Assembly: GCF_016861605.1 (NCBI RefSeq)
Contig: NZ_BOLM01000005.1
Coordinates: 124,001-188,000 of the forward strand
From: Levilactobacillus wangkuiensis
GTDB lineage: Bacteria; Bacillota; Bacilli; Lactobacillales; Lactobacillaceae
Length of the DNA: 64,000 nt
Direction of reading: 5' to 3'
Numbering within the stretch: the first letter of the stretch is position 1; every line of letters begins with the position of its first letter. The translations under genes were made by a program, and so were the position numbers. The notes under the pieces are model-generated. The model saw only the letters and a list, made by a program, of their open reading frames with translations. It did no database searches and was not told the DNA's origin. Below, piece by piece: positions 1 through 64,000 of the stretch.

Positions 1-286
1 CTAAGCGCTGGATCAGGTGCCGCAACGTTTCGTGTGTGGTAATCGTATCGGTGGTAGTATACAGCATCAGCGTCTCGTGCTGGACATCGGCGAGAATAAT
101 CGTGGCCGCCTTGACCATCACCAACCGATCAGGCGTTTTCACGGGAATAATCCCCGCATGTGCCACCTGGTAGTTCCCCAGATAGGTCATAATCGCCGCT
201 GTCTCGGGACTCTCGGCGGCTGCTTCCACCACTACTAAGGGATCAGCCGGATCAATCGTCTCGTTCTGTTCAAATTTATGCCGCAC
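1..286 (-). CDS. LytTR-family DNA-binding regulator, N-terminal part (runs off the left edge)
   Basis: Translation from the GTG at 286 stays open to the window edge (95 codons). The stretch VMVKAATIILADVQ followed by LYTTTDTITTHETLRHL matches the first strands of a LytTR DNA-binding domain, which here starts after an unclassified N-terminal region of about 50 residues. An ATG at 301 is in frame, but the GGGGGG at 293-298 is a ribosome site placed correctly for GTG 286, so GTG is preferred. It follows the ABC permease after 21 bases and is probably the third gene of that operon; small LytTR proteins beside ABC-2 exporters are common in lactobacilli. Targets cannot be read from the sequence. 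Confidence 0.75.
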   Translation of the reverse strand, partial: MRHKFEQNETIDPADPLVVVEAAAESPETAAIMTYLGNYQVAHAGIIPVKTPDRLVMVKAATIILADVQHETLMLYTTTDTITTHETLRHLIQRL

Positions 287-307
287 GCTGATCCCCCCCA
301 TTTTAAC

Positions 308-1183
308 TTACCGTTCGCGTAGGTACTGGCGTCGGCGCTGAATCTGCAGCCATTTCAGCCCAAACACCAGCGCCACGGTACCGCTAAAGATTAATCCCAT
401 TATGAGGTAAGTTTCCTGTTGGGTCAACAAGGTCGACCAGTTTAGTCGGATACCCATCAATCGTTCAAAGGTATGGCGGGTTGCTAGATGGCCAGCAAAG
501 GCTGATTTCAGCTTGTCGTCCATCAGAAATTGCCGATAGAGCGCCGCCACGTAACTGCCGGGGATGAATTTGACCATACTCTGCGCGAAACTAGGCAAGG
601 CCCCAATGGGGATGTACTTGCCCACCAGGAACCCGGCCGCGGTCCCGATGATCGTCCCCAGTTTGCCTAAACTGTCCACCGTGTGAATGCCTTGGACGAT
701 GGCCGCATTCACCACCACTGCCAACAAAGAGCTTGTGACCATGAGCCCCAGCGTGTTCAGAACCGCCGTACCCGACAGCGTCAGGCCATCCGTCAGGTAA
801 AAGCCACCCCACATAATGCCAAACATCGCCAGCTGCGTCAGCGTGCCAATCACCGCGGCACTAATCAGGTAGCTGGTGAATAGGCGCAATGGACCGGCGT
901 CGGTCAACGTCAAGTCGTCCGCAATGTGTTTTTCTTTATCCGTGACCATCAATGCCAGACTAGTGAGGGTCGTGGTAATGCTGGTAATCGCCAGCGTGCC
1001 CCCAATTAACCACGTGTCGAGCAAGGGCTTGGCGTCCGGCATCTGGTGCCAACTCGTCAACATATTTTGCTTAAGAAAGACCAGGTATAGCACAAACGAG
1101 ATGAGCGCCCCCAAGAGTGAGAAGAAAACGCCACTGTGATCCCGAAAGTACAGCAATAAGTTACGTTTGATCATGGCTAGCAT
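308..1183 (-). CDS. ABC-2 type transporter permease
   Basis: A 291-residue membrane protein with six hydrophobic segments, beginning NLLLYFRDHSGVFFSLLGAL and ending in a basic tail (QIQRRRQYLRER). This is the architecture of ABC-2 permeases that export drugs, peptides or polysaccharides. It starts two bases after the stop of the ATPase gene, with GGAG ten bases before the ATG, so the two form an exporter operon. The substrate is unknown. The LytTR gene follows directly. Confidence 0.85.
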   Translation of the reverse strand: MLAMIKRNLLLYFRDHSGVFFSLLGALISFVLYLVFLKQNMLTSWHQMPDAKPLLDTWLIGGTLAITSITTTLTSLALMVTDKEKHIADDLTLTDAGPLRLFTSYLISAAVIGTLTQLAMFGIMWGGFYLTDGLTLSGTAVLNTLGLMVTSSLLAVVVNAAIVQGIHTVDSLGKLGTIIGTAAGFLVGKYIPIGALPSFAQSMVKFIPGSYVAALYRQFLMDDKLKSAFAGHLATRHTFERLMGIRLNWSTLLTQQETYLIMGLIFSGTVALVFGLKWLQIQRRRQYLRER

Positions 1184-1184
1184 G

Positions 1185-2045
1185 TTACCGCATCTCCTTT
1201 CCCGTTAAGGCCAGGAAGGCATCATCCATGGTGCCCGGCCGGAATTCAAAATTGCTGATCAATGGCCGATTGGCCGTTAAAATATCGAGTGCCGCCTGCA
1301 TTGTTGGTAGGCTAAAAACTAATTGGTTGGCAGTGCGCCGGATTGGCTGCCGAGCCACTCGAGCTGCCAGTTGCGCCACATCCGGGGAGGTTAGCGTTAA
1401 CCGGTCCGCCGCGTAGCGAGTCTTGATATCAGCCGCCGTACCCTGAGCTAGGATTCGGCCATGATCAATCACGATAACGTTGTCTGCCGAGTCGGCCTCA
1501 TCCAGGTAGTGTGTGGTCAGGATGACGGTCAGCTGCTTCTCTCGCTGTAACCGTTGAATCAGCGTCCAGATGGCCAGCCGCGTCTGAATATCCAGCCCGG
1601 TCGTGGGTTCATCCAGAAATAAAATGTCTGGCTCGTTGATCAGGGCCCGGGCAATATCGACACGCCGTCGTTGCCCACCGGATAAGGTGCCGTAGCGTTG
1701 GGCCATAAACGCGGTGAGTCCCAGTTGTTGGCTCAAAACGGTGACCCGGTCTGCGGGGACGTGCCGGTACTGGCCAGCGCGAATCTGTAAATTTTCCCGG
1801 ACCGTTAAGATATCGTCCAGCACGCTGCCCTGAAAGACCACGCCCAGCTTAGGGGTATGGTCATAAGTCACCTGGCCGGCAGTCGGTTGTAGCAGGCCAA
1901 TCAACATGTTCATGGTCGTCGACTTGCCCGCCCCATTTGGTCCTAGCAACGCGGTGAAACTGCCCTTTTCAATCTGTAGGTCGACCGCGTTAACAGCAAT
2001 GTGTTCCCCAAAAGTCTTGGTTAAGTGGTGCGCTTCTAATAGCAT
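1185..2045 (-). CDS. ABC transporter ATP-binding protein
   Basis: Cytosolic ATPase of the adjacent exporter, 286 residues. Walker A is GPNGAGKSTTMN, the signature is LSGGQRRRVDIARAL, Walker B is ILFLDEPTTGLD and the H-loop is TTHYLDEAD. The C-terminal extension of about 80 residues is typical of DrrA/NatA-like exporters. An earlier ATG at 2054 touches the AGGAG ribosome site with no spacing, whereas ATG 2045 lies nine bases behind it, so 2045 is chosen. It heads the ATPase-permease-LytTR operon. Confidence 0.9.
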   Translation of the reverse strand: MLLEAHHLTKTFGEHIAVNAVDLQIEKGSFTALLGPNGAGKSTTMNMLIGLLQPTAGQVTYDHTPKLGVVFQGSVLDDILTVRENLQIRAGQYRHVPADRVTVLSQQLGLTAFMAQRYGTLSGGQRRRVDIARALINEPDILFLDEPTTGLDIQTRLAIWTLIQRLQREKQLTVILTTHYLDEADSADNVIVIDHGRILAQGTAADIKTRYAADRLTLTSPDVAQLAARVARQPIRRTANQLVFSLPTMQAALDILTANRPLISNFEFRPGTMDDAFLALTGKEMR

Positions 2046-2210
2046 CTGCCTCATCTCCTATGTCAGGAGAATACACCGTAAGCGCGCGTGGCGTCTCGGT
2101 GATTGGGGTAAGTGGCGATTTTTGCTGGGTAAGTGGTAAACTGGGGCGGGTAAAAGAGTTTGGTTAGAAGACGCTGTGTTAAACCTATTCACCTGAGGAG
2201 TGATAATGCT

Positions 2211-2388
2211 ATGGAAACAACCATTCGTAAATTTGGTCATTCGTATTGGCGACCGGTATCAAATTACTAACAATGGGGATAGTTTGGTCCTGACGCCGTT
2301 ACGCAATCAGCTGTTTTCTAACGAGAATGACTGGACTGGCTTCCGTGACAGTATTTCTAAAGCGGATGCTGACTGGGACCGTGACTAA
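2211..2388 (+). pseudogene. Decayed MazE-like antitoxin gene (deletion plus frameshift)
   Basis: GAGGAG at 2195-2200 precedes ATG 2211, which opens METTIRKFGHS, the classical start of MazE/PemI antitoxins of the AbrB fold. This frame stops at TAA 2268-2270. The family sequence resumes in another frame as GDRYQITNNGDSLVLTP and continues to an acidic tail ending at 2388. The missing piece is the segment that normally joins the first strand to the GDRYQI strand, so a small deletion with a frameshift is inferred. No toxin gene follows; a terminator comes 30 bases later. Confidence 0.7.
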
Positions 2389-2420
2389 ATTCCTTGATTT
2401 TCTCTCCCAATTGATTCCGA

Positions 2421-2468
2421 AAAAGGCTAGGACACCGTGGTTGCATCACGCGTGCTCTAGCCTTTTAA
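2421..2468 (+). terminator. Rho-independent terminator after the mazE remnant
   Basis: AAAAGGCTAG at 2421-2430 pairs with CTAGCCTTTT at 2457-2466. The terminal Ts give termination on the plus strand and the leading As allow weaker termination the other way. Confidence 0.7.
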
Positions 2469-2479
2469 TTCTCCAAAAT

Positions 2480-2516
2480 AAAAAAGCACCGCCACCTCTC
2501 GGATGACCGATGCTTT
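2480..2516 (-). terminator. Terminator of the two-repeat surface protein gene
   Basis: Read on the minus strand, AAAGCATCG pairs with CGGTGCTTT with one mismatch and is followed by a run of Ts. It lies 50 bases beyond the stop of the gene ending at 2567. Confidence 0.65.
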
Positions 2517-2566
2517 ACTCCCCTTACTTCAGTGACCATTCTTAACGCGTAAAACCCATTCCCCAA

Positions 2567-3265
2567 TTAGTCAGCGTTCTTGAATTGTCCACTGGTTAAG
2601 GCACTCTTCAAGACCCAGCCTTGGCCCTTAACGTAGCTAAACGTTTGGATCTTCTTGGCTGAGTTCTTTAACTTTAATTGCTTCGTTACTTTATAAGTCG
2701 TGCCGGCCTTTAATTGCCCCTTGACCGTCAACTTAGCGGTTGGCCGGTCAGCGGCGATGGCTGCCTTGTAAACAACTGGCTTGGCATCCTTGGTGTGCAC
2801 CGTCTTGGCTTGCTTGAAGAAGCTGGATGACACGATGGTGTAACTCACAGACTTGATCTTCACACCGTCAGCGGCCTTAAACTTGCCGGCCGTTAACTTG
2901 CTGGCAACGACCCAGCCCTGCCCCTTAACGTAGCTGTAGGTCTGATTTTTCTTGGCGTTTAATTTCAGTGTGGCTTGCTTCGTAACTTTGTAAGTGGTGC
3001 CTGACTTCAGCTTCCCCTTAGCCGTCAACGTCATGGTTGGCCGATCAGCGGCGATGCTGGCCTTGTAAACGACCGGTTTGGCATCCTTGGTGTGCACCGT
3101 CTTGGCCTGCTTGAAGAAGTTAGATGAAGCGATGGTATAGGTCTTACTTTGCTTAGCCGTTGCCGCAGTGGCAACAGCTGTTGTACTCTTAGCAGAAGCT
3201 GGTACGGCCAATGCCAATGGCGCAACCATTCCTAAAACAGTCATCAATACTAAAGATTTTTTCAT
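2567..3265 (-). CDS. Secreted surface protein with two SLAP-like repeats
   Basis: 232 residues starting at ATG 3265, nine bases after AGGAG. A signal peptide (MKKSLVLMTVLGMVAPLALA, probable cut near AsA-KS) is followed by two copies of a unit of about 90 residues. Each copy contains FFKQAKTVHTKDAKPVVYKA, IAADRP, GTTYKVTKQ and SYVKGQGWV. The Lys-rich, Cys-free composition resembles C-terminal attachment domains of lactobacillar S-layer proteins (SLAP). There is no LPXTG motif or membrane anchor, so noncovalent wall binding is inferred. The near-identity of the repeats indicates an internal duplication. It has its own terminator and seems monocistronic. Confidence 0.7.
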   Translation of the reverse strand: MKKSLVLMTVLGMVAPLALAVPASAKSTTAVATAATAKQSKTYTIASSNFFKQAKTVHTKDAKPVVYKASIAADRPTMTLTAKGKLKSGTTYKVTKQATLKLNAKKNQTYSYVKGQGWVVASKLTAGKFKAADGVKIKSVSYTIVSSSFFKQAKTVHTKDAKPVVYKAAIAADRPTAKLTVKGQLKAGTTYKVTKQLKLKNSAKKIQTFSYVKGQGWVLKSALTSGQFKNAD

Positions 3266-3544
3266 ATATTCCCACTCCTCTTCCAAAGATTAAAGCTAGT
3301 ATAGGCAGGTTACAGGAATGTGTCAATGGTATTTCAATCGTAATATATTAAGATGTTCTAAAGGTGCAATCTTTTAGGGGAGTGACCACTTGCTCACAAA
3401 ACGCCTGCCACCCTGCAAGCCACCCATGGTCACAGATTTCGACCCTTTAACGCCAGAATAACAGACAAGTTTGCCTAGCGCCACTATCTATCCTGCGACA
3501 ACCCACAAAACCTGGTAAACTTAACCTAATTGCAGACAATTCAT

Positions 3545-3591
3545 AAAAGTAAAATATTTGCATTGATATATTTTACTTTTTAGATTATAAT
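3545..3591 (+). promoter_or_regulatory. Promoter with overlapping 13-bp inverted repeat (probable TetR operator)
   Basis: Perfect 13-base arms AAAAGTAAAATAT (3545-3557) and ATATTTTACTTTT (3568-3580) are separated by ten bases. The right arm lies over a promoter made of TTGATA (3563-3568), a 17-base spacer and TATAAT (3586-3591). A repressor bound here would block RNA polymerase, so autoregulation by the TetR protein encoded directly downstream is inferred. Confidence 0.75.
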
Positions 3592-3604
3592 GGGGACTAT
3601 AAAT

Positions 3605-4195
3605 ATGACAACTAAACGAGAATTAAATGCGCAGCACCATCAACAGGTTATTCTGGCCACTGCCGCTAAATACTTTAAACGTGACGGCGTTCAAGCAACC
3701 AGCATCACCGCTATTGCCAAGCAGGCCAAGGTTTCCACGCGAACCCTCTATAAGTATTTTCCCAACAAGAATGAGTTGGCTCACGCCGTCTATCTGGCTG
3801 ACATCGACAATGGCATTGCGACGAACCTAGCCATTCTCCACGACTCACAATTGGATTTTCAGGCTAAACTGACGAAAATGATGACGAAGCAGCTCGACTT
3901 GAGTCAACAGCTCAATCCCGACTATCTACGGTATGCAGCTGATGATTTTCAAGGAAAAACCGGTCATCCGGAGACCGGTCCCAACTACTTAGCCAAATTG
4001 GATGCCTTTTGGTCGGAACTGATTGATCTAGGTGTCAGCAGCGGTGGTATTAAGCAACAGCACTCGCCAGCGGCCCTGCGCATTTACATTCAAGCCTTCT
4101 TTAATTTAGGCCAGACGACCATCACTGATCAACGAGTGCTAACAGACTTAATTCAGTTATTCTTTAACGGGTTGAATGGTCAGACTAACGGTTAG
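3605..4195 (+). CDS. TetR/AcrR-family transcriptional regulator
   Basis: 196 residues. The N-terminal helix-turn-helix is typical of TetR: GVQATSITAIAKQAKVSTRT followed by LYKYFPNKNEL. The C-terminal two thirds should bind a ligand that cannot be named. ATG 3605 follows GGGGA (3592-3596) by eight bases. An inverted repeat lies over its promoter, and an ABC exporter follows after 36 bases in the same direction, so it is probably the autoregulated repressor of that exporter. Confidence 0.85.
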   Translation: MTTKRELNAQHHQQVILATAAKYFKRDGVQATSITAIAKQAKVSTRTLYKYFPNKNELAHAVYLADIDNGIATNLAILHDSQLDFQAKLTKMMTKQLDLSQQLNPDYLRYAADDFQGKTGHPETGPNYLAKLDAFWSELIDLGVSSGGIKQQHSPAALRIYIQAFFNLGQTTITDQRVLTDLIQLFFNGLNGQTNG

Positions 4196-4231
4196 TTGTC
4201 AATTTAAATCTAACCTTTCGAGGTGGTTATG

Positions 4232-5086
4232 ATGATAACCCTTAACCAAATTCAAAAACATTATCCCAACTTCACTTTAGATTTAACCCTGAACATTCCT
4301 GCGGGTAAGATAACCGGTATTCTGGGCCCCAACGGTGCTGGTAAATCAACGCTGTTCAAACTCTTACTAAACCTAGATCAACCGGATCACGGGCAGCTAA
4401 GTATCGCCAATCAGCCCTTAGTTACTTGGATAACGGCCCATCGTGAGGCTGTCAGCACCACTTTTCCCGACAGCGGCTTCAACGAAAGTCTCACAATTAC
4501 CGAAATCAATCGCCTGCTAACGGCCTTTTACCCAACGACGATGACGGCCGACTTCTTGGCCAACTGTCACCGCTTAGACTTACCACTTTCACAACGCCTA
4601 AAAAACTTTTCGACGGGGATGCAGGCCAAATTAAAACTGTTGGTATCCCTCTCACACGCCGCAACCTTAGTGATTCTAGACGAACCGACCACGGGTCTCG
4701 ACGTTACCGTGCGCCAGACACTCATTCAGATGATTCAGGACTATCATCGCCATTATCCACTGGCAACCATTTTAATTAGCTCACACATTGCGAGTGATAT
4801 TGATGCTTTAGCCGAAAATATTATCCTCATTACGGCTGGCCGACTCCGACTACAGACAGACGCCCAACACTTACGCGACCAGTACGGCCTGTTTACCGTC
4901 TCGAAACAAAAATTTGCACAACTCGACCACACGCTCCTTAGCCAGTATTGGGTTCGTAACAATCAAATGACCTGTTTGACACCCAATCGACTGGCCTTCA
5001 CCACGATTCCGGGCATTCAGGTACCGACTGTGGATGAGCTTCTCCTGAACTTTACTGAACCAGCTGAGGAGGTGCCAGTCGCATGA
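4232..5086 (+). CDS. ABC transporter ATP-binding protein
   Basis: 284 residues. Walker A is GPNGAGKSTLFKLL and Walker B is LVILDEPTTGLD. The signature is relaxed to FSTGMQAKLKLL instead of LSGGQ, as in the ABC-2 subgroup related to Bacillus YtrB and EcsA. The H-loop is SSHIASD. Two adjacent ATGs follow AGGTGG (4221-4226), and the second (4232) has the better spacing. It overlaps the permease gene by four bases (ATGA), so the two are translationally coupled. Confidence 0.88.
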   Translation: MITLNQIQKHYPNFTLDLTLNIPAGKITGILGPNGAGKSTLFKLLLNLDQPDHGQLSIANQPLVTWITAHREAVSTTFPDSGFNESLTITEINRLLTAFYPTTMTADFLANCHRLDLPLSQRLKNFSTGMQAKLKLLVSLSHAATLVILDEPTTGLDVTVRQTLIQMIQDYHRHYPLATILISSHIASDIDALAENIILITAGRLRLQTDAQHLRDQYGLFTVSKQKFAQLDHTLLSQYWVRNNQMTCLTPNRLAFTTIPGIQVPTVDELLLNFTEPAEEVPVA

Positions 5087-5754
5087 AAGGACTTTGGCTG
5101 CAAGACTATTATCTGTTTAAGCGGCAACGACTGGCGGTTGGCCTCACCTGGGGCCTAACAACCCTCTGTCTGTTATGGTTCGGTCAATGGGGTATTGAAA
5201 TTGGTATGGGCATCTTTGCTGTTATGCTCAGCATGCTAACGCTATCGTTGCTGAGCGCCAATCAACAGAATCACGGGCTGAAATTTCTACTGACACTGCC
5301 CATCACCAAGCAAACGTATCTTCACCAGAAATATTTGCTACTATTTGGCAGCGTTGGCAGTGCCGTTTTGATTATGACCGGGACGACCTGGGTAATTGCC
5401 CGCTGGCAACGGTGGCAGCTGACGTTAGCGGCCATTTTTCAACAAGCCTATCTCGTCGGCATCCTGATCCTGGCAGTGCTCGTCATTATCGTGCCGTACC
5501 AGCTCAAACATGGGCCAGAGGCAACGCAAACCTTCATGTCGGTGGTTGGTGCTGCTATTGGGGCAATTGTTGGCGGTAGCTATCTCTGTGTGCAGCGCAC
5601 CGCTTTCGGGCAAAATATTTTCAACCAGATTGCCGCAATTGTCACGCAACACGGGTTGGCTAGCCTACTCCTAACTATCACGGGGCTGGTTGTTATCTTG
5701 CTGGGATATTCTTATTATCGCAGCATGATTGGTTTTCATCCGAGTGACGCCTAA
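5083..5754 (+). CDS. ABC-2 type permease
   Basis: 223 residues with about six membrane segments (for example LSMLTLSLLSA, VLIMTGTTWVIA and LLLTITGLVVILLGY). The start overlaps the ATPase stop as ATGA, and no other permease is near, so this is the membrane half of the TetR-controlled exporter. It is followed immediately by a strong terminator. The substrate is unknown; antimicrobial or envelope-stress roles are usual for the family. Confidence 0.82.
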   Translation: MKGLWLQDYYLFKRQRLAVGLTWGLTTLCLLWFGQWGIEIGMGIFAVMLSMLTLSLLSANQQNHGLKFLLTLPITKQTYLHQKYLLLFGSVGSAVLIMTGTTWVIARWQRWQLTLAAIFQQAYLVGILILAVLVIIVPYQLKHGPEATQTFMSVVGAAIGAIVGGSYLCVQRTAFGQNIFNQIAAIVTQHGLASLLLTITGLVVILLGYSYYRSMIGFHPSDA

Positions 5755-5810
5755 AAATAAAGGAACATCGCACTTACCATAACAGGTTAAGGCGATGTTC
5801 CTTTATTTTT
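5753..5810. terminator. Strong bidirectional terminator
   Basis: Perfect 19-base arms at 5753-5771 and 5792-5810 (core AAAGGAACATCGC), with A and T tracts on both sides. The left arm includes the last bases of the permease stop codon. Confidence 0.9.
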
Positions 5811-5830
5811 AATTCTCAATTAAGAACAGG

Positions 5831-5944
5831 TTTTTCGTTCCCAACGGACGGGGTCAGTAGCAAAACCACTGACAGAAGTTATCTGGATTTTTTGTCTTCA
5901 GCAGACGGGGCTAGTAGCAGAACCGCTAGCAAAAATTATCTGGT
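5831..5944. repeat. 57-nt tandem repeat with a covarying 6-bp hairpin
   Basis: Two head-to-tail units (5831-5887 and 5888-5944) share the T-run, the GACGGGG block, AGTAGCA-AACC and TTATCTGG. Unit 1 has the stem GTCAGT/ACTGAC (5853-5858 with 5868-5873). Unit 2 has GCTAGT/GCTAGC at the same offset (5910-5915 with 5925-5930). Two base pairs change on both sides and a third becomes a wobble, so the stem is conserved while its sequence is not. It lies between the terminator and the 3' end of mazF. It is not an RNA I recognise. Confidence 0.7.
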
Positions 5945-6082
5945 TTTTAGGTTGCCTGACCAACCAGAAGCTAAAATTTGCCCTTTGCTTCTGTCTACAA
6001 TATACAGTGTTTTATTCAAAAAGCAAATAGAGTTACGTTTCTGTCCTGAGGCTGTAGTCGCTTTTGCTCTTTTTCGCTGGAC

Positions 6083-6424
6083 TCACTCATCAATGCTAAA
6101 CAAAAGCTTGTATCGATTAATCATATCAGTTAATTCACTTTTGGATACCCGATCAACAATAAGATTCTCTGTAACCCCTCGAGCAAGTAAATCAAGCGCA
6201 ATTGTTTGATCCAATAATACTTTTCCATACACCTGTCGACTACTGCTTAACTGATAATACATCGGGAAATTACGCTTGGTACTACTGATGGGGGCAACAA
6301 TAGTCATATGACTCGTCTGAAAAACTAGGTCGTTGCTTAATGCTATCGCAGGTCGTCGATTCATCTGTTCATGACCACGACTGGGATTAAAATCTATGAA
6401 AAATATATCACCTTGGCTTACCAT
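6083..6424 (-). CDS. mazF: MazF/PemK-family endoribonuclease toxin
   Basis: 113 residues, the usual size. The start VSQGDIFFIDFNPSRGHEQM then RRPAIALSN is the MazF/PemK signature: a beta-barrel RNase that cuts single-stranded mRNA at short motifs. The conserved Arg of the RRPA turn and the APISS strand are present. Its ATG lies inside the last codons of mazE (7-base overlap CCATGGTAA), so synthesis of the toxin depends on translation of the antitoxin. Confidence 0.9.
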   Translation of the reverse strand: MVSQGDIFFIDFNPSRGHEQMNRRPAIALSNDLVFQTSHMTIVAPISSTKRNFPMYYQLSSSRQVYGKVLLDQTIALDLLARGVTENLIVDRVSKSELTDMINRYKLLFSIDE

Positions 6425-6681
6425 GGTAATTCATGACCTTCCGCTTTTCCCCAGTCTAATTCCTGATCACGCTTGCCGTCATCCTTCCAATCTGCAAACA
6501 ACTCATGAATATTGGATGGCCGTTTCTTAACTGGTGTTAGAACAATTGAATCATCTTGAACTCTGACAGTCAGTTCCTGATCATCGGCTAAATTTAATTG
6601 CTTAATAATCTTACTAGGAATTCTAGCTGCTTTTGAGTTTCCCCATTTGGCCAAATGAATTTGCTCTTCAGTAGTTGCCAC
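6418..6681 (-). CDS. mazE: MazE-like antitoxin (AbrB/SpoVT fold)
   Basis: 87 residues. GGAGGAG is six bases before GTG 6681, which is preferred to the ATG at 6696 that lies within the ribosome site. The N-terminal half HLAKWGNSKAARIPSKI followed by LTVRVQDDSIVLTP is a swapped-hairpin AbrB domain for DNA binding. The acidic, Trp-rich tail (WKDDGKRDQELDWGKAEG) should wrap around MazF. It is probably autorepressing, since a palindrome lies within its promoter. Confidence 0.88.
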   Translation of the reverse strand: MATTEEQIHLAKWGNSKAARIPSKIIKQLNLADDQELTVRVQDDSIVLTPVKKRPSNIHELFADWKDDGKRDQELDWGKAEGHELPW

Positions 6682-6711
6682 GTTAATCTCCTCCAATCAC
6701 TGGTTTCAGAA

Positions 6712-6740
6712 AGTATATACCATGTAGATACATTAATCAA
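6712..6740 (-). promoter_or_regulatory. mazEF promoter with central palindrome
   Basis: On the minus strand TTGATT (6740-6735), a 17-base spacer and TATACT (6717-6712) form a good promoter. The spacer holds the palindrome ATGTATCTACAT (6722-6733), and GTATATAC overlaps the -10 box; both are candidate operators for MazE or the MazEF complex. Confidence 0.7.
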
Positions 6741-6848
6741 TGCATTCGCTCTACCCACAACACAACTTTAATTTTTCAGCTTGTCACTAGCATTCCCTGC
6801 CCAAACCAGGTAAATTAGACCTAATCACTCATCCAAGGGGGAATCGCC

Positions 6849-7667
6849 ATGTCACTCGGAACCACGCTTAAGCAAGTTCGCCAGCACCAGCACCGCTCAC
6901 AAAAGACCGTTGCGGCCGGCATCTGTGCCCAGTCCATGTTGTCAGCCATCGAAAATGATCGGTACACGCCCAATGCTAAGCTCTTGCTGGCGCTCTGTCA
7001 CCGTCTAGACATTTCGCTCGATGAAATCAGCCTGGCGACCGACTTTGCCATTAGTGGGGATGATCAGTTGAACGCCCACATGCAGCGGCTCTGTAATCAG
7101 CACCGCTACCAGGAGCTGGCCGACTTTTTAACGGCTCCCAGTACCCAAGACGCCGTGACCACCGCCCAACAGACACAGGCCTATTACTACTATCTGGGCG
7201 TGGCGCAACTCCACGTCGACCCGTCACTCACTGCCGCCGAGCAGAATCTCCAGTTCGCCACGTCCATGACCGAGAAACGGACGCCGACTACCCTGACGCG
7301 ACTGGCTTTGGCCTCGCTCGCCACCGTGCACGCCAAACAACAGCTACCCGAGAGTGCAGCGCAGTTAATCACGCAGGCGCTCGCCAACCTCGACCAAAGC
7401 CCCTACGAAGAAAATAACAATATCCTCTTCTACCTGGCCGCCCTGACTGCCTATTTTTTGCAGGATACCACGGTCGCTACAGAACGCCTCCTAGCAGGAA
7501 TCACCTACATCACCGACCATGACTCGCACTACATGCTAGCCAACAGTTACCGCCTGCTGGCAGAACTGGCCGAGCAGGCTGGTCACGCCAACGATGCCGA
7601 AGCCGCTCGGCAGAAACAACAATTTTTATCGGACCTGTTTCACGAAAAGGTGCCCGAAAAATTTTAG
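6849..7667 (+). CDS. HTH (XRE-type) regulator with TPR-like C-terminal domain
   Basis: 272 residues. An N-terminal XRE helix-turn-helix (LGTTLKQVRQHQHRSQKTVA, then QSMLSAIENDRYTP) is followed by about 190 all-helical residues with alternating Ala/Leu/Tyr patterns like tetratricopeptide repeats. This is the layout of Rgg/PlcR-type regulators. It precedes the SRPBCC/oxidoreductase operon by 78 bases in the same direction and may control it. No peptide pheromone gene is visible beside it, so peptide sensing is only a possibility. Confidence 0.75.
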   Translation: MSLGTTLKQVRQHQHRSQKTVAAGICAQSMLSAIENDRYTPNAKLLLALCHRLDISLDEISLATDFAISGDDQLNAHMQRLCNQHRYQELADFLTAPSTQDAVTTAQQTQAYYYYLGVAQLHVDPSLTAAEQNLQFATSMTEKRTPTTLTRLALASLATVHAKQQLPESAAQLITQALANLDQSPYEENNNILFYLAALTAYFLQDTTVATERLLAGITYITDHDSHYMLANSYRLLAELAEQAGHANDAEAARQKQQFLSDLFHEKVPEKF

Positions 7668-7745
7668 ACTATCAGTATTCTGATTTTTAACTGGCGGATA
7701 AAACGCTTAAAGTAAGACCATCCAATCAAGGGAGGCCTTTTTTCA

Positions 7746-8174
7746 ATGTCAGAAAACTTATTTCAAAACGTCATCAGCACTCATGCTCGGCCCGACCGTT
7801 TACGCGAGATTCTCGTCCACCCGGAAAATTTACCCCTGTGGGACGAAGAGATCATCCAAGTCGTTCCAACCGTCGCAACCGAATTTCAGCTTACCCGTCA
7901 ACCGCCCGCTCTCAATGAACATGAAGACCTATCCGTCACGGCAACTGCCGACCAAATTATCTACCACAGTCAGGGCGGCCGCTTGGCCTATGACCTCGTC
8001 TTCAGCCTAGCCACAGAAGCGACCACCATCCTCACCGAAGAACTCCGCGTCACCAGCACCGGCGGCCTGCCCCTACCTTTACGCCTATTGGCACCCATCG
8101 CTCAACAGGCCTTTGCCCAGAAACTCCACCACCTAATCGCCCTCGCCGAATCCTCTCGGGAGGTGCTCAGCTAA
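7746..8174 (+). CDS. SRPBCC-like (START/Bet v1 fold) protein
   Basis: 142 residues. The pattern VISTHARPDRLREILVHPEN, then LPLWDEEI in the first 35 residues and a long C-terminal helix (LAPIAQQAFAQKLHHLIALA) is that of polyketide-cyclase/SRPBCC proteins, which bind hydrophobic ligands in a helix-grip cavity. GGGAGG precedes the ATG. The stop overlaps the next ATG (TAATG), so it is coupled to the oxidoreductase. The ligand is unknown. Confidence 0.65.
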   Translation: MSENLFQNVISTHARPDRLREILVHPENLPLWDEEIIQVVPTVATEFQLTRQPPALNEHEDLSVTATADQIIYHSQGGRLAYDLVFSLATEATTILTEELRVTSTGGLPLPLRLLAPIAQQAFAQKLHHLIALAESSREVLS

Positions 8175-9130
8175 TGCAAGCTATCGTGCAAGACTCCTAC
8201 AACGGCATTGACGCGTTGACCCTTGTGACGAAGCCCACGCCAAAATTGCTGAATCCACTCGCCGTCAGAGTCGATACTCATTTCACCCCGGTCATGCCCT
8301 ACGACGTACTCACCGAGACCGGTCAACTGAAACAACGCCGCCCGGTCAAACTCCCCATCGTGGTCGGTTATGGGTTTGGCGGCATTGTCCGCGAGGTTGG
8401 TCAGTTGCGAAACGCCCGCTTTCGTAACCAACCCGTGATTGGCATTCAACTGGCCGGCAGCCACCAGGAACAACTGCTCTCGGCCTTACCGCCACTCCTG
8501 GTTCCGGTCCCTCAAGGCGTGTCCTTGGCCGATGCCACAACGGTGATTGGTGGCGCCGATGCCGCTTACTTCGCCTTGAAAAAGTCCCGGTTGACCGCGG
8601 GTGAAACGGTACTCATCACCGGCGCCACCGGGAGTGTCGGTACCTACCTGGTCCAGTTGGCCCGGTTGGCGGGCTGTCACGTCATTGCCGTGGGACATTC
8701 CAGCCGCCACGCCTTATTAACTGATTTAGGCGCCGAACACGTACTGGACTACGACCGACCACTAGAAGAACAACTGACAACGACTAATGTCGACCAACTC
8801 ATTGATTTAGCTGGCAATACATCACTACTAGATCATTTAAGCGCTGAACTGGGACCGGCAAATATCTTGTCACTAGCGTTACCGGATTATCGACCAGCTT
8901 TTCCGGAACAATCATTTACCTTTGCTAGTGGGGCCATTACCCCCGGTAACTACCGGTGGTTGCTCAACCAGCTGGCTACGGGCGCGCTCACCGCCGTGAT
9001 TCAAGAACGGTTGCCGTTTACCGCCGTCAAGACCGCCCAACATCACCTGATGACGAAACACTCAGCCGGTCGCATTCTCTTAACCTATCAACAGGAGGCT
9101 ACTAACTATGTTCATGAACTTAACGATTGA
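8174..9130 (+). CDS. Zinc-independent quinone oxidoreductase-like protein (MDR superfamily)
   Basis: 318 residues. A GroES-like N-terminal domain (KLPIVVGYGFGGIVREVGQL) is followed by a Rossmann domain with the NADPH-binding motif VLITGATGSVGTYLVQLA. The catalytic and structural zinc ligands of alcohol dehydrogenases are absent, as in quinone oxidoreductases and enoyl reductases. Reduction of a quinone or enone with NADPH in the cytosol is the likely reaction. It overlaps the SRPBCC gene before it and the small membrane protein gene after it, giving a tight operon. Confidence 0.85.
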   Translation: MQAIVQDSYNGIDALTLVTKPTPKLLNPLAVRVDTHFTPVMPYDVLTETGQLKQRRPVKLPIVVGYGFGGIVREVGQLRNARFRNQPVIGIQLAGSHQEQLLSALPPLLVPVPQGVSLADATTVIGGADAAYFALKKSRLTAGETVLITGATGSVGTYLVQLARLAGCHVIAVGHSSRHALLTDLGAEHVLDYDRPLEEQLTTTNVDQLIDLAGNTSLLDHLSAELGPANILSLALPDYRPAFPEQSFTFASGAITPGNYRWLLNQLATGALTAVIQERLPFTAVKTAQHHLMTKHSAGRILLTYQQEATNYVHELND

Positions 9131-9248
9131 TTGGACCCATTTATTACCACAACTCTTAACACTCTGGCTAATTGGCTGGGGAATTCGGGCTCTCCTGGTT
9201 GGCTGTATTCTCGGCGGCCTGCTGTGGCTCTTTAAGCGCTCCCACTAA
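9108..9248 (+). CDS. Small membrane protein, 46 residues
   Basis: ATG 9108 follows a perfect AGGAGG (9093-9098) by nine bases. The reading frame overlaps the end of the oxidoreductase gene by 23 bases. The product has two hydrophobic stretches (LLPQLLTLWLIGWGI and LLVGCILGGLLWLF) and a basic end, FKRSH. A terminator follows 13 bases after the stop, so this is the last gene of the operon. No family is recognised; the strong ribosome site and position argue for a real gene. Confidence 0.65.
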   Translation: MFMNLTIDWTHLLPQLLTLWLIGWGIRALLVGCILGGLLWLFKRSH

Positions 9249-9261
9249 AATTTCCACATAA

Positions 9262-9303
9262 AAAGGCGCCTCGGCTGACAACTGTCCAGCTCAAGGCGCC
9301 TTT
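9262..9303. terminator. Bidirectional terminator
   Basis: AAAGGCGCCT (9262-9271) pairs with AGGCGCCTTT (9294-9303). It serves the plus-strand operon ending at 9248 and the minus-strand gene ending at 9326. Confidence 0.85.
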
Positions 9304-9325
9304 AGAATGACATTAAATTATGTGA

Positions 9326-9823
9326 TTACGCTTCTCGCATCGTGACAAAGCGCTTATCCCAAATGCCCTCAAAGAAGGCAATGGTCTGTTCAGCCGTCAT
9401 GAATTGGTTGTCCACGGTCGTTGTTAACCCCCGCGTCATTTCCAGGTCATACCCGATACCGTGAGCCACCTTAACCGTGGTGTCGACACAGTACTCCGTT
9501 TGGGCCCCACAAATTTCCAAGGACTCTGCGGCAAATCCGGTCAGGACACGTCGTAAATTGGTGTGGTAAAAAGCATTGGCATGCGTTTTACTTACAACGG
9601 GATCCGTGTCTCGGTAGTCCAGTTCGGGAATAAATTCCCAGTCGTGCGTGCCTTGAACCAGGTCTGCGTCCGTGTGTTGGACGAAAACGATGGGCTTTTT
9701 CGCTTGCCGGTACGCCGCAATTCGTGCGTTAACACCCGCGATAACTTGGGGCAAGTTCACAGCGGTTTGGTCGCCGTCACAAACACCATTTTGAAGATCT
9801 ATGACTAATAAGACATCTGCCAT
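9326..9823 (-). CDS. Isochorismatase-family cysteine hydrolase
   Basis: 165 residues from ATG 9823, which is eight bases after GGAGG. The catalytic Asp (LLVIDLQNG), the region before the middle Lys (VFVQHTDADLVQG) and the nucleophilic Cys (LEICGAQTEYCVDTTV) of the isochorismatase/nicotinamidase fold are present. The size fits the small hydrolases of this family that act on N-carbamoyl or amide substrates. It is alone between terminators, and the substrate cannot be told from the sequence. Confidence 0.85.
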   Translation of the reverse strand: MADVLLVIDLQNGVCDGDQTAVNLPQVIAGVNARIAAYRQAKKPIVFVQHTDADLVQGTHDWEFIPELDYRDTDPVVSKTHANAFYHTNLRRVLTGFAAESLEICGAQTEYCVDTTVKVAHGIGYDLEMTRGLTTTVDNQFMTAEQTIAFFEGIWDKRFVTMREA

Positions 9824-9978
9824 GTTGATGGCCTCCTTCAGGGATCTTTTGCTCACTGTCTATCATAGCGTATTCGACCCCGCAAGTCTCTAAAAATTTA
9901 TACAGGCAACAGAAATATTATTCATAACAATTAAATCAACAAATTGCCCACAGCCTAGACCATCAACTCCAAAATTTT

Positions 9979-10629
9979 TTAGACCGCAGCCTCATTTTCC
10001 TCATTCAATTTATCACAGTCAATAATCAACTGACAGACTTCCTTGTCCGGCGTCAGCTTCATCGAGTATTTCCGGCCAAACTCGATCATGGTGTGGTGGG
10101 CGCGATGTAACTCTTCCGGTTGGAGCACGCTCACGATTTTATTTTCGACCTGTAAGGGGGATGCCGATTGGTCCACAAAATGCAGCCGCTTGGAGATAGC
10201 CGAAACGTGGGTGTCCACCGCAAAGGTTGGCTGAGCAAAGACGTCGCTCAAGACCACGTTGGCCGTCTTCCGCCCCGCCCCTGGCAAGGCCATGATTCCC
10301 TTTCGGTCGGTTGGCACCACGTCGTTGAGCTCCTCGTGCACGATGCGCGCCGTCTTGATGATGTTGCGTGCCTTGTTGTGAAAAAGCCCAACACTCTTGA
10401 TAATCAATTCAACGTCGGTCACGTTGGCTGCCATTAAATCTTTGGGTTCGGGATACTTGGCAAACAGCGTGGGGGTGACCTTATTCACCGACACATCGGT
10501 CGCCTGCGCACTCAGAATTACTGAGACTAAATATTGAAAGGGTGTCCGCGAATCCAGGGATGGCCCAACTGGTCCCATTTCCTCTTCCATTTGGTGAATG
10601 GCCCACACAATCTGTTTGTCCGTTAACAT
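9979..10629 (-). CDS. nth: Endonuclease III homologue lacking the Fe-S cluster cysteines
   Basis: 216 residues. The helix-hairpin-helix LPGAGRKTANVVL carries the catalytic Lys, and AVDTHV carries the catalytic Asp, of bifunctional DNA glycosylase/AP lyases that remove oxidised pyrimidines. The C-terminus, where E. coli Nth binds [4Fe-4S] with C-X6-C-X2-C-X5-C, here reads EFGRKYSMKLTPDKEVCQL and has only two cysteines in the wrong spacing. The cluster loop has therefore been replaced. Glycosylase activity is still plausible because the active site is intact. It may be a second paralogue. Confidence 0.85.
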   Translation of the reverse strand: MLTDKQIVWAIHQMEEEMGPVGPSLDSRTPFQYLVSVILSAQATDVSVNKVTPTLFAKYPEPKDLMAANVTDVELIIKSVGLFHNKARNIIKTARIVHEELNDVVPTDRKGIMALPGAGRKTANVVLSDVFAQPTFAVDTHVSAISKRLHFVDQSASPLQVENKIVSVLQPEELHRAHHTMIEFGRKYSMKLTPDKEVCQLIIDCDKLNEENEAAV

Positions 10630-10746
10630 ACGACTCCCTCGATTTCTTCAACGTATTTGGTGTTTACTTGCTGACTTAAGTTTACCGCAAAATAAGAGCT
10701 GGACCGACTAATTCGATGGAAATCTAGTGGTGAGCCAATGCGCGTA

Positions 10747-10790
10747 AAAAATTGGTCTCAGAAATCGTCAAATTTCTAAGGCCAATTTTT
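10747..10790. terminator. Bidirectional terminator
   Basis: AAAAATTGG (10747-10755) pairs with CCAATTTTT (10782-10790), and the inner AGAAAT/ATTTCT also pairs. It lies 3' of the minus-strand gene ending at 10812. Confidence 0.8.
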
Positions 10791-10811
10791 GTTTTTCAAT
10801 GTAGCCCTGTA

Positions 10812-11171
10812 CTAACCAATTTCAACCTGCAAAAATTTGATTTTATCATCTTGATCAAACTCATAGCGATCAAACCCGTGATAGGCAAACAGCTGGCCAC
10901 TACGCTTACGGCCCGCGACGACCCATTCAGCCTTGTAAACGCCTTGGTCCATCACAACATGACAAAGATGGTGTAGCTCTTGATTGTCTTGAAAGAAATG
11001 CGTAAAGAAACTCGCGATTGTTACTGGCGTATTGGCGACAAAACCGTTGGCACCCTTAACAACGGCTTTAGCTGAAAAGAGCCCAATTATTTCACTCAGA
11101 GCATGCTCATCAGCCGATGCTAAATCCAAAAGCTCAAAATACTTACGGATGATGACTGCTTTCTTGTCCAT
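10812..11171 (-). CDS. SnoaL/NTF2-like protein
   Basis: 119 residues from ATG 11171 (AGGAGG eight bases upstream). The pattern RKYFELLDLASADEHALSEI, then GLFSAKAVVKG and a C-terminal FAYHGFDRYEFDQDDKI is that of the SnoaL/NTF2 cone fold (nuclear transport factor 2 superfamily), which includes small enzymes, ligand binders and stress proteins. No catalytic identity can be assigned. It is a single gene between two hairpins. Confidence 0.7.
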   Translation of the reverse strand: MDKKAVIIRKYFELLDLASADEHALSEIIGLFSAKAVVKGANGFVANTPVTIASFFTHFFQDNQELHHLCHVVMDQGVYKAEWVVAGRKRSGQLFAYHGFDRYEFDQDDKIKFLQVEIG

Positions 11172-11250
11172 AGTGGTTCCCTCCTCAATCAATTGTTTAG
11201 TCTAAGCGATACCATTGAGAAACAAAACAATCTAATCCCCAGAAATCACA

Positions 11251-11290
11251 AATAGTTCAGTCAACGACCTATGCCATTGACTGAACTATT
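11251..11290. terminator. Perfect 14-bp hairpin, possible terminator
   Basis: AATAGTTCAGTCAA (11251-11264) pairs perfectly with TTGACTGAACTATT (11277-11290). The T tract on either side is weak (TTGTTT on plus), so it may end transcription of the minus-strand ABC operon or be another structural element. Confidence 0.5.
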
Positions 11291-11320
11291 GTTTCGAGCT
11301 TATCTATTTACCGACACCCG

Positions 11321-11470
11321 TTAAAAAACAATCGGCAAGATCACCTTCCAACCCAGGACACCAACTAACAGAAAGACTATCAGAACAACCCAAAATAAGT
11401 GGAAAAATAATCTGAACATCAGTAATCCCATTCGCAACAAAAATAAAGGTAACTCTAGCAAAAATAGCAT
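11321..11470 (-). CDS. Small very hydrophobic membrane protein, 49 residues
   Basis: GGGAGG lies nine bases before ATG 11470. The product is almost entirely Leu/Val/Phe (starting MLFLLELPLFLLRMGLLMF) with two possible membrane passes. It follows the 126-residue gene in the same direction after 15 bases, so it is probably the last gene of the ABC transporter operon. Small hydrophobic proteins in such operons can be immunity or accessory subunits; that role is inferred from position only. Confidence 0.55.
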   Translation of the reverse strand: MLFLLELPLFLLRMGLLMFRLFFHLFWVVLIVFLLVGVLGWKVILPIVF

Positions 11471-11485
11471 TTTCTTTGCCTCCCA

Positions 11486-11866
11486 TCAATCGATTCTGAT
11501 CAATCGAATGTCCTGCTGCCCCCAATGCCTCTTTTCCGGAACCAGTTTATAATCAATCGTATCCATTTTCATGGCATACCGGCCCCTAAGACGGCCACTT
11601 CTGATGCTTAACACCTGATTATAATCGTCAACTGAATAGTGATAGTGACGACTAGAATGGGCGTCGGTGATTTCCATCATTGACTTAGAAAACTTAGCAA
11701 TTCCGACAGAACCCTGTTTCGTGTTTATATGCCAACTGAATCGTTGCAAAATTTGCTGAGTCGTTAAATGATGTGGCATCCGGGCTATCTTGACGGTTTC
11801 AACACCTAAGAACACAATAATTAGGACGGCGATTAACCCCTTCACCAAAACCTTATACTTACTCAT
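11486..11866 (-). CDS. Membrane-anchored protein of unknown function
   Basis: 126 residues. One N-terminal membrane helix (VLVKGLIAVLIIVFLGVETV) is followed by a polar domain of about 95 residues containing QQILQRFSWHINTKQGSVGI and a beta-rich end (YKLVPEKRHWGQQDIRLIRI). The domain is probably extracytoplasmic. There is no lipobox Cys. It starts 15 bases after the ABC permease, so it belongs to that operon, and an accessory or sensing role in peptide antibiotic resistance is inferred. Confidence 0.55.
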   Translation of the reverse strand: MSKYKVLVKGLIAVLIIVFLGVETVKIARMPHHLTTQQILQRFSWHINTKQGSVGIAKFSKSMMEITDAHSSRHYHYSVDDYNQVLSIRSGRLRGRYAMKMDTIDYKLVPEKRHWGQQDIRLIRID

Positions 11867-11881
11867 CTACTGATATCTCCC

Positions 11882-12646
11882 CTATAATTCTTTACGCTGC
11901 AACATCATCGCTGAAGCCCCACCTGCAACGATAATAATGACCAGACACACGACCAAGTACGGAACCAGACTGGTGATCTTCAACGTTCCCAAGGCAATCT
12001 TCTGAACGACATCGGTAAAATCAATGTATGTCAGCCACCGCCAACCCAACATGTCCGAACAGGTCGCCATCAGAACCGGCCACAGTGTAATAAATAGCGC
12101 GGCGGTCACGATTGAATCCGTCAACATCAAGATGATAACGCCCATGCTGAGAATGGCATCAATAAAAAGTAAAATCGTCAATAACATCATACCCAATGTC
12201 TGTATCAACGTGAGTAGTGGTGCCCCTGCCGACCAACCGGTCAATTCGCCAACCAGAATAACAACGCCGTAGTAACTAGCTGTCAGGACAATCACATCAA
12301 TCAGCAGCGTCATCAACTTGCTAGTCATAAAGGCTAGTCGTGAAATCCCCGAGACTAAGGTATTCTTATAAACCTTTTTAGAAAATTCCTGACCCATCAC
12401 CAGCACAAACAAGGCAATCGCTAGGTACAGTAGAATCGTTGCCGACAACGTCGCACTCCTCAGGCCGGTCAGCGCCGACCAATTGGCTGCCCCCAGGCGA
12501 CGCATGGTGGTCGAGCTGACCATAATGCCGTAGAAACTACCATTAAGCGTAATCATGCCACCTAAGAGGATAGCGGCCGCAAGTGTGAAATAACTCCCCC
12601 GACTATGAATTTGACGATAAGCATCCGCCTTAATCTGATTCAACAT
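11882..12646 (-). CDS. ABC transporter permease (bacitracin/lantibiotic immunity type)
   Basis: 254 residues with six membrane segments (for example IVLTASYYGVVILVGEL and LVPYLVVCLVIIIVAGGASA). Start ATG 12646 is nine bases after AGGAGG and overlaps the end of the ATPase gene by 17 bases. Size and pattern match the single permease of LanFEG/BcrAB-type transporters that remove antimicrobial peptides from the membrane. The divergent two-component system supports a stress-response role. Confidence 0.78.
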   Translation of the reverse strand: MLNQIKADAYRQIHSRGSYFTLAAAILLGGMITLNGSFYGIMVSSTTMRRLGAANWSALTGLRSATLSATILLYLAIALFVLVMGQEFSKKVYKNTLVSGISRLAFMTSKLMTLLIDVIVLTASYYGVVILVGELTGWSAGAPLLTLIQTLGMMLLTILLFIDAILSMGVIILMLTDSIVTAALFITLWPVLMATCSDMLGWRWLTYIDFTDVVQKIALGTLKITSLVPYLVVCLVIIIVAGGASAMMLQRKEL

Positions 12647-13592
12647 CCGCCTGGTCCTCCTCAGCAATCAATTTGGTATAGTACTGTTCCAACGAGCTTT
12701 CACGCTGAACGACTGCCGAAACGGCAACCCCATTTTCGACCAGTTCCCGGTTAATCGCTGCGGCCGACAGTGTAGTTTGCTGGACGATGAGATGATGATC
12801 ATCGAGAATCACAAATTTGCCGATGGCCGCCTGGTCTAAGACCTGTCCTGCGAGTGTTACCCGGTCTACCGTCATCTCCAGACCAGACTGATTGATCACG
12901 TCTAACTCCGTCTTGGTCAGCTCCTTGATCAATCGGCCGTGATGAATAATCCCAAATCGGTTAGCGACCTGATACAATTCCGACAAGATATGACTCGCCA
13001 TCAGGATAGTTGTGTGACGCTCTTCATTCAGCCGCTTGATTAATTGACGGAATTCGATAATCCCGTTTGGATCAAGACCATTGATGGGCTCGTCCAGAAT
13101 CAAAAAATCCGGGCGAGGTAGGATGGCTAGGGCAAGTCCCAGTCGTTGTCGTTGCCCCAGTGATAATTGGTTGGCCTTGGTCGCCTGTTTAGCCGTAAGG
13201 TCCACGAACTCTAGGGCTTCCGGAATCAATTGCGGTTCGGCAAGGCCGTGTTGAATCGCACACAGCTTCAAATTTTGCTTAACGGTCAGATTGGGAAAGG
13301 CAACGGGATTCTCAATGATGGCCCCCGTTCGCCGCAGCGCATGGCAATAGTGACCCACTGATTCGCCCAACAGGGTAATTTTTCCCGCGGTTAAATGAGA
13401 TAACCCAGTGATCAGCCGCATCAACGTGGTCTTTCCCGCCCCATTTTCGCCAATTAAACCGTAAATATCCCCCGCCTTGACGGTCATGCTAATGTCAGTC
13501 AGCGCCTGGAATTCCCCGAATTTCTTACTGACATGTTTGACGACTAAAACGTTCTCACTAATAATGAATTCCCCCCTCAGCGTTCTCAACAC
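12630..13592 (-). CDS. ABC transporter ATP-binding protein (BcrA-like)
   Basis: Walker A is GENGAGKTTLMRLI, the signature is LSLGQRQRLGLALAI, Walker B is FLILDEPINGLD and the switch is ASHILSEL, all typical of BcrA/LanF ATPases. The C-terminal 90 residues end QYYTKLIAEEDQA, also typical. The start is uncertain: GTG 13592 has no ribosome site, while GAGGGGGG lies directly before two in-frame ATT codons (13565 and 13562). Initiation at ATT, giving ENVLVVKHVSKKFG at the N-terminus, fits the family better. It is translated with the permease (17-base overlap). Confidence 0.85.
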   Translation of the reverse strand: MLRTLRGEFIISENVLVVKHVSKKFGEFQALTDISMTVKAGDIYGLIGENGAGKTTLMRLITGLSHLTAGKITLLGESVGHYCHALRRTGAIIENPVAFPNLTVKQNLKLCAIQHGLAEPQLIPEALEFVDLTAKQATKANQLSLGQRQRLGLALAILPRPDFLILDEPINGLDPNGIIEFRQLIKRLNEERHTTILMASHILSELYQVANRFGIIHHGRLIKELTKTELDVINQSGLEMTVDRVTLAGQVLDQAAIGKFVILDDHHLIVQQTTLSAAAINRELVENGVAVSAVVQRESSLEQYYTKLIAEEDQADVESD

Positions 13593-13652
13593 TGATTAAT
13601 GTACGGCAGCTTTCTAAAGCCCCGGTATAAATAAACCTTAATTTAACCTAAA

Positions 13653-13681
13653 TTGTGACGATGAACCGATTCGACTATAAT
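13653..13681 (+). promoter_or_regulatory. Promoter of the two-component operon
   Basis: TTGTGA (13653-13658), a 17-base spacer and TATAAT (13676-13681) lie 32 bases before the response regulator ATG. AAGGAG supplies the ribosome site. Confidence 0.7.
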
Positions 13682-13712
13682 TGAAACGTACCTTAAGGAG
13701 ACTTTTAAAACG

Positions 13713-14387
13713 ATGCAAAAAATTCTAATCGTGGAAGACCATACCGATATTCAGGACCTCCTGCACGATGTCCTCAGTCCCACCTACCAAATTTTAACTG
13801 CCTTAGATGGCATCAGTGCCTTACAAATTTTTAATGATCAGCAACCTGACTTAATCATTCTAGACTTGATGTTGCCGAACATTACTGGCGAAAGCGTCCT
13901 GAAGACGATCCGTAAAACCTCCAGTGTGCCCATCCTGGTTCTGACCGCCATTCAGTCGAAGACCAAAACAGTTGCTTTACTTCAAGCAGGGGCCAACGAT
14001 TACCTGACCAAACCGTTCGACATTGATGAACTGTTGGCCCGTATTCAAGTTCAACTACGCGCGTTGCCCTCGACGATTCAGCCAGCACCTGACGTCCTAA
14101 AGTTTAACGAAATTTGCTTGGATAGCAACACCCATCATATCACGGTTGCTAACCAGCCCTTAGTCTTACCTAAAAAGGAATTCAACCTACTGAAGCTACT
14201 CCTCAAGGAACCCCACCAGGTCTTTGAAAAGGCTCAGCTGTACGAATCGGTCTGGGGTGAACCTTATCAAAATGCCGAGAACACCCTCAACGTTCATCTT
14301 AGTAATCTTCGGATCAAACTAAATGAGTTGGCTGAACAGCCACACTATATCGTCTCCGTCTGGGGAATCGGCGTCCGACTGGCTTGA
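13713..14387 (+). CDS. OmpR-family response regulator
   Basis: 224 residues. The receiver domain has the acidic pocket (IVEDH), the phosphoacceptor Asp in LIILDLMLPN, the switch Thr in ILVLTA and the Lys in YLTKPFD. The C-terminal winged helix (LVLPKKEFNLLKLLLKEPHQ, VWGEPY, TLNVHLSNLR) binds DNA. It lies divergent from the ABC exporter and directly upstream of its kinase, so it is expected to activate the exporter promoter. Confidence 0.92.
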   Translation: MQKILIVEDHTDIQDLLHDVLSPTYQILTALDGISALQIFNDQQPDLIILDLMLPNITGESVLKTIRKTSSVPILVLTAIQSKTKTVALLQAGANDYLTKPFDIDELLARIQVQLRALPSTIQPAPDVLKFNEICLDSNTHHITVANQPLVLPKKEFNLLKLLLKEPHQVFEKAQLYESVWGEPYQNAENTLNVHLSNLRIKLNELAEQPHYIVSVWGIGVRLA

Positions 14388-14400
14388 TAAGGAGGGACTC

Positions 14401-15303
14401 ATGTTAACTTTTATCATCGGCATCTTAGTCTTGGTGGTCCTGGCTCTTGTGATTATCCTGAGTCAACTGCTCAGCGCACTACATCGCATCACAACGGATC
14501 TCACCTATATCAATACCCACACCACCAACGCAGGCATCACAAGTAATTTTCATTTCGGCGGCCTTCAACGCCTGGCCTTGGCCCTGAACCACATGCTTAG
14601 CCAGACTCAGAATCTCCAGCAAACGGAGTACCAGCGCGAACATCACCTGGAGCAAATGCTGCTTAACCTCACGCACGACATCAAGACACCGCTGACCGTG
14701 GCCACTGGCTACGTCCAGTTGATTCAGCAAAAACCAACGGCCGCCACGCCAACTAACCTGCAACGCGTGCTAGACAACCTGGCGTCCGTCAACTACTACT
14801 TACGCTACTTGATGGATTTTAATTTAGTGCGTACCAAAGCGAATCATTTAAATCTGGAATCGGTGAACGTGTCCCATTTTCTGGAGCAGGAACTGTTTGG
14901 CTTCTTTGATGATTTGACTGCAAAACAGATTACTGTGACTCCCCAGATTACACCTAATATCACACTCACGACCGACCAGCTTTTACTCCAAAGAATCGTT
15001 CAAAATCTGGTCGGTAACTGGCTCAAATACGCACAGAACTCAGCCACTGTCAGCCTAAAACCGCTGGATGATCAGCATATCTGTCTCGAATTTCAAAATG
15101 AAACCGCGGTAACTTCAGTGGAAAATTCCATGACGACTGAGCAGTTCTACACCACCGATGATCACTCCACAGAAAGTCTCGGGTTGGGATTGAACATTGT
15201 GCAATCCCTGGTGACTACCTTGGGCGGGAAACTAGCCATCAAGACCGACAACCAGCAGTTTACGGTGCGCTTAACTTTCAGGACAACCCGCCCACTAGAC
15301 TAA
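14401..15303 (+). CDS. Sensor histidine kinase
   Basis: 300 residues; ATG 14401 follows AAGGAGG. A single N-terminal membrane helix (FIIGILVLVVLALVIILSQL) is followed by a linker, the H-box LNLTHDIKTPLTVATGYVQL (phosphorylated His), an N-box (IVQNLVGNWLKYAQ) and a G-box (LGLGLNIVQSLV). There is almost no extracellular domain, so the signal is probably taken from the membrane or from the transporter. It forms an operon with the response regulator, 13 bases apart. Confidence 0.9.
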   Translation: MLTFIIGILVLVVLALVIILSQLLSALHRITTDLTYINTHTTNAGITSNFHFGGLQRLALALNHMLSQTQNLQQTEYQREHHLEQMLLNLTHDIKTPLTVATGYVQLIQQKPTAATPTNLQRVLDNLASVNYYLRYLMDFNLVRTKANHLNLESVNVSHFLEQELFGFFDDLTAKQITVTPQITPNITLTTDQLLLQRIVQNLVGNWLKYAQNSATVSLKPLDDQHICLEFQNETAVTSVENSMTTEQFYTTDDHSTESLGLGLNIVQSLVTTLGGKLAIKTDNQQFTVRLTFRTTRPLD

Positions 15304-15311
15304 TTTCCACA

Positions 15312-15354
15312 GCAAAAGACGGCAACCAGCTCATAGCGGTTACCGCCTTTTTTC
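15312..15354 (+). terminator. Terminator of the two-component operon
   Basis: AAAAGACGGCAACC and GGTTACCGCCTTTTTT pair imperfectly around a 10-base loop with a T6 tail. Confidence 0.7.
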
Positions 15355-15361
15355 GTGATTT

Positions 15362-16885
15362 TTACTGAGCTTCCTTCGCTGCGAGTCGCTGCCGGGTGTC
15401 GGCCAGAATAGCTGGGGACAAGCCCAACCGTTCGGCTAGCCACACGGCCTCACTCGCCCCCACCTGGTTAAGTAACAGGTGATACGTGGGCTCCAGCGTT
15501 TTTGGATCAAAGGCCATGGTGGCCGTCATAAACGTTGGACAGTCCACCGCGTATTCCTTGATGGCACTGAAGTGGGTCGTCGCAATGATCGTTGCCTTTT
15601 TCTGGCGAAGATACTCGATGATAGAAATGCTCAGGGCAGAACCCTCTTCCGGATCGGTCCCGCTCCCAATTTCATCGAGCAAGACTAAAGCGTTGTCCTG
15701 AATGTGATCGGTCATGTCGACCAGCGTCGTCATCTCGGCGGCAAAGGTACTGAGCTGCGCCGTGATGCTTTGGTTATCGCCGATGTCGACCCAAAACTGG
15801 CTGAAGACGGGCATCTGTGTCCCAGCATCAACCGGCAATTCCAAGCCAAATTGGATCATCAGGGCAAATAGCGCAATCGTCTTCAAAACGACCGTCTTGC
15901 CCCCGGAGTTGGCACCGGTGATCATCAGGCCCTGTTGCGGCGTCAATTCGATATCGAGGGGCACCGCGTGTTTTAACAAGGGATGGCGGCCGGCGACAAT
16001 CTTCACGTGCTGGTCCGTATTGAGTGCGGGCAACTGACTGCCGGTTTCCAAACCGTACTGGCCCCGCGCCATAATCTGATCAAAGCGACTGAGGAGCGTT
16101 TGGTTCTCGGTCAGGGCGTCCCAGTTATCCAAGACATCTCCGGTTAAGGTCACCAGTAATTGATAAACCTCGGCGCTCTCGTCCGCAATCACCCCCGCGA
16201 GGACGGCACCCTTCTTCGCCACCGTTGCCGGTTCGAAGAAGACCGTTGAGCCGGTCGAGGACTGGTCAATGATTTGGCCCTTAAACTTGTTCTTCTCGCC
16301 AGCCTTCAACTGGACACAAACCCGGTCGTTGCGGGTAATCAGGCGTTTGCTTTGGACGGAATGGGGATGCTTCTGGACAAATTGGGTCAAGGTCGTCTGG
16401 ACCTGTTGCCGTTGCTTGACAATTTTTTGGCGAATCTCAGCCAATTCAGGCGTGGCATCATCCGCCACCTGGCCGTGCACGATGACGTGTTCCAAACGTT
16501 GTTGTAGCCCGGTGAGCTGAGTCGATGACGCCAGCAGGTCTGTTAGGTGAGTGGCCTGTTGCTGATTAGCCTGCAGGGTCGTTTTCAAGCGACGTAGGTT
16601 AATCAAAAAGTGATTGACGAGGTCCAATTGTGGCGCGTTTAACATCAGCCCTTGATCCAGCTTTGTCTGTAGGGCATCCATCTGGTCCAGGTCAAAGTAG
16701 GTAAAGACCACGTTATTGGCCAATAACTGGTGGGCTTCCGTCGTCAGTGCCAGTTCTTTGCGAACGCTAGCGATGTCGGTCTGATTGGTCGCGGTTTGAA
16801 TGGCCGTGGCCGCCCGAGTACTGTGAGTAAACGAGGCGACCTTTGCCAAGATTTGATCTAATTGGGTAATTTCTTTTAAATTCAT
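15362..16885 (-). CDS. MutS2-like DNA-binding ATPase without Smr domain
   Basis: 507 residues, much shorter than classical MutS2 (about 780). The N-terminal helical core has no mismatch-recognition domain. The C-terminal ATPase has Walker A ITGANSGGKTVVLKTI, the Walker B motif VLLDEIGSGTDPEEGSAL and ATTHFSAIK. The protein ends right after the ATPase at LAAKEAQ, so the KOW/Smr nuclease part of MutS2 is absent. It belongs to the shorter MutS-family group of Firmicutes, a paralogue of rather than a substitute for mutS2. Its role may be branched-DNA or collided-ribosome binding; this is not settled here. Confidence 0.8.
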   Translation of the reverse strand: MNLKEITQLDQILAKVASFTHSTRAATAIQTATNQTDIASVRKELALTTEAHQLLANNVVFTYFDLDQMDALQTKLDQGLMLNAPQLDLVNHFLINLRRLKTTLQANQQQATHLTDLLASSTQLTGLQQRLEHVIVHGQVADDATPELAEIRQKIVKQRQQVQTTLTQFVQKHPHSVQSKRLITRNDRVCVQLKAGEKNKFKGQIIDQSSTGSTVFFEPATVAKKGAVLAGVIADESAEVYQLLVTLTGDVLDNWDALTENQTLLSRFDQIMARGQYGLETGSQLPALNTDQHVKIVAGRHPLLKHAVPLDIELTPQQGLMITGANSGGKTVVLKTIALFALMIQFGLELPVDAGTQMPVFSQFWVDIGDNQSITAQLSTFAAEMTTLVDMTDHIQDNALVLLDEIGSGTDPEEGSALSISIIEYLRQKKATIIATTHFSAIKEYAVDCPTFMTATMAFDPKTLEPTYHLLLNQVGASEAVWLAERLGLSPAILADTRQRLAAKEAQ

Positions 16886-16956
16886 TTTCTCTCCTTGCAG
16901 CGAACAGCCTGGCGGAACGCTTCATAAGGTTCATTGAACTGTTGGTCGTGCTGCTT

Positions 16957-17010
16957 GCTAATCTGTGTACGAATTATTGCCGGACATTTCACGGCAATCT
17001 ACCACACTCA
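16957..17010 (-). other. Possible 17-residue leader peptide upstream of the MutS2-like gene
   Basis: GAGGAG precedes ATG 17010, which opens MSVVDCREMSGNNSYTD and stops at 16957. The 250-base gap before the MutS2-like gene otherwise holds only a short hairpin with ATTGCCG/CGGCAAT arms. This could be chance; the ribosome site is the only support. Confidence 0.25.
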
Positions 17011-17085
17011 TTAACGTCACTCCTCATTTTTCCGTAGACTCTAACCGTAACATACGGGGTGGCTTTGAGCAAACTCAGGCCGGCC

Positions 17086-17128
17086 AATAGCCCCCGGGAA
17101 GGTCTGGGTACACTTCCTGAGGGCTATT
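17086..17128. terminator. Hairpin at the 3' end of the TetR gene
   Basis: AATAGCCC (17086-17093) pairs with GGGCTATT (17121-17128), and GGAAG/CTTCC pairs inside. A T-run follows on the plus strand only, so function as a terminator for the minus-strand gene is doubtful. Confidence 0.4.
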
Positions 17129-17135
17129 TTAAAAT

Positions 17136-17699
17136 CTACTCTGCCGTTTCTCCCAACCGCTGCAAGCCAGCCATCAGTAATGTAGCCATTTCCGCTGGTG
17201 ACTCTGGCTGGTCCTTGACTAGCCATTGACTCAAGACATTCCAAAAGCCCCCAACTGCAAAGCTCATGATGTAAGCGATTTCGGTCGGTGACCCCGCAAT
17301 GTGCCACGGAGCTGGGAAGACCCGGTAAACTTCGTTGGCCATTGGGGTAATCTTGGCCAGCATCCGACCGAATAGTCCCTGTTCCATCAGCAACCGAAGC
17401 TGTTTTCGTTCCTGCCACCAGAAGTCAAAGAAGTACGTCAACACATCTTTAAATACCATCTTCTGCGGCGCAATCTGTTGTAGCGCGGTCAGGTAGCGCT
17501 GACCTACTTCACGGTTATACGCATCCAGTAGGTCATCCTTATCTCGGAATGCTCGGTAAAAGGTTCGGCGAGAGAGCTGTGCCTGTTCCGCAATTTGTTT
17601 AACGGTAATCGTCTCGTAAGGTTGCTCGGCTAATAAATCAAAGAGCGCGGCAATCAACCACGCCTTAGACTGCTGTGCCAGTCTTTCTTGTCCATTCAT
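17136..17699 (-). CDS. TetR/AcrR-family regulator of the divergent MFS pump
   Basis: 187 residues from ATG 17699, ten bases after AGGAGG. The HTH is ETITVKQIAEQAQLSRRTFY followed by RAFRDKDDLL. The C-terminus is of the larger TetR_C type seen in Lactobacillales. It is divergent from an EmrB/QacA-like pump, and the 155-base gap holds repeated TGTGTC/GACACA half-sites close to the pump start, so it is the likely local repressor of the pump. Confidence 0.85.
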   Translation of the reverse strand: MNGQERLAQQSKAWLIAALFDLLAEQPYETITVKQIAEQAQLSRRTFYRAFRDKDDLLDAYNREVGQRYLTALQQIAPQKMVFKDVLTYFFDFWWQERKQLRLLMEQGLFGRMLAKITPMANEVYRVFPAPWHIAGSPTEIAYIMSFAVGGFWNVLSQWLVKDQPESPAEMATLLMAGLQRLGETAE

Positions 17700-17804
17700 G
17701 CTGTTCCGACCTCCTGTCACAAATTCCCGACTTGTGTAGCACTTGTTGTCATTAGCGCCGCACAGCTTGTCTCCCTCAGTATACGCTGTTAGAGTCAAGG
17801 TGTC

Positions 17805-17837
17805 ACAGATGAGACACACCGACTCAGATGTGTCAGC
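17805..17837. promoter_or_regulatory. Candidate TetR operator
   Basis: Half-sites GTGTC and GACAC form the palindrome GTGTCACAGATGAGACAC, and a further GATGTGTCAGC follows just before the pump's ribosome site. Repeated half-sites between divergent genes fit a TetR operator. Confidence 0.5.
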
Positions 17838-17854
17838 TAAAGGGGGAGAAGCAT

Positions 17855-19600
17855 ATGAACAAATTAAAAGGTGTCTTACCCGTTTTACTCTTAGGTAACT
17901 TACTGTGTATGATGGACGTCTCCATTATGACCATCGTGTTACCCGAGATTCAGTCGGCTTTTGGGGAAAGCCTCACGGAACTCTCGTGGGCACTGAACGT
18001 CTACACAATCATCTTCGCCACGTTAATTATTCCGTTTGGCCGGTTGGCGGAACGCTTCGGTCAGAATAAATTTGTCTTCGCTGGACTGGTAGTCTTTGGG
18101 ACCGGCTCACTTCTGACCGGCATGGCGCCTAACCTTACCTGGATGCTGATTGCTCGGGCCATCCAAAGTATTGGCGCCGCAGCCATCATTCCAACCAGCA
18201 TGGTCATTGGCTTAGACCTCAGCTCCATGGCTAACCGTAACCGCGTCGTGGCTGCTCTGGCAGGTGTTCAGGGGTTGGCCGTTGCCTTAGGACCAACCAT
18301 CGGTGGTATCGTCGCCCAATACTTTGGCTGGCGGTGGGTCTTCTTTATCAACGTGCCCTTGGTCGTCCTGGACTTACTGGTGTTTGGCTTTGTCTTACCC
18401 CTCCGCCACGAAAAAACAACCCACGTTAAAATTGACTGGCTTGGTGCCACTCTCAGCATGATCATGCTCTTCAGTCTCTCGTTGGGCTTGATCAAGGGAA
18501 ATGATTGGGGCTGGCAGTCTCCCGTCATTCTCAGTCTATTTGCTCTCGCCCTCATCGGTTTTCTTCTTTTTCTTTTCTGGGAACGTCACACGAAAGTGCC
18601 AATGGTCGACCTACAACTGTTCCGGAGCCGCAACTTTAACGGCTCAAGTCTGGCGCTGGTCCTCTGCAATTTCTTCTTAGGTGGCATGGCCGTCCTCTTG
18701 CCCACATTTCTAACGCGGGTCCATGGCACTAGCGAGCTCAAGGCCGCGCTGTTAATGACACCCTACTCGGTCACCGTAATGATTACGGTCATCTTGACCT
18801 CACTCGTGATCAAGCGCATCAATAACAAAGTCATTGTCGCCGCTGGTTTTCTCTTGATGGGCGTGAGCTACCTACTGCTGAGCACCGTTCCCATGGGGTC
18901 AAACTACCACCAGCTGATTCTCGCAGACGTTCTATTGGGCCTAGGCTATGGCTTAGTCGCCGCAACAGCTAATATTCTAGCGGTAGCCGACTTCCACGGT
19001 TCACGGTTAACCAGCTCGCAAAGCGTCGCAAACGTTCTGCGGCAAGTGGGGATGGTCCTGGCGATTGCAGTCTTCACGACCCTGCTGACCAGCAACGTGA
19101 CCCAAGCAAAGCGAAACACGTTAGCCGATGCTCAGACGCAAGTGAGTCGATTGGCCAACGTCACCACTGCCCAGAAAAACACGTTGACTCGTAAGCTACG
19201 GCGGAAGCTCAATCCGAACAGCACCACCGTGACCGCGACGGCCGCAACTGTGACGTCTCCAACCGTGACTATCTCAGAGGCAACCCGCCAACAGAAGGCA
19301 ACGGTGGCCTATCGCCAAGCCATCCAGCAACTCGCCACGGTCAAACAAGTTTCCCCGTCCCTGATTCCCCAGGTCACGAAGCAGCAGATTCACCACACCA
19401 TTACGCTAGCCGTTAACCGCAAGATTACCCAAAAAGTCCAGCAACTTAATCAGGAGCTGGCTAATCTAGTCCACACGATTCGGCAGGCGCTGAAGCACCA
19501 TTTGAACCACGCTTTCTTAAATGTCTTTGGTAGCCTAAGCTGGTTACCGTTTGCAGCCCTGCTGATTGTGCCAGTTTTCAAGTTCCGTCGTGAAGACTAA
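17855..19600 (+). CDS. MFS drug:H+ antiporter, DHA2 (EmrB/QacA) family, with an extended last loop
   Basis: 581 residues from ATG 17855 after GGGGGAG. Motif D1 (LLGNLLCMMDVSIMTIVLPE), motif A (GRLAERFGQ) and motif C (ALGPTIGGIVAQYFGWRWVF) mark a 14-TM proton-driven exporter. Between TM13 and the last TM lies an unusually long polar Thr/Gln/Lys-rich loop of about 150 residues (roughly 415-560), predicted outside the cell. It is controlled by the divergent TetR gene and followed at once by a terminator. Confidence 0.88.
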   Translation: MNKLKGVLPVLLLGNLLCMMDVSIMTIVLPEIQSAFGESLTELSWALNVYTIIFATLIIPFGRLAERFGQNKFVFAGLVVFGTGSLLTGMAPNLTWMLIARAIQSIGAAAIIPTSMVIGLDLSSMANRNRVVAALAGVQGLAVALGPTIGGIVAQYFGWRWVFFINVPLVVLDLLVFGFVLPLRHEKTTHVKIDWLGATLSMIMLFSLSLGLIKGNDWGWQSPVILSLFALALIGFLLFLFWERHTKVPMVDLQLFRSRNFNGSSLALVLCNFFLGGMAVLLPTFLTRVHGTSELKAALLMTPYSVTVMITVILTSLVIKRINNKVIVAAGFLLMGVSYLLLSTVPMGSNYHQLILADVLLGLGYGLVAATANILAVADFHGSRLTSSQSVANVLRQVGMVLAIAVFTTLLTSNVTQAKRNTLADAQTQVSRLANVTTAQKNTLTRKLRRKLNPNSTTVTATAATVTSPTVTISEATRQQKATVAYRQAIQQLATVKQVSPSLIPQVTKQQIHHTITLAVNRKITQKVQQLNQELANLVHTIRQALKHHLNHAFLNVFGSLSWLPFAALLIVPVFKFRRED

Positions 19601-19607
19601 GATGAAG

Positions 19608-19655
19608 TAAAGGTGCCCATCCTCTCAATAAATTCTGAGAAGATGGACACCTTTT
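19608..19655. terminator. Terminator, left copy of a flanking pair
   Basis: AAAGGTGCCCATC and CTCTCA pair with CTGAGA and GATGGACACCTTT and are followed by Ts. A nearly identical hairpin lies at 21599-21646 in the same orientation, so the HTH-ImmA-PIN module is flanked by direct repeats of about 47 bases. Confidence 0.85.
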
Positions 19656-19717
19656 TAACGTAAGTTCCCAATTGCACCACTTTTTCGAAAGACTATACTA
19701 TTTTTCTTAGGTGTAAT

Positions 19718-20335
19718 TTACTCTCCAAAGCGATCATCTAACGCCGCCAGCTTGTACGCACGAGTAGTTGTATCTTCAAACAAGGTTTTGTAGAAGTGGC
19801 GTACTTTTGATTTCGCAACGCCAGCTTCGGTCACACAGTAAACACAAAAATCTTCAGCCGAGTTTTGGGCAATCAGATGTTGCGCCCCATCCACATCAAT
19901 GTAAGAATATTGCTCTTGTCTAACAACCGTTTGAATATCCGCGTCATCGCTACAAATAAGCTGAGCGTCCTCGAGTAAGCAAACGGCTAACGTGGCAATT
20001 TCACCAATATCAGCGGTATTCTTCGCCCGTTTTCCTTGAGCCGCACGCTTTAAGTTCATTTGGCGAAAAGCATTTTTAATTTCAGCCACATAACTGGCGT
20101 AAATAACCTTTTCGTTTGCGGTTAGCTTGCTGGTGTCAAAGATCTGCCAATTACGCTGCCGTATTTCACGTTCCACAATTGCTCGACCTTGTAATAACTC
20201 TGCTAGCACATCCATGTGGATCCAGACGTTGCCGTACAGTAACTCAATCTATTCAAAAACATTTTCCTTGTGGTACTGCATAGCAAAAATCAACATATTT
20301 GTGTCGATAAATACACGTGCTTTTCGTCTATTCAC
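19718..20335 (-). pseudogene. PIN-domain ribonuclease gene interrupted by an amber stop
   Basis: The intended start is GTG 20335, which overlaps the ImmA stop as GTGA. Reading from it gives RRKARVFIDTNMLIFAMQY, the first strand and Asp of a PIN nuclease. The frame then meets TAG at 20251-20249 (codon 29) and continues in frame as IELLYGNVWIHMDVLAELLQ to 19718, about 205 residues in total. The later acidic motifs (ADIGEIATLA and ICSDDADI) are intact. One base change, for example from TGG, explains the stop. PIN proteins cut RNA as toxins, so the toxin appears switched off unless reinitiation occurs. Confidence 0.8.
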
Positions 20336-21141
20336 GCATTGTCCTCACTGAGTCGGTCAACTTGTTCTTGCCGTCTATTCAAAAGGTCAACCGCCAACTG
20401 AGGTTCAGTATGTGCCGCTAAGCTCGAAGCTTCCGTCAAGGTGATTTGCTGTTTCGCCACTAACTGGTTAATGAGTTCAGCCATTCCAGCAAATTTTTTA
20501 AAATGGACAGCCTGATCTAAGGAACTGGGTGGAAAATTTGAGTGGCAGACGTAATCACGCCAGTCACTTTCCGACAAGTTCACTAAGCTTTTACTTAAGA
20601 GGAGTCCTAACTCTTTCAACCGCCGAGTGACCGCCACATAAGGCATTGATGAAATGTTTGCGATACGCACAATAGCGGCTTGAGCAACTTGTTTATCCGT
20701 TGATGGTTGTAACCCCACATATTTTGACCAGGTTGCCAGCATGGCTTCCTTAGGCATCATCACTGCAGCAGCAAAATGATCCGCTGCACGTTCCATATCA
20801 AATAAGGGTAATTGGACCTGTGCCATAATTTTTTTATTCTCAGGACCAAAGAGTTCCGCTTTCAGGGCTAAGTGCCACAACTCGTGAGCCGCACTATAAT
20901 ACCGTGCACGTAATGGCTGCCAAGTATTTAAGACAACAAAATTTTGCTGACGAAACGAAACTGCTGCACCAGAATATTCTGAATCGTCAACGTCCTGATA
21001 AATTACCCAGGCTCTAGCTGATAGGACACTTTCAATATCGGCACCCATGAAGATATCTAGACCAAAGTTCTCCGTAAGAAACGCATTGGCCGCAATCTCA
21101 GCAATATTTTCAGAAAACACGGTCTTAACATCATCTGCCAT
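20332..21141 (-). CDS. ImmA/IrrE-family zinc metallopeptidase
   Basis: 269 residues from ATG 21141 (GGAG seven bases upstream). The zinc-binding HEXXH is in YYSAAHELWHLALKAE, and the third-ligand helix is DMERAADHFAAAVMMP, as in ImmA/IrrE (COG2856). The C-terminal half is helical (VAVTRRLKELGLL). ImmA proteases cleave partner repressors; the partner here is the HTH protein encoded just before it (11-base overlap). The end overlaps the PIN gene. The three genes form one translational unit. Confidence 0.85.
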   Translation of the reverse strand: MADDVKTVFSENIAEIAANAFLTENFGLDIFMGADIESVLSARAWVIYQDVDDSEYSGAAVSFRQQNFVVLNTWQPLRARYYSAAHELWHLALKAELFGPENKKIMAQVQLPLFDMERAADHFAAAVMMPKEAMLATWSKYVGLQPSTDKQVAQAAIVRIANISSMPYVAVTRRLKELGLLLSKSLVNLSESDWRDYVCHSNFPPSSLDQAVHFKKFAGMAELINQLVAKQQITLTEASSLAAHTEPQLAVDLLNRRQEQVDRLSEDNA

Positions 21142-21472
21142 TAGCACTCTCCTCTAGTTCAACGTAGCGTTCGATATCCCAAAGTAACTGATCAAAGGCT
21201 TGCTTCGAGTTTTCATTTGACAACGATCCCCGCAACTTATAGCTAGGTGTCTGCAAGGTTTGTTCTGCCTGGCTCATGGTCAGCTCCTCAAAAGGAACAT
21301 TAATGACGCTCGCAATGTTAATGAGTTGTTTCGTCTGTAGCTTGCGCTTACCACTAAAAATTTGACTCATTAATCCTGGGGTAACGGCAATTTGCTCGGC
21401 CAACCACTTCTGTGACCGGTTATTAGCCTTTAGCCAGCCTTGAACATTATTAATCACGACAGCGTTATTCAT
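21131..21472 (-). CDS. XRE-family helix-turn-helix repressor (ImmR-like)
   Basis: 113 residues; GGAGG precedes ATG 21472. The HTH reads SQKWLAEQIAVTPGLMSQIF followed by SGKRKLQTKQLINIA. The tail of about 45 residues (LRGSLSNENSKQAFDQLLWD) may contact the ImmA protein. It is the first gene of the HTH-ImmA-PIN module, which is clearly AT-richer than its neighbours. It is a likely autorepressor and antitoxin-like control element, with cleavage by ImmA as the switch. Confidence 0.82.
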   Translation of the reverse strand: MNNAVVINNVQGWLKANNRSQKWLAEQIAVTPGLMSQIFSGKRKLQTKQLINIASVINVPFEELTMSQAEQTLQTPSYKLRGSLSNENSKQAFDQLLWDIERYVELEESANGR

Positions 21473-21598
21473 TTGAATTCCTCCGTAAATGTCTTCTAAC
21501 AGTTAGATTCATTTTAACAGATTTGTAAATATTAACAAGAAAAGAATTTTATTTGTTAATTTAGAATTTTAATCGTAACGTTCAGGCCCTGCCAAACA

Positions 21599-21646
21599 AA
21601 GGTGCCTATCCTCTCAAACATTTCTGAGAAGATGGGCACCTTTTGC
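21599..21646. terminator. Terminator, right copy of the flanking pair
   Basis: Same hairpin as at 19608-19655 with a few changes in stem and loop. It ends transcription from the secreted protein gene at 21725 (minus) and marks the right edge of the AT-rich module. Confidence 0.8.
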
Positions 21647-21724
21647 TTGGTATTTAACCACCGATGTTTCAAATGGCGGTGGTTCCTATCACGTTAATAT
21701 TTAAGCTTAAGATCTTTAGCCTCA

Positions 21725-22594
21725 CTAGTCCACCCGTTGCCCAATCGCAAACGCGTAGAACTTTTCTGCATTCGGACCATTATCGATAGAAGGTTTTCCC
21801 TTAACATTTTCCTCGATGTTTAAGCCAATCTCATAGTGCCTAAGCTTTCCCAGTTTGGCAGCCGTATAGCCGTAGTCGTTGGCCAAAATCTGCTTAACCT
21901 TTTTGACCCGCTTCGTCGTGCTGACGGCGTTACTCGTTGCCAGATATTCAGTCACCTTAGGGAAATAGGTCACGTGCTGATACTTATTTGGCTTCAGCAC
22001 ACTCTTCTTAACCATTGGCAGGGCTGGATCCTCGTTACCCAGTTTCTGCCCAAATTCGTACGCCGCAATATTGGTTAAATCATAGGTTAATTTCATGTTA
22101 GGTAATGCTTTTGCTATCGCCCGGGTAATGCCCTGAGTTGGCGAGAGCTTGAGGTAGTCTTGGTAGTCCCGATTGTTTGTGAACCACCCCATTGGGACGT
22201 AGCGACTCTTTAGCCGGTCCAGCGCCAACCCCTGCGTCACATACCCCCGCCAAACGTAGCCGGCCGTCGCCTTCGGATGGGCCTTGGTCCCACCCGCAAC
22301 GAGGTAGTAGTAAACGGCTTTCGTCTGACCGTGTTTTAAGACCACGGTTGAGGCCCGAGAAAAGGTTGTATTCGGCCTATCCGTCAAGTAACCGTGCCGC
22401 TTCGTGTGTTTCTTATTCCACATGGTCACCTTTTTATTAGGATATTTCGCCCGATAAGTTGGCCGCTGAGTCGGCCACTTTTCTGAAACCACCGTGTACT
22501 TCTGCGAAGCCTGCGCGGTCTGAGCCGAAGCTAGCCCCAGTGTCACGCCGACGGTTAACCCCAAGACGATCCCGACTGTTTGTCGTAATTTCAT
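21725..22594 (-). CDS. Secreted protein of unknown function
   Basis: 289 residues from ATG 22594 after AGGGGTGG. The signal peptide KLRQTVGIVLGLTVGVTLGL ends near AQTAQA-SQ. The first 100 mature residues are basic and aromatic with an SH3-like look (YTVVSEKWPTQRPTYRAKYP, YYYLVAGG). The C-terminal half (LTYDLTNIAAYEFGQKLG, HYEIGLNIEENVKGKP) is of unknown type. There is no sorting signal. It is a single gene with its own terminator; wall association through charge is a guess. Confidence 0.6.
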   Translation of the reverse strand: MKLRQTVGIVLGLTVGVTLGLASAQTAQASQKYTVVSEKWPTQRPTYRAKYPNKKVTMWNKKHTKRHGYLTDRPNTTFSRASTVVLKHGQTKAVYYYLVAGGTKAHPKATAGYVWRGYVTQGLALDRLKSRYVPMGWFTNNRDYQDYLKLSPTQGITRAIAKALPNMKLTYDLTNIAAYEFGQKLGNEDPALPMVKKSVLKPNKYQHVTYFPKVTEYLATSNAVSTTKRVKKVKQILANDYGYTAAKLGKLRHYEIGLNIEENVKGKPSIDNGPNAEKFYAFAIGQRVD

Positions 22595-22681
22595 GGTTTC
22601 CACCCCTTTGGCACCATCATATCATAGATCACTGCTTTTTTTAAGCGCTTACACAACAAGATGGTGATCACCCTCGTAGAC

Positions 22682-23239
22682 TCACTCGGTGACCCCCAAC
22701 AACTGTTGTGGCGACAGACTTCTGGTCTGCTTGAAAAGTGTGTAAGCCTGCTCCGACGATGGCACGGGCTCCTGCCCTAACCAATTACCCACAAAATCAA
22801 GAATGCCTTGCGCCACCAATTCGCGCGCGATAGCTGGTGAAATGGGCGAGGCCGTGGCTGGACCAATGACGGTCAAAATCAGCGTCTTGACCCGCCCACG
22901 CAACTGCGAAGCCGGGCTATTTAACAGAACCACGGCCAACTGCCGCTGACGGTACAGGTAGGTAAACAGCTTCCCAAAAGCATCCGTCGTGGTTGCCCCC
23001 GTCCCTGGCTTGGGGTACCGCTGGAAGATTTCTTGGACCTGTGCCACCAGGTCATTTTCCAAATGAGTTAACAAGTCGTACTTGTCTAAGTAGTGGAGGT
23101 AGAAAGTCCCCCGATTAATGTGCGCCGTCTGACTCAACTTCTGAACGGTCAGCCGATCAAACCCAACTGTCGTCACCAACTGGATAAAGGCCCGCTGAAT
23201 TTTGACCTCCGTGGCCAATCTTTTCGCATCCGTTTCCAT
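22682..23239 (-). CDS. TetR/AcrR-family regulator
   Basis: 185 residues; GGGAGG precedes ATG 23239. The HTH is DRLTVQKLSQTAHINRGTFY followed by LHYLDKYDLL, close to the subgroup of FatR/YhgD-like regulators usually next to YhgE/Pip membrane proteins. Such a protein is encoded divergently 258 bases away, so local control of it is inferred. Confidence 0.85.
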   Translation of the reverse strand: METDAKRLATEVKIQRAFIQLVTTVGFDRLTVQKLSQTAHINRGTFYLHYLDKYDLLTHLENDLVAQVQEIFQRYPKPGTGATTTDAFGKLFTYLYRQRQLAVVLLNSPASQLRGRVKTLILTVIGPATASPISPAIARELVAQGILDFVGNWLGQEPVPSSEQAYTLFKQTRSLSPQQLLGVTE

Positions 23240-23497
23240 GATGCACCTCCCTGAACAGATTGTTTAGTCGGCTCCCATTAAAAAACTTTTGAACGTCACA
23301 GTCAAACAACATCACCGGCCACAGTGTCGCTGGTTAAGTCAGCTGATTTGATAAGGTTTCGCAAAGAAACGACAGTCACCCGCTGGTCTGAGCAACTCAA
23401 CAATTGGTACCAAGATGTTGATTGTCTGAACATTTTCGTGCTGTTATGCTAGCCCCGTTCAATCAACAAGCTGTTAATTTGAAAGGGGCGGTTGCTC

Positions 23498-24892
23498 ATG
23501 CTCAAAGCCGAATGGACCTACCTACGCCAACACAAAATGATGTTGGTCGTCTTGTTAATGATTGCGTTGATTCCCGCAATTTACTGTTACTTTTACCTCT
23601 CCTCTATGTGGAACACGTACGGCCACTCGGCTGATATCCCGGTTGCCGTGGTCAATCACGACCAACCCGTTACCGATCAGGGGCACCGCGTCGCTATTGG
23701 CCAGCAGCTGACCCGTAACTTGGACAAGTCCACAGCGTTAGACTTTCACCACCTGAGCGCTACCACGGCGCACCACCGGCTCAAGGCGGGCAAACTTTAC
23801 CTGGTCATCACGATTCCTGCCAACTTTTCCCACAACGCGACGACGCTTCTGACCGACGCGCCCCAGCAACTCCAGCTACACTATGACCTGAACTCAGGCA
23901 CCAACTTCATCGTCTCAAAAATGACGACCGGCGCGGCCAATGCCATCACGGCGACCGTCAGCCGTAACGTCACGCAACTAGAGACTCAGGTGTTATTGCA
24001 GGCACTCCATGGTGCCGCTGCCGGAATGACGCGGGCAGCAGCAGGGAGTCGGCTGCTCACTAGCGGCACCCAGCGCCTGCAAGCAGGCAACCGTTCCCTG
24101 CAAGTCGCCACACAAACGGTCAAGCAACCCGCCCTGATTGCTGGCTTAACCACCACGCAACAAGGCCTGACGCAACTTCACACCGGCAGTCAATCGCTAG
24201 GAACCAGCTTGGCTGTTGGAGGTCAACGGCTGGCGACCCTGGCAACCCGGCCCGCTAACGCTCGGGTCCTCGCTCAACCCGTAATTGCTCACAGCCATGA
24301 TGTAGCGAGTGTACCCAACAACGGCACTGGTATGGCGCCATTTGCGATTGCCATCGGGCTCTACGTCGGTGGCATTGCCCTCGGTACCATGTACGACGGC
24401 CGCCGAACCTACCGTCGGCCACGTAACGCCCTCACCTGGTGGGCCAGCAAGGCCGTCATCATCGGTACGGTCGCCCTGGGGCAAAGTGGTCTGCTCTACG
24501 CGACCCTGCGCCAGGCCAACACCTTAACCGTCCAGTCCCGCCTGATGCTCTTCAGCGCCATTCTCATCGGGTCGCTGCTCTTTCTATCCCTCATTTTCTG
24601 CTTACGACTCCTACTAGGCGGCTTCGGAACCTGGCTGATTTCCATCGTCCTGGTCCTGCAGCTGGCCAGTTCCGGTGGTCTTTACCCGCTCCCCTTAGTG
24701 AGTCCGCTGGCCCAAGCCCTCAATCCCTGGTTACCGATGACCTACCTGATTCAGGTGCTCCGGTCGGCCATTTCTACCAATCTGGCTTTACCTGGCGCCT
24801 GGTGGACGATGTTGCTGATGATCATCGGGTTAAATGGCCTGATTATTGTGCGGTTCCAGTTGGATTTGAAACGAAACGCACTCGCTGACTGA
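23498..24892 (+). CDS. YhgE/Pip-type ABC-2-like membrane protein
   Basis: 464 residues from ATG 23498 after AAAGGGG. One N-terminal TM (KMMLVVLLMIALIPAIYCYF) is followed by the YhgE N-terminal extracellular domain (DIPVAVVNHDQPVTDQGHRV), a short Gln/Thr-rich connector and five C-terminal TMs with LASSGGLYPLPLVSPLAQAL. Bacillus YhgE and phage infection protein Pip are much longer, so the extracellular stalk is short here. Homologues are phage receptors or export-like proteins. The regulator is the divergent TetR gene. Confidence 0.82.
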   Translation: MLKAEWTYLRQHKMMLVVLLMIALIPAIYCYFYLSSMWNTYGHSADIPVAVVNHDQPVTDQGHRVAIGQQLTRNLDKSTALDFHHLSATTAHHRLKAGKLYLVITIPANFSHNATTLLTDAPQQLQLHYDLNSGTNFIVSKMTTGAANAITATVSRNVTQLETQVLLQALHGAAAGMTRAAAGSRLLTSGTQRLQAGNRSLQVATQTVKQPALIAGLTTTQQGLTQLHTGSQSLGTSLAVGGQRLATLATRPANARVLAQPVIAHSHDVASVPNNGTGMAPFAIAIGLYVGGIALGTMYDGRRTYRRPRNALTWWASKAVIIGTVALGQSGLLYATLRQANTLTVQSRLMLFSAILIGSLLFLSLIFCLRLLLGGFGTWLISIVLVLQLASSGGLYPLPLVSPLAQALNPWLPMTYLIQVLRSAISTNLALPGAWWTMLLMIIGLNGLIIVRFQLDLKRNALAD

Positions 24893-24897
24893 ATTCT

Positions 24898-24930
24898 AAA
24901 ACGACTACCCCCACCGGTAGCCGTTTTTTA
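24898..24930 (+). terminator. Terminator of the YhgE-like gene
   Basis: AAAACGACTACC pairs with GGTAGCCGTTTT around CCCACC, with a T6 tail. Confidence 0.75.
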
Positions 24931-25119
24931 GTCCCCAGCGCTAACCACAAATCCCCGAAAAACTGTGATGTTTCTTTGACCAAGTCCTTACGATTTTCCT
25001 AAAGGCCCCAAGAAACCTTAAAACTCCGGTCGAAAGTCCCCGTAACCGCGAATTCTGTTGTAGTCTAGGAACATGTTAACGGACACGACAGACACACAAA
25101 AATTCACGGAGGTGGTTCG

Positions 25120-25632
25120 ATGCGTTGGGAACCCTTATTACTCATTATCTTAATGGCTGGACTAAGCGGCCTGCTCATCGTCGCAACCGGTGGTAAACAT
25201 CGCTGGTTCGCCCTCTTAGTGCTAAGCTACTTAACGGGTTTAGCCGCCATTCTTTTCACCCCGATTTCATTTGATGGCACTGGCATTTACATCATGCCGA
25301 TTGGCATCGGGCGGGTCAATCTGACCAACCTAGACGTCTTCAACCTCGGATTCTTGGAAAATATTATCTTAACGATTCCACTGGGGCTCCTGTTGAAATG
25401 GGCGCTCCCTAAGCTGTCCCTCTTCGGCGTCGGCTTCTGCGGGCTCTTCGTTGGCAGCAGTGTCGAGACCATCCAATACGTGCTCTCCCATCACTGGCTG
25501 ATCAATCGGAGCAGCGACATCAACGACGTCCTGGCCAATGCGCTGGGCATCGTCATCGGTGGCCTGGCCGTCGCCGCCTTTTACCGACTCACGGCTAGTC
25601 ATCGACAACGCCCGGAACGGGTTGCGGCTTAA
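25120..25632 (+). CDS. VanZ-family membrane protein
   Basis: 170 residues; GGAGG precedes ATG 25120. It has five hydrophobic segments with the VanZ pattern LENIILTIPLGLLLKWALPK and VGSSVETIQYVL, then INRSSDINDVLANALGIVIG. VanZ homologues modestly raise resistance to teicoplanin or lipoglycopeptides and act in the envelope; the function here is unproven. It is a single gene between terminators. Confidence 0.9.
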   Translation: MRWEPLLLIILMAGLSGLLIVATGGKHRWFALLVLSYLTGLAAILFTPISFDGTGIYIMPIGIGRVNLTNLDVFNLGFLENIILTIPLGLLLKWALPKLSLFGVGFCGLFVGSSVETIQYVLSHHWLINRSSDINDVLANALGIVIGGLAVAAFYRLTASHRQRPERVAA

Positions 25633-25651
25633 TTATTTAAAATGCACACAC

Positions 25652-25700
25652 AAACAAGGCACCACTGCTATCCACGAGAGATAACAGCGGTGCCTTGTTT
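25652..25700. terminator. Bidirectional terminator
   Basis: AAACAAGGCACC pairs with GGTGCCTTGTTT and continues inward with CTG/CAG. It separates the convergent VanZ and GtrA genes. Confidence 0.85.
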
Positions 25701-25735
25701 TGTCCTGATTAATGCTAAGACTCTAGCTAATAGAT

Positions 25736-26176
25736 TCAGTCCTGTTCGTTTACTGAAGACGCTTTGTTTTTCTTAAACACGAACCATTTACTAAAGAAGT
25801 AATTCGCCAGCACGACCACCACTTGGTCGACCAGTTTCGTCAGCATTTCATTTTGCTGCAGCAATGAAACCCCCAGCCACATGATAGCCATGTCCATGAT
25901 CAACGTCGCCCCTCTGGCCAGGAAAAACGAGACGACCTCGTTGACTAAGGCCTTGAACGTCGTGAAGTGGGAATGGAAGACCCACACCCGATTGGTCAGG
26001 TAGGCAAATAACACGGATAGGAACCAGGCCCAGACGTTGCCGACCTGGTAGTTCCAGCCCCACAAAGTCGCCGTGACGTAGAAAACGACCAAGTTGACCA
26101 GTGTCGTCAGGCCCCCGAAAATCAGGTACGCCAAGATATCCTGATATTTAGTATAGAGTTGTAATAGTCGTTTCAC
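25736..26176 (-). CDS. GtrA-family membrane protein
   Basis: 146 residues and four membrane helices with the GtrA pattern YLIFGGLTTLVNLVVFYV and FLSVLFAYLTNRVWVFHSHF. GtrA proteins are thought to move lipid-linked sugars across the membrane for cell-wall glycosylation. No glycosyltransferase gene is adjacent, so the substrate is unknown. The ribosome site is GGGAGG. The 280 bases upstream (26177-26417) hold no gene I can support. Confidence 0.88.
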   Translation of the reverse strand: MKRLLQLYTKYQDILAYLIFGGLTTLVNLVVFYVTATLWGWNYQVGNVWAWFLSVLFAYLTNRVWVFHSHFTTFKALVNEVVSFFLARGATLIMDMAIMWLGVSLLQQNEMLTKLVDQVVVVLANYFFSKWFVFKKNKASSVNEQD

Positions 26177-26417
26177 GTTGTTCGTCCTCCCTGAATTCTG
26201 CTCATCTTATCTTCTCCCGTTATAGTCGAAATCGGTTACTGGCGCAAGCACCCACCCCGATTTCATAGAAAAAGTTAAGGGTTGGGCCGGTGACCTGATT
26301 TTTTCGCTAGTGACGGGTGCTGTTTATTAATTGGTTTGTGTGATGTTGTGGTAGTGGTGGTCAGGTTTGTTACTATAAGTTAAAGTAATTAGTTTATTGT
26401 CCTCACCATAACGGCAT

Positions 26418-26453
26418 TTAAAAACACCGTCCTGGATTTAACCAAAACGGTGC
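26418..26453 (-). terminator. Terminator of the folate transporter gene
   Basis: On the minus strand CACCGT pairs with ACGGTG and is followed by TTTTT, nine bases after the stop codon. Confidence 0.75.
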
Positions 26454-26461
26454 TCAGATCA

Positions 26462-26995
26462 CTATCGATTTAAACGTTCCTGAATCGTTTGAATCACGCG
26501 ACTCTGCAACAACAGGTAAACTAACACAATTTGGATTGGTGTCACGATCAGTTGCTTAACCAGCCGAACCGGCAGTAAGCCCCAGAATGGTGTGTGGTAC
26601 ATGATGGTTACCCACAAGGTGTTCAACAAGGCGTTGACCAACAAGGAGATAAGCACCGAGGCCAGAATCACCCGGGTCCATGTCACTGGCTTCTGGTAGA
26701 GAAAGACCGCGTAGATCAGCGACCCTAGGATTGCTGACACGGTAAAGCCGATAAAGAACGGCCCACCCGTCATTAGGGTCCCCACAACGTCGACGACAGC
26801 TGCCGTCATCATCCCCCACCAGGGACCAAACCATTTGGCCAACAACGCCACGATCAGAAAGGTAAAACTGACCTTGATAAAACTGTTGCCGACCGAGAAC
26901 CGACTGATCACCAGTTGTAAAGCCATCAGTAGTCCCATCGTTACCAAACTCAAAGTGTCCAGCTTTGGCAGCTGGGTTTTTGCCATCGTCTTCAA
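26462..26995 (-). CDS. folT: Folate-specific ECF transporter S component
   Basis: About 177 residues with six TMs, in the FolT style (VTMGLLMALQLVISRFSVGN, FGPWWGMMTAAVVDVVGTLM and GGPFFIGFTVSAILGSL). S components bind the vitamin and work with the shared EcfAA'T module encoded elsewhere. A tetrahydrofolate riboswitch lies directly upstream, which supports folate as substrate. ATG 27004 touches AGGAG with no spacing. TTG 26995 lies nine bases behind it and is preferred. Confidence 0.88.
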   Translation of the reverse strand: MKTMAKTQLPKLDTLSLVTMGLLMALQLVISRFSVGNSFIKVSFTFLIVALLAKWFGPWWGMMTAAVVDVVGTLMTGGPFFIGFTVSAILGSLIYAVFLYQKPVTWTRVILASVLISLLVNALLNTLWVTIMYHTPFWGLLPVRLVKQLIVTPIQIVLVYLLLQSRVIQTIQERLNR

Positions 26996-27011
26996 TTCAG
27001 ACATCTCCTAA

Positions 27012-27124
27012 GGGAGTTGCCACATTGCTGCGGTCAATGCGGAAATAAGATCGCGGGACACATTCCCTTCGTCCGGTGTTCACATTGCGTTCCACCAGCA
27101 CTTGACGCCTTACTTCCTACTCCG
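27012..27124 (-). ncRNA. Tetrahydrofolate (THF) riboswitch
   Basis: Read on the minus strand, the leader shows the THF aptamer in order. P1 is GGAGT/ACTCC. P2 is GGAAGTAAG with CTTATTTCC. The conserved GCGTCAAGTG follows, then P3 CTGGTG/CACCGG, whose loop contains CAATG that can form the pseudoknot with CATTG after P2, and then ACGAAGG. The 3' P1 strand lies four bases before the AGGAG of folT, and CTCC-CTTA-GGAG can form a small hairpin over that ribosome site. Control at translation is therefore likely. Confidence 0.9.
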
Positions 27125-27176
27125 TAAATTTAATTACAGAAGATAGCATACCATATTCATTACCGACTTGCACGAC

Positions 27177-28043
27177 TTATGCGCGATCAAAATCCTTGAT
27201 CCAGGCTAAGGCCAAGGCCTTCTCCCCTAAGTGCGCGCCAATCACGGGACCGAAGTAAGATTGCTCGACCGGAATTTCCGGATACTGCGTCGCAATCTTG
27301 GTGGCCCAGGTCTGACCACCCTCGGGATCGTTGGCGTTGATGACCAAGGCCCGTAATGGGTAATCCACCTGGGCTTGCGCCTCAACGAAGAGGTCCTCGA
27401 CCCGGGCCAACGCCTTCTTACGGGACCGGACCTTTTCAAAGGCCACGATTTCGTGAGTCTCATCATCAAACGTCAGTAACGGCTTGATCCGTAAGACGCT
27501 GCCAATGAATCCGGACGCATTAGACAACCGCCCACCTCGCACCAAGTTCTGGAGGTCATCGACAACGAAGTATTCGCCAATCGTGGACCGCAAGTCGTCT
27601 AAGCGTGAGATGATGGCTTCGGGGGTACTTCCCTCAGCGGCCATCCGGGAGGCCTCAATGGCCAAATAGCCCATCAATTTAACGGTGATTTGGGAGTCGT
27701 ACGGAATCACCCGGATATTTTCAATCGTGGGGGCGATATTTTTCAATTGGTTCACAAAGCCAGAAATGGTGCTGGCCAGATGAATACTGATGACGGCGTC
27801 GTAGCCCTCATCGGCTAATTGGTTATATAAATTGATCATTTCGCCCAGCGGCGGTTGTGACGTGCTGGGGAATGATTTAGAATTGCGTAACTTCTCGTAG
27901 AATTCACTGGTGGAGATATCAACATCTTCATCGTAGGAGCGACCATCCATGATCACCGGAATCGGGACAACGTGAATGTGATACCGCTCAACTTCTTCTG
28001 CGGACAAATAGCTGGTACTATCGGTGACCACAGCAATCTTCAT
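27177..28043 (-). CDS. DegV-family fatty-acid-binding protein (FakB type)
   Basis: 288 residues. The DegV start KIAVVTDSTSYLSAEEVERY, the middle PSTSQPP and the fatty-acid pocket region (ISIHLASTISG and RGGRLSNASGF) are all present. FakB/DegV proteins hold a fatty acid for phosphorylation by FakA, feeding exogenous fatty acids into phospholipids. It is monocistronic, and fakA is not in the window. Confidence 0.92.
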   Translation of the reverse strand: MKIAVVTDSTSYLSAEEVERYHIHVVPIPVIMDGRSYDEDVDISTSEFYEKLRNSKSFPSTSQPPLGEMINLYNQLADEGYDAVISIHLASTISGFVNQLKNIAPTIENIRVIPYDSQITVKLMGYLAIEASRMAAEGSTPEAIISRLDDLRSTIGEYFVVDDLQNLVRGGRLSNASGFIGSVLRIKPLLTFDDETHEIVAFEKVRSRKKALARVEDLFVEAQAQVDYPLRALVINANDPEGGQTWATKIATQYPEIPVEQSYFGPVIGAHLGEKALALAWIKDFDRA

Positions 28044-28117
28044 CTTTACACCTACTTTATCTTTTCATTCGTTTACCTAGAATAACATTTTTCCGGAACG
28101 ATGGAAACCAACGATTC

Positions 28118-28140
28118 TAAAAAGCCCCACCAACGGGCAT
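28118..28140 (-). terminator. Terminator of the MarR-phosphatase-MFS operon
   Basis: Minus strand: GCCC pairs with GGGC around GTTGGTG, followed by TTTTT. It lies 100 bases beyond the MFS stop. It is a short stem and therefore weak. Confidence 0.5.
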
Positions 28141-28238
28141 TCTTAAAATTCCCTTAACCGCCTGTTCGTCACGGACGATACCATTTAAAAAGGCCGGTGC
28201 ATCCCCACAAAATGAGGCTGACCGACCCAAAGACGCAT

Positions 28239-29492
28239 CTATTTTGAATTTTCAGTCGCTGATTTAGGAATCGCCCAGAAAATAGCGAGCCCCAGGATAA
28301 ACAGAATCGACAACGAGGCCGCCCCAATGCGCGACTGCCCGGTCCACTGCGTCACGACCCCCACTAAGATGGGACCCAAGACGGCGGAGAACTTGCCTAA
28401 AATGTTGTAGAAGCCAAAGAACTCACTCGAACGTTCCTTGGGGACTAGTCGACCAAAGTACGACCGGGAAAGCGCCTGAATGCCCCCCTGACTGGTCCCC
28501 ACCAACACGGCCAGCAACCAGAAGCTACCGACCGTCTTCAAGTTGAGAGCGGCCACACAGATCAACAGGTACATCACAATGGCAATCAGAATGCCCAAGC
28601 GCGTACTGGTCTTCTCCGCTAACCACCCATAGAGAATCGAGAACGGAAAGGCCACCAGCTGGACCACCAGGAGCACCACAATCAAGGTGGTACTGGTAAT
28701 CCCGATGTCTAAGCCGATCGAGGTCGCCATGGTAAAGATGGTATCGACCCCATCGATGTAGCAGAAGTAGGCCACCAGAAACCAGGCCAGGTACTTGTGC
28801 TGGCGAATGTGACTGAGCGTGACCCATACGCGCTGCCAACTCTGCTTGAGTGGTGCCTGGGTCACGGCCAGGGCGTGGCGCTGGTGGACGTTGCGTTGAA
28901 TCGGAATGAAGAAGACGACCCACCAGACGGCGGCCAGGACAAAGCCCCACCGGGCCACGGCCGTACTCGACAGCTGACCGAAACCATGGGTCAGTTGCAG
29001 GATCATAAATAGAATAAAGGCGATGACACCACCCAGATAGCCAAAGCCATAGCCGACACTGGAGATGCGGTCCATTTGCTGGTCGTCACTCACATCCGTC
29101 AGGAAACTATCGTAGAAGAGATTGCCCCCGGAATAGCCCAACACGGAGAGAATATAGATGACTAACAGCCACTGCCACTGGGTTGCGGGCAAGAGCGCTA
29201 GCCCCACCGTCATCAGCATCCCCAGCGAGGCAAACCCCGTCAGTAACCGTTTCTTAAATCCCTGGTAATCCGCTAGGGCTCCCAGAAATGGGGCTAAGAC
29301 GGCCACGAGCAACGTCCCCAGGCTATTGGTATAACCCCAGTAGGCCGTGGCATTGGCCGCCGTGACCCCACTGGCCTCCGTAATGCCCTTGAAGTAGATG
29401 GGCAAGACGGCGGTTGTGACAATGATACCGTAACCGGAGTTGGCCCAATCGTAGAAGACCCAGCTCCATTGTTCCTTATTTAGCCGACGCAT
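28239..29492 (-). CDS. MFS transporter, UMF1/Atg22-like family
   Basis: 417 residues, about 12 TMs. The N-terminus WVFYDWANSGYGIIVTTAVL is the UMF1 (DUF895/Atg22-like) signature, and QGGIQALSRSYFGRLVPKER is the conserved C-terminal-half motif. Efflux of amino acids or small metabolites is suspected for the family. The start overlaps the phosphatase gene by 17 bases, so the two are co-translated within a MarR-headed operon. Confidence 0.88.
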   Translation of the reverse strand: MRRLNKEQWSWVFYDWANSGYGIIVTTAVLPIYFKGITEASGVTAANATAYWGYTNSLGTLLVAVLAPFLGALADYQGFKKRLLTGFASLGMLMTVGLALLPATQWQWLLVIYILSVLGYSGGNLFYDSFLTDVSDDQQMDRISSVGYGFGYLGGVIAFILFMILQLTHGFGQLSSTAVARWGFVLAAVWWVVFFIPIQRNVHQRHALAVTQAPLKQSWQRVWVTLSHIRQHKYLAWFLVAYFCYIDGVDTIFTMATSIGLDIGITSTTLIVVLLVVQLVAFPFSILYGWLAEKTSTRLGILIAIVMYLLICVAALNLKTVGSFWLLAVLVGTSQGGIQALSRSYFGRLVPKERSSEFFGFYNILGKFSAVLGPILVGVVTQWTGQSRIGAASLSILFILGLAIFWAIPKSATENSK

Positions 29493-30789
29493 CGGGAACC
29501 CCCTTAAAGGCCGCCGTCAATGCGTGACCGGGCAAGGGTTCGGGGAACTGGAGCCCCAACAGTTTGGCAAACGTCGGCGCCTCATCGATCAACCGCGCTT
29601 GGTCGATTGTCTGATTTTCTTTCACGGCCGGTCCGTTTAAGACCAGCGTGGTGAAGTAATCCGGCTTGTCGGGATCGTACCCGTGCACGCCATGGTACCG
29701 GTCGGGTTGGCCCAGACTAGCCGGGTCCACGGCCTCGACCACAGCGGGCCGGTTGGTCTCATCGGTAAAGTAATACCCGGCTTGTGCCTCGACCATGAAG
29801 CGACAATGCGGGTCGGCCCCGCGTTCGGTAGCCTGTTGCCCATCAATCACGGCCGTGACCCCAGGGGTTGCTGCTAACAGCTCCCGTAAGTTCTTCGTGT
29901 CCGCAAAATTGCGGGTATACACATAGGTACTCCCATCACAAGACTTGGCCAAAACGTGCCAATCATTCTTGACGGTCCCATTCGCGGTCGGCGTTAACCA
30001 ACCTCGCTGGACAAAGGCCTGATTCAGGTGAATCATGTGGTCGACGTTGATCTGGTAATGGTCCCCCAGAATGGCAAAGTTCGTTTCGGCAAAGGTTCCC
30101 GCCGCAATCGTCGCATCAATCAGCTGACCGACCCGTTTATCCAGTCGCTTTAGCGCCGCCATGGCCTCAGCCGAGCGCACGCCGTAGCGGTGCCGCATGC
30201 TGTCCATGTCGACCAGGTGAATCAGCGTTAACCACGGTTGCTTGTGGGTCAGTGTGTCGACCGCACAGGCCGTGATGAAGTCGTCGAGCTCAGGCTGTTG
30301 AATACCCCGACGTAAATGCCCGTACTTCTGATTCATCCGCAACAGAAAGGCCGGACTACTAGCTTTGAGTGAGACCAGCACTTGATTGGTCCAGATCCGG
30401 TTGGGAAAGATCTCTGCTAAATTATAGGTAATCTTACTGCCGGCCGTCACGGGCCACAGGAAGGCCGCCGTCTGCTTATGCTGTTGGCGAACCAGGTCGT
30501 ACAACGTGGGCACCTTCACATCACGCTGGTACCAGTACCAGTCCGGTGACTGCCGTTGCGGCTGTAATTTGGTATTGTTGACGATGCCGTGGACCCGCGG
30601 GTACTGGCCCGTGATAATGGTCGTGTGCGAGGGATACGTCAGCGTGGGGTAGATGCCCCGCACCTGGCGGACCCGGGTCCCGGTGACGACCAGCCGGTGT
30701 AAATTAGGCAGCTCATCTAAATGCTCATCCAAATCGCGACTGCCCAGCGCGTCCAAAGAAATAACCACTAATCTCTGTTGAATAATCAC
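29476..30789 (-). CDS. Alkaline-phosphatase-superfamily phosphodiesterase/pyrophosphatase-like protein
   Basis: 437 residues. VVISLDALG holds the first metal Asp, and TLTYPSHTTIITGQYPRVHG holds the catalytic Thr of nucleotide pyrophosphatase/phosphodiesterases. LIHLVDMDSMRHRYG and ILGDHYQINVDH supply further Asp/His metal ligands. There is no signal peptide, so it is probably cytosolic. It starts at GTG 30789, seven bases after the MarR gene. Hydrolysis of a phosphodiester or phosphonate is the likely chemistry. Confidence 0.82.
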   Translation of the reverse strand: MIIQQRLVVISLDALGSRDLDEHLDELPNLHRLVVTGTRVRQVRGIYPTLTYPSHTTIITGQYPRVHGIVNNTKLQPQRQSPDWYWYQRDVKVPTLYDLVRQQHKQTAAFLWPVTAGSKITYNLAEIFPNRIWTNQVLVSLKASSPAFLLRMNQKYGHLRRGIQQPELDDFITACAVDTLTHKQPWLTLIHLVDMDSMRHRYGVRSAEAMAALKRLDKRVGQLIDATIAAGTFAETNFAILGDHYQINVDHMIHLNQAFVQRGWLTPTANGTVKNDWHVLAKSCDGSTYVYTRNFADTKNLRELLAATPGVTAVIDGQQATERGADPHCRFMVEAQAGYYFTDETNRPAVVEAVDPASLGQPDRYHGVHGYDPDKPDYFTTLVLNGPAVKENQTIDQARLIDEAPTFAKLLGLQFPEPLPGHALTAAFKGVPDASAK

Positions 30790-30796
30790 TCACTCC

Positions 30797-31225
30797 TTAG
30801 TTCTCGACCGTCCGACGACGATCCATACTTTTATCTAACCGGTTCAATAAAATCTGTAATAAATTACGCTCATCCGTGGACCAGTGTTCAAAGACCTGGT
30901 CGGATAAGGCCTCAAAGGCCGTGTTGATCTCTTCGGCGGTATCCTCGCCCTGCTGCGTTATTGTATATACCAACTGACGTTTGTCCCGACCAATGGCTTT
31001 CTTGGTCACCATTTCCTTAGCCACCAGTCCCTTGAGCTGGCGACTCAGAGTCGAGGTATCCAGCTTGGTTTGTTGCGCCAAAATTTCTTGGGTGTTCTCC
31101 CCGCCACCAATGTGGTCGAGTAACTGCCATTCGGAAACGGTCAGGTGATGTTGCTTGGTCATCCGTTGGAGCAACGTTTGTTGAACTTTGTTGATTGCCA
31201 TCAACGCTGCTAGACTTGATTTCAT
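30797..31225 (-). CDS. MarR-family transcriptional regulator
   Basis: 142 residues from ATG 31225 (AAGGAG ten bases upstream). The winged HTH is LTVSEWQLLDHIGGGENTQE, LAQQTKLDTSTLSRQLKGLV and the wing IGRDKRQLVYTIT. It is the first gene of the operon with the phosphatase and MFS genes, and probably autoregulates it. Confidence 0.9.
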   Translation of the reverse strand: MKSSLAALMAINKVQQTLLQRMTKQHHLTVSEWQLLDHIGGGENTQEILAQQTKLDTSTLSRQLKGLVAKEMVTKKAIGRDKRQLVYTITQQGEDTAEEINTAFEALSDQVFEHWSTDERNLLQILLNRLDKSMDRRRTVEN

Positions 31226-31424
31226 AAGACCCTCACTCCTTTTGATTGTATTGTACAACGATTTGGTTGGTGACCACAAGGCCCAGTTGTGGGAAAATTT
31301 GCCACCTCCCGAATAATTCCGAACAATCTTCTTTGCACTTCGGCGGCGAGGCCGTTATACTTTAACTTGTGCCGTTTTTTCGAATTCAAAAATAAATTTA
31401 TTTAATAGAAAGGTGTGTGCCGCA

Positions 31425-33131
31425 ATGTCTTTTGATGGTTCATTCACCCACGCCATGGTCCACGAGTTGAGTCAGACGCTCACGACCGGTCGCGTTAGTA
31501 AAATCAATCAGCCCTACGCCAACGAAATTGTCCTGACGATTCGGGCCAACAGCCACAACTATCCCATCCTTTTGTCGGCCAATCCGACCTACGCGCGGAT
31601 TCAAGTGACGCAGATTCCTTACGTCAATCCCCCCGTACCCACCAACTTTACCATGATCCTGCGGAAGTACCTGCAAGGCGCTATCCTAAAGGACGTCAGC
31701 CAAGTCGCTAACGACCGGGTCGTCCACCTGCACTTCACCTCCCGTAACGAATTGGGTGACCAACAGGAACTGCTCTTAATCATTGAAATCATGGCCCGTC
31801 ACAGTAACGTCATCTTAGTCGACGGCGCCTCCATGAAAATTTTAGACGCCATCAAGCACGTCGGTTCCGACCAAAACCGTTACCGGCTCCTACTGCCGGG
31901 GGCGCAGTACATCATGCCGCCAAAGCAGGACTTAGATGATCCGTTTGCCGGCGTCCGCGATGATCTAGACCAAACGATTCGGGATTACCCGAACCAGGAA
32001 GTCCTCGCCCAAACACTCCAGCACCAGTATCAGGGGCTGGGCAAAGATACGGCAGCGGCTCTGGCGGCGACGCTTCACGAAACGGGCGATCACGCCGAAC
32101 AGTTCCAACAGTTCTTTGCTGGCTTCGATAACCCGCAACCAACTCTGGAGATCTCACCGAAGAACAAGACCAGCTTCACGGCCTTTCCGTACCCCACGGC
32201 GGGCACGCAACAGTCTTCGGCCACGCTTAGCGAACTACTCGACACCTACTACCAGGACAAGGCCGAACGTGACCGGGTCCAGCAACAAGGCAGTGTCCTG
32301 ATTCGCGTCGTCCGCAACGAGTTGAAGAAGAACCGCACCAAGCTCAAGAAGCTCCAACGGACCTTAGCTGAGACCGAAAACGCCGACGAATACCGGATCA
32401 AGGGAGAAATCCTCACGACCTACCTGAACCAGGTCACCCGTGGCGAGACCGCGGTCACCCTGCCGAACTTCTACGACGAGAACCGGGACCTAAAGATTCA
32501 ACTATCAAACCAGTTGTCCCCTAACCAAAACGCCCAGAAGTACTTCAAACGGTACCAAAAGGCCAAGAACGCGGTCATCTACGTCAATGAACAGTTGAAG
32601 ATCACCCAGACCGATGTGGACTACTTTACCAATATCATGGCCCAAATCGAACTGGCCGCACCCAAGGACCTGATCGACATCCGCCTGGAACTTCAACAAG
32701 GTGGCTATCTCAGAGACCACGATCACCAAAAGAAGAGCAAGAAGCAAAAACGGCAAAAGGTCAGCAAGCCAGACCGCTTCACGGCAAGCGACGGCACCAA
32801 GATCTCCGTCGGGAAGAATAACTTGCAAAACGACCAACTCAGCCTCCACACGGCCAAACGCACCGATATTTGGCTTCACGTGAAGGACATGCCGGGCTCT
32901 CACGTGATCATTCACGCGGAACACCCGAGTGACGAGACCATTATGGAGGCCGCTAACCTAGCTGCCTACTTCTCTAAGGGCCGTGAGTCCAGCAACGTGC
33001 CAGTAGACTACCTGCCCGTTAAACGGCTGCACAAGCCAAATGGGGCCAAACCAGGGTACGTTATCTTCACGGGTCAGCGGACGGTCTACGTCACGCCCCA
33101 AAGCGACCTCGTAGAAAAACTGGCTGACTAA
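31425..33131 (+). CDS. rqcH: Rqc2 homologue RqcH (NFACT / fibronectin-binding-like protein)
   Basis: 568 residues. The NFACT-N domain (FDGSFTHAMVHELSQTLTTG, then GRVSKINQPYANEIVLTIR), a long coiled coil (about 280-440) and the C-terminal NFACT-R domain (GKNNLQNDQLSLHTAKRTDI, then WLHVKDMPGSHVII) are in the usual order. RqcH binds stalled 50S subunits with peptidyl-tRNA and adds C-terminal Ala tails. ATG 31425 is preferred to GTG 31413 for ribosome-site spacing. Old names are FbpA and PavA. Confidence 0.93.
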   Translation: MSFDGSFTHAMVHELSQTLTTGRVSKINQPYANEIVLTIRANSHNYPILLSANPTYARIQVTQIPYVNPPVPTNFTMILRKYLQGAILKDVSQVANDRVVHLHFTSRNELGDQQELLLIIEIMARHSNVILVDGASMKILDAIKHVGSDQNRYRLLLPGAQYIMPPKQDLDDPFAGVRDDLDQTIRDYPNQEVLAQTLQHQYQGLGKDTAAALAATLHETGDHAEQFQQFFAGFDNPQPTLEISPKNKTSFTAFPYPTAGTQQSSATLSELLDTYYQDKAERDRVQQQGSVLIRVVRNELKKNRTKLKKLQRTLAETENADEYRIKGEILTTYLNQVTRGETAVTLPNFYDENRDLKIQLSNQLSPNQNAQKYFKRYQKAKNAVIYVNEQLKITQTDVDYFTNIMAQIELAAPKDLIDIRLELQQGGYLRDHDHQKKSKKQKRQKVSKPDRFTASDGTKISVGKNNLQNDQLSLHTAKRTDIWLHVKDMPGSHVIIHAEHPSDETIMEAANLAAYFSKGRESSNVPVDYLPVKRLHKPNGAKPGYVIFTGQRTVYVTPQSDLVEKLAD

Positions 33132-33141
33132 GGGGTTACCC

Positions 33142-33340
33142 GGATGTTGCCAGCGCCTTACCGAGTGGTCAAAATACCTCGGAACGCTGTGGGCGGACAC
33201 CCGAAGCCAAAGAGCGGTCTTCGGGCTCGCTTTGAACCGCCCAACCCGCGTTTCAAAGTCGCCAATGGTCTAAGTAGCTACCGCTACTAAGGCCATTCCC
33301 ACGGCTGAAGGTATTTTGCCCACCCGGACGGCTGACATCC
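33142..33340 (-). repeat. Cloverleaf intergenic repeat, copy E
   Basis: The outer stem is CAAAATACCT with AGGTATTTTG. Inside are three hairpins: CCCGAAG/CTTCGGG, CTTTGAA/TTCAAAG and a long AGTAGC/GCTACT stem. The right end, CGGCTGACATCC, matches the ends of the other copies. It is in reverse orientation relative to copy A and lies just after rqcH. Confidence 0.8.
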
Positions 33341-33378
33341 AGATAACCTGTTAGCTTGCCTGCAGGTATTCTACTCAT

Positions 33379-33412
33379 GCTCCGTGTAACTAGCGCATCT
33401 CTTACACGGAGC
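33379..33412. repeat. Perfect 11-bp hairpin of unknown role
   Basis: GCTCCGTGTAA (33379-33389) pairs with TTACACGGAGC (33402-33412). There is no T tract, so it is not an obvious terminator. Confidence 0.5.
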
Positions 33413-33499
33413 CGCTCAATTGCCTGCACCAACTAATGCGTAACACGAGTCAAAGTATGATTCAGCAACTAATTGCTAATAACAACTAGTTCAAAACGC

Positions 33500-33539
33500 A
33501 AAAAGGCGTCACACCAAATCGTTGGTGTGACGCCTTTTT
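33500..33539. terminator. Strong bidirectional terminator between rqcH and the carB-like gene
   Basis: A perfect 18-base stem with core GGCGTCACACCAA, loop ATCG, and A5/T5 flanks. The convergent genes on both sides can use it, although it is far from both stops because repeat copies lie in between. Confidence 0.9.
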
Positions 33540-33638
33540 GCTGTATACATTATTTGATCAATCTAAAATTCAGCAAATTCTAAGACCCCGTCGACCAAAT
33601 CCATTCACCGAACCCAGTCGACCGGCGGGTTAAACCAG

Positions 33639-33820
33639 TGTCAGCCGCAGGGCTGGTGAAAATGGGCTCAGCCGTGGGATGACCTGAGGGTTTCCCTCAG
33701 GTCATGGTGACTTTGAGACGCGCTCTTCGCGGCTCAAAGCAAGTCCCGAGACCGCCCTTTGGCTCGGGGCGTCCTCCCCACAGCGTCACGGCCCAGTTTT
33801 CACCAGCCCGGAGGCGATGA
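33639..33820 (+). repeat. Cloverleaf intergenic repeat, copy A
   Basis: Begins GTGTCAGCCGCAGGGCTGG and ends CACCAGCCCGGAGGCG. The outer stem is GGGCTGGTGAAAA with TTTTCACCAGCCC. The inner hairpins are ATGACCTGAGGG/CCCTCAGGTCAT, CTTTGAG/CTCAAAG and GTCCCGAG/CTCGGGGC. It serves as the reference orientation for the family. Confidence 0.85.
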
Positions 33821-33845
33821 CAACGACAGTGTAACCAGCCAATGG

Positions 33846-36419
33846 TCAGATGGTGCGGTTGATGATTTGGTCGAGCTCGGAGGTGTCGCTGAGGTTCGTC
33901 AGCGTCAGCGCCTCGCTAGACCCAAACGCAATCGTCGCCCCAACTTCTTGATCCGTGGTCCCCGGCCGGTTTAACACGTGTAACTGCCGGAACGGGAAGG
34001 CCGCGTTCATCAAGGCGACCCGGGTGCTGTTCAGATCAATGCTGATTTTGGCCAGCTCCCCTTCGTCCAGCGTGCCAATGTGTTGCCGCGTCAGCATGCG
34101 GACCCAGTTGACCCCGGTAACCTTACTCAGAAAGGCCATCTCGGTCAACCGCGTCGGCCGCACGCCAACGACGACTAGCTGTTGTGAGTCATCGCTCTTG
34201 GGGGCAAAGAGAACTTGGATCATCCCCGTGACCTGCCGTTCACTCACGGCCTCCTTGGCCTGTTCGACCAGGTTGACGCGCTTGGCCTTGGGCAGTTCCG
34301 CCGGCATCCGGAAGGCCGTGACCTGAGCCAACGACTTGTTAATGCCGGGGGCAATCATGTCCATGACGCCGACCGCAATCTTCTGTTGCTTATGCACAAA
34401 CAGGCTGACGCCAATCGTCGCCATTTCCGGAGCGGGTTCGCCCGTTTCTTGGTCGGGTGGTAGGACGTGCAGGTTTATTGGCAATTTGCCCAACTCGCGG
34501 GTCAGGTAGTGCCGGTTCCCCGGGACGATGACGATGTCGGGGTGCTCGACCTGAATCACGTTGAGCACATCCCCCAGTTGAATCGGGTCGACGTACTGTT
34601 TCTCGGTAAATTCCGGTGCCACGCCCACGGCATTCGGGTTGGTATTCATCAAAATAGTATGGTACCCGGCGCGCTTCAGTTGTTTGAGCATTTCCGTCGT
34701 GAAGTATTCCGCCGCGGAGTTGGGGCCTAACTGATTCCCGCCCCGACCCAAGACCAGCGCGGTCCGGTCGCCCAGGGGCTGACTCTCATTTTCGTACTCG
34801 AAGGTACTGTAGTAGCCACTGAGATTCTCGGGAAATTCCCCGGCGGTCGGTTCGATCATCTTGTAGGTCGGCGTGATCTTGGCCTGTGCTGAGAGATGGC
34901 GAATCGTGGCCGTATCCGTTTGCCAGATACGGGCGATCATCCCGTCCCCGAACCCGTAGTACCGGGCCCGTTTTAGGATGGCAACGTCTAAGGGGTTGTC
35001 TTGAATTTCTTTTTCAATCGTTAACAAATGGCGGAGTTTCACGAAATAGTAGTTATCAATTTTCGTTAATTCGCTCAACTCTTCTGGCGCGTATCCCCGC
35101 CGCAAGGCTTCAATTAACACCAGAATTCGGTTCGCCAACGGATGGATCAGTTGCCGAATCATTTCCCCGTCGGTCAGATTGCTGACGGAGGGCAAGACAT
35201 CTCGTGGCGAGAACTGCGAGCTCCGCACGGCCTTTAACATGGCCTCTTCGACCGAACGACCCACGCCGACGGTCGAGCCCACGGCCTTCATGACGGTATT
35301 CAGATGCTGGTCGGCATCGGGGACCTCTTGAAAGGGCCAAATGGGAATCCGTACGCTCACGTGGTCGATGGTTGGCTCCATGATGGCGGTCTGTTTGACG
35401 TACTGGCTCGGCAGCTTGACGTCGACCAGCTTCTGGCCCAGCAGCAAGGCACCATTGACCAGGGCAATCGGATAGCCGGTCGTCCGAGCCGCCAATGCCA
35501 CGCCCCGCGAGAAGTATGGCGCAATCTTGGTCACGTAGAAGTGTTGGTTCGCCGGGTTCAGGGCAAAGTGCAGGTGTAAGACCCCGACGATGCCCAGCTC
35601 GGTCGCAATCCGAAACGTGGCGTCCCGCAAGTCTTGATACTCACGGTCGTTGAGCGTTTGGGGTGGCGTTACCAGAATGGAGTCGCCGGAGTGAATCCCA
35701 ATCGTATCGACGTTTTCCAAGCCGGCAATCAGGACCTCGGTGTCGGCGACGTCTCTGACGGCCACCATTTCGATTTCCTTGTACCCGATCACGCTGCGTT
35801 CCAGGGTGCACTGGTCAAAACGGGACTGTTGGAAGCCCTGCGTCAACGCGTTAAACATGTCATCCACGTTGTCACAGACGGTCCGGTTGGTGTCCAGTCT
35901 GGGCGCTACCGGCTTCACAATCAGGGGGAACCCAATCTTTTCGACCAGGCCCCGCGCCTCGTCGAGGGTACCCACGACTTGGGCCTCAATCACGGGCTCA
36001 TGAATTTCCTTGAGCGTGGCGTTCAAGTCGGCCGGATTGTTGATCTGCTGCAAGGTCGTGGTGGGCATCCCCAGCAGGCGCACGTCAAAGTTGGCCAGGT
36101 CGCCATTTTCAACCAGTTCCTGGGCAATTCGAATGCCTAGCAGGCCACCCAGTGTCGGCAAAATCGCATCGGGCCGGTCTTTTTCAATAATGTGACGGAC
36201 ATTAGCGGTTGTGACCGCCTGCACGTACATGTTGGTCGGCTGAATCTCTTCCAACGCGACGGAGAACGGGTTGTTGTCAATGATCAGGGTCCGCACCCCG
36301 TGCTTCTTAAAGCTGGTAATGATCTGGACCGTGGCACTATCGAGTTCCGTTTCGTGACCGATCTCGGTTGGCCCGCCGCCGATGATCAAAACTTTTTGAA
36401 TGTTATCCAAGTTTGGCAA
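33846..36419 (-). CDS. Degenerate carbamoyl-phosphate synthetase large-subunit homologue (probably catalytically inactive)
   Basis: 857 residues against about 1060 in CarB/PyrAb. The N-terminal half aligns throughout (PTLGG; ERSVIGYKEIE; GIHSGDS; PPQTLND; ATGYPIA-like). However, the ATP-grasp loop RPAFTLGGTGG is replaced by KPVAPRLDTNRT (169-180), and the metal/ATP motif IEVNPRVSR by VTKIAPYFSR (296-305). In the second half about 120 residues of the ATP-grasp N-lobe are missing, its IEVNPR is VVGVRPTR, and the C-terminal allosteric MGS domain is absent. The frame has no stops. It starts at TTG after GGGAGG and follows the carA-like gene. Confidence 0.85.
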   Translation of the reverse strand: MPNLDNIQKVLIIGGGPTEIGHETELDSATVQIITSFKKHGVRTLIIDNNPFSVALEEIQPTNMYVQAVTTANVRHIIEKDRPDAILPTLGGLLGIRIAQELVENGDLANFDVRLLGMPTTTLQQINNPADLNATLKEIHEPVIEAQVVGTLDEARGLVEKIGFPLIVKPVAPRLDTNRTVCDNVDDMFNALTQGFQQSRFDQCTLERSVIGYKEIEMVAVRDVADTEVLIAGLENVDTIGIHSGDSILVTPPQTLNDREYQDLRDATFRIATELGIVGVLHLHFALNPANQHFYVTKIAPYFSRGVALAARTTGYPIALVNGALLLGQKLVDVKLPSQYVKQTAIMEPTIDHVSVRIPIWPFQEVPDADQHLNTVMKAVGSTVGVGRSVEEAMLKAVRSSQFSPRDVLPSVSNLTDGEMIRQLIHPLANRILVLIEALRRGYAPEELSELTKIDNYYFVKLRHLLTIEKEIQDNPLDVAILKRARYYGFGDGMIARIWQTDTATIRHLSAQAKITPTYKMIEPTAGEFPENLSGYYSTFEYENESQPLGDRTALVLGRGGNQLGPNSAAEYFTTEMLKQLKRAGYHTILMNTNPNAVGVAPEFTEKQYVDPIQLGDVLNVIQVEHPDIVIVPGNRHYLTRELGKLPINLHVLPPDQETGEPAPEMATIGVSLFVHKQQKIAVGVMDMIAPGINKSLAQVTAFRMPAELPKAKRVNLVEQAKEAVSERQVTGMIQVLFAPKSDDSQQLVVVGVRPTRLTEMAFLSKVTGVNWVRMLTRQHIGTLDEGELAKISIDLNSTRVALMNAAFPFRQLHVLNRPGTTDQEVGATIAFGSSEALTLTNLSDTSELDQIINRTI

Positions 36420-36421
36420 GC

Positions 36422-37501
36422 TTATCCCTCCCGGCGTGCTGTCATGGCTTCCATAAATTCATCAAATAAATCGCGACTCTCGTGAGGACCCGGGGCGCCG
36501 TCCGCAAAGAATTGCACCGAAAAAGCCGGAAAGTCCCGGTGGCGTAACCCTTGGACGGTCCCGTTGATCAGGTCCACGTAGGTGGTGATCAGGCGGTCGC
36601 GGTCGATTGACTTGGCAACCACCGCGTACCCCTGACCCTGTGTCGCATAAATAATATCGTTGGTAATGATTCGGCGAATAGGATGACTGCTGCCGTGATA
36701 TTCAACCGGTAGCATGGTCAGCTCCGCCCCGTTGGCCAGGGCAAAGAGCTCGTGACCCAGGCCAATCGCAAAGAGTGGAATCTCCGCTTGGACCTCGCGA
36801 ATCATGTCGAGGACTCCTTCGCCGAGGTCGAGTGGTGAGCCGGGCCCGGTGGAGAGTAAGACCCCGTCCGGATCCAGGTTCAAGACGTCCTGGGCGCTGG
36901 CCGTCCACGGCAAGACCGTGACGTTACAGCGGCGCTCGGATAACTGCCGCAAAATCCCATGCTTCAGACCGAAGTCAATGACGACCACGTTTTTCCCCGT
37001 ATCCGGGTTCGGATAGGGCTTAGGCGTGGCCACCTGGTCGACTTGCCGGTTCGTCAGCACCGTGGCGTTCAGCTGATCAAAGGCATGGGCATCGGCCACA
37101 TCCACGATACTGCCCTTCATCGGCCCGTCTTCTTGGCGGAGCTTCCGGATCAGGTGGCGCGTATCAATGCCACTGATGCCGGGAATGTTGTGCTGCTGGA
37201 GAAATTCGTCAAGGGACAGCCGGGATAAACGGTTGGTCGAGATGTTCGTGACGTCTCGAACCACCATCCCCTTGGCCGTGGGCAAAATCGACTCGTAGCT
37301 ATCGTGGTTGATGCCAACGTTACCAATGGCTGGCTGGGCAAAGATAATAATTTGGTTGTGGTAGATTTGATCGGTAATCGTTTCCTGATAGCCTAATAGA
37401 TTTAAATTGGAGATAACCTCTCCGCTCGTCGTGGCACCGGCACCGAAGCCTTCACCGGCGTAGGCCGAGCCGTCTTCTAAAATCAAATAGCGTTTTGCCA
37501 T
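36422..37501 (-). CDS. Degenerate carbamoyl-phosphate synthetase small-subunit homologue (glutaminase triad lost)
   Basis: 359 residues, normal CarA/PyrAa length, with family landmarks IGNVGINHDSYES, GISGIDTRHL, VIDFGLKHGILRQL and STGPGSP. The glutaminase nucleophile motif GICLGHQ reads AIGLGHE (Gly247 for Cys). The QYHPEA motif carrying His and Glu reads QFFADG (Phe332 and Asp334). All three triad residues are therefore gone. ATG 37501 is chosen after a G5 ribosome site. It lies 22 bases after pyrR and two bases before the carB-like gene. Confidence 0.87.
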   Translation of the reverse strand: MAKRYLILEDGSAYAGEGFGAGATTSGEVISNLNLLGYQETITDQIYHNQIIIFAQPAIGNVGINHDSYESILPTAKGMVVRDVTNISTNRLSRLSLDEFLQQHNIPGISGIDTRHLIRKLRQEDGPMKGSIVDVADAHAFDQLNATVLTNRQVDQVATPKPYPNPDTGKNVVVIDFGLKHGILRQLSERRCNVTVLPWTASAQDVLNLDPDGVLLSTGPGSPLDLGEGVLDMIREVQAEIPLFAIGLGHELFALANGAELTMLPVEYHGSSHPIRRIITNDIIYATQGQGYAVVAKSIDRDRLITTYVDLINGTVQGLRHRDFPAFSVQFFADGAPGPHESRDLFDEFMEAMTARREG

Positions 37502-37523
37502 GTAAAATCGACCCCCTTGCCCC

Positions 37524-38087
<564 letters not shown>

Positions 38088-38103
38088 TTAGCGTAAGTGC
38101 AGG

Positions 38104-38168
38104 AAACGGGCGCATTTCTTCGGCAAAATGGTGAAGAAACCCGCCCGCCTGATTCGGCAAACCCGTTT
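38104..38168 (-). promoter_or_regulatory. Long hairpin in the pyrR leader
   Basis: AAACGGG (minus strand 5' arm at 38168-38162) pairs with CCCGTTT (38110-38104), and an inner stem TTTCTTC/GAAGAAA closes a loop. It lies between rluD and pyrR. I see no PyrR-binding loop of the usual CCNGNGAGG type and no T tract, so it may be a partial terminator of rluD or a changed attenuator. Confidence 0.45.
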
Positions 38169-38194
38169 ATCTGATTAGTGCTAGCTTAAGAAAA

Positions 38195-39118
38195 CTAAAT
38201 TGCTTTGTCAACCGGTAACCCCGCCTGCTGGCGCAAGTGGCGCACGGCCTTGGCGAAGTTTTCGGGAACCGGCGCGGTGAAGTCTAACTGTTCACCGGTC
38301 GTGGGTTGCTTAAAGCCCAATTCACGGGCGTGTAGGAACTGGCCCGCCCCCTTTAGCGTGTGCTTGGGGCCGTACAACGGGTCACCCGCAACGGGATGGT
38401 TGATGTAGGCCATGTGGACGCGGATCTGATGGGTCCGGCCAGTTTCCAAGCGACAAGCGACCAGGGAATAATTCCCATAACGCTCCAGCACCCGGAAATG
38501 GGTCACGGCTGGCCGCCCGTCAGCGACGATGGCCTGCTTCTTGCGGTCCTTCGGTGACCGGCCCAGGGGCGCGTTGATGGTCCCGTTCTCTTCCTTGAAG
38601 TTGCCGTGCACGATGGCCACGTACTCTCGCAGATTGGTCTTGGCCTGTAACTGGGCCGACAAACTCTGATGGGCGTGATCATTCTTGGCCACCATCAACA
38701 GGCCCGAGGTGTCCTTGTCGATGCGGTGGACGATGCCGGGCCGCAGGGTGCCGTTAATGCTCGACAACGGGCTGTGGTACAGCAGCGCGTTAACCAGCGT
38801 ATGGTCCGGGTGCCCGGGGGCGGGATGGACGACCATCCCCTGGGGCTTGTTGACCACGATAACATCGTCATCTTCGTAAACAATGTCGAGGGGAATATTT
38901 TCGGGGGTCAAATCCAAAGGAACGGGGTCTGGCAGTGCAATGTGCACCGTCGCGCCGACCTTGGGCTTGGCCTTAGGCTTGACTGGCTGGCCGTCGACCG
39001 TGATTTGGCCGGCCTCGATGGCATTTTTCGCCTGTGAGCGGGAAATCGTGTCCACGTTATCCGCCACCAATTTATCCAGCCGGTCTGAAGTCGTTACTTG
39101 AAAATCTGTTTCTTGCAT
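38195..39118 (-). CDS. rluD: RluD-family 23S rRNA pseudouridine synthase
   Basis: 307 residues. An S4 domain (DRLDKLVADNVDTISRSQAK) is followed by the synthase domain with catalytic Asp in HRIDKDTSGLLMVAKN. The C-terminus GRTHQIRVHMAYINHPVAGD is typical of RluA/RluD. ATG 39118 overlaps the lspA stop (TGATG) with GGAGG seven bases upstream. Synteny lspA-rluD-pyrR is usual in Firmicutes. Confidence 0.92.
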   Translation of the reverse strand: MQETDFQVTTSDRLDKLVADNVDTISRSQAKNAIEAGQITVDGQPVKPKAKPKVGATVHIALPDPVPLDLTPENIPLDIVYEDDDVIVVNKPQGMVVHPAPGHPDHTLVNALLYHSPLSSINGTLRPGIVHRIDKDTSGLLMVAKNDHAHQSLSAQLQAKTNLREYVAIVHGNFKEENGTINAPLGRSPKDRKKQAIVADGRPAVTHFRVLERYGNYSLVACRLETGRTHQIRVHMAYINHPVAGDPLYGPKHTLKGAGQFLHARELGFKQPTTGEQLDFTAPVPENFAKAVRHLRQQAGLPVDKAI

Positions 39119-39582
39119 CACTGTGCCTCCCGTCGATCGGCTAAGAACACGCCAATCGCGATTAAGATGACGCCGACCGTTAAACAGCTGTCGGCGAAGT
39201 TAAAGATTGGAAAATTAATAAAATCGAGTTGGAACATGTCGACCACGTAGCCTTGCAGCAGGCGATCAATAAAGTTACCAATCGTGCCCGCCATCATCAG
39301 AGTCAGGCCGAGTTCCTCTACCCAGTGTTCTTTCTGATTGCGGTACTGCCAGAAAAAGTAGCCCATGATGCCTAACGCCACAATGGCGATGACCGTAAAG
39401 AACCACATTTGGCCCTGTAAAATACTCCAGGCGGCCCCGTCGTTACGCAGGTGCGTGAGCGACAGGAAGCCGGGGATGAGTGGGTGCTCGCCACCAAGGG
39501 CGATGTTGACCACTACCGCGTGCTTGATCCACTGGTCAATGACCACCAGTAGCACGATTAAGATTGTATCTGCAATCAGCAT
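39118..39582 (-). CDS. lspA: Lipoprotein signal peptidase (signal peptidase II)
   Basis: 154 residues, four TMs. The two catalytic Asp are in GTIGNFIDRLLQGYVVDM and FNFADSCLTVGV. ATG 39582 follows AAAGGTG. LspA cuts prolipoprotein signal peptides at the membrane face after diacylglyceryl transfer. It is the first gene of the lspA-rluD-pyrR-carA-like-carB-like run. Confidence 0.94.
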   Translation of the reverse strand: MLIADTILIVLLVVIDQWIKHAVVVNIALGGEHPLIPGFLSLTHLRNDGAAWSILQGQMWFFTVIAIVALGIMGYFFWQYRNQKEHWVEELGLTLMMAGTIGNFIDRLLQGYVVDMFQLDFINFPIFNFADSCLTVGVILIAIGVFLADRREAQ

Positions 39583-39689
39583 AAAATCCGGAACACCTTT
39601 CCTATAAGTCGTTACCGAAAAGTATACCAGAAAATGGCCCCCCGCGCCCTTCTCCACACTAGAAAATTCCCACTTTGTCTGAATCCTTC

Positions 39690-39990
39690 CGCCGCCGACC
39701 AGCGGGGCGACTACCTGTGGGGACCAGGTGAAGCCAAAGAGCGGTCTTCACCTTCGCCTCAAAGCCCCGAAACCCGCGGATCTTTCAGGTCGTCCCGGGC
39801 TGTAAGACCGGAAGTCCACCGGTCAAACACCCCCGACACAGGTAGTCACCCCACTGGTCTCTGGCTCCAGGATTCAAGCAAAGTTGCCTGTTTCCCTACC
39901 TCAGACTTTGATGACTTCACCAACGTTCAGGTTCCCGCCCACTCAAATTCCCCAGCTGGGCCAGTTTGACCACCCGCACGGCTGACGTTG
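39690..39990 (-). repeat. Cloverleaf intergenic repeat, copy F (second subfamily)
   Basis: The outer arms GACCAGCGGGGCGACTACCT (39697-39716) and AGGTAGTCACCCCACTGGTC (39840-39859) pair with two mismatches. Inner hairpins include GGTGAAG/CTTCACC and a GACCGG/CCGGTC stem. The tail CCCGCACGGCTGACG (near 39971) is the end sequence of the first subfamily, so remains of an A-type copy surround it. Confidence 0.7.
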
Positions 39991-40063
39991 GCGCGCTGGT
40001 TTCAAGGAGCACTGTCATTTTCTGATTACGTTTAGTTTATTTACCTAAAGGTTGAAAGTTAAA

Positions 40064-40105
40064 TTGTACAGTAAAGGCCCGGCATGCCGGGCCTTTACTG
40101 TACAA
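40064..40105. repeat. 42-bp perfect palindrome
   Basis: TTGTACAGTAAAGGCCCGGC plus A (40064-40084) is followed without spacer by its exact reverse complement (40085-40105), then AAAA. It can be a strong terminator or cruciform and lies 66 bases before the transposase remnant. It may protect that gene from read-through. Confidence 0.75.
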
Positions 40106-40171
40106 AAATAGACATGGATTACTCCATGCTTGTATATTTGAGTCGTCTAAAAAAGTATACAAGGAGAATCT

Positions 40172-40531
40172 ATGCCCATGTCTAATATGCATCATTCAGC
40201 CTCTGATTTTCACCCGCAAGAGATCATTCAAATGTATGCTCGTCGCTGGCAGATTGAAGGCTATTTCAAAGTTGCCAAACAATATCTTCAATTCGATAAA
40301 GCCCAGATTCAAAGCTACGACGGACTTTGCGGCCACATGGCACTGGTCCTAATAGGTTATGATATTTTGGCCTTAGCGCAACGAGAGAACCAGGATGATC
40401 GACCCTTACCAGAAATTGCATTCACTAATGCTTTGGATCGGTTGTTGAAAGCCCTAACTGGTATAGCTAAAAAGCTTGATATGAGTGAATCGATATTGAA
40501 CACAATTCTCGGTCAATTGCCCCTGAATTAA
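40172..40531 (+). pseudogene. IS4-like transposase remnant, truncated at its 3' end by the TnpB element
   Basis: AAGGAG precedes ATG 40172. The protein has the Y-R-E-K-like end of DDE transposases (MYARRWQIEGYFKVAKQYLQ, then FDKAQIQSYDGLCGHMALVL). Only about 119 residues are left: a short start joined to the C-terminal part, so most of the catalytic region is missing. The last residues QLPLN and the stop codon come from the right end of the TnpB element (from 40512). It is therefore doubly broken and cannot transpose alone. Confidence 0.75.
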
Positions 40532-40760
40532 TTCAGAGGCTTGTCGCTCACGTGTCTGGCGACACAGTAGTCCAACATGCCGGTTAGGCACTCCTACTCG
40601 TAGTGGCAACATCATCGGGTAATTGACAGCTACCCGTTTAACTATCAGGATCTACCCAACAGTTGTTAGCTTTTTAATCTTTGGTTTCTTGACACCACTC
40701 AACCATTCTTGGCCCAACATCTCAATATTCATTGCCCCTAATCTGTCATCGTTACAACGA
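40492..40760 (-). ncRNA. Predicted TnpB guide RNA (omega/reRNA) and its guide
   Basis: In this family the RNA covers the tnpB 3' end and the right end of the element, and the guide is the flanking host DNA. Here several hairpins lie after the tnpB stop (CGGGTA/TACCCG, TGCC/GGCA, TGTCGC/GCGACA and the terminal CTGAATT/AATTCAG). The flank directly beyond TTGAC gives the guide CGAGAATTGTGTTCAATATC, which is transposase gene sequence. The 5' limit is not known. Confidence 0.5.
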
Positions 40761-41995
40761 TACTGGCATTGAGCACACCAATACTCGTGAGTTTCGTGAT
40801 GACGATTAGTCTTCTCAACTAGGCCACACTTCGGACATCTCTGTGAAGTGAATGCTGGATTCACTTTTACGACGGTGCTCTGAATAGCCTGAGCCTTGTA
40901 CGTTAAGAATGATTCTAGCTGGAAGAAAGACCAGGAACGATGGCTGTTTCGTAAGGACTTAGGCAGATCATCGGTGTTGAATGTTACGTTGGTTAAGTCT
41001 TCCAGGACAAAAAGTGTGTGTGAGCCATATCGTGTAACGAGTGTCTTAGCTAACCAATGATTCACATCGGTCATCCAGCGGTTCTCTCGTTGCGCTAGCC
41101 GTTTCAACTTTTTCTTGGCAGATTTAGTACCTTTACTTTGTAGTTGCCGGCGAATCTCCAGGAACTTCTTTCGTCTAAGTAAGATTTTTTTACCCTCAAA
41201 GAATAGTGCCTTGCCTTCACTATCAAAGATAGTCGCTAGAAAGCGCAGGCCACGGTCAATACCCACAATTTGAGGGCTATCCTTGGGATTGAAATCACTA
41301 CTTTCCTTTGTGATACCAATATGCAAAAACCACTTCCCCTGGGTGTGGACCAGCTTAGCGGTACCCAGTTTCCAATCCTCGGTGAAGTATTTCTCGAATC
41401 CTTTATCAGTGAATCCCAACTTAGTCCGTTTACCTAGAGTGGTTATCGAGATTTGTTGCATGCCTTCTACAAAAGAATAATTGCTATGGCGAACCAAATC
41501 CGCTTGGGGTCGCCGAAACTGGATGGGTTTCACCAACCAGTTCAGGTCTCTAGGAACTTGAATCCACTTGTGTTCTTCGTTCTTGTAACAGTAAGGATGC
41601 TGTTTCATCTGTTCCTGAACTGTCTTGTAACGAGCCACCACTGTCCGAAAGACAGACTGGACCATCTGACTATTGAGTGGTGATTCTTGCCTAAATATTT
41701 TGTACAGATGGTGATTGATCTTTAACCAACTTAACTGAAACTCGTGGTCAAAAATCCATTGACTAACAACATTAGCTAATCGTTGATACTCTTGACTCAT
41801 TGTTAGAAATTGTTCTGCTTGATTCGTGTCTGGATAGAGTCTCAACTTAATTGTTCGCCCTAGTTTAACCAATGGATACCTCCCCTGTAGATTGGATTAA
41901 GTATACCATGTTTAGCCTTGCAGGGGAACATATGTTTCAAAAGATTATTAAGTTCTGGCATTCATCCCGCGATTAAAATCGCAGGTTTTCTGCTT
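40512..41995 (-). mobile_element. IS200/IS605-type element with tnpB only
   Basis: The right end, read on the minus strand, closes with the hairpin GCCTCTGAATT/AATTCAGGGGC and the terminal TTGAC (40516-40512), a common form for these elements. The left end has the hairpin GCGATTTTAATCGC near 41968-41981; the exact left limit is uncertain, about 41985-42005. There is no Y1 transposase gene (tnpA), so the element depends on one elsewhere. It lies inside the 3' end of the IS4-like gene on its right-end side, while the left-end flank is unrelated DNA. Confidence 0.75.
40652..41872 (-). CDS. tnpB: TnpB, RNA-guided nuclease of an IS200/IS605-type element
   Basis: 406 residues; TTG 41872 is six bases after GGGAGG. 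The helix-turn-helix start (RTIKLRLYPDTNQAEQFLTM), RuvC motif I (IVGIDRGLRFLATIFD), motif II with Glu (LFVLEDLTNV), the CPKC/CAQC zinc ribbon and motif III (NDDRLGAMNI) are all present, so the D-E-D nuclease triad looks intact. TnpB cuts DNA matching the guide next to a short motif and so helps the element to persist. Confidence 0.9.
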   Translation of the reverse strand: MVKLGRTIKLRLYPDTNQAEQFLTMSQEYQRLANVVSQWIFDHEFQLSWLKINHHLYKIFRQESPLNSQMVQSVFRTVVARYKTVQEQMKQHPYCYKNEEHKWIQVPRDLNWLVKPIQFRRPQADLVRHSNYSFVEGMQQISITTLGKRTKLGFTDKGFEKYFTEDWKLGTAKLVHTQGKWFLHIGITKESSDFNPKDSPQIVGIDRGLRFLATIFDSEGKALFFEGKKILLRRKKFLEIRRQLQSKGTKSAKKKLKRLAQRENRWMTDVNHWLAKTLVTRYGSHTLFVLEDLTNVTFNTDDLPKSLRNSHRSWSFFQLESFLTYKAQAIQSTVVKVNPAFTSQRCPKCGLVEKTNRHHETHEYWCAQCQYRCNDDRLGAMNIEMLGQEWLSGVKKPKIKKLTTVG

Positions 41996-42019
41996 AGTCT
42001 TTAATAAACATTTTCCATT

Positions 42020-42373
42020 TTATAAACTACTGCCATATATTCCATCTCCAATGTGTGCCATTATTGCATTCAGACCAACTACAACTCCATATACAGTCCC
42101 TACACGAACTGACATTTTAGTTATTATCATATAACTACAGAGACCAAAAATGACAATCTCAATCGTTACTCTCAAACGTAGGTCCACTCTGTTTGGTGAT
42201 AAAGGAGCCATACAAACAGACCAAATCACATAAATTACAATTGGTACTAAAATCCCCATCAGTAAATTAAGTGGTAACTTATATTTTGTAAAACCTACAA
42301 AAGATAATGTTATTAGAGTTATCATTTCTATTAAAAATCTTAACAGCGCATTAATTTGAAAAAGAATATGCAT
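42020..42373 (-). CDS. YrdB/DUF2568-like membrane protein
   Basis: 117 residues, four TMs (LIEMITLITLSFVGFTKYKL, LNLLMGILVPIVIYVIWSVC). The motif APLSPNRVDLRLRVTIEIVI is typical of YrdB (DUF2568). The function is unknown. The gene is much more AT-rich than its neighbours and the ribosome site is weak, suggesting recent transfer together with the flanking mobile elements. The AT-rich 150 bases upstream (42374-42525) hold no further gene. Confidence 0.7.
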   Translation of the reverse strand: MHILFQINALLRFLIEMITLITLSFVGFTKYKLPLNLLMGILVPIVIYVIWSVCMAPLSPNRVDLRLRVTIEIVIFGLCSYMIITKMSVRVGTVYGVVVGLNAIMAHIGDGIYGSSL

Positions 42374-42525
42374 TCAGCTCAACTCCTTCAAAAATTCAAG
42401 ATTTGTTTTCTACCATTCTCGAATCCGCTTGATTCATGCATTTTTTTGGCGACCGCAATCGATTCATTTCTTGTTCGCCTTCATTTCTTATTGCTTATTT
42501 TTTTCGTATCCTGTTTTGTTTCAAC

Positions 42526-44100
42526 TCACGCTTGCATCGTCAACTGACCATCCCGCAACTGGTACACGTGGTCGAACAACGGCCGGACTTCCGGTGGGAT
42601 GTGGTGGTCGACCTCGATGATGGTCTTGGGCAAGCGCAGGATTGTTTGGTGAATGGCGATTGAGGTTTGCTCGTCCAGTGACGCCGTGCCTTCGTCAATG
42701 AAGATCAGTTCGCGGTCGAATAAAATGGCGCGAGCAATCTCTAGTCGCTTCACCTGCCCGCCCGACAGGTTCTGGCCCTCATCCCCGATTTGGTAGTCCA
42801 AGCCGTCGCGGTCGACCAGGTCCATGAGACCAGCCTCCTGACAGGCGTGGGTGACCGCTTCGTCCGTGAAGTCCAGGCCCAATGTCAAATTGAAACGCAG
42901 GGTGTCGTTAAACACAATTGGTGACTGATTGACCGTGCTCATCCCCGCGTACTGCTTGACGGGGCCGCCGTTGATGGCGACCTGCCCGCTGCTCGGCGCC
43001 AAGGCCCCATCAATCAGTCGCAGTAGCGTCGTCTTGCCACTGCCGGATTCCCCTTGAATCAGAATTTTTTCGCCCCGGGAAACGGCCAGATCGATATCGT
43101 GCAAGATAGGTGTTTCCTGTCGGTTAAAGCCGAGTTGCGTCAGGGTTAATTTTTCAAAACCAGCCGTGACCGCCGCCGGCTCATTGACCGGTTGGACCGC
43201 GTTCTTGATGCGCTGGCGAATCTTGCCGGTGCTGTTCAGCGTGTTAAAGCTGTTCACGACTTGACCGGCACTGTTGATGATCCAGTTCGACGAGTACTGA
43301 ATCGCGACAAACTGGGACAAGCTAATGCGGCCTTGAATCGTGGCGTAGATCCCAATGCCGATGGGAATCAGCGTACAGACGTAGAAAATGGCTTCCACCA
43401 CCGCGTTGGACAGGGCGATTTCATTTTTCATGGCGGCGTTGGCGTGCTCCACGTTTTGAATGGCCGCCGTCGTTTTTGGTTCGATTCCCGGTAACGCTCG
43501 GTATTGACGCAACGCCAGGGCACCCTTCAACACGTCCTTCAGCGTCCCCGACCACTGACTGTTACGCCGCGACCAGGCCTCACTGCGCACATTGATCCGG
43601 TTCCGGAATAAACGCGGAATCGCTGAGGGAAAAATCATGAAGACCATGAAGACCAGCGTCAGCTCAACGTTATTGGCTAGCGAATAGGCCAGGGTCACGA
43701 CGCAGGTCACTAGCACGCTGATTAACGCAAACAGCTGGCGAATATAGTTGTCCTCCAGCAATTTCAAATCGTTCATGAAAAAGGACAGATTCGTCGCCAC
43801 AAAATCCTTGGAATCCACGGTTCGCCGCTGTAACAGCCCCCGCAACAGCTGCGTCTTCAACCGCCGATTGACCGTGACCACATTTTTGTTGATCACGACC
43901 GTATTCAAGTACGTGGCCAGACTGAACCCAAAGTAGCCCAAAATAATGACAATCACAAACGGCACAATCCAACTAACGTGCTTGGTCTCAATGATATGAA
44001 AGATAAAGGCATACATTGCGGCATTAAACGGCGTCGACAACCCTGCCAGCACCGCGGTAAAAATCGCCAGCCCCACTAATTTCTTATTCACAAATTTCAT
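42526..44100 (-). CDS. ABC exporter with fused membrane and ATPase domains
   Basis: 524 residues: six TMs (about 1-290) and an ATPase domain with Walker A GESGSGKTTLLRLI, the signature LSGGQVKRLEIARAI, Walker B ELIFIDEGTASLD and the H-loop VDHHIP. It is shorter than usual (about 580). A homodimer or a heterodimer with a distant partner would be needed. The substrate is unknown. No regulator is adjacent; repeats fill the 750 bases upstream. Confidence 0.88.
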   Translation of the reverse strand: MKFVNKKLVGLAIFTAVLAGLSTPFNAAMYAFIFHIIETKHVSWIVPFVIVIILGYFGFSLATYLNTVVINKNVVTVNRRLKTQLLRGLLQRRTVDSKDFVATNLSFFMNDLKLLEDNYIRQLFALISVLVTCVVTLAYSLANNVELTLVFMVFMIFPSAIPRLFRNRINVRSEAWSRRNSQWSGTLKDVLKGALALRQYRALPGIEPKTTAAIQNVEHANAAMKNEIALSNAVVEAIFYVCTLIPIGIGIYATIQGRISLSQFVAIQYSSNWIINSAGQVVNSFNTLNSTGKIRQRIKNAVQPVNEPAAVTAGFEKLTLTQLGFNRQETPILHDIDLAVSRGEKILIQGESGSGKTTLLRLIDGALAPSSGQVAINGGPVKQYAGMSTVNQSPIVFNDTLRFNLTLGLDFTDEAVTHACQEAGLMDLVDRDGLDYQIGDEGQNLSGGQVKRLEIARAILFDRELIFIDEGTASLDEQTSIAIHQTILRLPKTIIEVDHHIPPEVRPLFDHVYQLRDGQLTMQA

Positions 44101-44229
44101 TGGCTCACCCCTTTAAGCAGTATCTCAATTTTAATAATTCTCTCATATTATAATCATTCTATCATTTTTTTTGCTAACAACCACCCTTTTCGTTAATTAT
44201 GCCAATCTCCCACCCAAAGAACAGCAAAA

Positions 44230-44275
44230 AGCGCTAGTTCCCAATCATTTAGAAAGGTAACTAACGCTTCTTCGA
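44230..44275 (-). terminator. Possible terminator upstream of the ABC exporter
   Basis: Minus strand: GAAGCGTTAGTT pairs with AACTAGCGCTTTTT with one bulge and ends in T5. It may stop transcription from fhs after the repeats. Confidence 0.45.
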
Positions 44276-44427
44276 TTATTAATTGCGCGAAATCACACAC
44301 GCAATGTTTATTTTAATTTAAAACTGGATTCAACCACTGACAATTTAACAACTAGTGTCAGCTCGACTAGTTTGATTGGACAAACCATCCTGTCACATTG
44401 AAATCAGGCAAGAGCCATGGCAAAAAT

Positions 44428-44620
44428 ACGGCGTTGTGCCGGGCTAAATCCGTGTCAGCCGCAGGGCTGGGAAAACTGGGCCGGTCGTAGAAGTGACCAG
44501 AGGCGCGCCAAGGCGCACGGCTGGTTCTCACGGCAGCCCATAGACTTGCTATCGAAGCCAGCGAGACACCGCCTTCAGACATCGACGCCAACACATGCAG
44601 TCCAATCCTAAAATACTCTG
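44428..44620 (+). repeat. Cloverleaf intergenic repeat, copy B (rearranged)
   Basis: The start GGCGTTGTGCCGGGCTAAAT and GTGTCAGCCGCAGGGCTGG are almost identical to those of copy C 202 bases later. Then comes GTGACCAGAGGCGCGCCAAG of the second subfamily, but the 3' half is missing or scrambled. It looks like a deleted composite copy. Confidence 0.65.
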
Positions 44621-44651
44621 GGAAAGGTCACGGCGTTGTGCCGGGCTAAAT

Positions 44652-44836
44652 CCATGTTAGCCGCAGGGCTGGTGAAAATGGGCTCAGCCGTGGGAGTTAC
44701 CTTAGCGGGTTTCCCGCTTAGGTAACTGCTATCTTTGAGACGCGCTCTCCGGCTCAAAGTAAGTCTGGAGACCGCTTCTCAGGCTCCAGACGTGCGCCCA
44801 CAGCGCCACGGCCCATTTTCACCGGCCCGGAGGCGC
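44652..44836 (+). repeat. Cloverleaf intergenic repeat, copy C (best folded)
   Basis: Outer stem GGGCTGGTGAAAATGGGC (44666-44683) with GCCCATTTTCACCGGCCC (44811-44828), all paired with one wobble. The three arms are GTTACCTTAGCGGG/CCCGCTTAGGTAAC (44696-44726), CTTTGAG/CTCAAAG (44733-44759) and GTCTGGAG/CTCCAGAC (44763-44791). This is a four-way junction. Confidence 0.88.
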
Positions 44837-44857
44837 TACCAACGACAGATTTAATCC

Positions 44858-46513
44858 TTAGAACAACCCAGTGATCTTGCCGTCTGCATCGATATCCATG
44901 TCCAGTGCGGCCGGGTGCTTTGGCAGCCCTGGCATCGTCAGCACGTTCCCCGTCATGGCAACCACAAACCCGGCCCCCAACCGTGGCGCAAACTCGCGCA
45001 CGTGAATCGTGAAGTCCGTGGGTGCACCCAATTGGTGGGCATCGTCCGTCAGGGAGTATTGAGTCTTGGCCATGCAGACGGGCAACTTGTCCCAGCCGTG
45101 CTTGGCAAAGGTCTTCAACTGGCGAGCGGCCTTAGCCGACAACTCGACCTTGGCCCCACCGTAAATTTTCTGAGTGATGGCCGTCATTTGCGTCATCAGG
45201 TCCGTGCCAGCTGGTGCGAGTCGTTTGAAATGTTTAGGCTGTTGCGTGGCCGTGACGACCTTTTCGGCCAAATCAGTGGCACCGGCACCCCCATCGGCCC
45301 AAACGGTCGTGGTGGCGACGGGAACGCCCCAGGCGGTCACGTCAGCCGTTAAGGCCGCAATTTCGGCGTCCGTATCGCTGGTGAAACGGTTGATGGCGAC
45401 CACGACCGGCACCCCGTATTGTTGCATGCTGGTGATGTGGCGCTTTAGGTTGGCACTCCCTTGTTGCAGGGCGTCGAGGTTTTCTGCTTCCAGGTCGGCG
45501 CGCTTGACCCCACCGTTATACTTGAGGGCCCGTACCGTGGCGACAATTACCACGGCATCTGGCGTTTGACCGAGCACGGGGGTCTTGATATCCATGAACT
45601 TTTCCCCACCGAGGTCGGCCCCAAAGCCGGCTTCCGTCACGGCAAAATCGCCGAGTTGCAGGGCCGTCTGGGTCGCGAGCACCGAGTTACAGCCGTGGGC
45701 GATGTTGGCAAATGGCCCACCGTGAATGATGGCCGGGTTGTGCGCCAGCGTTTGGACCAGGTTGGGCTTGATGGCGTCCTTCAACAGGAGTGTGATGGCC
45801 CCACCGACCTTCAAGTCGCCGACCGTCACCGGTTCCTTGTCATAAGTGTAGCCAATCAGGATGCGGTTGACCCGGCGCTTAAGGTCCGTCAGGTCTTCAC
45901 TCAGACACAGCACGGCCATTAATTCACTGGCCACGGTAATGTCAAAGCCATCTTGCCGGGGCACCCCGGACGTCCGGCCACCCAGGCCAATAACGGTCTG
46001 GCGTAGCTCACGGTCGTTGATGTCCAAGACCCGTTTCCACACGATTTGGCGGGGGTCCAGGTTCAGCTCGTTGCCCTGTTGGATGTGATTATCGATCAGA
46101 GCGGCCAGGGTGTCATGCGCCTCGGTCAGCGCGTGCATGTCCCCGGTAAAATGGAGGTTGATGTCTTCCATGGGTACCACTTGGGCGTAGCCACCCCCGG
46201 TCGCGCCACCCTTCATCCCCATGACGGGGCCCATCGACGGTTCCCGCAAGGCCAAAACAGTTTGATGACCCAATAGGTTCAGGGCATCCCCCAACCCCAC
46301 AACGACGGTCGACTTGCCTTCACCAGCGGGTGTGGGGTTGATCGAGGTGACCAGCACCAATTTACCCGGGGTATGGTTGCCCGTCAGTGGGAGGTTGATC
46401 TTGGCCTTGGTATGGCCGTAGGGTTCGATCTGGTCGGGGGTCAAGCCGACCTTGCCCGCGACCTGTTCAATGGGTTCTAACTGTGTTTTTTGTGAAATTT
46501 CAATATCGCTCAC
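44858..46513 (-). CDS. fhs: Formate-tetrahydrofolate ligase
   Basis: 551 residues, usual length. The P-loop [20 protein letters not shown] and [20 protein letters not shown] are family signatures, and [18 protein letters not shown] is also conserved. It makes 10-formyl-THF from formate, ATP and THF for purine and fMet synthesis. GTG 46513 shares one base with the stop of the EbsA-like gene and has AGGAGG seven bases upstream. Confidence 0.96.
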
Positions 46514-46929
46514 TAATTTTCCTCCTTCACGCCGTTGGCAACCATCGCATCCTGCAAGAGGCTGGCGAGTTCGATTGCCGAGTTCCGTGGTAATAAGAAT
46601 TGATAAATCTTGCCCTGCGCCACAATGCCCAACCGGTACCGGGACTGTTGCACGCTGCGGACTTGATTCAACGGGATGACCAGGTGGTGGTGATTCAAGA
46701 CGGTACTGACCGTCAAGACGCCATTGGCCATGGTGATATTTCTAAAATGAATCTCTAACCAGCACAAGAACGCAAAGGCCACGAAGAACCCCAGCGTATA
46801 CCAGTTAAAATGGGTGACTTCGAGCCAGAAAATGGCCCCCATCAACAGGACGATGAGCGTCCAGCTCCAGTTGATAATGCTGCTGAGGGGATTCGGTTGA
46901 TACAAAAATCGTCGTTCCTGGGTTATCAT
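46513..46929 (-). CDS. EbsA-like membrane protein
   Basis: 138 residues from ATG 46929 after GAGGTG. Two TMs near the N-terminus ([20 protein letters not shown] and [18 protein letters not shown]) are followed by a PH-like domain ([20 protein letters not shown]) as in EbsA, a pore-forming-like protein linked to aggregation-substance display in enterococci. It is coupled to fhs. The assignment is by pattern, not certain. Confidence 0.65.
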
Positions 46930-46966
46930 TGGTTTAAACACCTCACGAAAGAATTGGAGTGATTCC

Positions 46967-47371
46967 ATGTTTTCTCTATATACGGATGCCGCGACACAAC
47001 CCCAGACGGGTCTGAGTGCCGGGGGAATCCTGATCATTCACGACCACCAGCAGACGCAACTAAGTGCGCCCCTGACGGCCACGACCAACCACACCGCCGA
47101 GTTTGAAATTGCCCGGCTAGGCTTTGAAAAATTGGCCACGCTAGCGACCGACCCGGCGCACACGACCGTCCTGTTCTATACCGACAGTCAAATCGTCAAC
47201 GATAGTGTCGCCAAGCATTACGCCAAACACTACCAACAGTTAGTCGATGACCTGTTGGCCGCACAGGCACCGTTTCAGCTGGTGCTCACGCAATGGGTTC
47301 CCGAAAAGCAGAACCGCGGCGCCCACACCCTAGCCAATCAGGCCCTTCATTCCGCCGAAGACGTTAAGTAA
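46967..47371 (+). CDS. Ribonuclease HI-like protein
   Basis: 134 residues. FSLYTDAATQPQ (first Asp), HTAEFEIARLGF (Glu) and LFYTDSQIVND (Asp) are the RNase H fold active-site motifs. The fourth acidic position, NRxADxLAN, is NRGAHTLANQAL, with His for Asp. This is the short RNase HI group of lactobacilli without the basic protrusion. It is divergent from the ebsA-like gene and its end overlaps the convergent oxidoreductase gene by 25 bases. Confidence 0.8.
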   Translation: MFSLYTDAATQPQTGLSAGGILIIHDHQQTQLSAPLTATTNHTAEFEIARLGFEKLATLATDPAHTTVLFYTDSQIVNDSVAKHYAKHYQQLVDDLLAAQAPFQLVLTQWVPEKQNRGAHTLANQALHSAEDVK

Positions 47372-48471
47372 GTCGTCAGTGGCAGCTCGTATTCGCTCCA
47401 GTCTGGCGTACCGCCGTACAGCGCGGAGCCCGCTAACAACCGCCCGACTTGCGGCCCGGTCGTTAAGCCGGATGAGCCCAGTCCAGAGGCCACGAGAAAT
47501 TTCTCCTGGTCCGGAATCGGTCCAAAGAATGGCGCGAAGTCGGCCGTGTAGGCCCGTGTCCCCACGCGAACACCCGTGATGTTGTCCGCGGTCACGTCAG
47601 CCATCAGCCGTTGGGCACTGGCCAATAGATCGGCGGTGACGGCCGGGTCGGCGGCCAAATTAAACTTCCCGTCGTCTTCGTGGGTCGCCCCGACAATCAA
47701 TTTGCCATGGCCAAACGGCACGAAATCACGTTCACCTTCGGGCATGACGACGGGCATATTTTCATTCAACGGATAATCCTTGACGGCCAGCTCAATCAGC
47801 TGGCCCTTTTGTGGTCGCACGGCAGCGGTGATGCCTAGGGGTGCCACGAGCTCCTTGAGCCAGGCCCCGGCCGCGATGATGACACGGTCAAACTGCCGGG
47901 CCCCCAATGACGTCAGGACTTGGCCCTGTGCATCGAGACTGACGCGTTCGCGACGAATCGTCAGGTTCTTCTGGGTTGCCTTAGCCAGCAAACCACTGAC
48001 CAAAGCCGCCCCATCGACCCGCGCCCCACCGGTGATGAAGACCCCGGGTTGGGCCCGCGACAGCAATGGCACCTTGGCCTGGACCTCGGCGGCATTTAAC
48101 GTCGTCACGGTCCCCATAGTCGCGGCGTCTTGCCGGCGTTCCTGGGCCAAATCAAGCAGCGTTTCCAGGTCCGTTGGCACTTCACGGGTCACAATGGTCC
48201 CAGTCTGTTGATACACGTCGGTGCCCAATTGGGCGTCATGAATCAATTCGGGGAATAGATCTGCCCCGGCCTTAGCCAACCGGTACCAGCGTTGATTCCG
48301 GCGCTTAGACAGCCACGGCGAAATGATGCCCGCGGCGGCCGTGGTCGCCTGTCCGGTCCCGTCATCAAACAACGTGACCTTGGTCTGCTCGCTTCCGGGC
48401 AAGGTGCTTAAATAATACGCAGCGGTCGCACCCACGATACCGCCGCCAATAATGGCAATGCGTTTTTCCAT
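47347..48471 (-). CDS. FAD-dependent amino-acid oxidase-like protein (DAO family)
   Basis: 374 residues. The FAD-binding IAIIGGGIVGATAAYYLSTL at the N-terminus, ATTAAAGIISPWLSKRRNQR, and the C-terminal RVGTRAYTADFAPFFGPIPD and VASGLGSSGLTTGPQVGRLL are of the DadA/glycine oxidase (ThiO) type. Oxidative deamination of an amino acid is the likely reaction. No thi genes are nearby, so the substrate is open. Confidence 0.87.
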   Translation of the reverse strand: MEKRIAIIGGGIVGATAAYYLSTLPGSEQTKVTLFDDGTGQATTAAAGIISPWLSKRRNQRWYRLAKAGADLFPELIHDAQLGTDVYQQTGTIVTREVPTDLETLLDLAQERRQDAATMGTVTTLNAAEVQAKVPLLSRAQPGVFITGGARVDGAALVSGLLAKATQKNLTIRRERVSLDAQGQVLTSLGARQFDRVIIAAGAWLKELVAPLGITAAVRPQKGQLIELAVKDYPLNENMPVVMPEGERDFVPFGHGKLIVGATHEDDGKFNLAADPAVTADLLASAQRLMADVTADNITGVRVGTRAYTADFAPFFGPIPDQEKFLVASGLGSSGLTTGPQVGRLLAGSALYGGTPDWSEYELPLTTYLTSSAE

Positions 48472-48522
48472 AACGATACTGACCCCCTAATTGATGTTAG
48501 AAAGCACAAGCTAACGCCCCAA

Positions 48523-48754
48523 CGTTAACTTAACTGGTCTGACCGTTCCCGGCGGCGAGTTCAGGAAGCCCTGCTGTGGGGAACGCTTCCAGCCTGAGGA
48601 GCGGTCTTCCAGCTCGCCTTGAAGCCTGGAAAGTTCCCAGTCTCCAAGGTCGTCCCATGGCCTAGGCTGAGTGAGAGACCTCAGCCAACGCCATCGACAC
48701 AGCTGGTCATCCTGACTCGCCTCTGGTCACTGACATCGACCAACTAAGTTAACG
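48523..48754 (-). repeat. Cloverleaf intergenic repeat, copy G (second subfamily)
   Basis: The extreme ends CGTTAACTTA and TAAGTTAACG are inverted repeats. Further in, GGCGAGTTCAGGA pairs with TCCTGACTCGCC and CTGTG with CACAG. The conserved edge CTCTGGTCACTGACATC is present. The inner arms include GGCTGAG/CTCAGCC. It lies upstream of the oxidase gene. Confidence 0.75.
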
Positions 48755-48824
48755 TGGCCTTACTGCCTGGTAAATCCACCCAGATAGGCCGAACAAGCTT
48801 GAAATTCGGCGTCGGTCAAGGTCA

Positions 48825-49053
48825 AATCAGACAGTCCGTGTACGTGACCAGAGGCGGGCCAAGGTCCCCCGCTGTGTCGATGGTCTTAGCTGAGCGGTTT
48901 TTCTCAGCTTAGAGCATGGGACGGCCTTGGAAACGGGCGGTTTTTTGCCCGGTTTCAAGCCGAGGCGGAAGACCGCCCCTCAGGCTGGAGCCGACCCCAC
49001 AGCTGGGGTCCTTGAGCCCGCCGGCGGGAACAACTGCCACGGACTCTCTGATT
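48825..49053 (+). repeat. Cloverleaf intergenic repeat, copy H (second subfamily)
   Basis: The ends AATCAGACAGTCCGTG and CACGGACTCTCTGATT pair with one mismatch. The next stem is GGCGGGCCAAGG with CCTTGAGCCCGCC, then CCCC and GCTGTG with CACAGC and GGGG. The arms are AGCTGAG/CTCAGCT and GAAACGGGC/GCCCGGTTTC, plus a third arm whose centre is GGA facing GGA. Confidence 0.78.
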
Positions 49054-49151
49054 TTCACGTTGGCAAAGACCTGGTTGGGGCGCGTGATAGCACGCTTTCA
49101 TTTTAGCATAACTCATCCCCTGAAAGCGGCCGCAAAGTTCCCCGTAACTGC

Positions 49152-49198
49152 AAAAGAACCCCGAACACGCGCTATGGCGTGGTCCGGGGTTCTCTTTT
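49152..49198. terminator. Terminator of the nitroreductase gene
   Basis: AAAAGAACCCCG pairs with CGGGGTTCTCTTTT, and the inner CACGC pairs with GCGTG. It is 12 bases after the stop codon (minus strand). Confidence 0.85.
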
Positions 49199-49210
49199 AT
49201 TTTGGTTAAA

Positions 49211-49813
49211 CTACTTGAAGACCATGAAGCGGTCGTCGTCATTCATGTAATCCTTAGGGTCAGCGGGACTTTCGATAGAACCGAAGTCCAGTTGGGCCCG
49301 TAAACGCCAGCTAGCTGGGACGTTGAAGGCTGCGCGCACTTCGTCATCGATCAGGGGGTTGTAGTGTTGTAAGTTGGCACCCAAGCCATTTTCAGCCAAT
49401 GACGTCCAGACGGAGAATTGGGCGTTCCCCTGTGACTGTTCGGACCAGTCCTGGAAGTTGGCCGCGTAGAGTGGGAAGTTGTCTTCGAATTCCTTGACCG
49501 TCTTGGTTTCGGTAAAGAAGAGCACCGTCCCGAAGGCTGCCTTGAAGCTGTTGATCTTAGCGGTCGTCTTGGCGAAGGCTTCTTCGTTAGGCACCTCTTG
49601 CTTCAGGCGGTCAATCACGATGTCCCACAACTTTTCGTGAGAGGCGCCGTATAAAATGATGGCGCGCGTCGTTTGGTTGTTGAAAGATGACGGACCGTTC
49701 TTGATGTTGTCTTCAATCAAGGCTGTCAATTCGTCAGACGTTTGCTTAACGTTACGACCTAAGGCATAGATGCTACGGCGTTGCTTGGCTAGTTCAGTAA
49801 ATTTCGTTTCCAT
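49211..49813 (-). CDS. Nitroreductase-family protein (HBN1-like)
   Basis: 200 residues from ATG 49813. The FMN-binding start is FTELAKQRRSIYALGRNVKQ, the middle SSFNNQTTRAIILYGASHEK, and the C-terminal half SVWTSLAENGLGANLQHYNP, as in the YdgI/HBN1 group of FMN-dependent nitroreductases. It reduces quinones, nitro compounds or fatty acid-derived substrates with NAD(P)H in the cytosol. Monocistronic. Confidence 0.9.
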   Translation of the reverse strand: METKFTELAKQRRSIYALGRNVKQTSDELTALIEDNIKNGPSSFNNQTTRAIILYGASHEKLWDIVIDRLKQEVPNEEAFAKTTAKINSFKAAFGTVLFFTETKTVKEFEDNFPLYAANFQDWSEQSQGNAQFSVWTSLAENGLGANLQHYNPLIDDEVRAAFNVPASWRLRAQLDFGSIESPADPKDYMNDDDRFMVFK

Positions 49814-49921
49814 ATTGATAAGTGACCTCACTTTTTTAAGTTAGTTCCCCGTTTATGGGCAAGTAGTTTCCTGTTAAAACTTAAGTCCAAGTGTATCACT
49901 TACTTTTAGAAAGTAAAGTCA

Positions 49922-51424
49922 TTAGTCCTGAACCTGATAAGCCACCTTGAACGTCCGGGTCATCCAGTCGAGCCAGTATTGTGGATTAAGCGACTCCCCA
50001 GTCACCTGCTGAACCAGCTCTTGTGGCGTCACGCTAGCGCCCAAGCGGAAAATATTTTCTCGCCGCCACTCGGTGATCGGAGCGTAGTCGCCGCTGGCTA
50101 AGATGTCCGCCACTGGGAGTGCCTGGCTCATCGTGTGGTAGAACTGCGCCGCGTAAATTTGTCCCAGCAAATACGTTGGAAAGTAGCCGAAGTCCCCACC
50201 CGGCCAGTGAATGTCCTGTAGAATGCCTTCGGTGTCGTTAGCCGGCGTGATGCCCAGGTATTCCTGATACTTCTGGCGCCACAGCGCTGGTAATTCCGCC
50301 ACCGTGGTTTCCCCATTGAAGAGGGCCTTTTCCAATTCATAACGGACGATGATGTGTAACGGGTACGTCAACGGGTCGGCTTCGGTCCGGATCAGTGTCG
50401 GCTTGGTGGCCATGAATCCCTGGTAGAACGTGGGCTCATCGATATCCGTAAAGATATCGCCAGTGGCCGCCTGGAAACGCCCGTATGCCCCCTGCCAAAA
50501 CGCCGGGTTGCGGCCGATGAAAATTTCGTTGAAGAGCGACTGCGACTCGTGCAGGCCCATCGATGGCGCGTTAGACAGTGGCGTGTAGTCAAAGTCCGGG
50601 TCAAAGTTTTGCATGTACAGGCCGTGCCCCGCCTCGTGAATCCCACCTAGCAACGACATTTGAAAGTCATGAAGGCCATACCGGTTGGTGATTCGGGCAT
50701 CGTTACGGTTCAGCGGCACCGTGAACGGGTGAATGCTACGGGACAGGTCTCCCTTGTTGAAGTCGTAACCCAAGCGTTCAACCGTGGTGCGGACCACCCG
50801 CTCCTGAACGTCTTCGGGCACGGCACGGCTCATGAAGTCCACCCGCGGTTCGGTCCCGGTCGCAATGACCGCGCGAATGTGCTTGATACCCGCCTTTAAC
50901 GTTTCCATGATGGGGTCTAACTGCGCGACCGTCATCCCCGGCTCGTACTGGTCGAGCAACACGTCGTAGGGCGTGGCCTGCCCATTTTGCCAGTAAGGAA
51001 TGAATTGCTTTTGGTAGGCAACAATTTTTTCAATATACGGCTGGAGAACCGTAAAGTCCTGGGCCTCACGTGCCGTCTCCCACACCTGTTGGGCATCCGA
51101 AATGGTGCGCTGGTAAGCTGCATAGTCATCAGCCGGGATATCATGGTTCAGGTCGTACTCGCGCTTGACCAGCCGCAAGACCTGTTGGCCCTTGGCATCG
51201 AGTGCTTCGGGATGTGCCGCGAAGTAGGCGATAAATGCGCCCATCTCGGGTCCCGTGGTCAGTGCCATTTCTTTGGCGCCGATGTAAGCCGTCAGCTCGC
51301 CCCGAAAACTTGCCCCGTCCTTGGGTAGGTACGTCCGGGCGTCCCAGCCCACGAGGGATAAATTCATGTCTAACAAACTAATCTGCTTCACCAAAGCCAG
51401 GAAATCTGCTTCCGTTTTTGCCAT
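49922..51424 (-). CDS. M32-family metallocarboxypeptidase
   Basis: 500 residues from ATG 51424 (GGAGG eight bases upstream). The zinc motif HEXXH is in LLGGIHEAGHGLYMQNFDPD, with the third Glu in SMGLHESQSLFNEIFIGR. DPLTYPLHIIVRYELEKALF is also an M32 signature. It removes C-terminal residues from peptides in the cytosol with broad specificity, useful for an amino-acid auxotroph. Single gene. Confidence 0.94.
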   Translation of the reverse strand: MAKTEADFLALVKQISLLDMNLSLVGWDARTYLPKDGASFRGELTAYIGAKEMALTTGPEMGAFIAYFAAHPEALDAKGQQVLRLVKREYDLNHDIPADDYAAYQRTISDAQQVWETAREAQDFTVLQPYIEKIVAYQKQFIPYWQNGQATPYDVLLDQYEPGMTVAQLDPIMETLKAGIKHIRAVIATGTEPRVDFMSRAVPEDVQERVVRTTVERLGYDFNKGDLSRSIHPFTVPLNRNDARITNRYGLHDFQMSLLGGIHEAGHGLYMQNFDPDFDYTPLSNAPSMGLHESQSLFNEIFIGRNPAFWQGAYGRFQAATGDIFTDIDEPTFYQGFMATKPTLIRTEADPLTYPLHIIVRYELEKALFNGETTVAELPALWRQKYQEYLGITPANDTEGILQDIHWPGGDFGYFPTYLLGQIYAAQFYHTMSQALPVADILASGDYAPITEWRRENIFRLGASVTPQELVQQVTGESLNPQYWLDWMTRTFKVAYQVQD

Positions 51425-51622
51425 GGTAACCGCCTCCAAATTTCAAGATGAATTTAGTGTAGCACGGTTACTTCTAAAAGGCCCGTGAATTTTCTCATTG
51501 TATTCTAATTGCCGAATTTGACTAAAATACCGGTTTGACGCGAATATTGTTTGCTTGTGATCGTTTCACTTAGTTTTACTATTTCTTGTGAATTATTAAA
51601 CTATTTGCTTTAATCTGTTTCT

Positions 51623-52141
51623 CTACAGTAAGTGTGCAATCATCGTCACGACCCAGTCCGTAGTAACCTGATCCTGTGGGTATTGGACCAGGACGCCCAC
51701 TAAGAACGTCCAAACTGCCTGCCCCATTTGCGGTGCGACAGTCGCTTGGCCTTTTTGAGCGGCATACAAAGTCAGCACAGTCGTTAAGCTGACCGGTGTT
51801 GGCAATGGTGCCGTCAAGGCAAAGGTCACGGCTTGGGGATGCTGATCCGCGTAAGCTAAAAGATTGCTGACCATGCGTTGAAGCATGGCTGTCGCATCAG
51901 CTGAATCCAGCACATTTTCACGTAAAGTGGCCGTTATTTCTGCCATGATTTCTGTTCGCAAAGCTGCCAATAAACTCGCCTTGTCCGGAAAATGGCGATA
52001 GACTGCGGCCGGTGTCACTGCCAAAAAGCGGGCGATTTGCCGCAGAGAAAGTTGCTCGGCCCCAGCCGTTTCGAGTTGCTGTCGGGCCTGTTGCTGAATT
52101 GCTGCTGCTAAATTCTCGCGATGGTAAGGTAATTTTGTCAT
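51623..52141 (-). CDS. TetR/AcrR-family regulator
   Basis: 172 residues. The HTH is EQLSLRQIARFLAVTPAAVY followed by RHFPDKASLL, and the C-terminal domain is of the WHG/TetR_C_33-like type. It is divergent from a CPBP protease gene. A pair of TTATGTTAAC/GTTAACATAA half-sites lies right behind its start codon, so it likely represses itself and perhaps the protease gene. Confidence 0.87.
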   Translation of the reverse strand: MTKLPYHRENLAAAIQQQARQQLETAGAEQLSLRQIARFLAVTPAAVYRHFPDKASLLAALRTEIMAEITATLRENVLDSADATAMLQRMVSNLLAYADQHPQAVTFALTAPLPTPVSLTTVLTLYAAQKGQATVAPQMGQAVWTFLVGVLVQYPQDQVTTDWVVTMIAHLL

Positions 52142-52176
52142 AGGGGTGAATTCCTTTCGTAGTAACGTTTATAGCC

Positions 52177-52221
52177 TTATGTTAACACTGATTACTTTAT
52201 ATGTAAACAGCGTTAACATAA
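52177..52221. promoter_or_regulatory. Candidate TetR operator
   Basis: Perfect inverted 10-base arms TTATGTTAAC (52177-52186) and GTTAACATAA (52212-52221), each containing the palindrome GTTAAC, lie between the divergent TetR and CPBP genes. Confidence 0.65.
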
Positions 52222-52340
52222 AGCATTTAGTGGTACTTACTCCTATTTTAACCAATCCTTACACATTTTTACGCCCCTTCTCACGGCTACTTGTCTTACA
52301 ATAAAGTTAATGCGTCTATTCAAAGAAAAGAGTGTCGTCT

Positions 52341-53012
52341 ATGTCTGAACCCGTCTCCAATCGTCGTCTTATTTTGCAATTTATCTGTTGTTGGTTCATC
52401 TGGCTCGCCGTTCAGGTCGGTCTCAACAGTCCCATCGAAAAATACCTGACCGGTTGGCCCCAAGAATTGGCGCTCGATGCCATTAAATTAGCCGTCTGGT
52501 TAGGGCTGGCCTGGTGGTTCATCCATCAAGCTGACCGCAACCATCAACGTCTCACCCTGAGCAATGCCAAGCAGTGGCAACCAGCATGGCGGTTTGCCGC
52601 CGGCTATGTCGTCTGGGGCATTATCATTGTTTATCTGCTGGGTGAATTTTGGTTGGCCCATCACGACCTGAACGTTAATCACACTTTCATCCCCCAATTC
52701 TGGGGTCGCTACTTCCTGGTCGTCGGCGTCAGTGAAGAGTTCCTGTTCCGGGGCTACTTCCTAAATGCCCTGTTACAGAAATTCTCGCTCACCACTGCCA
52801 ACGTGATTCAGGCACTGGCCTTTGCCAGCATGCACATCCCCCGTTACCTGACGACGGTTCCCACCATGAGTCCCATGCTGTGGATCAGTAATCTGGTCTC
52901 CGTTTTCCTATTGGGCTTACTCTTCGGGTGGTTGTACGCCCGCAGTCATTCCCTGTGGCCCGGCATCGCTACGCACATGACCTGGGATATCTTGGTCACC
53001 CTCTTCGGGTAA
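52341..53012 (+). CDS. CPBP-family intramembrane metalloprotease
   Basis: 223 residues, six to seven TMs. Motif 1 EEFLFRGYF (EExxxR), motif 2 ALAFASMHIPRYL (FxxxH) and motif 3 GIATHMTWD (HxxxD-like) are the Abi/CPBP metal site. Members are CAAX prenyl-protease homologues; in lactobacilli many protect against the cell's own bacteriocins, though none is visible nearby. ATG 52341 is chosen over GTG 52332 for spacing. Confidence 0.88.
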   Translation: MSEPVSNRRLILQFICCWFIWLAVQVGLNSPIEKYLTGWPQELALDAIKLAVWLGLAWWFIHQADRNHQRLTLSNAKQWQPAWRFAAGYVVWGIIIVYLLGEFWLAHHDLNVNHTFIPQFWGRYFLVVGVSEEFLFRGYFLNALLQKFSLTTANVIQALAFASMHIPRYLTTVPTMSPMLWISNLVSVFLLGLLFGWLYARSHSLWPGIATHMTWDILVTLFG

Positions 53013-53066
53013 AAAGAGTGGGCTTGGCGGTTATTCGCCTATTTTAGCCATACAGCATTAGAAATC

Positions 53067-53104
53067 AAAAGCGTCCGGGAATTTTTCATCCCAGACGCTT
53101 TTTT
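53067..53104. terminator. Terminator of the CPBP gene
   Basis: AAAAGCGTC and GGGA pair with TCCC and GACGCTTTT, followed by T6. Confidence 0.85.
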
Positions 53105-53116
53105 CGTGCAACCAGG

Positions 53117-53461
53117 CTAGGCCCGAACACGTTGTTTCAAGAACCCTAATAAAACACTTAAAAATGCAAACGGTAAAGCAAAGCTAAACAGAGCCGTGAG
53201 TAAGACCGGAGCCACCGTCAACGTTAAGACGACATCGGCGACGCCAACAATAACGCTCACACCTAGTAATAGCCGCCACCAACCACGACTGATACGTGGT
53301 TGGTACGTCAGCCCGTACACCAGTAACGTGAGGGCCGTCGTCAACAACAGTGCCCGATCAATCATTGGAATTGCCAGCAGGCCGGTCATCCCTAGGGCCA
53401 CGACACTCAGCCCGATAAAGAAGTAACCGTACCAGCGTTGCGTTTGAACAGTTGATTTCAC
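53117..53461 (-). CDS. Small multipass membrane protein (DUF308/HdeD-like)
   Basis: 114 residues with four close TMs (YFFIGLSVVALGMTGLLAIP, LLLTTALTLLVYGLTYQP, LLLGVSVIVGVADVVLTL). GTG 53461 is eight bases after AGGGAG and is preferred to the upstream start at 53482. The shape is like HdeD/DUF308 proteins; no motif fixes a function. It shares the terminator region with the convergent CPBP gene. Confidence 0.6.
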   Translation of the reverse strand: MKSTVQTQRWYGYFFIGLSVVALGMTGLLAIPMIDRALLLTTALTLLVYGLTYQPRISRGWWRLLLGVSVIVGVADVVLTLTVAPVLLTALFSFALPFAFLSVLLGFLKQRVRA

Positions 53462-53695
53462 GATTATCGCTCCCTTTATCACAATCTTTACACCTTTAGT
53501 TTACCCGTTTTTGTAACCGCTTACAATAGATAAACGTTGCTTGATTGGTAAAAATATCAGGATAGTGCTCGCGAAACCGTCTTACCAATCTTCTAGCTAA
53601 CTGGTGATTTCTCTAGTCGTTGGGCCGACGAAAAAAGTCGCCAACGTCTCTCGACATCAACGACTCTGCGTCTAGCTATTCTAAGCGACTAGCCC

Positions 53696-54175
53696 CTACG
53701 ACTCGTCCTGAAGATCATCGACCAACGGCCCATTCCAGGCATCGCTAACCACGGCCGGGACCTCGCGATTGAAGACCCGCAACAGTGCCGCCATACTCTC
53801 GGCACTCTTTGCCGGGGTCATTTCGCTAAGCGGCAACCAGCCGACCCAGCCCTCATCGCTAGCCTTTAATTCACCGGTAAATGTATCCCCGCGGTACAGC
53901 AAGCCCAGCTTCCGTTTTTGCCGAGACGTGTCGAACCACTCACACGTCCCACAGAAGTCAACCGTCGCCAACTGCAGGCCGGTTTCCTCGAACACTTCCC
54001 TGACAGCCGCCTGAGCGCAGGCTTCGCCGACTTCCACGTGGCCGCCGGGAAAACTGTGTCCCGCCTTCCAGGGCACGTTCACTTTATCTTCCACCAAAAC
54101 GCGTTTCGTCTGGGGGTCCGTCACCATAATCATCGTGACCAGCTCAACCGGTTGGGTCCTATCGGGTGTTGTCAT
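53696..54175 (-). CDS. Nudix hydrolase
   Basis: 159 residues from ATG 54175, whose bases overlap the preceding stop as ATGA; this fixes the start against two earlier ATGs. The Nudix box GHVEVGEACAQAAVREVFEE followed by TGL fits the consensus G-x5-E-x7-REUxEExGU. The extra loop WFDTSRQKRKLGLLYRGD suggests the MutT/8-oxo-dGTP diphosphatase type. It forms an operon with the acyltransferase. Confidence 0.88.
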   Translation of the reverse strand: MTTPDRTQPVELVTMIMVTDPQTKRVLVEDKVNVPWKAGHSFPGGHVEVGEACAQAAVREVFEETGLQLATVDFCGTCEWFDTSRQKRKLGLLYRGDTFTGELKASDEGWVGWLPLSEMTPAKSAESMAALLRVFNREVPAVVSDAWNGPLVDDLQDES

Positions 54176-55260
54176 TTTGCCACCGTTCCTTTCATCCATT
54201 GCCAAATCCTATGTATGCCGTACGCCGTCGCAAACGACCAGGCCCAGGTCAATAGGTAACTCACCAAAATACCGCTCACGGGATGGGCCGCCGTTAACGT
54301 CTGACCGCCGAAGCGCCAAATCAGTGCCAGCCAAAAGACGTTGGCCAAGTAGGCGCGGTACGCATAGGTCGCTAGCCAGTGAATCACCACTAGCCCCCGA
54401 GCACGTTGCCGTTGTTGCCACGCGGCCAAACTCACCAGCAAGCCAATCACACACAGGCCGTAGAAAACCGTTGCCGGTGCGTAGTAGCTACTGCGGGCCA
54501 ACGTGATTGGCCGACCCGTGGCCAGCAGGTCGTGAACTTGCCAGACCAATGTCGCCAGTGCGCCAACCAGTAGCGGTACCCACGTCCACCGCCACTGCCA
54601 AATGTGTGACCAAGCCAGCCAGAGCAGGATGCCCAAGACCGCGTAGAGGGCAAAGCCCCAGAAGACCCGGTCGAGCAAATACCAGTGACCGACCCGTGCG
54701 GCGGGCGTGATCAGCTGGTGATAGCTGACTACCCAACCGAACATCCAGGCGCCACTCAAGCCCGCAGTCCACCAGAAACGGCGCCGCGTCGTGACCTGTC
54801 GCCGAATCGCCCACCACAGGGGCATCAGCAGAATGATCTGCAGCATCATGGTGTTGTACCACAAGTGTGGCGCGGCATTTCCGTTAATCAGCTGCCAGCC
54901 AAACTGGCCCAGTGTTGTAAACGGCCGATGTTGTTGCAGTTGGGGTTGCAGGAGCAAGTACGCCAGCGACCACCACACCGTCGGCACCCCTAACGCCGAC
55001 CACTGTTGACGCAGATACTGGCCATAGGTCGGCTGCGTCACGTCCGTGGTCCGAATCGTGGTGAAGAGAATGCCACAGATGAAGGCCGGCGCCGTAAATT
55101 TCACAGTCAGGTAGACCCAAGCGAGGCTAACCTGCATCGACTGCCCGGACGTCGTGGTTATCGCCCAGCTCAAAACTGTCTGCAACATGACCGCTGTGCA
55201 GGCAAACGCCTTGAGGTAGTCGCCGGCATCCGCTACCGACGTTGTTTGTTGTTCTGTCAC
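54172..55260 (-). CDS. Acyltransferase-3-like multipass membrane protein
   Basis: 362 residues, ten TMs (YLKAFACTAVMLQTVLSWAI, LALIWRFGGQTL, LLTWAWSFATAYG). The start YLKAFACTAVMLQTVL matches the acyltransferase-3 family, but the usual first-TM His of OafA is not seen, so catalysis is uncertain. These proteins acetylate cell-wall polymers or exported sugars. It is coupled to the Nudix gene (4-base overlap). Confidence 0.75.
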   Translation of the reverse strand: MTEQQTTSVADAGDYLKAFACTAVMLQTVLSWAITTTSGQSMQVSLAWVYLTVKFTAPAFICGILFTTIRTTDVTQPTYGQYLRQQWSALGVPTVWWSLAYLLLQPQLQQHRPFTTLGQFGWQLINGNAAPHLWYNTMMLQIILLMPLWWAIRRQVTTRRRFWWTAGLSGAWMFGWVVSYHQLITPAARVGHWYLLDRVFWGFALYAVLGILLWLAWSHIWQWRWTWVPLLVGALATLVWQVHDLLATGRPITLARSSYYAPATVFYGLCVIGLLVSLAAWQQRQRARGLVVIHWLATYAYRAYLANVFWLALIWRFGGQTLTAAHPVSGILVSYLLTWAWSFATAYGIHRIWQWMKGTVAK

Positions 55261-55347
55261 TTTTCGCTCATCGCCTTTACCTCCTCATTCTAGCAAGCCG
55301 AGGTGGGCCCTGTAAAGACGCAAACAAGCACGTTCTTTCGACACGAC

Positions 55348-55380
55348 AAAAAAGACGGCTCACTGGCCGTCTTTATTTTT
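55348..55380. terminator. Bidirectional terminator
   Basis: AAAGACGGC (55351-55359) pairs with GCCGTCTTT (55366-55374), with A and T tracts on both sides. It serves the small membrane protein gene ending at 55397. Confidence 0.85.
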
Positions 55381-55396
55381 TCGATTCTCTTCAGAT

Positions 55397-55591
55397 TTAA
55401 GCTTCGCGATTGTTTTTCTTTGTTAGCTTGGTCATCAAATCTTCGATCCCGTAGCATGCCAGTCCTAAACCAGCGAACGCTACTGGAAAACCGAAGGCCC
55501 ACATCGGTGACTTCATGAGTAGGAGCACCAGGCTCAGCCCACAAACCGCTAACACAACTAAGGCAATCAGTGCCCATTGATCTTTATTCAT
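55397..55591 (-). CDS. Small membrane protein, 64 residues
   Basis: GGGGGG is six bases before ATG 55591. There are two TMs (WALIALVVLAVCGLSLVLLL and WAFGFPVAFAGLGLACYGI) and a basic tail, KLTKKNNREA. No family is recognised. It stands alone with a terminator. The 170 bases up to the amt gene hold nothing further. Confidence 0.65.
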   Translation of the reverse strand: MNKDQWALIALVVLAVCGLSLVLLLMKSPMWAFGFPVAFAGLGLACYGIEDLMTKLTKKNNREA

Positions 55592-55764
55592 CATAATCCC
55601 CCCAAGGTTGTTCAAACGTGTGTCCCCTAAACACACCCTTAGTTTAGCAAGTTCGGGGGCAAACGGCAATCATCTAGGGCAACCTTAAGAAAGTCACTAA
55701 CTTTACTGAGTGGGCTGTGTTGCAGGAGTTTTGAATCCGCCATCGGGAGCGGCCAACCACCAGC

Positions 55765-57075
55765 TCATTTTTGCAGGTGTTGGAGCTGCCCCTTGAACTC
55801 GGGTGCATACAGTTCCTGATCCGGCCGATAATCCGTGAGCCTTTCACTGAGCCCAACCGTGTAGTCGACCTGCTCACCATGTTCCCCCTGATCCAGGCCC
55901 ATGGCCTCTTCGGCCGCATCGACCCGCATCGGTGTCAACCGGCGCAAGAGTAAAATCAAGCCGCTGCCCATCGCGGCAACCAGGACAATCGTCAAGCCCG
56001 TTGCCAAGAGTTGAATCCCCAGCAAGTGCCAACCGCCACCATAAATCAACCCATTTTGGGTGACCGCCGGATTCACAGCCTTACTGGCGAACACTCCCGT
56101 TAGGATACTGCCAACGATTCCGCTCACCCCGTGACAGCCAAAGGCATCCAGAGCATCGTCGACTCCCAGCTTGGGTTTTAAAAGCGCGATGAAGCCGTAG
56201 CTGGCTAAGGTCGCCAAGGTGCCAATCGCCACGGACCCCATCACGGTCACGTAACCGGCCGCTGGGGTAATGGCGACGAGTCCGCAAAGCGTGCCGGTAC
56301 AGACACCGACCAACGTGGGTTTGCCATTCGTCCAAATATCCAGGAACATCCAGACCACCATCGCCGTGGCCGTGGCTACCGTACTGGTAATCGCCGCCTG
56401 AACGGCCACGCCATTGACGGCAAGGGCGCTGCCGGCATTGAAGCCGTACCAGCCAACCCACAAGATGGCCGTCCCCAACAGGACCCACGGTAAGTTATAG
56501 TGTTGCCCGGGATGATCCTTGGCCAACCGCGGTCCTAACCAGGCCGACAATACTAAGGCCGTCACCCCAGCATTGATGTGCACCACGGTCCCGCCGGCAA
56601 AGTCCAAGACACCCAATTTAGCCAGCCACCCTGCCGGACTCCAAACCAGATGCACCATCGGGTAGTAAATGCAGACGGACCACGCCAGCAGAAATAGCAA
56701 AAGAAATTTAAACCGAATCCGTCCAACCACGGCCCCAACGAATAAAGCTGGGGTAATAATGGCAAACATCATTTGAAACAGCGAATACACGCCGACCGGA
56801 ATATGACTGGCGGTCAGGCTAGCCAAATTGACGCCGGTCATGAAAGCATGGCGCAAATTGCCCACGACGCCGAGCACATTGCCTGAAAAGGACAGCGAGT
56901 AGCCGACGAACACCCACAGCAAAATGGCCACGCCAGTCATAATAAAGACCGACAACATCGTGTTGACCACGTTTTTCTCGGAGACCAGGCCCCCGTAGAA
57001 AAAAGCCAATCCCGGAGTCATAAACAAGACTAAAATGCTGGCAATCAACACGAATGCTGTATTTGCAAGATTCAT
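55765..57075 (-). CDS. amt: Ammonium transporter (Amt family)
   Basis: 436 residues, 11 TMs, from ATG 57075 after AGAGGG. MTPGLAFFYGGLVSEKNVVN, the gate and twin-His region (DFAGGTVVHINAGVTALVLS) and DDALDAFGCHGVSGIVGSIL are classic Amt motifs with both pore His residues. It conducts ammonium into the cell. No glnK (PII) gene adjoins it, unlike the usual arrangement. Confidence 0.95.
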   Translation of the reverse strand: MNLANTAFVLIASILVLFMTPGLAFFYGGLVSEKNVVNTMLSVFIMTGVAILLWVFVGYSLSFSGNVLGVVGNLRHAFMTGVNLASLTASHIPVGVYSLFQMMFAIITPALFVGAVVGRIRFKFLLLFLLAWSVCIYYPMVHLVWSPAGWLAKLGVLDFAGGTVVHINAGVTALVLSAWLGPRLAKDHPGQHYNLPWVLLGTAILWVGWYGFNAGSALAVNGVAVQAAITSTVATATAMVVWMFLDIWTNGKPTLVGVCTGTLCGLVAITPAAGYVTVMGSVAIGTLATLASYGFIALLKPKLGVDDALDAFGCHGVSGIVGSILTGVFASKAVNPAVTQNGLIYGGGWHLLGIQLLATGLTIVLVAAMGSGLILLLRRLTPMRVDAAEEAMGLDQGEHGEQVDYTVGLSERLTDYRPDQELYAPEFKGQLQHLQK

Positions 57076-57292
57076 TAGCGGCGCCCTCTTTACGTTTGAT
57101 GTAAGAAATCCTAACACTCATTTTGATGAAAGTCACGAGTGAATTTTCAAAAGTAACGGGTTGGCTGGGACGTTTAACGAACTAATCTTACTAGTACCAG
57201 TCGTTTTCATGAAATTATTAAGATTTGAAAATAGGTGATATTTTCTGACATTGCCTGCATTTTTCCTACCAAATTGATACTGACAACAAGAA

Positions 57293-57341
57293 AAAGCCCA
57301 AGTCCTGGTAAGCTGGCGTCATACCCGCTTACCAGGACTCA
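57293..57341 (-). terminator. Terminator of the 216-residue secreted protein gene
   Basis: Perfect 13-base stem AGTCCTGGTAAGC (57301-57313) with GCTTACCAGGACT (57327-57339). On the minus strand GCTTTTTC follows. Confidence 0.8.
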
Positions 57342-57383
57342 GACTATGAGTCGCTAGGCGACATCCACCTAATAGGACATCGT

Positions 57384-58034
57384 TTATTTCAAGTTCAGTT
57401 TTTGTCGACCATCATAAATACCATTAACGACCTTATCAGCCTTGGGGCCTTCGTAAGCCAACGTCGCAAAGGATAGCTCGATCTTACCAACCTTAGTGAC
57501 CTTTTTTCTGGAATACAGCAGCATCTCAAATTGACTCTTCTGATGAGGTTTCAAATACGACGACGCTGAATTGGGACCGGCCGTGATTCCCTGCTTGGGG
57601 GTCACGTTAACTAACATGTGCTTGCTCTTACTATTCTTGGCCGAAAAGATAAAGTTGCTGGTCATGGTGTTCTCGAACCCCACAAGATTATAATTGGAGA
57701 TTCCGCCCATCACGTTTCTGCCGAACCGGTAAAAGCCATCATCACTATTATTGTAGGCAGTTCCCGTGACCTTTGCCCAGGTCGCGTACTTCGCCTTTTT
57801 ACTGGCAACCTGATACACATACAAATTATTCAATCTAATCTTATACGCTGAATTTTTGAAGGTGAACGTTTTCTTGAGTGGGTAGGCTTTCTTACTCGAG
57901 TAGGCCTTATGCGTCTTCTGGGCACCATAATTCTGGTACAAATTAAAAACTTTTTGCTTTGCCTGGGCCTGCGTGGCCATGCCTAATGTCCCCATTGCCA
58001 CAATCCCTGCCAGTAGTAAACTCCGCCATTTCAT
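57384..58034 (-). CDS. Secreted protein of unknown function
   Basis: 216 residues. ATG 58034 is nine bases after AAAGGG. The signal peptide KWRSLLLAGIVAMGTLGMAT is cut near AQA-KQ. The mature part is basic and Tyr-rich with a beta-sandwich look (KAKYATWAKVTGTAYNNSDD, KPHQKSQFEMLLYSRKKV), reminiscent of DUF4352-type surface domains. There is no anchor. Single gene with its own terminator. Confidence 0.6.
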   Translation of the reverse strand: MKWRSLLLAGIVAMGTLGMATQAQAKQKVFNLYQNYGAQKTHKAYSSKKAYPLKKTFTFKNSAYKIRLNNLYVYQVASKKAKYATWAKVTGTAYNNSDDGFYRFGRNVMGGISNYNLVGFENTMTSNFIFSAKNSKSKHMLVNVTPKQGITAGPNSASSYLKPHQKSQFEMLLYSRKKVTKVGKIELSFATLAYEGPKADKVVNGIYDGRQKLNLK

Positions 58035-58102
58035 CATAAAAAACCCTTTTCCGTTAAGCTCAGTATACAGGGTTAGCCGTTACTTTACAAAATAGTCCAA
58101 CA

Positions 58103-58138
58103 AAAAACGAATCCAGACCGTGAAGTCCAAATTCGTTT
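58103..58138 (-). terminator. Terminator of the rlmL-HIT operon
   Basis: Minus strand: AAACGAAT pairs with ATTCGTTT and is followed by TTT, ten bases after the HIT stop. Confidence 0.75.
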
Positions 58139-58147
58139 CGTCAATTT

Positions 58148-58540
58148 CTATTTTCGTTTCAACCGACTCAAGCCCTGAACGGCCCGCGGAATCATCTTGC
58201 GGATGCCGCCCCGCGGATCCTTGACGTCCCCTTCGTACCGGGGAATCAGGTGAATGTGGGCGTGCATGACCGTTTGACCGGCGGCCGACGCCACGTTGAT
58301 GCCAATGTTATACCCGGCCGGCTGAAATTTTTCATCCAGCAAGGCCTTGGCCTCAAAGGTCAACGCATCCATCGCCGCTCGCGTTTCGGCTGGCACATCA
58401 AAGTAGGTCGCGTAGTGTTGCTTGGGCACGATCAACAGGTGACCGCGGCGCACGGGATGATTGTCCCAAAACGCCTTGGCCAAGTCATTTTCTAAGACGA
58501 TACTGCTTTTCTGGCAAAAGACACAATCCGTCTTAATCAT
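58148..58540 (-). CDS. HIT-family nucleotide hydrolase/transferase
   Basis: 130 residues. The His triad is VMHAHIHLIPRY (HxHxH). CVFCQ at the N-terminus with the later His resembles the zinc site of Hint/HIT proteins such as Hit/YhaI. The likely role is hydrolysis of adenosine 5'-monophosphoramidates or dinucleoside polyphosphates. It starts three bases after the methyltransferase stop, so it is co-transcribed. Confidence 0.93.
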   Translation of the reverse strand: MIKTDCVFCQKSSIVLENDLAKAFWDNHPVRRGHLLIVPKQHYATYFDVPAETRAAMDALTFEAKALLDEKFQPAGYNIGINVASAAGQTVMHAHIHLIPRYEGDVKDPRGGIRKMIPRAVQGLSRLKRK

Positions 58541-58543
58541 GGC

Positions 58544-59686
58544 TTAACCCTGGTGCCGTGGCTTGCGCTTGCCCCAGAACTGGAAGTAGTCGGTCCGCAA
58601 AGCCCCGTTATACAGCTTCCGCGTCTTCGTGGCCTTTTGACCATAGAAGTGTTCAAATTCCAGATCAGCCGTTAAAATATACTTCGACCAATCAGTCAAT
58701 GGCTTGAATACTTGTCCCATTTGTTTGTAAAGTTCACGAACGGAGGCCTGATCACTCAGACGTTCCCCGTATGGTGGGTTGGCGACGATGACCCCATCTT
58801 CCATGTCCGTCTTAAAGTCCTGGACGGCTAATTGGCTAAACGTGATGTCTTGTGACAAGCCGGCCTCTTGGGCGTTACGCTTGGCAATAGCCACCATGTT
58901 CTCATCAATATCGGTCCCAAAGATCTGTAGTGGCGTATCGTAGTCGGCCTTGGCATCGGCTTCGTCACGCAACTTATCACTCAGCTCTTGAGGCACCCAA
59001 TCCCAAGTCTCGCAGGTGAAGTCCCGGTTAAACCCAGGGGCCAGGTTGCGGCCAATCATGGCTGCTTCGATAGGAATGGTCCCAGACCCACACACGGGAT
59101 CCCAGAATGGCATGTTCTTGTGCCAACTGGTCAGGGCAATCAAGGCAGCGGCCATGTTTTCCTTCAGTGGCGCGCTACCCTTGCCGACCCGGTAGCCCCG
59201 CTTGAACAGACTTGAACCGGTGGTGTCCAGCGTCAGCATGACGTGGTCCTTATCGATCATGACTTCCAAGGGGTAAGTGGCGCCGGTTTCAGGCATCCGC
59301 GTCCGCCGGTGATAAACGGCCGCCAATTTAGTGGCAACGGCCTTTTTCACGATGGCTTGGGCGTCGGGCACACTGTGGAGCTGGGACTTCTTCGAACGGC
59401 CTTCCACTGGGAAAGCGGCGTCCATGGGGAGCAGTTCGTCCCAGGCCACGGCCTTAGTGGCTTCAAACAATTCGTCGAAGGTCACGGCATCAAATTCTGC
59501 CACGATGATCCGAACCCGGTCCGCGGTCCGTAACCACAGGTTCGCCCGCAGTACGTCTTCAATCGTCCCGTCAAACCGGACCCGGCCATTTTCAACCTGG
59601 GTATCGTACCCGAGGTCTCGTAACTCACGACCGGCAATGGCTTCGATTCCACTGGCAGTGGCCGCGTATAAATGAAATTTCTTCAT
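58544..59686 (-). CDS. THUMP-domain 23S rRNA methyltransferase (YpsC/RlmL N-half type)
   Basis: 380 residues. The N-terminal ferredoxin-like/THUMP part (YAATASGIEAIAGRELRDLG) is followed by a class I methyltransferase with DPVCGSGTIPIEAAMIG (SAM loop) and the catalytic IVANPPYGERL (NPPY), which methylates an exocyclic amine, by family m2G in 23S rRNA. Synteny ypsA-gpsB-rnpB-ypsC as in Bacillus confirms it. Confidence 0.93.
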   Translation of the reverse strand: MKKFHLYAATASGIEAIAGRELRDLGYDTQVENGRVRFDGTIEDVLRANLWLRTADRVRIIVAEFDAVTFDELFEATKAVAWDELLPMDAAFPVEGRSKKSQLHSVPDAQAIVKKAVATKLAAVYHRRTRMPETGATYPLEVMIDKDHVMLTLDTTGSSLFKRGYRVGKGSAPLKENMAAALIALTSWHKNMPFWDPVCGSGTIPIEAAMIGRNLAPGFNRDFTCETWDWVPQELSDKLRDEADAKADYDTPLQIFGTDIDENMVAIAKRNAQEAGLSQDITFSQLAVQDFKTDMEDGVIVANPPYGERLSDQASVRELYKQMGQVFKPLTDWSKYILTADLEFEHFYGQKATKTRKLYNGALRTDYFQFWGKRKPRHQG

Positions 59687-59762
59687 AACGTCCTCCTTAC
59701 TTCACTTTACTGGGTTGCTAATTTTTACACTGTTCTTGGGCATTTAACCCGATTATAACCAT

Positions 59763-60191
59763 AAAAAAAGGCGGGAGCAAGCTCCCACCCACCTGACATG
59801 GTGCAAATCCCTGTAAGCCATGTTTTGTACCACCCAACCGTTTCAGGCAAACGATTGACTGGCAGTAATCATCTATCTCGAGAGTTTCCTCTCCCCCCAC
59901 ATTTCGTTCATTTCCATATGTGAAGCGCCCCTACCAAAAGTTTGGGTTGCCCGCTCGAGGGGTTTACCGCGTTCCACCGCCTAAGTTTCCTTAGACGTAT
60001 CGTCACTGTGGCACTTTTCAGGGATACTAGGGCATAGCCGAAGCCGTAGCCGTGTTTTCCCGCCGTTACGTTATTGCTAACGTCCCCCGGCTTATTTTTT
60101 CACCGAGCACGAACACTACAGACATCTCAGTCTGTGCGAGCATGGACTTTCCTCAGCCGACATAAGCCGACCGCGATTACTCAGGATTTAC
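59763..60191 (-). ncRNA. rnpB: RNase P RNA, class B
   Basis: Minus strand: GAGTAATCGC near the 5' end, the universal GAGGAAAGTCCATGCTC, CAGACTGAGATGTCTG (P3-like), the middle GGTAAACCCCTCGAGCGGGC and the 3' part TTACAGGGATTTGC. It ends in the terminator GGGAGC/GCTCCC plus T7 (59786-59763). A TATAAA box at 60204-60199 inside the 3' side of gpsB gives a start near 60191. Its position between gpsB and ypsC is standard. Confidence 0.95.
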
Positions 60192-60207
60192 ACCAGTCTT
60201 TATAATT

Positions 60208-60561
60208 CTACAAACGATGTGACTCGTTTGGATCATTATCTAATTGTGAACCGAAAACGTGCCGTTCCAAATTGGAGAGCCGCTTCAAAATGTCCATGTT
60301 AGTGACACTTGAAGTGGATTGGCTGGTTGTCGTTGCTGCTGGTTGACTTGCACCTACTTGCACTTGGCGAGTGAGTTCGTCGACCTTAGCCAACAACCGT
60401 TCGTTTTCTTCTTGAAGCCGTTGATTCTCCTTCACAAAAGTATCGTAGTCCTTGATCACATTATCCAAGAAACTGTCGACATCGTCGGGATCATACCCGC
60501 GCATCTTTTGACGAAATTGCTTTTGCAAAATCTCTTTAGGAGTAAAATTAACGTTTTCCAT
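60208..60561 (-). CDS. gpsB: Cell division protein GpsB
   Basis: 117 residues. The DivIVA-like N-terminal domain ([20 protein letters not shown], then [15 protein letters not shown]), a coiled coil to about residue 67, a Ser/Thr/Gln linker and a C-terminal trimerisation helix ([16 protein letters not shown]) follow the family layout. GpsB links PBP1 (PonA, encoded nearby), EzrA and MreC at division sites. Confidence 0.96.
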
Positions 60562-60616
60562 TGATCATTACACCTCGTTATCCTAATCAAACCGGCGATA
60601 TCTATAATACCAGTTT

Positions 60617-61186
60617 TTACTCAAATTGGGAACCATTATTTTTATTTTCTTGATATTCGTTGGCACTTTCTTGTAACCAATCCATATCTATCAGCGTTAG
60701 GGGGTAAGCATGTTGCTCTTGAAACCGCGTCACAGCGCGATAATCATACTTAGGTTTCCCTTCAACCTCTAAATCATAAACCATTGCGGCCTCATCTGTA
60801 TGGGATAACATAAATTCTTGATAGTTTCTTAACTGTTGGGGCCCATGATAGGGTTGTTCACTAACTGACTGGTGAAAATCAACCTGGCTCGCCAGCTGCG
60901 CATACAGGCCACGGTTATTCTCATTCCAGTTACCGCCAAACTCAGCAAATGGCGTCATCATCGCAATTTTCAATTCCGGATAGTCCGGCTTTAACGCCAG
61001 GCCCACCTCAATCGACCACTGCTCGACCCCTAGCTGACCACCCGTGATCAACCAGTCAGTCCCATCTTCAATCTTACCGATCAGCATTTTTCTCAATGCA
61101 TCCTTGATGACCAGGAGCTTCGGGTCTTGATTGCCAAAAACACCCAGTTCATAACTGCGGTAGCCCGTCAACCATAACCGACTCAT
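60617..61186 (-). CDS. ypsA: YpsA-like (DUF1273) SLOG-fold protein
   Basis: 189 residues. RLWLTGYRSYELGVFGNQDP, DWLITGGQLGVEQWSIEVGL and the C-terminal DEAAMVYDLEVEGKPKYDYR are the YpsA landmarks; the GG of the SLOG nucleotide pocket is present. Bacillus YpsA influences cell division, and gpsB is next. It is probably the first gene of ypsA-gpsB. Confidence 0.92.
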   Translation of the reverse strand: MSRLWLTGYRSYELGVFGNQDPKLLVIKDALRKMLIGKIEDGTDWLITGGQLGVEQWSIEVGLALKPDYPELKIAMMTPFAEFGGNWNENNRGLYAQLASQVDFHQSVSEQPYHGPQQLRNYQEFMLSHTDEAAMVYDLEVEGKPKYDYRAVTRFQEQHAYPLTLIDMDWLQESANEYQENKNNGSQFE

Positions 61187-61280
61187 CTCGCGGCCTCCTT
61201 TACCGGTACCTTACCAGTGTAGCGAAAAAATCCGGCCGACGCAATGAAAAAAGCAGATAGTTGGTAAAACAAGTTTTTTG

Positions 61281-61485
61281 TAGCGCCTCCGGGCTGGTGA
61301 AAACTGGGCCGTGACGCTGTGGGCGCGCGTCCGAAGCCTGAGGTGCGGTCTTCGGACTTACTTTGAGCCTCATAACCCGAGTCTCAAAGATAGCAGTTGC
61401 CTAAGCGGGTTTCCCGCTTAGGCAACTCCCACGGCTGAGCCCATTTTCACCAGCCCTGCGGCTTACACTTGTTTAGCCCGCAACT
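61281..61485 (-). repeat. Cloverleaf intergenic repeat, copy D
   Basis: Reverse orientation: TAGCGCCTCCGGGCTGG at the left and CAGCCCTGCGGCTTACACTT at the right. The outer stem is GGGCTGGTGAAAA with TTTTCACCAGCCC. The inner arms are GTCCGAAG/CTTCGGAC, CTTTGAG/CTCAAAG and the 14-bp GTTGCCTAAGCGGG stem. Confidence 0.85.
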
Positions 61486-61845
61486 ATCTGCTTTTTTCTT
61501 GCAGTCGACTTGTTAGCTATTTTTTCTAATTCATTGATCTTAGCCGTAAACACTGACTAAACTCAGACGGTCTTAGACCAGATCTCCATTCTATCTTCCT
61601 TACACCCGCTAACCTGATAGCTCAGCTAAGACCGTCGACACAGCTGGGCACCTTGCACCTCTGGTCACTGACATCATCCTCGCCAGCTCACTTTCACCAG
61701 CCCTGCAGCTTCCACTTGTTTGGTCCGCACCTATCTGCCCTTTTCTTGTCGCCAGCATGTTCCAGTTACATTATCCAATCGCTTTGATTCATTAGTCTTG
61801 AACGCATATACTGACTCAATTCAGACTGTCTTAGCCCCAAATAAT
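61440..61845. repeat. Imperfect direct duplication of about 150 bp, split by repeat copy J
   Basis: 61450-61585 and 61694-61845 share CACCAGCCCTGC-GCTT, TATCTGC, TTTTCTTG, TTCATT and CTGACT-A-TTCAGAC-GTCTTAG in the same order. Between them (61597-61690) is the 3' half of a second-subfamily copy (J) with GTCGACACAGCTGG and CTCTGGTCACTGACATC. Confidence 0.65.
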
Positions 61846-61978
61846 ATTTTGTCTTCCGTTCACACTCATCTAGTTTCATTTTTAATGCTGGATTAACGTC
61901 ATCATTCAACTTTGCTTCCACAAGTTCAAATCGTCCGCGATTTCCAATCCGAGTAAGAATTAAATTTCGTTTAGCGTT
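61766..61978 (-). pseudogene. Remnant of an unidentified gene
   Basis: An open frame of 70 codons without a plausible start reads like protein: RIGNRGRFELVEAKLNDDVN, then KMKLDECERKTKYYLGLRQS and LSQYMRSRLMN. The duplicated upstream segment (about 61585-61535, minus) gives GLRPSEFSQCLRLRSMN in the same frame, so the 3' end of a real gene seems to have been duplicated. It is AT-rich. The 500 bases beyond (61979-62481) hold only a promoter I can support. Confidence 0.35.
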
Positions 61979-62334
61979 CTACACTTAAGAAGAACTTCAT
62001 CACCACTGACCCGCAATTCTCATTTAGAGCGTAACCAGTTTTTTCTTACGGCGATTCCCTAAAACTACACAGCTTACTTCTATAGAAGTTTGATTTGACT
62101 CAATGCTTATCGGGTGAGTCAGAACTACTTAGCCCCCCCCGCTCTTCATCAATTCAACCCACACTTCAAAGAAAAATAATAACCGCCTCACCACAAACAT
62201 CATTTTTACGCTGTCTTCCCCAACCAAATCCCACCTAAATCAGTCCACCCCGCAACCATTCACTTAAGTTCCGTTTAAGTTCGGTCGTTTTGACCATTTA
62301 TAGACCAGTTAGAGTTTTTATTTCTGGGTCAGCT

Positions 62335-62343
62335 TGGTATAAT
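62335..62343 (+). promoter_or_regulatory. Probable recU-ponA promoter (extended -10)
   Basis: TTGG-TATAAT at 62334-62343 is an extended -10 (TGnTATAAT) with a weak -35. A copy of the cloverleaf repeat lies between it and recU, so the leader would be about 460 bases and highly structured. Confidence 0.5.
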
Positions 62344-62481
62344 ATCAATAACTGGGCCACAATCCCATTCGACCAGTTGCTTAAAAATATCACGCCCGCC
62401 TTCACGCGTTGACTAACCTACTATGTCATAACAAAGTACAGGCTTAGTCGTTACCAGCCCACGCAGCTGACGGCCAACACG

Positions 62482-62742
62482 ATGTCAGCCGCAGAGCTAG
62501 TGAAAATGTGCCCGTTGTGGGAGTGACCAGAGGTGCGCCAAGGTCCCCGGCTGTGTCGGTGCTCTTAGCTGAGTGAACTTCTCAGGTTAGTGCACGGGAC
62601 AACCTTTGAGACCGCTTCTCAGGCTCAAAGTTGAGGTGGAAGCCCGCCTTTCAGGCTGGAACCGGCCCCATAGCCGGGGACCTTGAGCGCACCGTCGGGA
62701 ACGGACGCAACGCGGCTCATTTTCACCAACCCGGAGGCGCTG
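62482..62742 (+). repeat. Cloverleaf intergenic repeat, copy I (composite of both subfamilies)
   Basis: The outer part is first subfamily (GATGTCAGCCGCAGAGCTAG to CACCAACCCGGAGGCGC). Nested inside is a complete second-subfamily copy beginning GTGACCAGAGGTGCGCCAAG, with stem GTGCGCCAAGGTCCCCGGCT and AGCCGGGGACCTTGAGCGCA and its own arms. The third arm again has GGA facing GGA. Confidence 0.82.
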
Positions 62743-62806
62743 TAAAGAACCAATTTAAAAGTCAACTGCGAATGGGTGGTTGCAAGGCAAGGAGGGTGAG
62801 GAGTCA

Positions 62807-63409
62807 ATGACTATTCGGTATCCCAATGGGAATGCCTACCAGGCACCAGCAGCAAAGACGGGGCCCAAGTTCCCCAGCACCTACACCAACTACGGTAAGC
62901 GAGGCATGACGCTGGAAGAGGAGCTTAACGAAAGCAATACCTACTATGAAACCACCGGGGTTGCCGTCGTTCATAAGAAGCCCACGCCCATCAAAATCGT
63001 CAAGGTCGATTACCCCAAGCGTAGCGCGGCCGTCATCAAGGAAGCCTACTTCAGTACGGCCTCCACGACCGACTACAACGGGGTCTACCAGGGCCACTAC
63101 CTGGACTTTGACGCCAAGGAAACGCGCAATCAGTCGTCGTTTCCCTTGAAAAACTTTCATCAACATCAGATCGATCACATGCGGGCTTGTACCGCTCAAG
63201 GCGGCATCTGTTTTGCCATTATTAAATTTGTCACCCGCCATGAGGTTTACTTGTACCGTGGGACCGACCTGTATGATTTCTGGGACGCACAGTTAAAGGG
63301 CGGCCGTAAATCCATCCCCTACGCAGAAATTGCGGCGAACGGGATTCAGATTACCGCCGAGCTCCAACTGCCGATTCCCTATCTCAAAGCCGTGGATCAG
63401 CTTCTCTAA
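62807..63409 (+). CDS. recU: Holliday junction resolvase RecU
   Basis: 200 residues from ATG 62807 (GAGGAG upstream). NYGKRGMTLEEELNESNTYY, the active-site region GVYQGHYLDFDAKETRNQSS (Asp and Glu-x-Lys metal ligands) and PLKNFHQHQIDHM are RecU signatures. It resolves Holliday junctions in recombination and chromosome segregation. The recU-ponA order is standard in Firmicutes. Confidence 0.95.
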   Translation: MTIRYPNGNAYQAPAAKTGPKFPSTYTNYGKRGMTLEEELNESNTYYETTGVAVVHKKPTPIKIVKVDYPKRSAAVIKEAYFSTASTTDYNGVYQGHYLDFDAKETRNQSSFPLKNFHQHQIDHMRACTAQGGICFAIIKFVTRHEVYLYRGTDLYDFWDAQLKGGRKSIPYAEIAANGIQITAELQLPIPYLKAVDQLL

Positions 63410-63454
63410 TCGTTTCATCCGAGCTGACCACGTTTAAACACAAAGGAGATTACC

Positions 63455-64000
63455 ATGTCTAGTAACAATACCCCTCGACAGACGCGTATGAGTCGTAACG
63501 CCGAGCGTAAGCCAAGCGGTCCCAAGAAACCGCATACTGGCTGGCGGACCTTCCGCCGAATTCTCTTCGTCATCGTCGCCATTGGCGTGTTTGCCATTCT
63601 GGCCGGCGCTGGCCTGTTCTTCTTCTATGCGCAGAGTGCGCCCAAGATTTCCGAGGGTGCCCTGTCCAGTGACACCTCGACGCGAGTCTATGATGCCAAC
63701 GGTACCGTGATTTCGCGGCTGGGCGCTCAGAACCGGAACTACGTGAAGACCAAGAACATCCCCGACACCTTGAAAAATGCCGTCGTTTCTACTGAAGACC
63801 GGCGTTTCTACAAGAACAACGGGGTCGACCCCATCCGGATCATCGGGGCCGCCTTCGCCAACGTCAGTGGGTCTTCCCTGGGGATGCAAGGGGGCAGTAC
63901 CTTGACGCAACAACTGGTCAAGCTGTCTGTCTTCTCCACCGCCGCCTCCGACCGAACGCTGAAACGTAAGGCCCAGGAAGCCTGGTTAGCCCTCAAGGTC
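63455..64000 (+). CDS. ponA: Penicillin-binding protein 1A, N-terminal part (runs off the right edge)
   Basis: 182 codons to the window end. AAAGGAG precedes ATG 63455. A basic cytosolic tail and one TM (ILFVIVAIGVFAILAGAGLF) are followed by the glycosyltransferase-51 motifs VVSTEDRRFYKNNGVD (catalytic Glu) and QGGSTLTQQLVKL. The transpeptidase domain lies outside the window. It is a partner of GpsB, encoded 3 kb away. Confidence 0.95.
   Translation, partial: MSSNNTPRQTRMSRNAERKPSGPKKPHTGWRTFRRILFVIVAIGVFAILAGAGLFFFYAQSAPKISEGALSSDTSTRVYDANGTVISRLGAQNRNYVKTKNIPDTLKNAVVSTEDRRFYKNNGVDPIRIIGAAFANVSGSSLGMQGGSTLTQQLVKLSVFSTAASDRTLKRKAQEAWLALKV

Follow-up and report, generated by a model that had tools for sequence, protein, structure and literature searches.

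Two-subunit carbamoyl-phosphate synthetase (CPS) is known as CarAB in E. coli (PDB 1jdb) and as PyrAA-PyrAB in the pyr operons of Lactobacillales. Both of its subunits are homologous to, and encoded in the same order as, a gene pair found here in Levilactobacillus wangkuiensis and termed carA'B'. Unlike CarAB, this pair lacks the catalytic Cys and His, a complete ATP site and the MGS domain, and it persists in genomes missing the initial part of the pathway. An inactive glutaminase also occurs in ammonia-dependent CPS I, in which the GATase domain has no catalytic Cys. CarA' resembles CPS I in this respect; CPS I, however, keeps both ATP-grasp activities, whereas neither site is complete in CarB'. 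No report of a dead CPS pair was found in the open literature among the matches listed, with hyphenated spellings covered in part. For L. sanfranciscensis, one study states that all pyrimidine-synthesis genes are present and only dihydroorotase is broken (PMC3231932).

The analyzed stretch of 64,000 nucleotides (hereafter the window) belongs to a genome of 3.14 Mb that is 99.99% complete. On its minus strand, the trio pyrR-carA'-carB' is headed by pyrR (37524..38057; 177 aa), which is intact by family score (NF003548, 270.3 bits vs. a cut-off of 218). After a gap of 22 bp follows carA' (36422..37501, minus strand), encoding a glutaminase-dead CPS small subunit of 359 aa with an ATG start, and then carB' (33846..36419, minus strand), encoding a large subunit of 857 aa with a TTG start, in which both ATP-grasp sites are disabled. 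Shine-Dalgarno-like G-rich stretches precede both starts. Upstream of the trio, and likewise on the minus strand, lie a leader with a hairpin (38058..38194) and two conserved neighbors, which we take to be rluD (38195..39121) and lspA (39118..39657) from homology and synteny; rluD would mark the ancestral site of the pyr operon. Downstream, a convergent gene on the plus strand (31413..33131), presumably NFACT/fibronectin-binding-like, is a frequent neighbor, as seen in 25 of 38 stretches from other genera.

For the residue comparison, we relied on what we take to be the site numbers and residue roles of E. coli CarAB. CarA' carries the substitutions C269G and H353F, and the catalytic residues Cys269 and His353 are thus absent. 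The exchange of Cys269 for Gly was found in all 54 short-form CarA rows and in 17 of 17 further CarA copies at the lspA-rluD locus. Position 355 is occupied by Asp (E355D), as it is in 20 of 21 intact CarA rows, where E. coli is the exception; E355D was therefore ruled out as a lesion of the triad. The canonical set used for the residue table included three dead copies (L152, L155, and L157). Despite these losses, CarA' passes the NCBIfam cut-offs for active small subunits (TIGR01368, 327.6 vs. 307.35 bits; PRK12838, 402.7 vs. 221), and metabolic models based on annotation could assign carbamoyl-phosphate synthesis to species devoid of it. Glutamine sensing through the C269G pocket was weakened as a candidate role by Ser47, Gln273, Asn311, and His312, which are replaced differently between clades.

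CarB' matched TIGR01369 only partially and below the cut-off (531.8 vs. 1027). Relative to E. coli CarB, the Gly loop of its first ATP-grasp domain is replaced, and the exchanges Q285H, E299K, N301A, and R303Y are present. Furthermore, E. coli residues ~663–683, much of 700–760, and nearly all of 938–1073, the MGS domain, are missing. The gap in the second ATP-grasp domain amounted to 82 residues in one alignment and was smaller in another, in which 21 of the 61 residues of 700–760 were matched. Most of what the preliminary description of this locus had stated is supported by these data, namely open frames with good translation signals beside an intact pyrR, loss of ATP-grasp motifs in both halves of CarB', and loss of the MGS domain. 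Its account of the glutaminase triad holds for Cys and His and fails for Glu, since Asp is normal at that position, and its figure of about 120 residues missing from the second ATP-grasp domain was too high, the alignments giving roughly 60–80.

Among 54 short-form CarB rows, D246 and S247 were retained in all, E215 in 52, H243 in 49, and Q285 in 42, while E299 was replaced by Lys (48) or Arg (6). A copy from another genus (L213, g21) kept the complete residue set of the first ATP site, and several other copies outside the short form kept E299. The residues of the glutamine pocket and of the ATP sites vary between clades. The AlphaFold2 model of CarB' (pLDDT 88, pTM 0.90) had the large chain of E. 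coli CPS (1jdb_B) as its best PDB match, with a TM-score of 0.90 on the query. By homology of sequence and predicted fold, carA'B' belongs to the CPS superfamily, and its assignment as a pseudoenzyme pair, a CPS without catalytic residues, is well supported at the sequence level. Effector sensing through the MGS domain was rejected for the window, as neither the window nor the short form retains this domain.

Within Levilactobacillus, CarB' was free of stop codons in all 35 genomes searched, and the 34 other copies were 84–99% identical to that of the window. Over pairs with dS of 0.05–1, the median dN/dS was 0.011 for CarA' (36 pairs) and 0.017 for CarB' (17 pairs), compared to 0.017 for PyrR (43 pairs), 0.014 for RluD (19 pairs), and 0.074 for LspA (91 pairs). 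In distant pairs (dS > 1), the ratio for CarB' rose to 0.03–0.06. Low dN/dS is thus combined with lost catalytic residues. Selection for another role had been proposed earlier, with a dN/dS near 1 and stop codons in relatives named as contrary evidence; the opposite of both was observed. A profile search of the window genome, which addressed the earlier question of a second carAB, revealed no other CarA above the cut-off and no other match of CarB length. Canonical CarB was detected in 4 of the 35 Levilactobacillus genomes, and PyrB above the cut-off in the same four. The remaining 31, one of which (G008) is only 72% complete, yielded neither an intact CPS nor an aspartate carbamoyltransferase. 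In these genomes, the pair therefore has no part in de novo pyrimidine synthesis and does not assist another CPS; it is independent of any other CPS in most Levilactobacillus.

The locus is not an oddity of Levilactobacillus, an idea that was rejected because a dead CPS occupies it across Lactobacillaceae genera. With each genus represented by one to a few genomes, CPS without catalytic residues was present at the lspA-rluD locus in 34 of 40 genera, counting the short form and other forms, with the common order lspA-rluD-(pyrR)-(pyrP)-carA*-carB* (asterisks denote dead copies). A complete two-subunit enzyme thus appears to have turned into a pseudoenzyme that most of the genera sampled have kept, in a family with uses in food and health. 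In 38 stretches from other genera, rluD, carA', and carB' occurred together in every case and lspA in 37. The degenerate pair, present in 35 of 35 Levilactobacillus genomes, was accompanied by pyrR in 30 of these 38 stretches, which answers the question raised in the preliminary description of whether the arrangement persists in relatives. In g3, g6, g17, g27, and g37, the loci read had no PyrR; adjacency to pyrR is common, not obligatory. In a census with the CarB' profile, in which two candidates per genome were scored, full-length short-form matches were found in 38 of 73 Lactobacillaceae genomes and in none of 322 other Lactobacillales. The best match among the latter (3.7e-223) was a canonical gene of 1060 aa, compared to 1.9e-237 for the weakest short-form match seen. 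As the profile alone misses full-length dead copies, which have to be recognized by residue inspection, the profile-only count of 21 of 40 genera is too low.

An intact pyr operon with an intact CPS was found at the same locus in g12, g13, g25, g30, and g31, and rluD precedes a pyr operon in five of six outgroup stretches. In g29, the intact copy (L223) shows neither lspA nor rluD nearby. Sharing its chromosomal place with the pyr-operon CPS of relatives, carA'B' looks like a remnant of an ancestral pyr operon. The CarA tree requires at least two changes for the loss of catalysis; a copy labeled 'anc' in this tree (L231, g33) has kept Cys269, with other catalytic residues absent. The CPS at this locus was probably inactivated at least twice, which would make carA'B' a natural example of proteins being retained although their catalytic function was lost repeatedly.

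We tentatively favor, as a reading with a little under an even chance, that the ancestral pyr-operon CPS at the lspA-rluD site lost its catalytic function and that strong purifying selection maintained it for a task other than catalysis, as a complex working with PyrR. A CPS-like heterocomplex of CarA' and CarB' would persist, given that all such loci read encode both proteins and that the fold predicted for CarB' keeps the CPS architecture. This complex may bind a metabolite or a partner and, as a sensor or regulatory unit with the co-encoded PyrR, linked to the pair by gene order, could tune pyrimidine uptake. The variable residues of the glutamine pocket and ATP sites speak against a single small molecule being the ligand of these sites in all clades.

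That the pair is instead a decaying CPS, left behind after a second pyr operon was acquired and on its way out, agrees with its position and with CarB being shortened differently in different genera, as well as with a few genomes without CarA at the threshold used (e.g., G191). Its dN/dS, as low as that of PyrR and RluD, the absence of stops, and its presence in most genera sampled already disfavored this explanation, which is highly improbable. A structural or moonlighting role of the ancestral CPS, unrelated to PyrR and exposed once catalysis had moved to another operon, would fit the repeated inactivation at one locus, as expected if one function of two was lost, and the absence of pyrR from the locus in several genera. 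We know of no such second function of a bacterial CPS, however, and rate this role as rather unlikely.

The residues retained in the first ATP-grasp half of the short form would be in line with a new enzyme catalyzing another ATP-grasp or nucleotide reaction. This seems quite unlikely, as the short form has lost both the Gly loop and E299, the Mg ligand, and the retained set differs in other clades. Alternatively, the dead subunits could modulate an intact CPS by joining its live CarA or CarB. A CarB match above the cut-off was present in 314 of 397 Lactobacillaceae genomes, a count in which full-length dead and live copies are not separable, and an L. plantarum PyrR2 mutant reportedly suffers from a shortage of carbamoyl phosphate at low CO2. 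Such tuning is nevertheless decidedly unlikely, given the strong selection on the pair in Levilactobacillus genomes in which no intact CarB and PyrB were found.

In Lactiplantibacillus, the complex with PyrR favored above could tune how the pyr operon responds to inorganic carbon, a response ascribed to PyrR2. One genome (g38) encodes two full-length PyrR proteins, one in the pyr operon (L180) and one beside carA'B' (L103). Its lactate dehydrogenase differs at 3 of the 297 positions listed from PDB 1ez4, which we take to be the L. pentosus enzyme, and the genome was on this basis taken for Lactiplantibacillus. The PyrR beside carA'B' therein corresponds to PyrR2, for which carA'B' is a testable partner candidate. 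To our knowledge, there is no explanation of how PyrR2 senses inorganic carbon. It is unlikely that carA'B' serves PyrR2 as its sensor of inorganic carbon or of the carbamoyl-phosphate state, which would mean that an entire metabolic enzyme was turned into a signaling receptor, in at least two lineages of one bacterial family independently. According to one study, PyrR1 responds to pyrimidine and PyrR2 to inorganic carbon (PMC3582564). Its passages on the two regulators do not mention the adjacent CPS-like genes, which the original description of 2006 may do. The link to inorganic carbon stems from Lactiplantibacillus, a genus other than that of the window, with an intact CPS.

The hairpin in the rluD-pyrR leader was conserved in the genus (window and 30 of 31 Levilactobacillus loci aligned; 14 rows listed). 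No Rfam PyrR-site match was obtained in the leader before the pyrR of the window, and PyrR attenuation of this operon was rejected as a candidate, although 2 of the 12 related stretches scanned had an RF00515 match in front of pyrR. Predicted promoters and terminators showed no excess over shuffled sequences (5 vs. 3.6 and 10 vs. 8.0 expected). Elsewhere in the genomes, PyrR-site-like RNA elements were detected in all 35 Levilactobacillus (E up to 0.001), above the curated cut-off in 15. The element of the window genome, with 53.8 bits vs. a cut-off of 54, precedes a uracil-permease-like gene.

In the window, lspA (39118-39657), rluD (38195-39121), pyrR (37524-38057), carA' (36422-37501) and carB' (33846-36419) follow one another on the minus strand, with a convergent NFACT-like gene (31413-33131) after carB'. 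The names lspA, rluD and NFACT are assigned from homology and synteny; pyrR was assigned by the PyrR equivalog family (NCBIfam) and carA' and carB' by the small- and large-chain families of carbamoyl-phosphate synthetase (CPS; Pfam, NCBIfam). CarA' scored above the family cut-offs for the active small subunit, CarB' at about half of its cut-off. A hairpin leader between rluD and pyrR (38058-38194, minus strand), for which Rfam gave no match, is kept in Levilactobacillus.

Residues were numbered after E. coli CarAB (L120), and their roles follow that enzyme. In this alignment, Cys269 is replaced by Gly in CarA', and His353 by Phe. The proposed loss of the glutaminase triad therefore stands for Cys and His only: position 355 is Asp, and as 20 of 21 intact CarA rows share this residue, it is no lesion. 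The losses described for CarB', namely of ATP-grasp motifs in both halves and of the MGS domain, were confirmed. In the first ATP-grasp domain the Gly loop is replaced and Q285, E299, N301 and R303 are altered, and of the MGS domain (938-1073) almost nothing is left. From the second ATP-grasp domain roughly 60-80 residues are missing, the figure varying with the alignment, instead of the approximately 120 stated initially. Among 54 rows of this short form (the window, four Levilactobacillus and 49 from other genera), Gly replaces Cys269 without exception, and E299 has given way to Lys (48 rows) or Arg (6 rows); D246 and S247 are retained in 54 and E215 in 52. The AlphaFold2 model of CarB' (pLDDT 88, pTM 0.90) had its best match in the large chain of E. 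coli CPS (1jdb_B, TM 0.90 on query); the CarA' model was weaker (pLDDT 76.8, pTM 0.54). Judged from sequence, CarA'B' is a CPS-like pair that has lost the residues for catalysis.

The suspected selection on the open frames was borne out. By Nei-Gojobori, for pairs with dS between 0.05 and 1, which have branches in common and hence are not independent, median dN/dS was 0.011 for CarA' (36 pairs), 0.017 for CarB' (17), 0.017 for PyrR (43), 0.014 for RluD (19) and 0.074 for LspA (91); window pairs with dS above 1 gave 0.03-0.06 for CarB'. No stop was found in CarB' in any of 35 Levilactobacillus genomes searched. CarA'B' is under selection. Across 31 named genus loci, identity to the window was 94-100% for CarA' and 88-100% for PyrR (one PyrR short), the nearest named relatives found being L. 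lanxiensis and L. mulengensis (CarB' 99%).

The check for a second, intact carAB was negative: the window's genome (3.14 Mb, 99.99% complete) holds one CarA above cut-off, and no second CarB was found in it. Canonical CarB occurs additionally in 4 of the 35 Levilactobacillus genomes (one counted with a TAG in the matched stretch), and the same four alone have PyrB above cut-off; weaker PyrB matches in 20 others are taken for other carbamoyltransferases. Therefore, 31 of 35, including one genome (G008) only 72% complete, appear to lack the usual entry into pyrimidine synthesis, and still keep the pair.

Large-subunit searches covered 397 Lactobacillaceae genomes and, separately, 395 Lactobacillales genomes, in which full-length short-form matches were found in 38 of 73 Lactobacillaceae and in none of 322 others. 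All 38 stretches read from other genera hold rluD, carA' and carB' together; within their limited extent, lspA was present in 37, pyrR in 30 and the NFACT gene in 25. Of eleven additional short-form stretches, 10 have rluD and 10 have pyrR; conservation beside pyrR is frequent, though not universal. Eighteen more stretches centred on second CarA copies and similar cases; one (L223) was an intact CPS elsewhere. In the remaining 17, lspA and rluD adjoin the catalytically deficient copy, carA*, and position 269 is Gly throughout. Their CarB is full length with mutations or shortened in other ways, and they are less uniform than the short form: E299 is retained in several, and L213 has a complete first and no second ATP-site set. 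Overall, 34 of 40 genera sampled carry a CPS copy lacking catalytic residues, five (g12, g13, g25, g30, g31) an intact CPS at the same place, and g29 was assigned to neither group. The finding is real and wider than first noted. In L231 (g33; G066), where the CPS was inactivated along a different path, Cys269 is retained, His353 is Leu, position 355 is Asn, and E299 and N301 are altered. In five g6 genomes (G333, G241, G160, G109, G390; L110-L112, L150), the short form shares its contig with an intact CarB no more than about 10 kb away. The canonical large-subunit gene of L158 (G062) has one in-frame TAG and hence was read as 853 aa.

CarA'B' occupies the site of the ancestral pyr operon, and the simplest reading is that the pair is its remainder. 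Intact operons with pyrR, pyrB, carA and carB were found in all six stretches from other families (L235-L240; pyrP and rluD in 5 each, lspA in 4), and the five intact genera have pyrR, pyrB, carA, carB, pyrP, rluD and lspA. In 7 of the 17 later loci, carA* is preceded by a gene that is uracil-permease-like by its sequence; the L217 copy is matched by the gene that intact operons have between pyrR and pyrB. In the CarA tree (maximum likelihood, 83 rows, quick search, long branches flagged), the dead copies require at least two changes, so that inactivation, including Cys-to-Gly, probably occurred more than once; the alternative is replacement by transferred intact genes. L225, whose branch is long, may be a third case.

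CarA' and CarB' would form a heterocomplex with a regulatory role together with PyrR. Of the two full-length PyrR copies in a g38 genome with a lactate dehydrogenase that deviates from PDB 1ez4 at 3 of 297 printed positions, one lies in the pyr operon and the other adjoins carA'B'. These placements fit the gene numbers in two papers, lp_2704 to lp_2700 for pyrR1, pyrB, pyrC, pyrAA and pyrAB (PMC7645587) and lp_1782 for pyrR2 (PMC7911632). According to a third, PyrR2 responds to inorganic carbon (PMC3582564). The sensor, we infer, may be the CarA'B' pair. Pocket residues vary among clades, which argues against one shared ligand. Among the matches listed for open-licence papers, no description of a dead CPS pair was found.

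At E up to 0.001, the PyrR-site RNA element RF00515 was matched in every one of the 35 Levilactobacillus genomes, and 15 of them exceeded the curated cut-off. In the genome containing the window, a match of 53.8 bits, just below the cut-off of 54, directly precedes a uracil-permease-like gene, and downstream of the other match (56.9 bits) come a TnpB-like gene and a permease-like frame; with the element ahead of permease-like genes, PyrR plausibly regulates uptake. L254 (2674-3894) and the window (40652-41872) each hold a TnpB-like gene of 406 aa, and the two resemble each other closely; the L254 gene is flanked by a PyrR RNA element and a permease-like frame.
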